From Alphaproteobacteria bacterium (GTDB lineage: Bacteria; Pseudomonadota; Alphaproteobacteria; DSM-16000; Inquilinaceae): a stretch of DNA of 37,046 bases. The stretch's first letter is position 1. Each line of letters starts with the position of its first letter. The DNA is taken from NCBI GenBank assembly GCA_009909005.1, contig JAAAOG010000178.1, positions 1 through 37,046 of the forward strand, in the 5' to 3' direction. Under the pieces are notes generated by a model that was not told the origin of the DNA, made no database searches, and saw only the letters and a program-made list of their open reading frames with translations. A program made the position numbers and the translations under genes. Of the stretch, positions 1 through 37,046 are shown in pieces.

Positions 1-1
1 G

Positions 2-1246
2 GGCCGCCGGCCGCCGCCGCACGGGCGGGGCGGGCCGCAGGGCGGGGCGACGGCGCCGGTCCATACCGGCGTCAATCCGCTGGTTGCCGCGGCGGCGCCC
101 CTCCTGGAGCTGATCACCCGGCTGCGCAACCGGGCGCAGCACCGCAATGTCGAGAGCCTGCGCGAGCGGGTCATCGCCGAGATCAAGGGCTTCGAGGGGC
201 GGGCCGTCGAGGCCGGCGTGGCTCCGCCGCTGGTGCGGGCCGGCCGCTACGCCCTGTGCGCCACCGTCGACGATGTCGTGCTCAACACCCCCTGGGGCAG
301 CCAGAGCGTCTGGACCAAGCAGAGCATGGTCGTCACCTTTTATAACGAGGCCTGGGGCGGCGAGCGCTTCTACGAGATCCTGAACCAACTGCTCAAGAAC
401 CCCGGCCGCAATCTCGAAGTGCTGGAGCTCATGTATCTCTGCATGACGCTCGGTTTCGAGGGCCAGTACCGGCTCATCGACCGCGGCGCGGCCAAGCACG
501 CGGAAATCCGCGACGGGCTGTACCGCACGATCATCCAGCAGCGCGGCGAGTACGAGCGGGAGCTGTCGCCGCATTGGCGGGGCATCGAAGTCGGGCACCG
601 GCCGATCACCTCCTACATTCCGCTCTGGCTGGTCGGGGTGATCGCCGCCGGCCTTCTGGCGCTGATGTTTACGGGGTTCAGCTACGCCCTCAACGCCAAT
701 TCGGACGGGGTGTACGCCCTGCTCAACAACATTCCGCCGCACGGCAATGTCCAGCTGGCGCGGGCGGAACCGGTGCCGCCGCCGCCGCCGCCGCCGCCGA
801 CCGTCGAGGAAGCGCAGCAGGTCGAGCGGATCCGCGCGTTCCTCGAGGCCGAAATCGAGGAAGGGCTCGTCGAGGTGCTGGAGGATGCCCAGACCATCAC
901 CGTCCGCCTGAAGGGCGAGGGGATGTTCGCTTCGGCCAGCGACGCGCTGGAAAACCGGTACCGCCCGGCGATCGAGCGGGTGGCAACGGCGATGAACGAC
1001 GAGCCCGGGGACATTATCGTCACCGGCCACACCGACAGCATTCCGATCCGCACCCTGCGCTTCCCGTCGAACTGGGACCTGTCCATGGCCCGGGCCGAGG
1101 CGGTGATGGAATTCATGGAGCAGTTCATCGACGATCCGGAGCGGATGAGCGCCGAGGGGCTCGCCGACAACGAGCCGATCGATACCAATCAGACGGCGGA
1201 GGGCCGGGCGCGCAACCGGCGTATCGAAGTGGTGCTGGTGAAATGA
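2..1246 (+). CDS. tssL: T6SS protein TssL (DotU/IcmH family) with C-terminal OmpA domain, 5' partial
   Basis: Inner-membrane component of the type VI secretion trans-envelope complex with TssM and TssJ. The reading frame is open from the left edge, so the start lies outside the window; the GTG at 218 is internal, because coding upstream of it already matches the family (a NPLVAAAAPLLELITRLR stretch near 80-133). The cytoplasmic DotU domain runs to about nt 600. A single hydrophobic segment lies at about 613-690 (WLVGVIAAGLLALMFTG), followed by a polyproline linker and a periplasmic OmpA-like peptidoglycan-binding domain at about 890-1243, with TGHTDS near 1022 and a final NRRIEVVL motif. The OmpA extension is known in a subset of TssL proteins and is thought to anchor the machine to the cell wall. 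tssM follows after 37 nt, consistent with one operon. Confidence 0.93.
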   Translation, partial: GRRPPPHGRGGPQGGATAPVHTGVNPLVAAAAPLLELITRLRNRAQHRNVESLRERVIAEIKGFEGRAVEAGVAPPLVRAGRYALCATVDDVVLNTPWGSQSVWTKQSMVVTFYNEAWGGERFYEILNQLLKNPGRNLEVLELMYLCMTLGFEGQYRLIDRGAAKHAEIRDGLYRTIIQQRGEYERELSPHWRGIEVGHRPITSYIPLWLVGVIAAGLLALMFTGFSYALNANSDGVYALLNNIPPHGNVQLARAEPVPPPPPPPPTVEEAQQVERIRAFLEAEIEEGLVEVLEDAQTITVRLKGEGMFASASDALENRYRPAIERVATAMNDEPGDIIVTGHTDSIPIRTLRFPSNWDLSMARAEAVMEFMEQFIDDPERMSAEGLADNEPIDTNQTAEGRARNRRIEVVLVK

Positions 1247-1283
1247 CGATGCTGCGGCAAGCCGGCAGAGGACGGGGGTTGAG

Positions 1284-4200
1284 GTGAGCGCGGTCTGGAA
1301 TGTCCTCAAATCGGCGTGGTTCATCAGCCTGATCGGCATCATCCTGTTGTCGCTGCTGATCTGGTTCGTCGGACCCATTCTCGGTTTCGGCAGCTTCCGG
1401 CCGCTGGCCGGGGGGCTGACCCGCTTCCTGGTGATCCTGGTCCTCTTCCTGATCTGGGGCACCGTCGTCCTGGTCGGCTGGCTCAGGCGCCGCAAGAAGA
1501 ACCAGGAACTGGTCAACGAACTGGCGCAGGAATCCGCGACCGGCGAAAGCGGCGCGGAAATGGCGGCCGACGAGGTGGCGCGGCTGCGCGAGCGCATGCA
1601 GGATGCGCTCGGCGTTCTCAAGCAATCCAAGCTCGGTGGCACCAAGGGCCGGCAATATCTCTACCAGCTGCCCTGGTACATCATGATCGGCCCGCCGGGT
1701 TCGGGCAAGACGACGGCGCTGCAGCATTCCGGCCTGACCTTCCCGCTCGCCGACCGGTTGCGCGGCGACGAGCTGGAGATCAAGGGCGTCGGCGGCACCC
1801 GCAATTGCGACTGGGTTTTCACCAATGAAGCCGTGCTGCTCGACACGGCCGGGCGGTACACCACCCAGGACAGCCACGAGACGGTCGATTCCGCGGCCTG
1901 GCAGGGCTTCCTCGGGCTGCTGAAGAAATACCGGCCGCGCCAGCCGATCAATGGCGTGCTGATCGCGATCAGCATTGCCGACCTCATGGTGCAGTCGGAC
2001 GAGGACCGCAAGGCGCATGTCCGCGCCATCCGCATGCGCCTGCGCGAGCTGCGCGAGCAGCTGGGGATCCGATTCCCGATCTATATCCTGTTCACCAAAT
2101 GCGACCTGGTCGCCGGGTTCGTCGAGTTCTTCGACGATCTCGGCCGGCCGGAGCGCGAGCAGGTCTGGGGCATGACCTTCCCGCTCGACGAGGGCAAGGA
2201 CGAGCGCGGGGTGGTGCAAAAGTTCGGTGAAGAGTTCTCGCTGCTGATGCAGCGCCTGAACGACCGGCTGATCGAAAGACTGAACCAGGAGCAGGACCAG
2301 CCGCGGCGCTCGCTGATCTACGGCTTCCCGCAGCAGGTGGCCTCGCTGCGCGAGCCGATCCAGGAGTTCCTGAACGAGATCTTCCAGCCCACCCGGTTCG
2401 AGCAGCGGCCGCTGCTGCGCGGCGTCTACTTCACGTCCGGCACCCAGTACGGCAACCCGATCGACCGGCTTCTCGGTGCCATGGCACAGACCTTCGGCAT
2501 CGGGCGTCAGGCGGTCAGCGGCTATAGCGGCAAGGGGCGCAGCTATTTCCTCACCCGGCTGCTGCGCGGCGTGGTCTTCCCGGAGGCCAGCCTGGTCAGC
2601 GCCAATCCGCGGCTTGAGCGCCGGCGGAAATGGATTCAGCGCGGGGCCTATGCCACCGCCGGGGTGCTGGTCCTGGCTTTTGCCGGGCTGTGGTGGCTCA
2701 GCTACAGCAACAACAGCGCCCTGATCGAGGATGCCGAACGCCGCGTCCAGCTTTACAACGTGCAGATCGACGGGCTGGAGATCAATTCCATCTCCGATGC
2801 CAGTCTGGTGCCGGTGCTGCCGCCGCTGGAGACCGTGCGCGACATCCCGGCCGGCTATGCCGAACAGGGCGAGTCGCATGGCTGGAGCTATGGCCTGGGG
2901 CTCTATCAGGGGGACAAGATCGGCGCTCAGGCCGTCTCCGCCTACCGGCACGCCCTCAACAACCTGTTCCTGCCGCGCATCCTGCTGCGGCTGGAACAGC
3001 AGATGACGGCCAGCCTCGAGAACCCGGAGGCGCTCTACGAACTGCTGCGGATTTACCTGATGCTCGGCGGCCAGGGGCCGATCGACGAAGAGCTGGTGCG
3101 CAACTGGCTGGTCCGCGACTGGGAGCGGGCCGCCTATCCCGGCCCCGGGAATGCCGGAACCCGCCGGGACCTGCAGGCCCATCTCGACGCCATGCTCGAC
3201 ATGCAGCCGCTGGAGCCGGTGCCGCTGCACGGCGACCTGGTGGCGCGGGCCCAGACCGTGCTCGGCGAGGTGCCGCTCGCCCAGCAGGCCTATCGCCGCA
3301 TCGTCGAGGCGCCGGAAGCCCAGCAGCTGCGCGACTGGCGGGTGGTCGACCATGGCGGGCCGTCGGTCGGCGACGTGTTCGAACTGCGTTCGGGCGAACC
3401 GCTGACCAGCGGCGTCTCCGGCATCTATACCTATGACGGCTTCTACGACTATTTCCTGCCGACGATGATCGATGTGGTCGGCGACCTGGCGCAGGAGCGC
3501 TGGGTGCTGGACGGCGGCGCCGGCACGCAGGTCGATCAGCGTCAGCTGGCCTTGCTGGAGCGCGACACGCTGATCCTGTACCTCGACGACTATATCTCGC
3601 GCTGGCGCCTGCTGCTGTCCGACCTGACGGTCAAGGATTTCGAGAATATCCGTCACGCCGTCCAGGTCACAAACACCCTGTCCGGGCCGAATTCGCCGAT
3701 CCGCATCATGCTGCGCGATATCTGCGTCGAGACCCGGCTGGGCGTCGAGCCGGAGCGGCCGGAGATCGACATCGCGGAGGGCGTGTCCAGCGGCGGCATC
3801 ATGGATGCCATCGCCGGTATCGCCGAGTACGAGGCGCGGCGGCGGATCAACACCCGCACCCAGAACGTCATCGACATTGCCGGGGAATCGACGGGCGTCA
3901 CGCTGCCCGGGGGCGGCCAGGGCGGCGGCGACGAGGAGCTGCCGCCCCCCGGCCAGCCGGTCGAGGACGCCTTTGCCGAACTGCACCGCTTTGCCGGCTG
4001 TGTCGAAGGCGGCAGTGAGGGCCAGGCGCCGCTCGACGACCTGGTGCGACAGTTCGGCGATTTGCGGCAGTCTCTGTCTTCCATGGCCTCCGGGGGCGGC
4101 GGCGGCGGTGGCGGCGGACCCGGTGGCGGCGACGTCATCAATGACCTGATGCTGGATGCCGGGCAGATGCCCGAGCCGGTCGGCGGCCTCGTCTCCGAGG

Positions 4201-4934
4201 TCGCCCAGCAGGCGGCCGATGCCGGCGCGGCCGGGCAGGGCGGACGCCTGTCGGAGATTTGGCAAAGCGATGTGCGCGAGTTCTGCGTCCGTGCCCTCAA
4301 CAACCGCTATCCGATCTTCCGGAGCAGCAGCAACGATGTGACGCTCGGCGATTTCGCCCGGCTGTTCCAGCCGAACGGCATGATCGACCGCTATTTCAAC
4401 GAGAACCTCGCGCAATATGTCGACACCTCAAGCCGGCAATGGGCGTGGCGGCAGAGCGCGATCGATCTGGGCATCCCCTCCTATGTGCTGACGCAGTTCC
4501 AATTCGCCGCCGATATCCGCGACGCCTTCTGGCCGGATGGCGGCGGCGGCGCCCCGCGCGTCAGTTTCGAGATCCAGCCGGAGCGACTGAGCGCCACGGC
4601 CAACCAGGTCCTTCTGGAGGTCGATGGCGAGTCGCTGGTCTATCGCCACGGCGCGCCGCGCTCGCATAACTTCACCTGGCCGGGCAACACCAGCCGCGCC
4701 CGCATCGCCTTCCAGCCGCAGGTGGCCGGCGCCTCCAGCGTCACCCGCACCGGCGCCTGGGCGTGGTTCCGGCTGATCGATACCGGCCGGATCACCAGCG
4801 CCGCCGGCGCCAACCGGTTCATGCTGGAATTCGATCTGGGCGGGCGCAATGCCGCCTTCCTGATCACCGCCGGCAGCGTGGTCAATCCCTTCAACCTCAG
4901 CGCCCTGGAGAATTTCCGGTGTCCGCAGTTCTGA
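1284..4934 (+). CDS. tssM: T6SS protein TssM (IcmF family)
   Basis: Large inner-membrane protein of the T6SS membrane complex, 1216 residues, a usual length for the family. It starts at GTG 1284 behind a G-rich ribosome-binding stretch. Two hydrophobic segments lie near residues 10-32 and 42-64. A cytoplasmic NTPase-like domain follows, with an intact Walker A motif GPPGSGKTT at residues 136-144 and LLDTAGRY near 185. A third membrane segment (about 455-475) precedes the large periplasmic region. Near residue 937 there is a run of nine glycines followed by PGGG, inside a low-complexity spacer that is unusual but in frame. The C-terminal part (about 1060-1216) matches the IcmF C-terminal beta domain expected to meet TssJ. 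The 3' end overlaps the start of tagF by 16 nt, indicating translational coupling. Confidence 0.96.
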   Translation: MSAVWNVLKSAWFISLIGIILLSLLIWFVGPILGFGSFRPLAGGLTRFLVILVLFLIWGTVVLVGWLRRRKKNQELVNELAQESATGESGAEMAADEVARLRERMQDALGVLKQSKLGGTKGRQYLYQLPWYIMIGPPGSGKTTALQHSGLTFPLADRLRGDELEIKGVGGTRNCDWVFTNEAVLLDTAGRYTTQDSHETVDSAAWQGFLGLLKKYRPRQPINGVLIAISIADLMVQSDEDRKAHVRAIRMRLRELREQLGIRFPIYILFTKCDLVAGFVEFFDDLGRPEREQVWGMTFPLDEGKDERGVVQKFGEEFSLLMQRLNDRLIERLNQEQDQPRRSLIYGFPQQVASLREPIQEFLNEIFQPTRFEQRPLLRGVYFTSGTQYGNPIDRLLGAMAQTFGIGRQAVSGYSGKGRSYFLTRLLRGVVFPEASLVSANPRLERRRKWIQRGAYATAGVLVLAFAGLWWLSYSNNSALIEDAERRVQLYNVQIDGLEINSISDASLVPVLPPLETVRDIPAGYAEQGESHGWSYGLGLYQGDKIGAQAVSAYRHALNNLFLPRILLRLEQQMTASLENPEALYELLRIYLMLGGQGPIDEELVRNWLVRDWERAAYPGPGNAGTRRDLQAHLDAMLDMQPLEPVPLHGDLVARAQTVLGEVPLAQQAYRRIVEAPEAQQLRDWRVVDHGGPSVGDVFELRSGEPLTSGVSGIYTYDGFYDYFLPTMIDVVGDLAQERWVLDGGAGTQVDQRQLALLERDTLILYLDDYISRWRLLLSDLTVKDFENIRHAVQVTNTLSGPNSPIRIMLRDICVETRLGVEPERPEIDIAEGVSSGGIMDAIAGIAEYEARRRINTRTQNVIDIAGESTGVTLPGGGQGGGDEELPPPGQPVEDAFAELHRFAGCVEGGSEGQAPLDDLVRQFGDLRQSLSSMASGGGGGGGGGPGGGDVINDLMLDAGQMPEPVGGLVSEVAQQAADAGAAGQGGRLSEIWQSDVREFCVRALNNRYPIFRSSSNDVTLGDFARLFQPNGMIDRYFNENLAQYVDTSSRQWAWRQSAIDLGIPSYVLTQFQFAADIRDAFWPDGGGGAPRVSFEIQPERLSATANQVLLEVDGESLVYRHGAPRSHNFTWPGNTSRARIAFQPQVAGASSVTRTGAWAWFRLIDTGRITSAAGANRFMLEFDLGGRNAAFLITAGSVVNPFNLSALENFRCPQF

Positions 4935-5713
4935 GCGCGGCGTCCGGGGCCGTCGAGGCGCCGGGCTTCTTCGGCAAGGTGCCGGTCAAGGGCGATTTCG
5001 TCACGCGCCGGCTGCCGCAGGGTTTCACGGCGGGCTGGGATGCCTGGCTGCAGGCGGCCATGGCGGAGAGCCGCGAGCAGATCGGCGAAGAGTGGCTCGA
5101 CATCTATCTCAACGCGCCGCTCTGGCATTTCGCCCTGTCGCCCGGCGCCTGCGGCGAGGCGGCAGTGGCCGGCTTGATCATGCCGAGCGTCGACCGGGTC
5201 GGCCGGTACTTCCCGCTCACCGTTGCGGCAATCCTCGACGAGACGGCGTCGCCCGCCGAGCTTGCCGCCGCGGCCGGCGACTGGTTCGAAGCGGTGCAGG
5301 ACCTGGCGCTTTCGGCGCTGGAGGACGATTTCGACTTTGACGCCTTCGACCGCGATCTGGCGGCTCTGGAACTTCCCAGCTGGACGCCGCGGATCGGCGA
5401 CGGGGCGGATGACGCGCCGGAGACGCCGGCCTTCGGCGCCGGCTGGCGGGTGGGCATAGGCCCGGACGGCAATCCCGCCCGCGCCTATGCCGGCATGATC
5501 CATCATATTCTGAGGGCCACGGCGCCGGACTATGGGCTGTGGTGGACTGCGGGGTCGGAGACCGTCCTCGCCTCGCTCCTGGTCTCCCGCGGCCTGCCGA
5601 AGACCGGCAGCTTCGCCGCGCTGCTGGATGGTCAGTGGGAGCAATGGGGCTGGCTTCGCTGGGAGACACTGTCGCCCTCGGCAGGCCCCCCTATCCGGAT
5701 GGAGGAGGAATGA
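4919..5713 (+). CDS. tagF: T6SS-associated protein TagF (ImpM family)
   Basis: TagF/ImpM proteins are accessory T6SS factors; in Pseudomonas aeruginosa TagF acts as a post-translational repressor of the system. The N-terminus carries the family signature FFGKVPVKGDFVTRRLP at about residues 15-31. The start is set at GTG 4919 because GGAG at 4907-4910 sits eight bases upstream and because the family motif begins soon after; the frame stays open farther upstream within tssM, but that part is non-homologous shadow. Length 264 residues. It overlaps the tssM end by 16 nt and its stop lies between the ribosome-binding site and start of the first PP2C gene, so the three are probably co-translated. 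In other species tagF is also sometimes fused or adjacent to pppA-type phosphatases, matching this context. Confidence 0.92.
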   Translation: MSAVLSAASGAVEAPGFFGKVPVKGDFVTRRLPQGFTAGWDAWLQAAMAESREQIGEEWLDIYLNAPLWHFALSPGACGEAAVAGLIMPSVDRVGRYFPLTVAAILDETASPAELAAAAGDWFEAVQDLALSALEDDFDFDAFDRDLAALELPSWTPRIGDGADDAPETPAFGAGWRVGIGPDGNPARAYAGMIHHILRATAPDYGLWWTAGSETVLASLLVSRGLPKTGSFAALLDGQWEQWGWLRWETLSPSAGPPIRMEEE

Positions 5714-5715
5714 CC

Positions 5716-6537
5716 ATGTTGCCGGTCGATTTCTTCGAATGCGTCTCCGTGCCCGTGACCCATCCGGGCAATGTGCGCAAGATCAACGAGGATTCGTTCG
5801 TCGACCGGCCCGACCTCGGGCTCTGGGCCGTGGCCGACGGCATGGGCGGCCATCAGGCCGGCGACTATGCCAGCCGGCTGGTAGCCAATTTCCTGAATCA
5901 GGTCCGGCCGCCGCGCGGTGCTGCCCAGATGATGTATGAGGTGCGCGCCCGTCTGCGGTCGGCCAATCGTCAATTGCGGAACGAGATGATGCTGCGCGGC
6001 GGCGACAAGACGGCCGGCAGCACCGTCGTCGCCCTGCTGTTCTACGGCGGCCATTATTGCTGTCTCTGGGCCGGCGACAGCCGCGCCTATCTCTTCCGGA
6101 ATGGCGAGCTGACACAGCTGACCCGCGATCACAGCCACGTCCAGCATCTGATCGACCTCGGGGCGCTGCGCCCGGAAGAGGCGGAGCGGCATCCACAGGC
6201 GAATGTCATTACCCGCGCGGTCGGCGGCGCCGACCAGCTGGACCTCGGCAAGGTGCACGGCCCCGCCTACCTGAAGGACATCTTTCTCCTCTGCAGCGAC
6301 GGCCTCAGCCGCCAAGTGAAGCACGAGGAAATAGAGGAGATCCTCGATCGTTGCACCCTCGATATGGCGGTCAACGAATTGCTCGGACTGGCGTTGCAGC
6401 GCGGCGCGCCCGACAATGTGACCGTCCTCGGCGTCAAGGTGAAGCGGCGGCGCCCGACCCGTCCGGTGAAGCCGGCGAGCGACGATGAAGAGACCATGGT
6501 CGGACGGGCGGCAGTGGCCGCGGCCGGGGTATTGTGA
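5716..6537 (+). CDS. pppA: PP2C-family Ser/Thr protein phosphatase of the T6SS cluster (PppA-like)
   Basis: Predicted soluble metal-dependent phosphatase that removes phosphate from Ser/Thr; in P. aeruginosa PppA counteracts the kinase PpkA and switches the T6SS off. Visible PP2C motifs in order: INEDSF near residue 25, VADGMGGHQAGD (metal-binding Asp and Gly) near 40, GSTVVALLF near 105, AGDSRAYLF near 122, LLCSDGLS near 193 and PDNVTVL near 234. Length 273 residues; no signal peptide or membrane segment. Start chosen at ATG 5716, because AGGAGG at 5703-5708 is correctly spaced for it; the ATG at 5710, which overlaps the tagF stop, lies only one base from that site. The next phosphatase gene starts on the last base of this one's stop codon (TGATG). 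Confidence 0.92.
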   Translation: MLPVDFFECVSVPVTHPGNVRKINEDSFVDRPDLGLWAVADGMGGHQAGDYASRLVANFLNQVRPPRGAAQMMYEVRARLRSANRQLRNEMMLRGGDKTAGSTVVALLFYGGHYCCLWAGDSRAYLFRNGELTQLTRDHSHVQHLIDLGALRPEEAERHPQANVITRAVGGADQLDLGKVHGPAYLKDIFLLCSDGLSRQVKHEEIEEILDRCTLDMAVNELLGLALQRGAPDNVTVLGVKVKRRRPTRPVKPASDDEETMVGRAAVAAAGVL

Positions 6538-7751
6538 TGACAGAGAATGCAAGCGTCGGCGACGCCGGCGAGGCGGAAGGCGACCGCCCCTGGGTCTCCT
6601 CCGGCGCCACCGACCTGGGTGCGGTTCGGAAGCTGAACGAGGACGCCTTTCTTGATCGCAGCGAGGTCGGGCTATGGGTGGTCGCCGACGGGATGGGCGG
6701 GCACTCGGCCGGCGATTTCGCCAGCAAGCGCATCGTCGAAAGCCTCGAGGCGCTTGCCGTCCCGATCGATCCGGAGCAGTTCGCTGATGCCGTCGAAGGG
6801 ACTCTGCTGACCGTCCATGACGAGTTGACGGAGGAAGCGGAGCGTCGCGGCCCGAATACGGTGATCGGCAGTACGGTGCTCGCCACGCTGCTGGCCGGCA
6901 ACCAGGCGACGACACTCTGGGCCGGCGACAGCCGCCTCTACCGGATGCGCGGTGGCCACCTCACACAGCTGACCCGCGACCACAGCCTCGTCCAGGACCT
7001 CGTCGACGCCGGCGAACTGACGTCGGAGCAGGCCGAGCATCACCCGCAGAGCAATATCATCACCCGGGCCGTCGGCGCCGGCGACGACCTGGAGATCGAA
7101 CGGCGCACCGACCGGGTGGCACCCGGCGATATCCTCCTTCTGTGCAGCGACGGGCTGGGCCGGGTGGTGCCGCCGGAGGACATTGTGGCGACGCTCAGCG
7201 AAACGCCGGTGGAGGCGGCTGCCGGCGCGCTGATCGACAAGGCTTTGGCCTTCCGGACCACCGACAATGTCACCGCAATCGTGGTGCGTATCGATGGCGT
7301 GCCGGACGCGGCGGCCGTAGCCGGACCGGAGGACGACGACGAGCCGACCGAGCCCGGAACGGCCAGGCCGCGGGGCGATGAGTCCGAGTCGACCCTGCCC
7401 TCGGCATGGCGGGCCGCCGGCGCCGCCGCGCCGGAGATCGACACGGTCCCGGATTTCGGACCCGATAATGCCGGGGCGGACCGCGAAATCGCGCCCGGCG
7501 AAGAGGCAGCGGACGACGCGATCCCGTTCTCCGACAGCGAAGGCGGAGAGGAGGATGACTGGCGGCCGATATCGGCGCCGGAGGGGGACCAGCCGCGCGA
7601 CCTCACCATGATCGGCGTGCCGCCGCGCCGGACGGCAGCGGCCGCGATGAACGAGGCACCGGCCGGCAAGCGCGCGGCGCGCGGCTGGCCGGCCATTCTT
7701 CTTGTCGCGGCCGGCTTTGCCGTGATCCTTGCGGCGTTGTATTTGCTCTGA
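6537..7751 (+). CDS. Second PP2C-family phosphatase with C-terminal membrane anchor
   Basis: A second PP2C-type Ser/Thr phosphatase directly downstream of the first, probably a paralogue: LNEDAF, VADGMGGHSAGD, GSTVLATLL, AGDSRLYRM, LLCSDGLG and TDNVTAIVV occur in the same order within the first 255 residues. Unlike the first copy it continues with an acidic, low-complexity stretch (about 258-375) and ends with a single hydrophobic segment GWPAILLVAAGFAVILAALY immediately before the stop, a tail-anchor arrangement that would place the phosphatase domain on the cytoplasmic face of the inner membrane. Length 404 residues from ATG 6537 (GTG 6534 would add one residue). It is the last gene of the T6SS run; 162 bases separate it from cysE. 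The role is inferred from context; whether it acts on T6SS components or on something else cannot be decided here. Confidence 0.88.
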   Translation: MTENASVGDAGEAEGDRPWVSSGATDLGAVRKLNEDAFLDRSEVGLWVVADGMGGHSAGDFASKRIVESLEALAVPIDPEQFADAVEGTLLTVHDELTEEAERRGPNTVIGSTVLATLLAGNQATTLWAGDSRLYRMRGGHLTQLTRDHSLVQDLVDAGELTSEQAEHHPQSNIITRAVGAGDDLEIERRTDRVAPGDILLLCSDGLGRVVPPEDIVATLSETPVEAAAGALIDKALAFRTTDNVTAIVVRIDGVPDAAAVAGPEDDDEPTEPGTARPRGDESESTLPSAWRAAGAAAPEIDTVPDFGPDNAGADREIAPGEEAADDAIPFSDSEGGEEDDWRPISAPEGDQPRDLTMIGVPPRRTAAAAMNEAPAGKRAARGWPAILLVAAGFAVILAALYLL

Positions 7752-7913
7752 AGCGGCACGGCCGGCCCGCCTGCAAGGGAGTCAGGGTTCCGCCGCCACG
7801 GTCGCCACGACTCGTGATCCGTACCATCAAAAACTATCATTTGCCGTCGACGGCGCGAATGCCCATGGTTTTTGCAGCACAACAGACTGCCGTGCCGCCG
7901 GGGAGCCGCGCTG

Positions 7914-8744
7914 ATGACCGCCATCCCGCTCGATGTCGCCAATGATTCGGTTCAGGATCTGTGGCGTTCCATCCGCTTCACCGCCCGCGACTGGGCGCGG
8001 CGCGAGCCGGTGCTTGCCGGCTGGCTGACCCATTGCGTGCTGGAGGCCTCGACGTTCGAATACGGCCTCGGCGTCATTCTCAGCGACAAGGTCGCCGATT
8101 CGGTGTTGCCGGTGCGCACCCTGCTGCCGCTGATGCTGCAGGCGATGGACGACGATCCGGAAATCATCGCGGCGGCGGCAGCCGACCTCGACGCCCATTA
8201 CACCCGAAACCCGGCATGCGGCGACCACCTGACGGCGCTGTTGTTCTTCAAGGGCTATCACGCCGTCCAGGCCCACCGCATCGCCCACTGGTTCTGGCGC
8301 CACAACCGGCAGATCCTGGCCAACTACATGCAAAGCCGCGGGTCGGAGGTCTTCGGCGTCGACATCCACCCGGCCGCACGCTTCGGCCGCGGCATCTTCT
8401 TCGACCATGCCACCGGCATCGTCGTGGGCGAGACGGCGACCATCGACGACGACGTCTCCATCCTGCAGAACGTCACCCTGGGCGGCACCGGCAAGGAGAG
8501 CGGCGACCGCCACCCCAAGATCCGCTCAGGCGTCATGATCAGCGCCGGCAGCAAGGTGCTCGGCAATATCGTCATCGGCGAAGGGGCGAAGATCGGCGCC
8601 AACAGCGTCGTGCTCAACGATGTCGACCCGCATACCACCGTGGTCGGCGTGCCGGGCAAGGCTGTCGGCGGCACGGTCGACGACAAGCCGTCCCTGACCA
8701 TGGACCAGTCCTTCGACTGCGAGAGCTTCGATCCGGGGATTTGA
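7914..8744 (+). CDS. cysE: Serine O-acetyltransferase
   Basis: Transfers acetyl from acetyl-CoA to L-serine, giving O-acetylserine, the first step of cysteine synthesis in the cytoplasm. The N-terminal alpha-helical domain (about 1-140) is followed by a left-handed beta-helix of hexapeptide repeats (about 148-255). Catalytic residues line up with E. coli CysE: Asp150 in VDIHP, His165 in FDHATG and His200 in DRHPKI, with the same 15 and 35 residue spacing as Asp143/His158/His193. The GGTGKESGDRHPK loop and GVPGKAVGG C-terminal turn are present. Length 276 residues. Start ATG 7914 is preferred because GGGGAG at 7900-7905 is eight bases upstream; a TTG start 42 bases earlier is less likely. Cysteine feedback inhibition is usual in the family and cannot be judged from the sequence. 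Confidence 0.95.
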   Translation: MTAIPLDVANDSVQDLWRSIRFTARDWARREPVLAGWLTHCVLEASTFEYGLGVILSDKVADSVLPVRTLLPLMLQAMDDDPEIIAAAAADLDAHYTRNPACGDHLTALLFFKGYHAVQAHRIAHWFWRHNRQILANYMQSRGSEVFGVDIHPAARFGRGIFFDHATGIVVGETATIDDDVSILQNVTLGGTGKESGDRHPKIRSGVMISAGSKVLGNIVIGEGAKIGANSVVLNDVDPHTTVVGVPGKAVGGTVDDKPSLTMDQSFDCESFDPGI

Positions 8745-8834
8745 GGCCGTCGGGCGGCTTGCGCGGAGAAGTCGGGGTCCCCATCCTCCAGGGATGCGTG
8801 TTTGGGTCGGACTGCGAGAGAAAGGGATCCCCCC

Positions 8835-9473
8835 ATGGCCGACGTTACCGTCTACGGCTTTCCCCAGAGCACCTATGTCCGTACCGTACGTATGACCCTG
8901 GCCGAAAAGGGCGTGCCGTACTGGTTGGAGCCGCTGATGCCCGGCGCGCCGGAGCTGCAGACCCTCCATCCCTTCGGCCGCATCCCCGCCTTCCGGCACG
9001 GCGAGCTGGTGCTGTTCGAGACGCTGGCCATCTGCCGCTATATCGATGAGGCCTTTGACGGCCCGCCGCTGCAGCCCGACGACGTTATCAACCGCGCCAT
9101 CATGACCCAGTGGGTCAGTGCGATCATCGACTCCTTCTATCCGGCGATGATGCGGGACTATTTCATGCATTATGTCCGGGCGAGTCTGGGCAAGCACCCG
9201 CCGGACCGCGCCGCCATCGACGCCAGCCTGTCGCAGCTCGACAAGGCCTTTGCCGTGCTGGAGCAGGCCTGTTCCCATGCCGACTATCTGGCGGGCGACG
9301 ATCCGACCCTGGCGGATTATTTCCTGCTGCCGATCCTCGGCTATCTCGCCGAGGTGCCGGAATCGGCGGAGCGCCTCAACGCCGCCCCGCATGTGCTGGC
9401 TTGGCTGGCCCGGGTCGCTTCCCGACCCAATGCCGTCGACACCGTGCCGCCGCCGCTGCCGGGCACGGAATAG
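8835..9473 (+). CDS. Glutathione S-transferase family protein
   Basis: Soluble cytoplasmic thiol-transferase-fold protein of 212 residues. The N-terminal thioredoxin-like half (about 1-78) shows the GST pattern: VTVYGFPQSTYVRTVRMTLA at the start, a cis-proline motif FGRIPAF near 54, and LFETLAICRYID near 65-76 for the glutathione gamma-glutamyl site. The C-terminal helical half contains the conserved N-capping region (DDPTLADYFLLPIL near 155). The active-site position carries Ser/Thr (QSTY) rather than Cys, as in theta/beta-like classes. Start ATG 8835 follows AAAGGGA by seven bases. It lies 90 bases after cysE and may be co-transcribed with it. The substrate is unknown; detoxification or stereospecific isomerisation are both possible for this family. 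Confidence 0.85.
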   Translation: MADVTVYGFPQSTYVRTVRMTLAEKGVPYWLEPLMPGAPELQTLHPFGRIPAFRHGELVLFETLAICRYIDEAFDGPPLQPDDVINRAIMTQWVSAIIDSFYPAMMRDYFMHYVRASLGKHPPDRAAIDASLSQLDKAFAVLEQACSHADYLAGDDPTLADYFLLPILGYLAEVPESAERLNAAPHVLAWLARVASRPNAVDTVPPPLPGTE

Positions 9474-9597
9474 AGCAAGAGAGACTTTTCGCCTTCGACA
9501 ACCTTGGTTACAGTGGCGTGCCGGTTTGAGGGACGGTGGCGGCGGCCGCCGGCACCGTGTAGAATGAGCGTCTTTTCGGGTAAGGACGGGCAGCGTC

Positions 9598-10155
9598 ATG
9601 GCAGGCAGCGTCAACAAGGTCATTCTGATCGGCAATCTCGGAAAGGATCCGGAGGTGCGGACCTTCCAGAACGGCGGGCGGGTTGCAAATTTCAACCTTG
9701 CGACGAATGAGCGCTGGACCGATCGCAACTCCGGCGAACGCCGCGAAAAGACCGAATGGCACCGGGTGGCGGTACTCAACGATGCCCTGGTGGGGGTGTG
9801 CGAGCGCTATCTGCGCAAGGGCTCTAAGGTCTATATCGAAGGCCAGCTCGAAACCCGGAAATGGCAGGATCAGCAGGGCCAGGACCGCTACACGACCGAG
9901 GTCGTCGTCCGGCCCTATCGCGGCGAGTTGACCATGCTCGACGGCCGCGGCGAGGGCGCGGGGGCCGGCCCGGGCGCCGGGGCGGGCGGCGGCGGCCGCA
10001 ATCCCTATGAGGAAGGCCCGGGCGGCGATCCGGGCTATGGCGGCGGTTATGGCGATTACGGCGGTGGCGCGGCGCCGGCGGATCGCGGGAGCGGACGGGG
10101 CGGCGCTCCCGGCGGACCCGGCGGCGGCGACCTGGACGACGAAATCCCATTCTAG
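9598..10155 (+). CDS. ssb: Single-stranded DNA-binding protein
   Basis: Binds and protects single-stranded DNA in replication, recombination and repair. The OB-fold occupies about residues 1-115 ([20 protein letters not shown] at the start, [18 protein letters not shown] near 40, [11 protein letters not shown] near 80). It is followed by a Gly/Pro-rich disordered tail and ends in the acidic tip DLDDEIPF, which docks partner proteins in SSBs generally. Length 185 residues, typical. The gene is preceded by 124 non-coding bases; a TAGAAT hexamer at 9560-9565 could be a -10 element but no good -35 is visible. In many alphaproteobacteria ssb lies close to gyrA and coaD; here three unrelated genes sit between ssb and gyrA. 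Confidence 0.97.
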
Positions 10156-10389
10156 CTTTTGCCGCCCGAAGGCCGAAGAAACGCAATAATTGTGCGCTGC
10201 CTCGAATTCCGGCGTCCGACCAATCGCTTCTGCCTCGTCCTTGACGGAGCTTCTTCAAGGAGGCGCGACCTTTCCCCTGGATTCCCGTCCAAAATTAACG
10301 AGGATGGTTGAGCTCGAAAGGGATAATTCCTTCACGTTTGTCCTGTTGAATGACGCTGCGTTGCCATCGGGATAAACGGATACGCTAGT

Positions 10390-11598
10390 ATGATCAAAGT
10401 AGGTTTCGATCAGTCCGAGAGCGTTGGGCGGGCTGTGGAGCGGGTCCTGAAGCAGGCCTTGGCCGGGCAACCGGTGGAATCCGTCGGCTTCGGACTGTGC
10501 TTTGCCGGCGGCCGGCATGATCCGTACGCGGTATTGGCGGCGCTCCAGCAGGCATTGCCCGGCGTGCCGATCATCGGCGGTGCGGCCGTCGGTTGCATGG
10601 GCAATTCCGGGCTTGGGTATTCAGGCTTCGAGCTGACGCTGGCCCTCTTTCCCAAGAGCCTCGGCGCCTTTTCCGTCTGCCGGACGAACGGCCTCGACAA
10701 GAGCGAGTTCGACAGCGGATGCCGGCTGGGACGCCGGATCGCGGAGGAGGTGACGGGCGAGCCGCATGTCCTGTTGTTCTACGACTGCATTGCCGAGCCT
10801 TCCGGCCCGAGCGGGCTGCATCCGGCGAGCTGGCTGCTGGACGGTCTTTATGCCGGGCTCGGTGCTGTGCCGGTGACCATTTCCGGCGCCGCCATGCTCA
10901 GCGATTTCGGCCTGTCCGGCAGTTGGCTGTTCGACGGCCAGGGCGTGGCGACGCATTCCGCCGTCGCGCTCGTCCTGCCGCCGGCGGTTCAGGCCACCAC
11001 CAGTATTTTCCACGGCTGCATCCCGATTTCCGGCTTCTACGAGATCACCCGGATCGAGGGCGCCGCCCTTTACGAGCTGGACGGGCGGCCCGCGGCCTCC
11101 GTCATCGAAGAGTTCATTCCACCCGAGCTTTTCGACGACGATTTCAGCCTGATGCTGCATGCCACGATCGGCCAGAACCAGGGCAACCGCTTTTCGGATT
11201 ATAAGGAAACGGCGTTCGTCAACCGTCTCGTGCTGTCCGCCGATCGCAGCAACGGCAGTCTGCGGCTGTTCGATGCGGATTTTCATGAAGGCGCCGTTGT
11301 CCAGATCATGCTGCGCGACACCAATACGGTCCTCGAATCGACCCGCTCGGGGGCGCGCCGCGCGGCGGACGCCCTTTGCGACAGCGCGTTGCTCAATCTG
11401 TATTTCGACTGCGCGGGGCGGGCCAGCGCGGTCAGCGGCCTGCCGATGGAGGAAGCGGGGATCGTCCAGGAGATCATGGAAAAGAAAGGCCCATTCTGCG
11501 GCTTTTATTCGGGGGTCGAGATTGCCCCGTTCTTCGGCCGTAGCCGCCCGCTCGACTGGACGGGCGTTCTCACCGCCCTCAGCGCGCGGGGGCCTTGA
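10390..11598 (+). CDS. FIST-domain sensory protein
   Basis: FIST (F-box and intracellular signal transduction) proteins are predicted small-ligand sensors, often encoded beside signalling proteins. This 402-residue protein shows both halves: FIST N, about 20-200, with VPIIGGAAVGCMG near 58-70 and HVLLFYDCIAEPSG near 130; and FIST C, about 220-380, with GCIPISGFYEITRIEGAALYEL-type sequence around 215-235 and GPFCGFYSGVEIAPFFG near 373. No membrane segment or signal peptide is visible, so it is probably cytoplasmic. Start ATG 10390 has no clear Shine-Dalgarno sequence; the 234-base upstream gap has no convincing gene. Its stop overlaps a possible TTG start of the histidine kinase, and the two genes are probably a sensor/transmitter unit. 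The ligand is unknown (amino acids have been suggested for the family). Confidence 0.88.
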   Translation: MIKVGFDQSESVGRAVERVLKQALAGQPVESVGFGLCFAGGRHDPYAVLAALQQALPGVPIIGGAAVGCMGNSGLGYSGFELTLALFPKSLGAFSVCRTNGLDKSEFDSGCRLGRRIAEEVTGEPHVLLFYDCIAEPSGPSGLHPASWLLDGLYAGLGAVPVTISGAAMLSDFGLSGSWLFDGQGVATHSAVALVLPPAVQATTSIFHGCIPISGFYEITRIEGAALYELDGRPAASVIEEFIPPELFDDDFSLMLHATIGQNQGNRFSDYKETAFVNRLVLSADRSNGSLRLFDADFHEGAVVQIMLRDTNTVLESTRSGARRAADALCDSALLNLYFDCAGRASAVSGLPMEEAGIVQEIMEKKGPFCGFYSGVEIAPFFGRSRPLDWTGVLTALSARGP

Positions 11599-11618
11599 GT
11601 GACGGAAATGGCGAGGCG

Positions 11619-12935
11619 ATGACGGACGGCGATGAGGAACTGCGTTATTACCGGCGCCGCGTGGAAGAGCTGGGGAGGCGTCTGCTTGCCGCAGAAGAGC
11701 ATCGCCGGTATGCCCAGATCGAAGCGGACAAGGCGACCCGCAGCCTCTCGCTGTTGCGGGATTCGCACGAGCTGATCGATACCGCCGATAGTCTGGACGC
11801 GTTTTATCACCTTTGCCTTCAGAAAATCTGTTCGATCACGATGAGTGACAGCGCGGCCATCTTCGAGACCGGCGAGGATGCAGGCCTGCTCGTTCCGCTC
11901 ACCTGTTGCGGCCTTCTCGAAGGGGCCCTCACGTCGATGCCGGTCTCGCCGCCGCTGCAGGCGTTCGAAGTCTACAATGACCGTCAGCGAGAGTCGTGCG
12001 TCCTGTCGGCCGTGGCCCAGCAGACCGGGTATCGCCATTTCGCCTGGGCCTGGGACGAACGTCGCGGCCGGGGTCTGCTGGTCATGCGCAAATTCCTGGG
12101 CGGCCCGCACCGCCCCTTCTCCTTCGCCGATCAAGGCATTCTGCAGGCTGCTTTGGCGATTTTCGATGAGGTCTGCCGCCGCAAGCAGGCGCAGGAGGCG
12201 CTGTTCGCCGCCAAGATTGCGGCGGAAGACGCCAGCCTGGCGAAGTCCCGCTTTCTCGCCATGATGAGTCATGAACTCCGCACGCCGCTTAACGCCGTGC
12301 TCGGCTTCTCCGAAATGATCAAGGCTGAGACCGGCCAGCCACACCGTGATACCCCGGTCGGTGAGTACGCGGAGATGATCCACAGCAGCGGCACCCAGCT
12401 GCTCCGCATCATCTCCGATATCCTCGATATTTCGCAGCTCGAAACCGACCGCTTCGAGTTGCGGGAGACACGGGTCCGGCTGGCCGACCTGATCCGGCGC
12501 TGTACGGAGCCGGTCCGCCTCCGCGCCGCGGAAAAGGGCATCGCCTTCGACGTCGACATCGCCAGCAGCCGTCAATTCCTCATCGTCGACGAAAAACGGA
12601 TCAACCAGGCGGTTGGCAATATCCTTGACAACGCGGTGAAATTTACCGGCCAGGGCGGGGCCGTCCGGGTGAGCGTGTCCGGCTCCAACGGGTGCGGCCT
12701 CAGTATCGAAATCGCCGATACGGGCCTGGGCATGACGGCCGATGACATTGCCCGGGCCTTCGAGCCGTTCGGTCAGGTCGACGGCCGGCTTGCCCGCAAG
12801 AGCGACGGGATCGGACTCGGGCTGCCGCTGTCGCGAATCTTTGTCGAGCGTCATGGCGGCGCCATCACCATCGACAGTGCGCCGGACGAGGGGACGAGAG
12901 TCCGCATCACCCTTCCCAGCGACCGCCTGCTTTAG
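11619..12935 (+). CDS. Soluble GAF-type sensor histidine kinase
   Basis: Two-component kinase of about 438 residues without a membrane segment. A short N-terminal coiled-coil (about 5-50, rich in Arg/Glu/Leu) is followed by a GAF-like sensory domain (about 55-190). The HisKA dimerisation domain has the phospho-acceptor His218 in MMSHELRTPLN. The HATPase domain has an N-box NQAVGNILDNAVKF from about 329, a G1 box ADTGLGM and a G2 box GIGLGLPL. All catalytic boxes look intact. The start could be ATG 11619 or TTG 11595, which overlaps the FIST stop codon by four bases (TTGA). No response regulator lies next to it; the partial response regulator at 36999 is far away and its link is unknown. It probably transmits the state of the upstream FIST protein. 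Confidence 0.88.
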   Translation: MTDGDEELRYYRRRVEELGRRLLAAEEHRRYAQIEADKATRSLSLLRDSHELIDTADSLDAFYHLCLQKICSITMSDSAAIFETGEDAGLLVPLTCCGLLEGALTSMPVSPPLQAFEVYNDRQRESCVLSAVAQQTGYRHFAWAWDERRGRGLLVMRKFLGGPHRPFSFADQGILQAALAIFDEVCRRKQAQEALFAAKIAAEDASLAKSRFLAMMSHELRTPLNAVLGFSEMIKAETGQPHRDTPVGEYAEMIHSSGTQLLRIISDILDISQLETDRFELRETRVRLADLIRRCTEPVRLRAAEKGIAFDVDIASSRQFLIVDEKRINQAVGNILDNAVKFTGQGGAVRVSVSGSNGCGLSIEIADTGLGMTADDIARAFEPFGQVDGRLARKSDGIGLGLPLSRIFVERHGGAITIDSAPDEGTRVRITLPSDRLL

Positions 12936-13031
12936 GATCCGGGGAGGTGATCGGCCAAGGCCGGCACGGCCAAGGCCGTCGCCGACCGACAGGCGGGTCT
13001 GCTACAACGGCAGGGCCCGCCGGCGTGGAAC

Positions 13032-14465
13032 ATGCGTGCCGGCGCTTCCTTTGCTTCCGATCGACCGATGGTCCGTTCTCCCGACTCCGGGCGTCGCGGC
13101 GCCCGGCTCGCCCGCGATGTCGCCGAGCTGATGCGGCTCGGCCTGCCCGTCGTCGTCGCCCGGCTGGGTGTGATGACCATGGCGCTCGTCGACACCGTCA
13201 TGGTCGGCCGCTTCGCCAGCGACGAGCTGGCCTTTCTCAGCATCGCGCTGGTGCCGCTCAACCCGATGATCATCACCGCGCTGGGCCTTCTGCTCGGCAC
13301 GCTGGTCCTGACCTCGGAAGTTTTTGGCGCCGGCCGCGAGCCCGCATGCGGGGCGGTCTGGCGGCGGTCGCTCGGCTATGCTGCGGCGATCGGTGCCGCC
13401 GGCCTGGTCGTCTCCACCCAGGGAGCGGCGATCCTGGGCGCCCTCGGGCAAAGCGAGACGCTGTCGGCCGAAGGCGGCCGGGTGATGCTGGTGCTGGGCC
13501 TCGGCCTGCCGGCCAACCTCATCTACCTCACCACCGCCTTTTTTCTGGAGGGCATCAAGCGGCCGCTGCCCGGCATGGTGATGATGGTGGCCGCCAACCT
13601 GCTCAACATCGCCCTCAACTGGCTGCTGGTCTATGGCCAGTTCGGCCTGCCGGCGATGGGCGCCATGGGCTCGGCCTGGGCGACGACCATCCTGCGGTTC
13701 GGTCTGGCCATCGCCGTCTGCAGCTATGTCTGGACCATGGCCGACCATGCCCGGTTCGGCATTCGCGGACGGATCGAGGCCGACCGGCCCGCCTGGAACC
13801 GCCAGCGCCGCATCGGCTATGCGGCCGCCGCCTCGATCGGCACGGAATCCGCCGCCTTTGCCGTCCTCGGCATCTTTGCCGGCTGGCTGGGGAGTCTGGC
13901 GCTGGCCGCCTTTTCCATCGCGCTCAATGTGGTCGCCATCGTCTTCATGGTTGCGCTGGGCTTCGCCGGCGCCACGGCGGTGCGTGTGGCGGCCGCCCGC
14001 GGCCGGGAGGACCCGCATGCCGTGGCGCGAGCCGGCTGGCAGGGCCTGGCCGTCAACAGCGCGGTGATGGCGGCCATTGGGACTCTGCTGCTGTTCGCGG
14101 CACCGGCGCTGGCCGGGTTCTACACCCTGGATCCGGATTTGCGGATTCTGGTCACGCCGTTGATCGCCTTCGTTGCCTTCGTCCTGGTGGCGGATGGCGG
14201 CCAGGCGGTGATGGCCAACGCCTTGCGCGGACGCGGCGAGACCTGGTTTCCCACCGGCCTGCATATCCTATCTTATGTTGGTGTGATGGCGCCGGCCGGC
14301 TGGCTGCTGGCCCTCCCGCTGGATCGCGGCGTGAGCGGGTTGTTCGAGGCGATCCTGATTGCCAGCCTGGTGTCCGTTTCGCTGCTGTCGCTGCGATTCG
14401 CCTGGCTGGCCAGGGCCGATCGCCGCATCGCGGAGGCAGATGCGTCGTCAAGAGGCGGCTCATGA
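13032..14465 (+). CDS. MATE-family multidrug/metabolite efflux protein
   Basis: Inner-membrane secondary exporter of the multidrug and toxic compound extrusion family, 477 residues, a usual length, with about twelve hydrophobic segments visible as alternating stretches from residue 35 to 455. Family landmarks include LGLPVVVARLGVMTMALVD followed by TVMVGRF (helix 1 and its exit) near residues 37-62, ALGLLLGTLVLTSEVFGAG near 80-98, and LNIALNWLLVYG in the N-terminal bundle near 193-204. It would exchange Na+ or H+ for cationic drugs or metabolites. The start at ATG 13032 has only a weak ribosome-binding site; ATG 13068 is an alternative and would remove 12 polar residues. It follows the histidine kinase by 96 bases. 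The substrate cannot be read from the sequence. Confidence 0.9.
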   Translation: MRAGASFASDRPMVRSPDSGRRGARLARDVAELMRLGLPVVVARLGVMTMALVDTVMVGRFASDELAFLSIALVPLNPMIITALGLLLGTLVLTSEVFGAGREPACGAVWRRSLGYAAAIGAAGLVVSTQGAAILGALGQSETLSAEGGRVMLVLGLGLPANLIYLTTAFFLEGIKRPLPGMVMMVAANLLNIALNWLLVYGQFGLPAMGAMGSAWATTILRFGLAIAVCSYVWTMADHARFGIRGRIEADRPAWNRQRRIGYAAAASIGTESAAFAVLGIFAGWLGSLALAAFSIALNVVAIVFMVALGFAGATAVRVAAARGREDPHAVARAGWQGLAVNSAVMAAIGTLLLFAAPALAGFYTLDPDLRILVTPLIAFVAFVLVADGGQAVMANALRGRGETWFPTGLHILSYVGVMAPAGWLLALPLDRGVSGLFEAILIASLVSVSLLSLRFAWLARADRRIAEADASSRGGS

Positions 14466-14596
14466 GACCATAAGGAAAAGGCCGGCATTGTTCGCATCTG
14501 CGAAATTTGCTAAGCCTTCGTTTCAGTTGGATTTAATCTTCGCGTCAGGGGCCGGCGCAGGCCCGCCCCCGGTGCCGTGCGATAAAGATCGAGATT

Positions 14597-17338
<2,742 letters not shown>

Positions 17339-17371
17339 GCAAAGTCGGCCTCAGGCGAACGGAGGGCTCTC

Positions 17372-17899
17372 ATGGCCGCGGACCAGATCGGCGTCTATCC
17401 CGGGACCTTCGATCCCATCACGAATGGCCATATGGACATCGTCCGCCGCGCCGCCCGGCTGGTCGACCGGCTGATCGTCGCCGTCGCCACCAATGCCGGC
17501 AAGGGCCCGCTGTTCACCGTCGACGAGCGGGTCGAGATGGTGCGGGAAGAGGTCGCGCCCTTGCGCGCCCAGGGCCAGAAGATCGACGTGATGGCCTTCG
17601 ACAATCTGCTGCTGCACTTTGCCGAAAGCGTCAAGGCGACCATGATCATTCGCGGCCTGCGCGCCGTGTCCGATTTCGAATACGAGTTCCAGATGGCGGC
17701 GATGAACGCCAAGCTCGACCCGAATATCGAAACGGTGTTCCTCATGGCCTCCGACCGCAACCACTTCATCTCCTCGCGCTTCGTCAAGGCGATCGGCGAG
17801 ATGGGCGGCGACGTCAACCATTTCGTCGGGCCGCGGGTGGCCAAGCATCTCAGCCTGCGCTTCGCCGAGAACAATGGCGGCAAGCCGCCGGGCAAGTGA
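17372..17899 (+). CDS. coaD: Phosphopantetheine adenylyltransferase
   Basis: Transfers AMP from ATP to 4'-phosphopantetheine, the penultimate step of coenzyme A synthesis. 175 residues, usual for the family. The nucleotidyltransferase signature TNGH is at residues 17-20 after GVYPGTFDPI. IIRGLRAVSDFEYE near residue 90 and SSRFVKAIGEMGGDV near 130 are also typical. Start ATG 17372 has GGAGGG five bases upstream. The gene lies 33 bases after gyrA and is likely co-transcribed with it. No terminator with a T-run was seen in the 113 bases between its stop and the tRNA gene. Confidence 0.96.
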   Translation: MAADQIGVYPGTFDPITNGHMDIVRRAARLVDRLIVAVATNAGKGPLFTVDERVEMVREEVAPLRAQGQKIDVMAFDNLLLHFAESVKATMIIRGLRAVSDFEYEFQMAAMNAKLDPNIETVFLMASDRNHFISSRFVKAIGEMGGDVNHFVGPRVAKHLSLRFAENNGGKPPGK

Positions 17900-18012
17900 G
17901 CGAAGCGGCTTATCGGGCCGGCGCCGGCAGGGGACGGAGACGGCCGGCATGTCGCGGTTGCGGCCCCCTCGGTTGACCCTCACGCCCGCACACCGCATAT
18001 TCCTCCCCGAAC

Positions 18013-18088
18013 GACCGCTTAGCTCAGTCGGTAGAGCAACTGACTTTTAATCAGTAGGTCCAGGGTTCGAGTCCCTGAGCGGTCACCA
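18013..18088 (+). tRNA. tRNA-Lys (anticodon TTT)
   Basis: A full cloverleaf of 76 bases can be drawn. The acceptor stem GACCGCT pairs with AGCGGTC over seven bases. The D-arm contains AGCTCAGTCGGTAGAGC. The anticodon stem ACTGA/TCAGT encloses the loop CTTTTAA, with anticodon TTT at 18046-18048. The T-arm reads CAGGGTTCGAGTCCCTG. CCA is encoded at 18086-18088 after discriminator A. A possible integration site, because the sequence composition changes within about 200 bases downstream; no second copy of the tRNA 3' end was found in the window. Confidence 0.98.
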
Positions 18089-18270
18089 TAAAATCAATGA
18101 CTTAGTGGCCGACTAGTCTGGGCATCAGACCTAAAAGCAGCGCCGGGGGGCACGCTGGGGACACAACGGCAAAACGGCGCAACAAGCATGCTCATCCTCG
18201 CTTTCCCGCCCTGCCGCATTTGCGAGGATGCGGCGCCCGGGGCACAACGGCGCATGTATGAGAGGGGAAT

Positions 18271-18765
18271 ATGGCACGGCAGGATATTTCGTACCTCGAA
18301 AAGCTACCGAAAGAGCGTGTCGTTTTGGGTGTTACAGTCCATGGCGTTCAAAATTCCCCATTTGGGGTGTTGGTCAAACTATTGATGGCAAACAATACTA
18401 CAGAATTGATCAACCTTTGCAGTGGACCAGCAAAAGCTACTTATGAAGCCCTAAAAATAATGAGAAATAATGGACGCTTGCCGCCATCAAGTGCTGAGCA
18501 GAACGAAACGCTTCAGGCGAACGCTCCGGAGATTTACGAATATGATTGCAATCAACATTTTAGTGACGCCCGAATGGCTGCTTTCACGAAATTCCTTCAA
18601 GCAAAGAATGGGTGCGCAATTGAGTATGTGATGCAGGATGCGTCTCGTAGAGCTTTTGCATTTCCTACTGAAGTGGCTCGGTTTTTTGGTGAATATATTG
18701 GGCAATACAAGGAATGTTTCGAGTTTCATGTCGATGAAGATCCATCTGAACCGATTGCCTATTGA
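18271..18765 (+). CDS. Hypothetical protein, AT-rich orphan gene next to tRNA-Lys
   Basis: A 164-residue open frame starting at ATG 18271, with GAGGGG three to eight bases upstream. The gene is visibly AT-rich (codons such as aat, ttt, gaa, att are frequent), unlike the GC-rich genes on both sides, which supports horizontal acquisition. The product has no signal peptide and no clear membrane segment. It has an LGVTVHGVQNSPFGVLVKLL stretch near residue 18, a helical, polar middle, and an acidic C-terminus (VDEDPSEPIAY). I do not recognise a family. It could be cargo of a small island inserted at the tRNA gene, or a remnant of one. The 182 bases between the tRNA and this gene contain two copies of CACAACGGC (near 18155 and 18243) and no recognisable integrase. 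Confidence 0.6.
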   Translation: MARQDISYLEKLPKERVVLGVTVHGVQNSPFGVLVKLLMANNTTELINLCSGPAKATYEALKIMRNNGRLPPSSAEQNETLQANAPEIYEYDCNQHFSDARMAAFTKFLQAKNGCAIEYVMQDASRRAFAFPTEVARFFGEYIGQYKECFEFHVDEDPSEPIAY

Positions 18766-18922
18766 TCAACTCTCCCACTACTGTTTTGCAGGTCACGTAC
18801 TTTAAGGGTTTTTCCATGCCTTTGATGTCGTCATATGCTTTGTTCACGGTGAGGTCCAATCAGCTTTTTGGGTAACATATATATAGGGGCTTATTTCTTT
18901 ATTACTATTACCGGCCGCACGC

Positions 18923-18951
18923 AAAAAGCCCCGCCGGCCGAACTGGGCGGG
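18923..18951 (-). terminator. Possible intrinsic terminator on the minus strand
   Basis: Read on the minus strand, GGCGGG-type and CCCGCC arms (18930-18935 with 18946-18951) form a six-base GC stem, extended imperfectly, with a ten-base loop, followed by five U residues (AAAAA at 18923-18927 on the plus strand). No minus-strand gene ends here, so it may serve a small RNA or a decayed gene. Confidence 0.4.
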
Positions 18952-19051
18952 CGGTTGCGCAGCCAGTAGGAATTTTCACCCCTCGCAAACCGGCTTGCAG
19001 GCCGCTGATCTGGCTGGCCGATCTGATGAAGCGATATGGCAAGAGCCTGAC

Positions 19052-19140
19052 CGCCGGGGCTGGGCAGCTATCTTGCATATCGCCACAGCTATGATATGTA
19101 AAGAGGTGGCAGCGGCTGGAGCGCCGGGGCTGGGCAGCTA
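19052..19140 (+). repeat. 19-base direct repeat, two copies 70 bases apart
   Basis: CGCCGGGGCTGGGCAGCTA occurs exactly at 19052-19070 and again at 19122-19140. The 51 bases between the copies contain the inverted pair CATATC (19076-19081) and GATATG (19093-19098), with another GCGATATG at 19031-19038. The arrangement lies about 175 bases upstream of the small overlapping gene pair and could be a recombination footprint or a set of protein-binding sites. Confidence 0.75.
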
Positions 19141-19314
19141 CGCAAGGGTGTGACGGAATTCGTTATCCCTTCGGCCGGAAGGCGTCCAGGGTGGTCCGCG
19201 GCCGTGCATGTGTTTTCAGAATCCGTTGTCAAGGTTCCAGTTTACGGTCTTGATAGGGAACGGGCGGCAAAGTGCCGGAAAATGCGCTCTCTGTCGGAAA
19301 TTGGGGTGATCGTC

Positions 19315-19581
19315 ATGCAAGAGATGGTGGTTCGGGTTAAGTTCCTGAAAAATAAGAGGACCGGGCTGCTTGTCGCCGTGAGCGATGACCTGAAGGGCTT
19401 GATGGTGCCGGCCCGGTCCATGGACGAGATGGGCGTCTTCCTGCCGGATGCGATCAAAGAGCTTATGGCGGCGAAGGGGCAGAGCCTGGAAGGTGTGGTT
19501 ATCGCCGCGGAAGCGGACGACGACAGCGGCGCCTTCGAGGTCGTCGATAAGGCAACCGCGCGCCTGACGATGGCCGCGTGA
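19315..19581 (+). CDS. Small HicB/DUF1902-like protein, possible antitoxin
   Basis: An 88-residue protein from ATG 19315, chosen because GGGGTGA at 19303-19309 is five bases upstream; the frame is open from GTG 19150, but the added residues show no family resemblance. The pattern MVVRVKFLKNKRTGLLVAVS followed by DDLKGLMVPARSMDEM and a helical PDAIKELM resembles the beta-beta-beta-alpha fold of HicB/DUF1902 proteins, many of which are antitoxins: a strand, then S-D-x-x-G-L, then an A-x-(S/T)-x-(D/E)-E helix. It lacks an obvious DNA-binding domain at the C-terminus, which is acidic instead. It overlaps the next gene by four bases (GTGA). The family call rests on pattern similarity only. Confidence 0.6.
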   Translation: MQEMVVRVKFLKNKRTGLLVAVSDDLKGLMVPARSMDEMGVFLPDAIKELMAAKGQSLEGVVIAAEADDDSGAFEVVDKATARLTMAA

Positions 19582-19775
19582 CCCCGGACGCGTACTTCGC
19601 CGTGCTCAAGGCCATGGGCATCGTGCCGGCCAAGCCGCCCTACCAGCGGCGGATCCTCTGCAGCACGCGTGACGGGGACTACATACAGGTCCCCGATCCG
19701 GCGCAGCTCTCGCCTGAAGAACGCGAGGAAGCCATTGACCTCGTCAAATGGCGCCTTGGCATCACCGATCATTAG
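19578..19775 (+). CDS. Small protein overlapping the HicB-like gene, possible toxin partner
   Basis: A 65-residue protein starting at GTG 19578, four bases inside the previous gene, so translation is probably coupled. It has an N-terminal helix (DAYFAVLKAMGI), a central basic and beta-prone part (YQRRILCSTRDGDYIQVPDP) and a C-terminal helix (SPEEREEAIDLVKWRLGI). The outline, an L-x3-G helix, a basic strand, a G-x-x-x-x-V-P-x-P turn and a final helix, faintly resembles HicA mRNA interferases, but the catalytic G-S-H-H histidine is absent. It may therefore be a diverged toxin, an inactive relative, or an unrelated protein. I cannot assign a function with confidence. Confidence 0.6.
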   Translation: MTPDAYFAVLKAMGIVPAKPPYQRRILCSTRDGDYIQVPDPAQLSPEEREEAIDLVKWRLGITDH

Positions 19776-19945
19776 CCCGGCCCCTCTCTGCGCCCCTCAG
19801 AAGCCCGTGCACGCGCATTCCGCCCCGTTCGAATGGCCGAATCAATTGCAACGGCCGTTCGCCGGCAACCCGGACCGCAGGAGGGGCAGGGCGCGCTTGG
19901 CCGAGCTCGCCCGTATCCCCGGCTTCGCAACGCAAATGCAGCGCG

Positions 19946-20947
<1,002 letters not shown>

Positions 20948-21208
20948 CGGCGGCTCTCCAGCGCTCTCGGAGCGATAACGGATGTCGGGCAGATGGGGCG
21001 TTGCAAGCTCCGACGCAGCCCGGCGTCACCGCCTCGTGACCCGATGTGAGCGCGGGGCGGCGGGCCAACCAGCGCGGCAATCTACCAGTCTCGATTGTCA
21101 TAACGCGGTCGCGCGAGGCACGCGAGTGTGTTAGAGATGCGCGCACCGGCAGTCGACGACGCCTCAAAGCCGTCGCCGGAACCGTAACCTATGGGAGGAA
21201 AACCAGAA

Positions 21209-22192
21209 ATGACCGCACCTTTCGCACGATTCCTGACCATCGGCGTGGCCGCAACCGCCCTGATGGCCGGCTCCGCGCTCGCCCAGGATCAGTCCGACTG
21301 GCCGGATTCGATCACCGTTGGCACGGCCAGCCAGGGCGGCACCTATTTCATCTACGGCTCCGGCTGGGCGAACCTGGTGCAGGAGATGACCGGGGTGAAC
21401 GCCAGCGCCGAAGTGACCGGCGGCCCGGTGCAGAACGCCACGCTGGTACAGACTGGCGATCTCGACTTCGCCATGGTCACCATGGGCCCGGCCTATGAGG
21501 CCTGGATCGGCGAGAGCCCGCTGGCCCCCGGCCTGCCGCATGACCAAATGCGCGCGATGTTCCCGATGTACCAGACGCCGTTCCAGTGCGTGGCGCTGGC
21601 CGAATCCGGCATCGACAGCATGAGCCAGCTGGACGGCATGACGGTCGGCGTCGGCCCGGCCGGCGGCACCCCGGGCACCTATTGGCCGCGCTTCTTCGAG
21701 ACGCTGGGCCTCGATGTCGACACCCGCAATGGCGGCGCCAGCGACCTCGCCACGCAGCTGCAGGACGGCCTGATCGACGTGTTCTGCTTCGCCGCCGGCA
21801 TCCCGATCTCGGCTTTCAGTCAGGTCGAGGCGCAGGTCAATGCCAACATCTTCTCGTTCAACGAGGAAGAGCGGCAGACGATCCTTGAGGCCTATCCCTC
21901 GGTGGCCGCCTTCACGGTGCCGGCCAACACCTATCAGAGCATCGAGGCGGAGGACCAGACGGTGGCGATGTGGAATTTCGCCATCACCCACGCCGACATG
22001 TCCGAGAGCTTCGTCTACGAGATCATGAGCGTGGTTCTGGAGAACCATGACCGCATGGTCGAGATCCACCGCGCCGCCCAGCACACGGTGCCGGAGAACT
22101 ATGTCCATAATAGTTTCCTGCCGTTCCATGCCGGCGCCGTACGCTGGTACGAAGAGAATGGCATCGACATTCCGGACGACCTTGAAGGCTGA
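21209..22192 (+). CDS. TAXI-family TRAP transporter solute-binding protein
   Basis: Periplasmic binding protein for a tripartite ATP-independent periplasmic (TRAP) transporter of the TAXI type, 327 residues. The signal peptide covers about residues 1-26 (ending SALAQ). Mature sequence has ITVGTASQGGTYFIYGSGWA near 36-55, typical of TAXI proteins, then a QTGDLDFAMVTMG motif near 84 and VGVGPAGGTPGTYWPR near 149. Start ATG 21209 is preferred because GGGAGGAA at 21193-21200 is eight bases upstream; the ATG at 21191 lies within that site. The permease follows after a 187-base gap containing a terminator-like hairpin. The substrate is not readable; glutamate and other carboxylates or amino acids are known for the family. 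Confidence 0.92.
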   Translation: MTAPFARFLTIGVAATALMAGSALAQDQSDWPDSITVGTASQGGTYFIYGSGWANLVQEMTGVNASAEVTGGPVQNATLVQTGDLDFAMVTMGPAYEAWIGESPLAPGLPHDQMRAMFPMYQTPFQCVALAESGIDSMSQLDGMTVGVGPAGGTPGTYWPRFFETLGLDVDTRNGGASDLATQLQDGLIDVFCFAAGIPISAFSQVEAQVNANIFSFNEEERQTILEAYPSVAAFTVPANTYQSIEAEDQTVAMWNFAITHADMSESFVYEIMSVVLENHDRMVEIHRAAQHTVPENYVHNSFLPFHAGAVRWYEENGIDIPDDLEG

Positions 22193-22259
22193 ACCGCCGG
22201 ATCCGGGATTCCGCAATGCAAAAGGCGCCGTTCTCGGCGTTTGACCTGAATCAAGCCTC

Positions 22260-22298
22260 GGGCCGTCCCCGTGCTTCGGCGAGGGGCGGCCCCTTTAT
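22260..22298 (+). terminator. Intrinsic terminator between TRAP binding protein and permease
   Basis: GGGCCGTCCCC (22260-22270) and GGGGCGGCCC (22283-22292) form a ten-base GC-rich stem with one bulge, followed by TTTATT (22294-22299). A smaller hairpin, CGCCG-TTCT-CGGCG followed by TTT, lies at 22226-22242. Partial termination here would give more binding protein than permease. Confidence 0.65.
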
Positions 22299-22379
22299 TC
22301 TATGGAAAACATCCGAATTCGGGCGTATCACAGAGGTGTAAAAAAAACCAAGGGATGAGAACAGGGGCGGACCGCTTCC

Positions 22380-24680
22380 ATGAGCGCCACATTCGAGACG
22401 CGGGCGGACGAGGAGAAGCTGATCGCCGATGGCGTCGATGAGGAGCCGCCGGTCGGCAATCAACGCAGCCTGGGGGGCTGGCAGCGCAGGGCCCTGTACT
22501 GGGCGGGGGTGCTGTTCACCGCCTTCGCCCTGGTCAATCTGAATTATCTCGGCCTGGAGACCTGGGCCTACCGCACCATTCACGTCGTCGGCGGCCTGAT
22601 CCTCGGTTTCGCCCTGGTGGCCGCCTGGAGCGTCGACCGGCCGATGGCGTCCGGGCCGCTCGCGCGGTTTCAGTCGGTGCCGCTGCTGATCGGCGGGCTG
22701 GCGGGCGCCTGGGCCCTGTTCTGCGTGGTGTACGCGTACGTCGCGCGCGAGATCGGCGGGGCCGATCTGCCGCCGGACTGGGTCTTCAACCCGATTGCGT
22801 TACCGGTGCTGGGGGAGGTGTCGCTTTTCGGCCTGACCCTCACCGTCTCGGTCGTCGTCGGCATTGTCAGTTCGTGGCTGTTCCCGGGGCCGGCCGATCG
22901 CGTCCACTGGCCGGATATCATCCTGCTGCTCGCCTCGCTGACCATTGGCGGGTTCTTCGTCTTCCATTTTCTCCATCCCGACAGCATGATGCGCGGCGCC
23001 TTCCGGATGCGCGCCGGCACGCTGTACGCCGACCCGGCGAGCTTCTGGGCGGCCATGTCGAGCATCTTTCTGATCCTCGAGTTGACGCGGCGGGTGGCCG
23101 GTCTGGCGCTGGTCACCATCGCCCTGGTGTTTGTCCTGTACTCCTTTGCCGGGCCGTACCTGCCGGGCATTCTGGAGCATGACGGGTACACCCTGTCCCG
23201 CTTCTTTACGAAGATGTTCACCGACATCGGCGTGCTGTCGGCGCCGATCGCCGTGTCGTCGACGTACATCATCCTGTTTATCACCTTCGCAGCCTTCCTG
23301 CAGGCCTCGAAGGTCGGCGACTATTTCGTCAATTTCGCCTTCGCCGCGGCGGGCCGGGCGCGCGGCGGCCCGGCCAAGGTGGCGGTCTTCGCCAGCGGCC
23401 TGATGGGCATGATCAACGGGACCTCGGCCGGCAATGTCGTGGCGACGGGCAGCCTGACCATCCCGCTGATGAAAAAGGTCGGCTACCGGCCGAAGACGGC
23501 CGGGGCGGTGGAGGCGGCGGCCTCGACCGGCGGGCAGATCATGCCGCCGATCATGGGCGCCGGCGCCTTCATCATGGCCGAGATCACCGGCATCCCGTAC
23601 ACCGAGCTGATCATCTCGGCGCTCATCCCGGCGGTGCTGTACTTCATGTCAGTGTACTTCATGGTCGATTTGGAGGCCGTGAAGATGGGCATGCGCGGCA
23701 TGTCCCAGAGCGAGCTGCCGAACCTGAACCGGCTGATGAAGCAGGTGTACCTGTTCATCCCGGTGATCATCCTGATCGTCGCGTTGTTCGCCGGCTATTC
23801 GGTGATCCGGGCGGGCACCTATTCCATGGCGGCCGCGATGGTGGTCAGCTGGCTGTCCCCGCACAAGATGGGCCCGCGCCGGATCGTCAACGCGCTGGAG
23901 CTGGCGGCCCGTATGTCGATCCAGCTGATCGCCGTGTGCGCCTGCGCCGGGATCATCGTCGGGGTTATCGGCCTGACCGGCGTCGGGCTGAAATTCTCCT
24001 CCATGCTGCTGGGGATCGCCGAGACCAGCCAGCTGCTGGCACTGGTCTTTGCCATGCTGATCTCCATGCTGCTGGGCATGGGGATGCCGACGACGGCCGC
24101 CTATGCTGTGGCCGCCTCCGTCGTGGCGCCGGGTTTGCAGCAGCTCGGCATTCCGCCGCTGATCGCCCATTTCTTCGTCTTCTACTTCGCGGTGATCTCG
24201 GCGATCACGCCGCCGGTGGCGCTCGCTTCCTATGCCGGTGCGGCGATTGCCGGCTCCGACCCGCTCGGCACCTCGGTGACCTCGTTCAAGCTGGGGCTGG
24301 CGGCCTATATCGTGCCGTTCATGTTTTTCTACAGCCCGTCGATCCTGATGGTCGGGACGCCGCTGCAGATCGGCATCGCCTGCGTGACGGCGTCGATCGG
24401 CATTTTCTTCCTCGCCTCGGCCGTGCAGGGCTGGATGATGGGCCGGATGAACCTGGTCGCCCGGGCAGCGCTGCTGCTCGCCGCGGTCATGATGATCAAG
24501 GGCGGACTCGAGACCGACGCGATCGGGATTCCCATCGGCCTCGCCGTGGCCCTCTACCAGTACAAGCTCGGCCGGCGGGAGATTGTGCCGGCGCCTGCGG
24601 GGGGGCTGAGCTCCGCGGACACGACGTCGGCCGCTGCGGCACCGGCCCGGACGGCGCCACGGGTCAACGAGCCAAGGTAG
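22380..24680 (+). CDS. TRAP transporter fused permease (4TM + 12TM)
   Basis: Fused small and large membrane subunits (DctQM-like) of a TRAP transporter, 766 residues, the usual size for TAXI-type permeases. The first membrane helices from residue 38 to about 170 form the DctQ-like part. The DctM-like part begins near 215 and shows the family patterns VFASGLMGMINGTSAGNV near 337-354, TGSLTIPLMKKVGY near 357-370, AAASTGGQIMPPIMGAGAF near 379-397, and MLLGMGMPTTAAYAVAAS near 561-578. It would couple Na+ or H+ gradients to uptake of the solute delivered by the upstream TAXI protein. ATG 22380 lacks a strong ribosome-binding site. Its 3' end overlaps the convergent protease gene by 17 bases. Confidence 0.94.
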   Translation: MSATFETRADEEKLIADGVDEEPPVGNQRSLGGWQRRALYWAGVLFTAFALVNLNYLGLETWAYRTIHVVGGLILGFALVAAWSVDRPMASGPLARFQSVPLLIGGLAGAWALFCVVYAYVAREIGGADLPPDWVFNPIALPVLGEVSLFGLTLTVSVVVGIVSSWLFPGPADRVHWPDIILLLASLTIGGFFVFHFLHPDSMMRGAFRMRAGTLYADPASFWAAMSSIFLILELTRRVAGLALVTIALVFVLYSFAGPYLPGILEHDGYTLSRFFTKMFTDIGVLSAPIAVSSTYIILFITFAAFLQASKVGDYFVNFAFAAAGRARGGPAKVAVFASGLMGMINGTSAGNVVATGSLTIPLMKKVGYRPKTAGAVEAAASTGGQIMPPIMGAGAFIMAEITGIPYTELIISALIPAVLYFMSVYFMVDLEAVKMGMRGMSQSELPNLNRLMKQVYLFIPVIILIVALFAGYSVIRAGTYSMAAAMVVSWLSPHKMGPRRIVNALELAARMSIQLIAVCACAGIIVGVIGLTGVGLKFSSMLLGIAETSQLLALVFAMLISMLLGMGMPTTAAYAVAASVVAPGLQQLGIPPLIAHFFVFYFAVISAITPPVALASYAGAAIAGSDPLGTSVTSFKLGLAAYIVPFMFFYSPSILMVGTPLQIGIACVTASIGIFFLASAVQGWMMGRMNLVARAALLLAAVMMIKGGLETDAIGIPIGLAVALYQYKLGRREIVPAPAGGLSSADTTSAAAAPARTAPRVNEPR

Positions 24681-25509
24681 CGGCAGCAACGGCATCGGCG
24701 AAAGCGCCGGACAACAGGGCGATCCCGATCACGGATCGCCCATCGGCGACCCGGACGGCGAGGTGCAGGCCGACCACGCGCACCGTTTCGCCATCGCGAA
24801 CCAGCAGAGGCGAGCCGGAATCTCCAGGCACCGCATCGCAGTCATGGCTGACCAGCCAGCCGGCGCCCAGAACAGCGTCGGCCCGGCAGGCCACGTTCAC
24901 CGTCAGCCGGTGAGCCCGGTCGCTGCTGTAGCCGGCCTGCACCAGCGTCTCCGCCTCGCGAAGATCCGCCAGGGCTGTCGCGACGTCGGGGGGACCCGGC
25001 TCGACGGCGATCGGGCGGATGTCCGGTGCGCTGTCCAGGATGAGGATCGCCCAGTCATGCCGCAGGTCGATCGCGTCGATGACATCCCGATCGCGATAGG
25101 CGGGTGGCGGGACGATCTCGACCCCGCGGGCATGGGCCAGAAACTCGCCCCCCTGATAGCCGGGCAGGAAATGCACCGAATCCGGCGGCAGGAACCGCCG
25201 GGTCGTACGGTTGTAAAGGCAGTGCGCCGCTGTCAGCACCTGCCGCGGCCCGACCAGCGTGCCGGTGCAATGACCACCCTGCCGTCGCGTGAAGGTCCCG
25301 CGGTTGATCCGGCCGATCGCCGACCACGGCCAGACCGTGGCGTCGACCACGGTGCGGTCGTCGGCCCCGAGCAGTCCGGGAAGCAGCGGCCGCCCCCCGG
25401 TATTCTGAGCCGGTGCCGACCCGGCGGCGAACCAGACGGACAGAGCCAGCAAGAGGGCGAGGGCCGGCGTCAGCCGTCCGGGGAAGCGGAAAAGCGTTGC
25501 GCGAACCAT
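24664..25509 (-). CDS. Exported trypsin-like serine protease
   Basis: Predicted secreted or periplasmic chymotrypsin-fold (S1) serine protease, 281 residues from ATG 25509. That start is chosen because a signal peptide follows (core LTPALALLLALSVWFAAGS at about residues 13-31, ending SAPAQ); the open frame continues 46 codons upstream but without a plausible signal. The catalytic triad is visible: His in LTAAHCLYN near residue 96, Asp in HDWAILIL near 150 and Ser in GDSGSPLLV near 233. A short propeptide-like region (about 35-58) precedes the expected mature domain. It lies convergent to the TRAP permease with a 17-base 3' overlap and is transcribed in the same direction as the giant phosphatase upstream, from which it is separated by a terminator. 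Confidence 0.9.
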   Translation of the reverse strand: MVRATLFRFPGRLTPALALLLALSVWFAAGSAPAQNTGGRPLLPGLLGADDRTVVDATVWPWSAIGRINRGTFTRRQGGHCTGTLVGPRQVLTAAHCLYNRTTRRFLPPDSVHFLPGYQGGEFLAHARGVEIVPPPAYRDRDVIDAIDLRHDWAILILDSAPDIRPIAVEPGPPDVATALADLREAETLVQAGYSSDRAHRLTVNVACRADAVLGAGWLVSHDCDAVPGDSGSPLLVRDGETVRVVGLHLAVRVADGRSVIGIALLSGAFADAVAAATLAR

Positions 25510-25565
25510 GCGTGTCCCGGCAATCGTGTGAAACCCCGCGGAGACTCTGTCCGAGCCGTCCGCAT

Positions 25566-25596
25566 AAAGAAAGCCCGGGCCGCAAGCAGCCCGGGC
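25566..25596 (-). terminator. Intrinsic terminator of the giant phosphatase gene
   Basis: On the minus strand an eight-base perfect stem GCCCGGGC (25589-25596 with 25573-25580) and eight-base loop are followed by TTTCTTT (25566-25572). It lies about 48 bases after the stop of the 2002-codon gene and just before the protease start. A second small palindrome (GAGGGC/GCCCTC) is nearer the stop. Confidence 0.78.
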
Positions 25597-25643
25597 GGAA
25601 AAAAGCGGTTTGGGCGAGGGCAGGCCCTCACCCGAAGGCCCGA

Positions 25644-28600
25644 TCAAGCGAAGAAGGCAATGCCTTCGAACGCGTACTGGGGCAGGACATCTATGACGAA
25701 GTCCCGCTCCTCGGCGCTTGCCGTATAGAAGTGTGCGCCCTCCCCTTCGTTGAAGAAGCGGTAGATCGCTGACACCTCGTCGCTTGCGGCGACCTCGAAG
25801 GCCTGGAAGGCCTCGCCCTGGGAGTCCCAGATGGGGAGGTTGGCCTCGACGAAGTCTGCTTCCTCTTCCGAGATCGTGTAGAAGAGACCGCCGGTCTCGG
25901 TATTGACGAAACGGAAGACGGGCGATGCGCCCGGCTCGCCGGAGAAGTCATTGAAGGCCTCGCCTTCGAAGACGAAGGCGTCATCGGCTTCGACGGCGTC
26001 CTGTTCGGTCGGATCGACCGTATACAGGTGGAAGAGCTCGTCCTCATTGAAGTAACGCAGGACAGCCTCGTCGGTATCGTCCTGCGCGTTCAGGTTCTGG
26101 ATGCGGGTATCGTCGGCCGGGTCGGTCTCGGCTTCGGCAAAGGCCTCGGCCGGGGTCGCGAAATTGGCGGCCAGGTATTCGGCCAGGGCATCCTGTTCGC
26201 TGCCCGCCGCCGCGAAGGTGGCCGTGCCGTCGGCAAGGCCGAGATCTTCGATATCGACCCGGTTCTCGCCGAACTCGTCGAAGCGGTAACCGTCGCCGCC
26301 ACCGGCCAGGAAGTCCAGCGTGACGATGCGGATGTCGCGGGCGGGATCGCCGACGATCGCCCCGTCCTCGACCACGGTATCGAGAACGGTGCCATCCTCG
26401 TCGATGATCTCAAGCGACTGCACCCGGCTCAGCTCGCCCGGTTCCGCCGCATCGAGCCCCGGCTCATCGGGATCGAAGCTGAAGCGGAGACCGCCGACCT
26501 GCGGGAACCGGCCCGGCGTGTTGCCCGGATCGCTATCGGCCACGCCATGTTCGATGATGGCCGCCAGCTCCTCGGCGGTCAGGGTGAGCAGGGTCAGGCC
26601 GTTGTTGAAGCGCAAGCTGTTGACGATGTCGAGCTGGCTGACTTCGCCCTCTTCCTTGCCGACGTCCGGATTGGCCTGCGGCGGCAGCAGGGTTCCGTCC
26701 ATGTCGGTTCCGCCGATCGGCGCCCGGATGCCGCCGCCATTCTTCAGCGAGACCAGCACCGTGTCGTCGACATCCTGCGCCTGGGCCAGATTGGCGTCGG
26801 CGGTGAGGTTGCCGAGATTGGTCTCCTCGGTGCGGACGCTATCGCGCCGCCCGTCCAGATACACATCGGTGTTGCCGAAGGTGTTGCCGTCCTGGCCGGA
26901 AACGACGGCATCGACGCCGGCCACCAGGTCCTGGGTGAGGGCGCCTTTGCTGCCCTCGGCAAACGGGTCGGCATCGCCATAGAGATCGCTGACGACGTCG
27001 TCGGTCGTTGCGAAGGCGCCGCTCTCGGCCGCATCGATGCTGTCCGGGAGGAGAACGCCGTTTTCATCGAACTCGACAACCAGCCGGCCGACATAGCTGT
27101 ATTCGCCGTCGGTGCTGACGATGGCCGCCGGGTCGCCGCTGGCATTGGTGGTCAGGATCGGATAGCCGCGATCGGCCGTGTCGTCCGGGCGCAGCACGTC
27201 GGTCTCGTCAGCCAGCAGCGTGTCCGAGCCGCCGGCGATGACGATGTCGACATCCTCCAGCAACGTGATCAGCTGTTCTTCGAGCGCGATCTGCTGCAGG
27301 TGCGTGACCAGGACGATCTTGTTGACGCCGTCGGCGACCATCTGGTCGACCACCGGCTGCAGGATCGCCGCCAGGGCCTGCATGTCGTTGACGTCGGGTG
27401 AGACGCCGACCGTGCCCGGCGAGGAGATCATTTCGAGCAGCGGGGTGGTGGCGCCGATCACGCCGATCTGTTCGCCCCCTTCCTCGAAGATCGCCGCCGG
27501 AGCCAGGCGGGGGGTGGTCTCGCCGCTTGCGCTCTCGGCCGGCCCGATAACGTAGTCCGAGCCGTCGACGATCTCCGTGGTGGCCAGATTGCCGAGGTCG
27601 CTGTTGGCCGAGAAGTCGAGATTGGCCGACAGATACGGGAAGGTGGTGCCGATCCACTCATCGTCGCCGAGGGCGTCGGTATCCCCGAAATCCGGCTCGA
27701 TGATGCTCTCCAGGGTGTCGGTGCCGGTGTCGAACTCGTGATTGCCCAGCGCCGACGCATCGAAACCGATCACATTCATGATCGAGATGTCGATCCGGCC
27801 ACGATCGCCCTCCAGCGATTCATACTGGCTGCCGGCATCATCGGGCAGGCCGAAGACCGTATTGTGGGCGTCGTTGAACACCTGGTCGTTGACGAACAGG
27901 GCCGCGTTGAAGAACGGCCCCGGGATGACATTGTCGCCGGCCGACAGGGTGAGGGAATTGGCGACCTCGTCTTCCAGCAGGTCGACAATCGCGGCGAAGT
28001 TCGGGGCCCGGTCGATCGCCCGGACGCCGCCTTCCAGGTCCGAAGCGTGCAGGATCTGCAGTTCGAAGGTGTCGCCGGTGGTATCGCCGAGGACCGTATC
28101 GTCCCGCTCGTTCAGGTTCTGGATCCGGGTGTCTTCCGCCTCCGGCGTGTCCGGCTGGCTGAACGGCGTGTCGGCGAAATTGGCGGCCAGATACTCGGCG
28201 AAGGCATCCTGCTCGCCGCCGGTCCGCGTGAAGGTCGCGGCGCCGTCGTCGGTCAGGGCCGGACCGTCCAGCTCGCCGTTGAGATTGGTGTCTTCCCCGT
28301 CGTCGAGCTCGCCATTGCCGTTCTCGTCTTCGCCATCCAGCTCGACGACATTGGCGAATTCGGGGTCGGCCGCGACGAAATCGGGATAGGGGAAGCCGCT
28401 GCCGCCCTCGGCCAGGAAGTCGAGGGTGACGACGCGAATGGGACGCCCGGCATCGCCGACGATCTCGCCGTTCTCGACGACGACATCGGTGACGGCGCCA
28501 TTGTCGTCGACCAAAGCGAGGCTCTGGACCCGGCTGCCTTCCTCATTGTCCGGCTCATAGCTCAGGCGCAGGCCGCCGACATGCTGGAAGCTGCTCTCCA

Positions 28601-31600
28601 GCCCGTGCTCGATCACCTCTTTCAGCTGCTCGGCCGTCACGGTGACCAGCGACAGGCCGTTGTTGAAGCGCAGCGTGTTGTCGATGTCGAGCTGCGAGAT
28701 CTCGCCTTCTTCCTTGCCGGCGTTCGGGTTGGCGGCCGGCGGCAGCAGCTCGCCATTGTCGCCGATCGAGCCGATCGAGGCCCGGATGCCGCCGCCGTTC
28801 TTGAGCGACACGGCCACGCTGTCATCGGCCTCCCGCGCGGCGGCCAGATTGGCGTCGGCGGTGATGTTGCCGAGATTGGTCTCCTGCGAGCGGACGATGT
28901 CGCGGCGGCCTTCGAGATAGACCTCGGTCTGGCCGAAGATGTTGCCGTCCTGCACCTCGACGATGGCGCTGACTTCATCGGTCAGCGATTGGACCAGCGC
29001 GCCCTTGGTGCCCGCGACAAAGGCATTCTCGTTGCTCCAAAGCTCGACCACGGCCTCGTCCGTGGTGGCGTAGGCACCGCTGACGCTGGGGTCGACGCTG
29101 CCCGGGATGACGACGCCGTCGGCATCGAAGTCAACCACCAGCCGGCCGACATAGCTGTATTCGTCGGCGGTGTTGACGATCACCACCGGCTCGCCGTCGG
29201 CATTCTCGGTGACGATCGGGTAGGGCCCTTCGGCCTCGTCGCCCGGCTGCAGGCCGCGGCCCTCATCTTCGCGGTCGGCCAGCAGCGTTTCGCTGCCACC
29301 GGCAACCATGATGTCGACGCCGCTCAGGAACCCGGCCAGCTCCTGCTCCAGGGCGATGTTCTGCAGGTGGCTGACGACGATGATCTTGTCGATGCCCTGG
29401 CCGGTCAAGTCATCGATCACCGGCTGAAGGATGGTCGCCAGGGCCTCCATGTCGGTCGTGCCGGCGCCGGGGCCGAACACGGTGGTATTGCCGGGGGAGG
29501 AGATGGTGTCGAGGAACGGCGTCACGGCGCCGACGACGCCGAGCTGCTCGCCGCCTTCCTCGATGATGGTCGCCGGGGCGATCTTCGGCACGTCGTCGCC
29601 GGCCAGGCTCGCTTCCGGGCCGCTCTGGAAGGCGGTGTTCGGCAAAATCTCGCTGGTGTACAGGGGGTCGAGATTGCTGTCGGCCGAGGTGTCGAGATTG
29701 GCCGCGAGATAGGGGAACAGCGTGCCGACCGCCTCATCGTCGGCGAGGCCGGCATCGCCGAAATCTGCCTCGATGAAACCGGCTAGCGCGTTCGTGCCGG
29801 CATCGAACTCGTGATTGCCGAGCGAGGCGGCATCGAAGCCGATCGCGTTCATGATCGCGATGTCGAGCCGGCCGGCAGCGCCTTCCAGCGACTGGTAGGT
29901 CTGGTCGATGGCATCGCTCGGCAGGCCGAAGAGCTCATTGTAGAAGTCGTTGTAGACCTGGTCGTCGATCAGCCCGGCCGCATTGAAGAACGGCCCCGGA
30001 ATAACGTTGTCGCCCGAGGACAGGGTGATCGAGTTTTCGACCTCGTCTTCCAGGAAATCGACCACCGCGGCGAAGTTCGGGGCGTTGTCGATCGCCTCGA
30101 CGCCGCCTTCCAGGTCGGAGGCGTGCAGGATTTGCAGGGAGTAATCCGGCTCGCGGACGTCGTAGAGGGTGGTGGTGCCGCTCACCTCGTTGCCGACCGC
30201 CAGCAACGGCACGCCGGTCGGGCTGTCCTCGGCCGAAATGAAGGCGAGGCCTTCCGGTCCCAGATCGCCGACGGGGTCCTCGCTCGTGAGGCTCGCCTCC
30301 ACATCCTCGACCCGGAAGTCGCGGTTGTTGATGTACTGGACGAATTCGGCATTGGCCGGCTCAGTGACGTCATAGACAGCAATGCCGCCGACGCGCTCCA
30401 ACCCGATAAACGCATAGATGCTGTCGCCGACCTGGCCGATGGTCACGCCTTCCGGCTCGGGGCCCTTGGCATCGCTGCGGCTGTCGAAGCTGTCATTTTC
30501 GTCATTGTCGCTGTTGAAATCGAGCGGGTAATCAAGCGCCGTGATCTGCTCGAACTGATCGCCGCTGTCGAAAACGATCTCGCCGCTGCTGTTCCAGATG
30601 GTGAAGGAGCGGCTGCCGAAGACTTGCAGCTGGTCGAAATCGCCGTCGCCGTCGGTGTCGCCGTCGATGAGCGAGAATTCCAGCCGGCCGAGATTTTCCT
30701 CCAGCTGCAGGGTGGCCGCGTCCGGGAAGGCGGTCGGATCGAGGGTCACCTCCTCGTCGCCGATCCGGCCCTCGTCGCTGTCGCGGGCGTCACCCTCATT
30801 GGCGGTGACGTAATAGGTCTCCCCGCCGGTCTCGTAGGCGGCGATCGTGTCGGGCATGAACATGCCGAAGACCGGCCAGGTCTGGATATTGATGCCGTCA
30901 TCGCGGTCGCTGGCATCCAGGCCGTTGCCCTCGACGCTGTGATCCTTGAGGCCCAGCGGGACGATGTCCGTGACAGTGGCCGAGGCGATGTCGACCAGCG
31001 CGACGGCGTTGTTTTCCTGCAGGGTCACCCAGGCGGTGGTGCCGTCCGGCGAGACGGCGACATATTCCGGCTCGACGTCTTCCGACACGCTCTTGTCGGG
31101 GAAGATCCGAATGCCTTCGGCGCGCAGCGCGTCCTCCTGGCCGTCGAAGGCGGTAAAATCGGCGGTCTCAACGGTCGCGTTCTCGACGCCGTTGGAGATG
31201 TCGATGATGCTGACCGACGCCTGCGGGTCGACGGTATCGGTCGGCTGGCCCTCATTGGCGGTCAGCACGCGGCTGCCGTCCGGGGTAAAGGCGACCATGT
31301 CCGGCAGGATGCCGACCGTCACCGTGTTGAGGATATTGCCGTCAGTGTCGAGAAAGGCGACCAGGCCCGGCGCGGTTTCGTCGGTATTTTCGACGGCCGC
31401 GGCAACGATGCCGTTGCTGACCGCGATGCTGTTGACGCCCCCCGCCGAATCCCCCAAAGCCGCCAGGAGGTCGATCGACGTGACGAGGGTCGGGTCGCTG
31501 GGATCGGCGATATTGAGAACGTCGATCTGGTTCGCATCGGCATTGATAACGAACAGCCGCTGCGTTCCTGGATCATGGGCGACGATTTCCGCCGCGCCTT

Positions 31601-31652
31601 CGTCGAAAATGCCGGTTGAAAACGTGCCAAGTGCACTGAGCCGGATAGTCAT
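25644..31652 (-). CDS. Giant multidomain phosphatase: choice-of-anchor I-like propeller, two metallophosphatase/5'-nucleotidase units, DUF5648-like tail
   Basis: 2002 residues, strongly acidic, no N-terminal signal peptide. Residues about 1-500 resemble the choice-of-anchor I beta-propeller (VFGMFMPDTIAAYETGGETY, EGVTIGQVGDSIYAF). Two homologous units follow, about 508-1180 and 1200-1855. Each has LQILHASDLEGG, SSGDNVIPGPFFN or its variant, GNHEFD (about 611 and 1302), SHLQ or THLQ, and a 5'-nucleotidase C-terminal domain with ETNLGNITADANLA and LRFNNGL. Three C-terminal DUF5648-like units begin near 1864, 1910 and 1964 (IYRFFN, AHFYTAS). Ca-binding-like DTDGDGDFD and ENGNGELDDGEDTN occur. 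Related proteins release phosphate from nucleotides or phosphoesters outside the cell. Without a signal peptide, export by a type I-like route is inferred, but no GGxGxD repeats are seen. Start 31652 has GGGGAGG six bases upstream. Confidence 0.9.
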   Translation of the reverse strand: MTIRLSALGTFSTGIFDEGAAEIVAHDPGTQRLFVINADANQIDVLNIADPSDPTLVTSIDLLAALGDSAGGVNSIAVSNGIVAAAVENTDETAPGLVAFLDTDGNILNTVTVGILPDMVAFTPDGSRVLTANEGQPTDTVDPQASVSIIDISNGVENATVETADFTAFDGQEDALRAEGIRIFPDKSVSEDVEPEYVAVSPDGTTAWVTLQENNAVALVDIASATVTDIVPLGLKDHSVEGNGLDASDRDDGINIQTWPVFGMFMPDTIAAYETGGETYYVTANEGDARDSDEGRIGDEEVTLDPTAFPDAATLQLEENLGRLEFSLIDGDTDGDGDFDQLQVFGSRSFTIWNSSGEIVFDSGDQFEQITALDYPLDFNSDNDENDSFDSRSDAKGPEPEGVTIGQVGDSIYAFIGLERVGGIAVYDVTEPANAEFVQYINNRDFRVEDVEASLTSEDPVGDLGPEGLAFISAEDSPTGVPLLAVGNEVSGTTTLYDVREPDYSLQILHASDLEGGVEAIDNAPNFAAVVDFLEDEVENSITLSSGDNVIPGPFFNAAGLIDDQVYNDFYNELFGLPSDAIDQTYQSLEGAAGRLDIAIMNAIGFDAASLGNHEFDAGTNALAGFIEADFGDAGLADDEAVGTLFPYLAANLDTSADSNLDPLYTSEILPNTAFQSGPEASLAGDDVPKIAPATIIEEGGEQLGVVGAVTPFLDTISSPGNTTVFGPGAGTTDMEALATILQPVIDDLTGQGIDKIIVVSHLQNIALEQELAGFLSGVDIMVAGGSETLLADREDEGRGLQPGDEAEGPYPIVTENADGEPVVIVNTADEYSYVGRLVVDFDADGVVIPGSVDPSVSGAYATTDEAVVELWSNENAFVAGTKGALVQSLTDEVSAIVEVQDGNIFGQTEVYLEGRRDIVRSQETNLGNITADANLAAAREADDSVAVSLKNGGGIRASIGSIGDNGELLPPAANPNAGKEEGEISQLDIDNTLRFNNGLSLVTVTAEQLKEVIEHGLESSFQHVGGLRLSYEPDNEEGSRVQSLALVDDNGAVTDVVVENGEIVGDAGRPIRVVTLDFLAEGGSGFPYPDFVAADPEFANVVELDGEDENGNGELDDGEDTNLNGELDGPALTDDGAATFTRTGGEQDAFAEYLAANFADTPFSQPDTPEAEDTRIQNLNERDDTVLGDTTGDTFELQILHASDLEGGVRAIDRAPNFAAIVDLLEDEVANSLTLSAGDNVIPGPFFNAALFVNDQVFNDAHNTVFGLPDDAGSQYESLEGDRGRIDISIMNVIGFDASALGNHEFDTGTDTLESIIEPDFGDTDALGDDEWIGTTFPYLSANLDFSANSDLGNLATTEIVDGSDYVIGPAESASGETTPRLAPAAIFEEGGEQIGVIGATTPLLEMISSPGTVGVSPDVNDMQALAAILQPVVDQMVADGVNKIVLVTHLQQIALEEQLITLLEDVDIVIAGGSDTLLADETDVLRPDDTADRGYPILTTNASGDPAAIVSTDGEYSYVGRLVVEFDENGVLLPDSIDAAESGAFATTDDVVSDLYGDADPFAEGSKGALTQDLVAGVDAVVSGQDGNTFGNTDVYLDGRRDSVRTEETNLGNLTADANLAQAQDVDDTVLVSLKNGGGIRAPIGGTDMDGTLLPPQANPDVGKEEGEVSQLDIVNSLRFNNGLTLLTLTAEELAAIIEHGVADSDPGNTPGRFPQVGGLRFSFDPDEPGLDAAEPGELSRVQSLEIIDEDGTVLDTVVEDGAIVGDPARDIRIVTLDFLAGGGDGYRFDEFGENRVDIEDLGLADGTATFAAAGSEQDALAEYLAANFATPAEAFAEAETDPADDTRIQNLNAQDDTDEAVLRYFNEDELFHLYTVDPTEQDAVEADDAFVFEGEAFNDFSGEPGASPVFRFVNTETGGLFYTISEEEADFVEANLPIWDSQGEAFQAFEVAASDEVSAIYRFFNEGEGAHFYTASAEERDFVIDVLPQYAFEGIAFFA

Positions 31653-31829
31653 CTATCGCCTCCCCGAGTCGATCGCCTGATGAACGTGGATTGGAGTCTT
31701 CGTGGACCGGAATGTCCTAACGCGCCGGGACAGCCCTGTCGGAGGGCATGGCCATGCCAGCCGCATGCCCGCCCCGCATCGACGGCCGGGACGGTAGTCG
31801 TTCGGAGTGAGCGAAACGGTTACTGCTGC

Positions 31830-31847
31830 GTTAAAGTTTGATGAAAG
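31830..31847 (-). promoter_or_regulatory. Candidate PHO box (PhoB-binding site)
   Basis: On the minus strand the 18 bases read CTTTCATCAAACTTTAAC, matching 13 of 18 positions of the consensus CTGTCATAAATCTGTCAC, with the two seven-base half-sites in the right 11-base period (6/7 and 5/7). It lies about 178 bases upstream of the giant phosphatase start, which fits phosphate-starvation control. Confidence 0.4.
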
Positions 31848-31918
31848 ACGACACTTTGCGTTTAGCCCGCGGTTTGCGGGTGCGGGCCATCGCGCCGGGA
31901 CGGCCTGGTGCCCGGCAC

Positions 31919-31944
31919 GGAACCGGTCCGGCTCTCCGTGTTTT
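31919..31944 (+). promoter_or_regulatory. Candidate EcfG-type (general stress) promoter
   Basis: GGAAC at 31919-31923 is followed, after 17-19 bases, by TTTT (31941-31944), agreeing with the GGAAC-N18/19-TT form described for alphaproteobacterial RpoE2/EcfG sigma factors. It points toward the YqjD/YqjE-like genes, whose E. coli counterparts are stationary-phase proteins. Short motif, so chance occurrence is possible. Confidence 0.35.
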
Positions 31945-31960
31945 CGAGAAGGAGACACGG

Positions 31961-32014
31961 ATGTGTGGCGATGACCTCCGGGCCGATCGCGGCCCGTCCG
32001 GCGAAATTCTCTGA
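31961..32014 (+). CDS. Micro-ORF of 17 codons upstream of the YqjD-like gene
   Basis: ATG 31961 follows AAGGAG (31949-31954) by six bases, a near-ideal ribosome-binding site, and the frame ends with TGA at 32012-32014. The product would be MCGDDLRADRGPSGEIL. It ends 27 bases before the next gene's start and inside the first copy of a 15-base duplication. It may be a leader peptide or a non-functional open frame left by a duplicated translation start; no homology can be judged at this length. Confidence 0.3.
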   Translation: MCGDDLRADRGPSGEIL

Positions 32015-32030
32015 AGCGAAATTTTTTGAA
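32001..32030 (+). repeat. 15-base tandem duplication before the YqjD-like start
   Basis: GCGAAATTCTCTGAA (32001-32015) is followed directly by GCGAAATTTTTTGAA (32016-32030), 13 of 15 identical. The second copy runs into the GGAGG ribosome-binding site of the next gene. Confidence 0.8.
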
Positions 32031-32041
32031 GGAGGCCTATG

Positions 32042-32359
32042 ATGGCGGATCGCAGTGCCGAAAACGCCGAGTCGATCGAAGCCTTGCGGGCGGATGTCGG
32101 ACGCCTGCGGGACGATGTCGCCGTCCTGACGCGTCACCTGTCCGGGGCAGCCGACGAGGCGGCCGACGATGTGCGCCAGCGCTTGCGCGATACCTATCGC
32201 CAGACCGGCGAAGCCGCCCGGCAGACCCGCGAGGCGGCGCGCGAGCGGGTCGACCGCGGCCGTAGCGCGATCGAAAGCGAATTCCAGGAGCGTCCCGTTA
32301 CCGTCCTGGGTATCGCCTTCGGCACCGGTCTTTTGATCGGCCGCCTCTTTGGCCGCTGA
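32042..32359 (+). CDS. DUF883/YqjD-like membrane-anchored protein
   Basis: 105 residues: a long, charged amphipathic helical region (about 1-80, heptad-like with many Arg, Ala and Glu) and a single C-terminal hydrophobic segment (TVLGIAFGTGLLIGRLFG) with a terminal Arg. This is the layout of the ElaB/YqjD/YgaM (DUF883) family; E. coli YqjD is a stationary-phase inner-membrane protein reported to bind ribosomes. Start ATG 32042 is preferred over the adjacent ATG 32039 because GGAGG at 32031-32035 is six bases away. It is followed by a holin-like (YqjE) gene after 28 bases, as in the E. coli yqjCDEK order, and preceded by a possible stress promoter. Confidence 0.82.
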   Translation: MADRSAENAESIEALRADVGRLRDDVAVLTRHLSGAADEAADDVRQRLRDTYRQTGEAARQTREAARERVDRGRSAIESEFQERPVTVLGIAFGTGLLIGRLFGR

Positions 32360-32387
32360 GCCGGGCTCGGAACACCGGGCGAGCGGG

Positions 32388-32822
32388 ATGCCGCCCGATC
32401 TCCTGGGCGATCTTCAGACGCTTGTCGATGCGGAACTGGGCCGTATCGGCGCAACGGCACATCGCGGCGTGCTGACGCACACGGTCGGACTGATCACCGT
32501 TGCGGCCGTCATGCTGGGCGTGCTGCTGATCGCCATCGGCGTCTTCCTGCACTTGCTCGCCACGCACGGCCCGATCCTGGCCGGCCTCTGGGTCGGCGGC
32601 GGGCTGATCGTGTTGGCTGCGCTGGCCGGGGCGGTGGCCATGGCGGTGGCCGGGCAGCGAGCGAAGAAGCAGGCGCGGGCCCGAGCGGCCATGGCCCGCT
32701 CGCTGGTCAGCAGCGATCTGTCACAACTCCTGGCTGCCATCAAGGGCGAAGACCGCGGCCTGATGGTCATGGCCGGGGCAGCCCTGCTGGCCGGCATCGT
32801 CACCGGCAGGCAGGGCCGTTAA
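32388..32822 (+). CDS. YqjE-like (phage holin superfamily/DUF1469) membrane protein
   Basis: 144 residues from ATG 32388, with GAGCGGG just upstream; a TTG at 32349, overlapping the end of the preceding gene, is an alternative start. It has two clear membrane segments, about residues 28-52 (GLITVAAVMLGVLLIAIGVF) and 58-85, a basic cytoplasmic stretch (GQRAKKQARARAAMARS), and a weaker hydrophobic C-terminal part. This is the shape of the YqjE/holin-superfamily-III proteins encoded beside DUF883 genes. The function is unknown; the name refers to sequence similarity and not to lysis. The gene ends 49 bases before the convergent chemoreceptor gene. Confidence 0.75.
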   Translation: MPPDLLGDLQTLVDAELGRIGATAHRGVLTHTVGLITVAAVMLGVLLIAIGVFLHLLATHGPILAGLWVGGGLIVLAALAGAVAMAVAGQRAKKQARARAAMARSLVSSDLSQLLAAIKGEDRGLMVMAGAALLAGIVTGRQGR

Positions 32823-32871
32823 TCGCAAAGTCGGACGGGCGGCTTTCGGCACCGGGCAGATGTCCGGACGG

Positions 32872-35190
32872 TCAGGCCGCCCGGTCGCTGCGATACAGAT
32901 CGCCAAAGCGGGATGGGTCGATGTCCTGTTCGCGGTCGAAGGCGACATGTACGCCGCGCTCGGAAACATCGACCACGCGGCCGTCCCAGGTGGTTCCCAC
33001 CGACGGAACCCGCACGGTCACCGCCTTGCCGGACGCGATTCGGTCGATCCCCGTCAGCCGCGCCCCGCCCCGCGACAGGTCGATCAGGCGGGCGCTTCGC
33101 GGCACCTCATCGCAGATCAGGACGGCGTCGATCGAAACGGGAAAGCGCGTATGCGCCCGGCGGTCGGTGTCGGCGGTGGATGTCCGCACCAGGCGGGTCA
33201 CGGTCTCGCCGAAGCTGCGCACGGCATCGACCAGCGATGCCGCGCGGTCCTGGACCGAATCGGCCGCCTGCTTGGTCAATCCGGCTTCGTCGCTGACGAA
33301 GCTGATGCGCCCGCTGACATCCCGCGTCGCCTTCGAGGAGTCGTCGACATTGCGGGCGATCTCCTCTGTGGCCGCGCGCTGTTCGTGCACGGCCGCGGCG
33401 ACGGCCTGGGCAATCGCATCCATGTCGTGGATGGTGTCGCCGATGCCGGTAATCGCCTCGATCGTGGCCTGGGAGACCGAGCGGATTTCTGCGACGCGCT
33501 CCTCGATCTCCTGGGTCGACTGCGCCGTCTGCCTGGCCAGCGATTTCACCTCGTTGGCAACCACCGCAAAACCGCGCCCGGCCTCGCCGGCCCGCGCGGC
33601 TTCGATGGTGGCGTTCAGGGCGAGCAGGTTGGTCTGGTCGGCGATCGCGCCGATCAGCTTCACGACCTCGCCGATGCGTTGCCCGACCTCGCCGAGCTGC
33701 CCCACAACCTCCTGAGTTGTATCGGCCTTTTCCCTGGCCGAAGCGGCGATCCCGGTCGACTGCTCGACCTGGCGGGCGATCTCGTTGATCGAGGCGGCGA
33801 GCTGCTCGCTGGCCGACGAGACGGTCTCGGCATTGGCGAGCGCCTGTTCCGATGCGGCCGCGACATCGGCGGTATGGCCGGCGACCCTGTCCGAGGACTC
33901 GCGCAGGCCCTCGCTGTCCTTAAGCATCGCCCGGGCCACGTCCTCGACCGATTGCAGCGCATCGCGGGTGGATAGGTCGAGCGTGTCGGCCATTTGGCGT
34001 AGCGCCTCGCGACGGAGCTGCTGCTGGCGCGCTTCGGTCTCGGTCTGCTCGCGGCGCAACCGGTCGCGGTCTTCCGAGGCGGCGCGCAGGACCACCAGCG
34101 CGCCGTTCATGCGCCCGATCTCGTCGCGGCGGTTCCGCGTGTCGATGTCGATCGTGTAATCGCCCTCGGCCAGCCTCTGCATGGCCGTCGTGACCCGGCT
34201 GATGGGGCGCGCGATACTGCGACCGATCAGGAAGGCGGCGACCAACCCGATCAGGATGGCCGCGGCGGCTGCGGCTAGCATGGTGGTCACGGCGGTGTCG
34301 ATCTCGGCCGTGGCTTCGGGGCCAAGCTGGTCCTGCTGCCATTGGATAGAGGCCTTGAGGCCTTGGATCTGGCCGGCGACATTCGGGCCGATCGCGTCAA
34401 GCGTTCCGGTGATGAGGTCATTGCGGCGGTTGATGACCGCATGAACCTCTTCGAAGGCCGCGCGGTAGACGCCGGCGCCGTCGAGAACCGTCTGTGCCAT
34501 CGCCTGCCGCTCGGGATTTTGCAGCGCATCGCGCATCACGTTGCCCTGCGCCGCGAGGCCGTCGAGTTCGGCGATGGTGCGCTCATAAAAGGCCTGGTCG
34601 TTCTGGACAAGAAAGAGGGTGGCGTAGAGCCTCCCAAGCAGCAGATGGCGCATCTCCAGCCCGGCATGGACGGCGGCCTCGGTGTCGCCGTCGGCCGACG
34701 CCGAGGTCATGATCGCCGTCAGCGTCTGCTCAATTTCCGGGCCGACGGTACGGAACACGTCGTAAAGTTCGTTTCGTCGCTGTTGCAGCTGCGATACCTG
34801 ATCGAAGGCGGCGATATAGAGTTCCAGATCGGCATGCAGACCATCAAGGGTTTCGCGCTGGTTATCCAACAGGGCGAAGGACCCGGCCCGCCGTATCTGC
34901 TCCAGGGTGCGGGCGGCAGCATCGGCCACCGGCTCGGCATAATCGGGGGTGCCGTGGATGACGAAGTCCTTGGCCAACAACCGGGTTTCCAGCATCGCCG
35001 CCTGAATATTGCCCACCTGATTGGCGGCGCGGGCGAGTTGGCGATACTCGCCGAAATATCCCTCTGAATGCGTCAAGGATTGGTAGCCGACCACCCCCAT
35101 TGCCACCAGAAGGCTCAAGACGAGGGCGAAGCCGGCGGAAATGCTTGCCCTGATGCCCGGCCGAGCGCGCCGGATAAAGCCAAATGCCAT
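32872..35190 (-). CDS. Methyl-accepting chemotaxis protein with HBM sensor and C-terminal PilZ domain
   Basis: 772 residues from ATG 35190, which has GAGAGGGG upstream on the minus strand. TM1 lies at about 18-38. The periplasmic helical sensor (about 40-298) has the look of an HBM domain. TM2 is at about 300-323. HAMP follows (about 324-378; [19 protein letters not shown]). The signalling domain's hairpin tip includes [20 protein letters not shown] near 515-535. The last hundred residues are a PilZ domain with the c-di-GMP-binding motifs RRAHTR near 675 and DLSRGG near 699. Azospirillum Tlp1 is a known chemoreceptor with a PilZ domain that binds c-di-GMP and tunes taxis, so this receptor probably combines an external signal with c-di-GMP level. 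No other chemotaxis gene is adjacent. Confidence 0.92.
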
Positions 35191-35490
35191 AATTGCCCCT
35201 CTCCGCTTTCGACGCGACCAGATCGCCGATATTGCGAGTTTCTCGCGGTTGAATGCAACGCGAGCACCCGACAATAGGCCACATTGGTTGTTACGCAGCG
35301 GTAAATGCCGGTATCCATTATTCTCTTTATGGTTACCTTGGCGATGGTTCCCAGGGAGCGCATCGGCGTCGTCGCTATCGCGCTTCGCGGGCTGCCGAGC
35401 AGTCAGTGGCGTGCAATCGGGCTCTAGTCGTTAAACCCTCCTTGACATTTTTGGGCTGAGGATCGGCCTGTCGCGATCAGGAGAGGCCTT
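35191..35490 (+). other. Divergent intergenic region with a nine-base inverted repeat
   Basis: A 300-base region between the chemoreceptor and the pentapeptide gene, locally AT-rich. It contains an inverted repeat at 35310-35337 and a perfect TTGACA at 35442-35447 that could be a -35 element for the pentapeptide gene, although no good -10 is seen 16-18 bases later. No gene was found. Confidence 0.5.
35310..35337. promoter_or_regulatory. Inverted repeat, possible operator
   Basis: GGTATCCAT (35310-35318) and ATGGTTACC (35329-35337) are inverted copies with one mismatch, separated by ten bases. The dyad lies between two divergent genes, about 120 bases from the chemoreceptor start and 153 from the pentapeptide start. 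It may be a transcription-factor site; the factor is unknown. Confidence 0.4.
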
Positions 35491-36834
35491 ATGTCAGGAG
35501 CGGGTTTCGACGATAACGGACCGGTGCATCGCCCGGTCTCCGAGACCGCCTTTGCGGCGGCCATGCGCGCGCATGAGCGGTTTTTGCACAAGCGCGGCGG
35601 GCGCCGGGCCGATTTCCGTTTCTGCGATCTGTCGCATCTCGACCTCACCTGTCAGGACCTGAGCGACGCCGATCTCACTGCGGCGCGGCTGCAGGGCGGG
35701 CGGATGATGGGCGCGCTTCTGCGCTTCACGAACCTCTATGGCGCCGATTTGCGAATGGCCAATCTGCTGCGGGCCGACCTGTCCAAGGCCGATCTGCGCG
35801 GGGCGTCCCTGAACGGCGCGGTGCTTACGGAGGCCAATCTCAGCGAGGCCGATCTGCGCGAAGGGATGATCGCCGTTTCCGGGCCGGACGGGGAGTTGTC
35901 GCCCGTCGGTTTCGATCTCTGCCATTCCGATCTGGCCGGCGCCAAAGCCAATCTCGCGAATATGACCGGCGCCCGCATGGGCGGGGCCTTCGTCAAGCAC
36001 TCCGACCTCTCCGACTCCAATCTTCGGAAGGCAAAGCTCCGCGGGGCCAATCTCGGGCGGTGCGATCTTACCGGCTGCGTACTGGACGGCGCCGATCTCA
36101 GCAATGCGCAGCTGGAGGGGGCAATCCTCAATGGTGCCGACCTGCGCAATGCCCGCCTCGAGCATGCCGATTTCAGCAATGCGAATATGGTCGGCGCCCT
36201 GTTCGAACCGGCGGCCCTTGAAACGGCAAAGATGGCGGGGGTGCGGCTGGCCCGACCCCTGAAGACGCTGCCCCGGCCGCTCGGCGAAATCCTCGACGGC
36301 CATGCGCGCTGGGTGAATTCGGATGGCCGCGATGGCAGCCGCTGCAATGTTTCGGAGTTCGACCTGAGCGGCCTGGATCTCAGCGGCCGGGTGCTCGCAG
36401 CCGCCGTGCTGCGCTGCACGATTCTGGCCGGTTGCAAACTTGTCGGCGCCTCCCTGCCGACCGCCGACCTGTCGCTCGCCGATCTCCGCAAGGCCGATCT
36501 GGCGCGCGCCGATCTGCGCGGCGCCAATCTGCAGCGCGCCTCGCTGCACGGCGCCGATCTGCGCAACGCCCGCCTGTCGCCGGTTCACATCACCGGGCTG
36601 TCGACCTTCACCTGGCACACGGATCTCTCCTATGCGCGATTGGCCTCGGCCTGTCTGGCCGGTGCGGACCTGCGTGGCGGGCATTTCATGCATGCCGACC
36701 TGCGCGGGGCGGATTTGCGGGGTGCCGACTTGTCCGGGGCGGTGCTGCGCGGGGCCGACCTGTCGGGCGCCCTGACCGAAGGGTGCAGTTTCCGGGATGC
36801 CGATCTGGGCGAGGTCGCGGGCTTGCGCGGATGA
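35491..36834 (+). CDS. Two-module pentapeptide-repeat protein
   Basis: 447 residues, almost entirely tandem A(D/N)LxX repeats (for example ADLSKADLRGASLNGAVL near 92), which fold as a right-handed quadrilateral beta-helix. There are two modules, each opened by a similar short non-repeat element: AFAAAMRAHERFLHKRGGRR (about 20-39) and GEILDGHARWVNSDGRDGSR (about 267-286). The first module is about 40-245 and the second about 288-440. No signal peptide or membrane segment. Start ATG 35491 has AGGAGAGG four bases upstream. Pentapeptide proteins have varied roles and the function here is unknown; fluoroquinolone-protection (Qnr-type) proteins are a single shorter helix and this protein is not obviously one. 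Confidence 0.9.
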   Translation: MSGAGFDDNGPVHRPVSETAFAAAMRAHERFLHKRGGRRADFRFCDLSHLDLTCQDLSDADLTAARLQGGRMMGALLRFTNLYGADLRMANLLRADLSKADLRGASLNGAVLTEANLSEADLREGMIAVSGPDGELSPVGFDLCHSDLAGAKANLANMTGARMGGAFVKHSDLSDSNLRKAKLRGANLGRCDLTGCVLDGADLSNAQLEGAILNGADLRNARLEHADFSNANMVGALFEPAALETAKMAGVRLARPLKTLPRPLGEILDGHARWVNSDGRDGSRCNVSEFDLSGLDLSGRVLAAAVLRCTILAGCKLVGASLPTADLSLADLRKADLARADLRGANLQRASLHGADLRNARLSPVHITGLSTFTWHTDLSYARLASACLAGADLRGGHFMHADLRGADLRGADLSGAVLRGADLSGALTEGCSFRDADLGEVAGLRG

Positions 36835-36998
36835 GCGGCCATTCCTTCCGCAGAAGGCCGGGACCGGGATTTGAGACAGGATGGATCGTGACTGTCAATC
36901 GCATCAATGCATCGCCATCTTAGAAATATTTTTTTGACGTGCTTTGATTTTCGTTTCTCATGATGTATACGCCTTGAGGGACTTGTCGAGGCAGCAAG

Positions 36999-37046
36999 AT
37001 GAAAGTTGAGCAAAACCCTGTAATACTCGCTGTGGATGATGACCCC
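36999..37046 (+). CDS. Response regulator receiver protein, 3' partial
   Basis: The first 16 codons of a gene that runs off the right edge: MKVEQNPVILAVDDDP. A hydrophobic strand followed by VDDDP is the standard start of a receiver domain, in which the acidic residues bind Mg2+ and the phospho-acceptor Asp lies farther on. GAGG at 36988-36991 is seven bases upstream of ATG 36999. The 164-base upstream gap is AT-rich and has a promoter-like TTGACG (36934-36939) with CATGAT 19 bases later. Output domain unknown. Confidence 0.75.
   Translation, partial: MKVEQNPVILAVDDDP

Follow-up and report, generated by a model that had tools for sequence, protein, structure and literature searches.

Results

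The window analysed here, 37,046 nucleotides of contig JAAAOG010000178.1 (assembly GCA_009909005.1) from an alphaproteobacterium of the Inquilinaceae, carries on its minus strand an open reading frame of 2002 residues, the GC content of which at the three codon positions (0.68/0.41/0.86) is consistent with a coding frame. In the encoded protein a choice-of-anchor I propeller is followed by two 5'-nucleotidase units, both full-length, and by a DUF5648 tail (Table 1), in agreement with the domain reading of the original prediction. The propeller matched Pfam choice_anch_I with an E value of 2.5e-141 and NF038117 (choice-of-anchor I) with 607.4 bits, exceeding the curated cut-off of 300. The 5_nucleotid_C domain was recovered in two stretches (E 1.6e-41, 142.5 bits versus a cut-off of 23.6), and Metallophos scored 18 bits, under its cut-off of 21.5. 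DUF5648 (PF18885) matched residues 1864-2001 (E 2.1e-27, 96.4 bits versus a gathering score of 25); three repeats are visible in the tail, which lies at the exact C-terminus and for which a single-sequence model was too poor to show the fold (pLDDT 38.6).

Domain and motif searches revealed no nonapeptide (GGxGxD, RTX) repeats in the protein. It is strongly acidic, with 19.6% Asp plus Glu against 3.5% Lys plus Arg, contains no cysteine and, on simple hydropathy scoring, starts with no evident signal peptide (1.31, compared with 1.92-2.48 for four Sec-type controls). Both the acidic composition and the missing leader had been anticipated, the latter being upheld here by hydropathy only.

Table 1. 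Features of the gene and its product (coordinates in the window)
Feature	Residues	Position	Strand	Basis or remark
Whole ORF, 2002 aa		25644..31652	-	ATG start; codon-position GC
Shine-Dalgarno-like GGGGAGG		31659..31665	-	Read from sequence; 6 nt 5' of ATG
Choice-of-anchor I beta-propeller domain	18-499	30156..31601	-	Pfam/NCBIfam
Nucleotidase unit 1	504-1187	28092..30143	-	BLAST, AlphaFold model
D-x-E replacing metal-binding D-x-H, unit 1	513-515	30108..30116	-	Unit alignment, 83/83
G-G-S-E replacing G-H-S-H/N, unit 1	785-788	29289..29300	-	Unit alignment, structure comparison
EF-hand-like Asp/Asn-rich insert, unit 1 only	1106-1130	28263..28337	-	Alignment; low-confidence in AlphaFold model
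Nucleotidase unit 2	1197-1860	26073..28064	-	Pfam, sequence comparison
DUF5648 three-repeat C-terminal tail	1863-2002	25647..26066	-	Pfam, repeats seen
Terminator-like hairpin		25573..25596	-	~47 nt past stop codon

The terminator-like hairpin is weak, because seven such sites occur in the region where 4.1 are expected. An operon with the downstream trypsin-like gene was considered and rejected: this hairpin lies between the two genes and the protease starts with a Sec-like leader of its own, so no link between them is claimed. A candidate Pho box upstream of the gene (31830-31847), agreeing at 11 of 14 positions with the consensus, was likewise rejected on background counts, since five sites with at most three mismatches occur in the window against 2.9 expected. 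None of the upstream regions of the 23 DUF5648 ORFs described below scored above the best background value.

The two nucleotidase units are, as predicted, twins, sharing 57% identity over 703 columns by BLAST (62% by MAFFT), and their DNA is 74% identical across a 1.5-kb stretch. As regards the suggestion that they may differ in substrate, the catalytic and nucleotide-contact positions inspected are nearly identical between them. The EF-hand-like insert is confined to unit 1, as had been noted; an insert of this length was found at that place in no other of the 83 aligned units, and one family unit (G008_a) has a short Asp-rich stretch there. The suggestion that the pair arose by recent duplication is not supported. 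In a quick tree, built from 78 of 80 relatives (the best 80 of 225), the two window units and three family units, with L097 (same contig as G008) and L113 (broken in frame) left out, the units were not sisters, and each is approximately as close to a unit of another species (62% and 66% identity) as to its twin. A tree holding the units together was not rejected (p-AU 0.70) and scored 17.3 log units better.

Relatives were collected with the patterns LQILHASD and AID[NR]APNF, and a further alignment (A3) held 51 of 59 diverse relatives. The subfamily occurs in Alphaproteobacteria, Cyanobacteriota, Bacteroidota, Planctomycetota and others (best 80 of 225 relatives). The canonical di-metal ligands of 5'-nucleotidases are D-x-H, D, N, H and G-H. 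In this subfamily the set is incomplete: the D, N and H are kept and two His are replaced, the D-x-H position reading D-x-E in 83 of 83 units and Gly standing for the second His in 82 of them (relatives drawn from the best 80 of 225). The second His was seen directly in the alignment and structure comparison; the first is a CD73 ligand, placed probably at residues 513-515, judging by the range of the structural alignment. Conservation of the letters within the search patterns, including D10, is partly by construction, because these patterns picked the relatives; neither pattern includes E12 or G283. The remaining ligand positions are retained together with the GNHE-x-D region (D45 81/83, N110 83/83, H111 81/83, D114 83/83, H259 80/83), as are the nucleotide-contact positions (F493 83/83, N449 83/83, R454 81/83).

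The AlphaFold model of unit 1 (pLDDT 92.2) predicts a two-domain CD73-like fold. It superimposed on the Thermus 5'-nucleotidase 2z1a with Z 36.5 and an rmsd of 4.0 over 488 residues, and the fold is shared across the whole unit with CD73, 2z1a and UshA. Identity to these proteins is 16-30%, no closest solved structure exceeds 30%, and D-x-E and Gly stand in place of two metal-site His. Given the model, the subfamily units are probably extracellular nucleotidases.

The claim that the architecture is uncommon was upheld for the two units but not for the joining of propeller and nucleotidase unit. The latter two share an ORF in 26 of 44 complete alphaproteobacterial relatives (among the best 80 of 225), whereas two units occur in one of 85 relative-bearing ORFs, that protein being apparently from the same bacterial family. 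Choice-of-anchor I/nucleotidase relatives such as the Skermanella rosea "choice-of-anchor I family protein" (NZ_CP086113.1) combine the same propeller family with one unit rather than two. The two-unit protein, of 3374 residues (G008; L097 is the same contig; Alphaproteobacteria isolate PL24a_bin.80), also has a propeller but differs in placing the units first and the propeller last, with 11 RTX motifs and no DUF5648; its pair is not plainly that of the window, because its first unit groups with a G015 gene. YfkN-type phosphoesterases (PRK09419, NF006937) likewise carry two metallophosphatase/nucleotidase units in a long protein, but these differ in kind, whereas both units here come from one subfamily; the match to NF006937 (245.8 bits) is far under the equivalog cut-off of 2554 bits. 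None of the literature searched links "choice-of-anchor" with nucleotidase.

Of the 44 complete nucleotidase relatives from Alphaproteobacteria, 38 have at least two RTX motifs, and BLAST found the DUF5648 tail in none of 75 complete nucleotidase relatives (both among the best 80 of 225). A profile built from 23 tails found no DUF5648 in 2243 + 109 ORFs of the relatives' loci; as a positive control, it recovered 7 of 7 correctly cut tails from other genomes.

These 23 tails come from the window genome itself, in which 22 ORFs besides the 2002-residue protein carry DUF5648, all above the Pfam cut-off; none was found in 16 other genomes of the family. In 19 of the 23 the domain ends within six residues of the C-terminus, and in four it is internal. 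The front ends are unrelated (S8+PPC, legume lectin+Calx-beta, Exo_endo_phos+PhoD, DUF4347+VWD, Big_9, RTX) and, judged by family, appear to be of extracellular kinds. The 23 proteins are acidic and poor in cysteine (12 of 15,308 residues, versus 861 of 90,387 in 173 other ORFs, an uncurated greedy longest-ORF set also used for the end-motif counts). No Sec-like start was detected in any of the 23 (hydropathy 0.09-1.51 versus 1.92-2.48 for the four controls), several starts having been picked by eye; those of C24:16038, shortened to an internal ATG, and C33 are the most uncertain. Ten of 25 own-genome candidates were scored in one comparison.

An acidic residue followed by small hydrophobic ones, which we take to be the Prt/serralysin-type end of type I substrates, closes 17 of the 23 proteins versus 16 of the 173 other ORFs, by a rule set after seeing the 23. 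Independently of these, it closes 9 of 16 acidic and 7 of 157 other control ORFs. None of the literature searched describes an acidic-hydrophobic type I end, and passages of two reviews do not state it. In a same-family relative of the C52 nuclease the 23-tail profile detects no DUF5648, and the end looks serralysin-like by eye. Relatives of the subtilase C226 were found in 6 of 384 other genomes, through the protease part only (38-42% identity); at least four RTX motifs occur in three of the six and a DUF5648 tail in none of the sequence fetched, a weak test of an anchor swap because three of the six run off a contig or stretch end. From these comparisons, DUF5648 in the window lineage appears to occupy the place of the RTX repeats of related proteins.

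The tail subtypes diverge in a tree that included six of eight other-genome tails with loci (L061, in the wrong frame, and the very divergent L066 were left out). The gene of the window tail's tree partner shares an ATGA overlap with a gene resembling glycosyltransferases (EPS_EpsE, 126.7 bits, below cut-off), and two further glycosyltransferase-like genes lie nearby. A phage origin of DUF5648 was weakly tested and set aside, one scan of viral contigs with one peptide pattern giving 13 matches and no relative.

The original prediction of unusual export gains from the 22 further proteins with the same tail, but only half of the suggested type I exporter was found. The genome has a PrtD-type ABC gene (580 bits, above cut-off), whereas no match to HlyD reached E 1e-10, the best scoring 34.9 bits (E 1.1e-8). 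By comparison, HlyD is matched in 16 of 16 other family genomes, 15 of them above cut-off. The ABC gene adjoins HlyD in 10 of 10 loci checked in 10 genomes; here the ORF that comes after it is glycosyltransferase-like. Since the window genome alone of 17 lacks an HlyD match, another export route is conceivable. This genome still encodes RTX-type proteins, and other acidic ones, that lack DUF5648.

Discussion

The reading that we tentatively prefer, as quite possibly correct, is that DUF5648 serves this lineage as a module retaining proteins on surface glycan after their export by an RTX/type I-like route, and that the enzyme is a surface-held extracellular phosphatase of the 5'-nucleotidase family. 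The 2002-residue protein would be made leaderless and pass out of the cell in a single step, still unfolded, through a route that reads its last residues, an acidic residue and then small hydrophobic ones. Folding would take place outside, the EF-hand-like insert perhaps taking up Ca2+; the DUF5648 propeller would hold the enzyme near the cell by binding that cell's surface glycan, and the two units would strip phosphate from nucleotides or phosphate esters. A working analogy is the Caulobacter S-layer protein RsaA, described in passages of PMC8828063 as a type I substrate held on O-antigen, although there the N-terminal domain does the binding and the RsaDEF exporter is present.

In favour of the preferred reading are the 23 tails, 19 of them terminal, on leaderless, cysteine-poor proteins with front ends of extracellular kinds, the RTX motifs of the enzyme's relatives, the shared end motif, the glycosyltransferase-like genes near one tail, the PrtD-type ABC gene, and published descriptions of DUF5648 as a three-bladed propeller for which O-antigen glycan is the suggested ligand in Bacteroidales toxins (PMC12853789) and as a part of GH70 enzymes (PMC11299179).

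Several findings count against the preferred reading. HlyD gave no match although 16 of 16 other family genomes have one, and the ABC gene lacks its usual neighbour. Four of the 23 tails are internal, six of the 23 proteins break the end rule, and the end of the window protein, EGIAFFA, barely fits it. With an end branch of 1.09 versus a median of 0.5, the window tail belongs to the more divergent ones, the assembly comprises 230 contigs and is 96% complete, and activity of the units is not certain because of the D-x-E/Gly metal site.

DUF5648 might instead be a generic shuffled binding domain that directs the enzymes to external targets (prey, host or detrital polysaccharide) with no retention on the producing cell. 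Passages of PMC12853789 describe it as the receptor-binding end of Bacteroidales toxins, and a passage of PMC13379245 as a putative wall-binding domain in one enterococcal endolysin; divergence of the tail subtypes fits such a role. The fixed end position in 19 of 23 functionally unrelated proteins and the overlap of one DUF5648 gene with a glycosyltransferase-like gene argue otherwise, and this alternative seems rather unlikely.

We also regard as unlikely the broader proposal that DUF5648 is a C-terminal sorting or anchoring tag that replaced the RTX module across much of one lineage's leaderless secretome, in step with loss or replacement of the HlyD-type exporter and possibly by an unrecognised route. 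Another alternative, in which the export tag of a non-type I route is DUF5648 itself, with the HlyD-type system lost and the lineage's leaderless secretome re-tagged, is improbable. The 23 tails in the only genome of 17 with no HlyD match at E 1e-10, their absence from 16 other family genomes, and the ABC gene without its usual neighbour, speak for it. Conversely, the link between tail and missing HlyD match is seen in one genome only, of which ~4% may be missing; the tail is internal in four proteins; RTX-type and other acidic proteins persist without it, the end motif recurring in acidic control ORFs; and in L060 and L061 of other Alphaproteobacteria DUF5648 follows modules that look, by eye, like type I ones. 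That the units are no longer catalytic and serve as a binding or structural module is very doubtful, for although two metal ligands are replaced in 82-83 of 83 units, the other ligands, the GNHE-x-D region and the nucleotide-contact positions are conserved in 80-83 of 83 units, and therefore point to constraint rather than decay.

All component families of the preferred surface-retention reading are already known. The same Pfam domain as in the window tail forms the ends of BSAP-2, BSAP-3 and GH70 enzymes (for the latter, a passage of PMC11299179); elsewhere it is described on toxins and glucan enzymes, whereas here 23 proteins of a single genome carry it. No account of DUF5648 as a shared secretome end was found in the literature searched; published passages treat it as a putative recognition domain that occurs in toxins, in an endolysin and in GH70 enzymes. 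The metal and substrate of the D-x-E-site subfamily may bear on environmental phosphorus use. If the sorting-tag proposal were true, "choice of anchor" would be realised by a glycan-binding propeller, and through an anchor swap, if real, the NCBI "choice of anchor" naming would gain an anchor that is both new and testable, while the swap would illustrate how re-tagging of a leaderless secretome can occur.

Organization of the Twin-nucleotidase Protein

The 2002-residue open reading frame encoding the twin-nucleotidase protein is genuine, and its known parts occur in a rare arrangement. The protein contains no cysteine, is strongly acidic (19.6% Asp + Glu versus 3.5% Lys + Arg) and, in line with the original observation, shows no Sec-like start. 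Among the neighboring genes are those for a DctM-type transporter, a trypsin-like protease with a leader, and a chemoreceptor; no link between these and the twin-nucleotidase gene was found. The chemoreceptor ends in a PilZ domain; a protein rich in pentapeptide repeats is also encoded in the window.

Features of the window and of other contigs of its genome (G000, 230 contigs)
Feature	Location	Position	Strand
Twin-nucleotidase ORF	Window	25644-31652	-
Choice-of-anchor I propeller	Twin-nucleotidase ORF	residues 18-499	-
Nucleotidase unit 1	Twin-nucleotidase ORF	residues 504-1187	-
Nucleotidase unit 2	Twin-nucleotidase ORF	residues 1197-1860	-
DUF5648 tail, three repeats	Twin-nucleotidase ORF	residues 1863-2002	-
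Chemoreceptor (HAMP, MCP signal, PilZ)	Window	32875-35274	-
Pentapeptide-repeat-rich protein, 447 aa	Window	35491-36831	+
Exo_endo_phos + PhoD fusion with DUF5648 tail	C52, L058	8378-11725	-
PrtD-type ABC	C214, L059	8565-10304	-
Cas10/Cmr2-type-like ORF, 571 aa	C214, L174	479-2194	-

The Two Units and Their Metal Site

Units 1 and 2 share 57% identity. Relatives came from a scan of named genomes, and the best 80 of 225 were analyzed; Alphaproteobacteria supplied 49 of these 80, with Cyanobacteriota, Bacteroidota, Planctomycetota, and more among the others. At their loci, only one of 85 unit-matching ORFs contained two units (L097, seemingly a protein of G008, from the window's own bacterial family), and its order is unit, unit, propeller, whereas that of the window protein is propeller, unit, unit, DUF5648. 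The ten plasmid matches listed, out of 29 records, were each 1.4-2.0 kb long, approximately one unit's length. A recent duplication, as originally proposed, is not supported: a quick tree split the pair, grouping unit 2 with L102 and leaving unit 1 without placement, but constraining the two to join gave a better-scoring tree, which the AU test did not reject (p-AU 0.70).

The model of unit 1 (pLDDT 92.2, built with 53 sequences) resembles 5'-nucleotidases over its full length (2z1a: Z 36.5, rmsd 4.0, 488 residues), most CD73 entries giving Z of about 36. Unit residue 1 and CD73 residue 27 form the first pair of the structural alignment; if the alignment is ungapped there, D10 and E12 would correspond to CD73 D36 and H38, which we take to be metal ligands. 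In sequence alignments, G283 aligns with the His of G-H-S-H/N. Thus, two presumed ligands are replaced in nearly all units examined, including both window units. Among 83 units (78 from the best 80 of 225 relatives, two from the window, and three from the family), D10, E12, and N110 were kept in 83, G283 in 82, D45 and H111 in 81, and H259 in 80; position 285 was D in 46, H in 23, N in 9, and E in 2. Presumed nucleotide-contact positions were likewise retained (N449 and F493 in 83, R454 in 81, and R418 invariant in the 51-relative alignment A3). We read the altered metal site as a constrained variant, not decay. The EF-hand-like insert, originally noted in the first unit only, was carried by unit 1 alone among the 83.

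Distribution of the DUF5648 Tail

A search of G000 with the twin-nucleotidase protein gave 33 further matches, every one to the tail region, the longest-reaching starting back at residue 1757. The Pfam model identified 23 DUF5648 ORFs, all above cut-off, with the domain ending within six residues of the stop in 19. Front ends included subtilase + PPC, legume lectin + Calx-beta, endonuclease + PhoD, DUF4347 + VWD, Big_9, Laminin_B, Calx-beta alone, and RTX; in some ORFs the tail was the sole Pfam match. The C52 protein is a second two-enzyme fusion, also without a Sec-like start.

The domain was found in one of 17 family genomes (G000) and in eight of 385 genomes of the class sample, where the next richest had six matches, two being short fragments. 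In the tail tree, the 23 tails did not form one clade against six others (3 changes); 14 formed a G000-only group, ten being of the HFFT subtype. The nearest partner of the window tail belongs to the C21 protein, whose gene overlaps a glycosyltransferase-like gene. In three loci of other Alphaproteobacteria (L060, L061, and L067), C-terminal DUF5648 follows serralysin/RTX-type-looking modules (by eye), so the tail is paired with such proteins elsewhere too.

Apparent Replacement of the C-terminal Anchor

Among the best 80 of 225 relatives, 44 were alphaproteobacterial and complete at the 3' end, and 38 of these had at least two RTX motifs. BLAST detected no DUF5648 tail in the 75 complete relatives of the 80; their loci also gave no match to a profile built from the 23 tails, although that profile recovered 7 of 7 correctly cut tails from other genomes. 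For the C52 nuclease, a relative from the same bacterial family (61% identity across the nuclease part) has a serralysin-like end by eye, and DUF5648 was not found in it. These results show an anchor swap in one protein family and suggest it in a second; the subtilase provided a weak test.

Export Features and Exporter Genes

None of the 23 DUF5648 proteins has a Sec-like start, and they contain 12 cysteines per 15,308 residues versus 861 per 90,387 in control ORFs. In 17 of 23, versus 16 of 173 controls, the C terminus combines an acidic residue with small hydrophobic residues, by a rule defined only after inspection of the 23. This end was found in 9 of 16 acidic controls versus 7 of 157 others; it therefore marks a wider acidic set, which includes RTX-type proteins without DUF5648. 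Shared ends also occur among large, acidic, almost cysteine-free proteins without DUF5648: L166 and L168 together hold three ORFs with FGPDWLL, and GDMLFG or DDMLFG is found at L171 and L173. These ends may represent a second C-terminal module that recurs.

A type I system would explain the end motif and the leaderless, cysteine-poor set. The exporter sought in G000 on the original suggestion was found in part: one PrtD-type ABC exceeded the cut-off, among glycosyl-, sulfo-, and methyltransferase-looking ORFs (by eye), but its adaptor HlyD gave no match at 1e-10. All 16 of the other family genomes have a HlyD match, above cut-off in 15, and in relatives the ABC gene lies beside HlyD at 10 of 10 loci, unlike that of G000. 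HlyD was possibly lost through an assembly gap (completeness 96%); of all the findings here, an ABC without HlyD is the least well explained. Contig C214, which carries the ABC gene, also encodes a protein with GGDD that resembles the Cas10/Cmr2 type and is possibly a type III CRISPR component.

Proposed Mechanism

A mechanism can be built on the architecture, the modeled fold of unit 1, and its altered ligand positions, together with the spread and position of the tail and the absence of a Sec-like start. Export would proceed through an RTX-like route that uses the end residues, and DUF5648 would then hold the protein on a surface glycan; PMC12853789 and PMC11299179 suggest glycan recognition by this domain. 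Caulobacter RsaA, described in PMC8828063 as type I-exported and then O-antigen-held, may serve as a working analogy for such export and retention. The tail, in 23 proteins of G000 and missing from 16 other family genomes, is the part worth following. The units may free phosphate from nucleotides close to the cell, and the C52 fusion might work alongside them in the use of phosphorus from nucleic acids.
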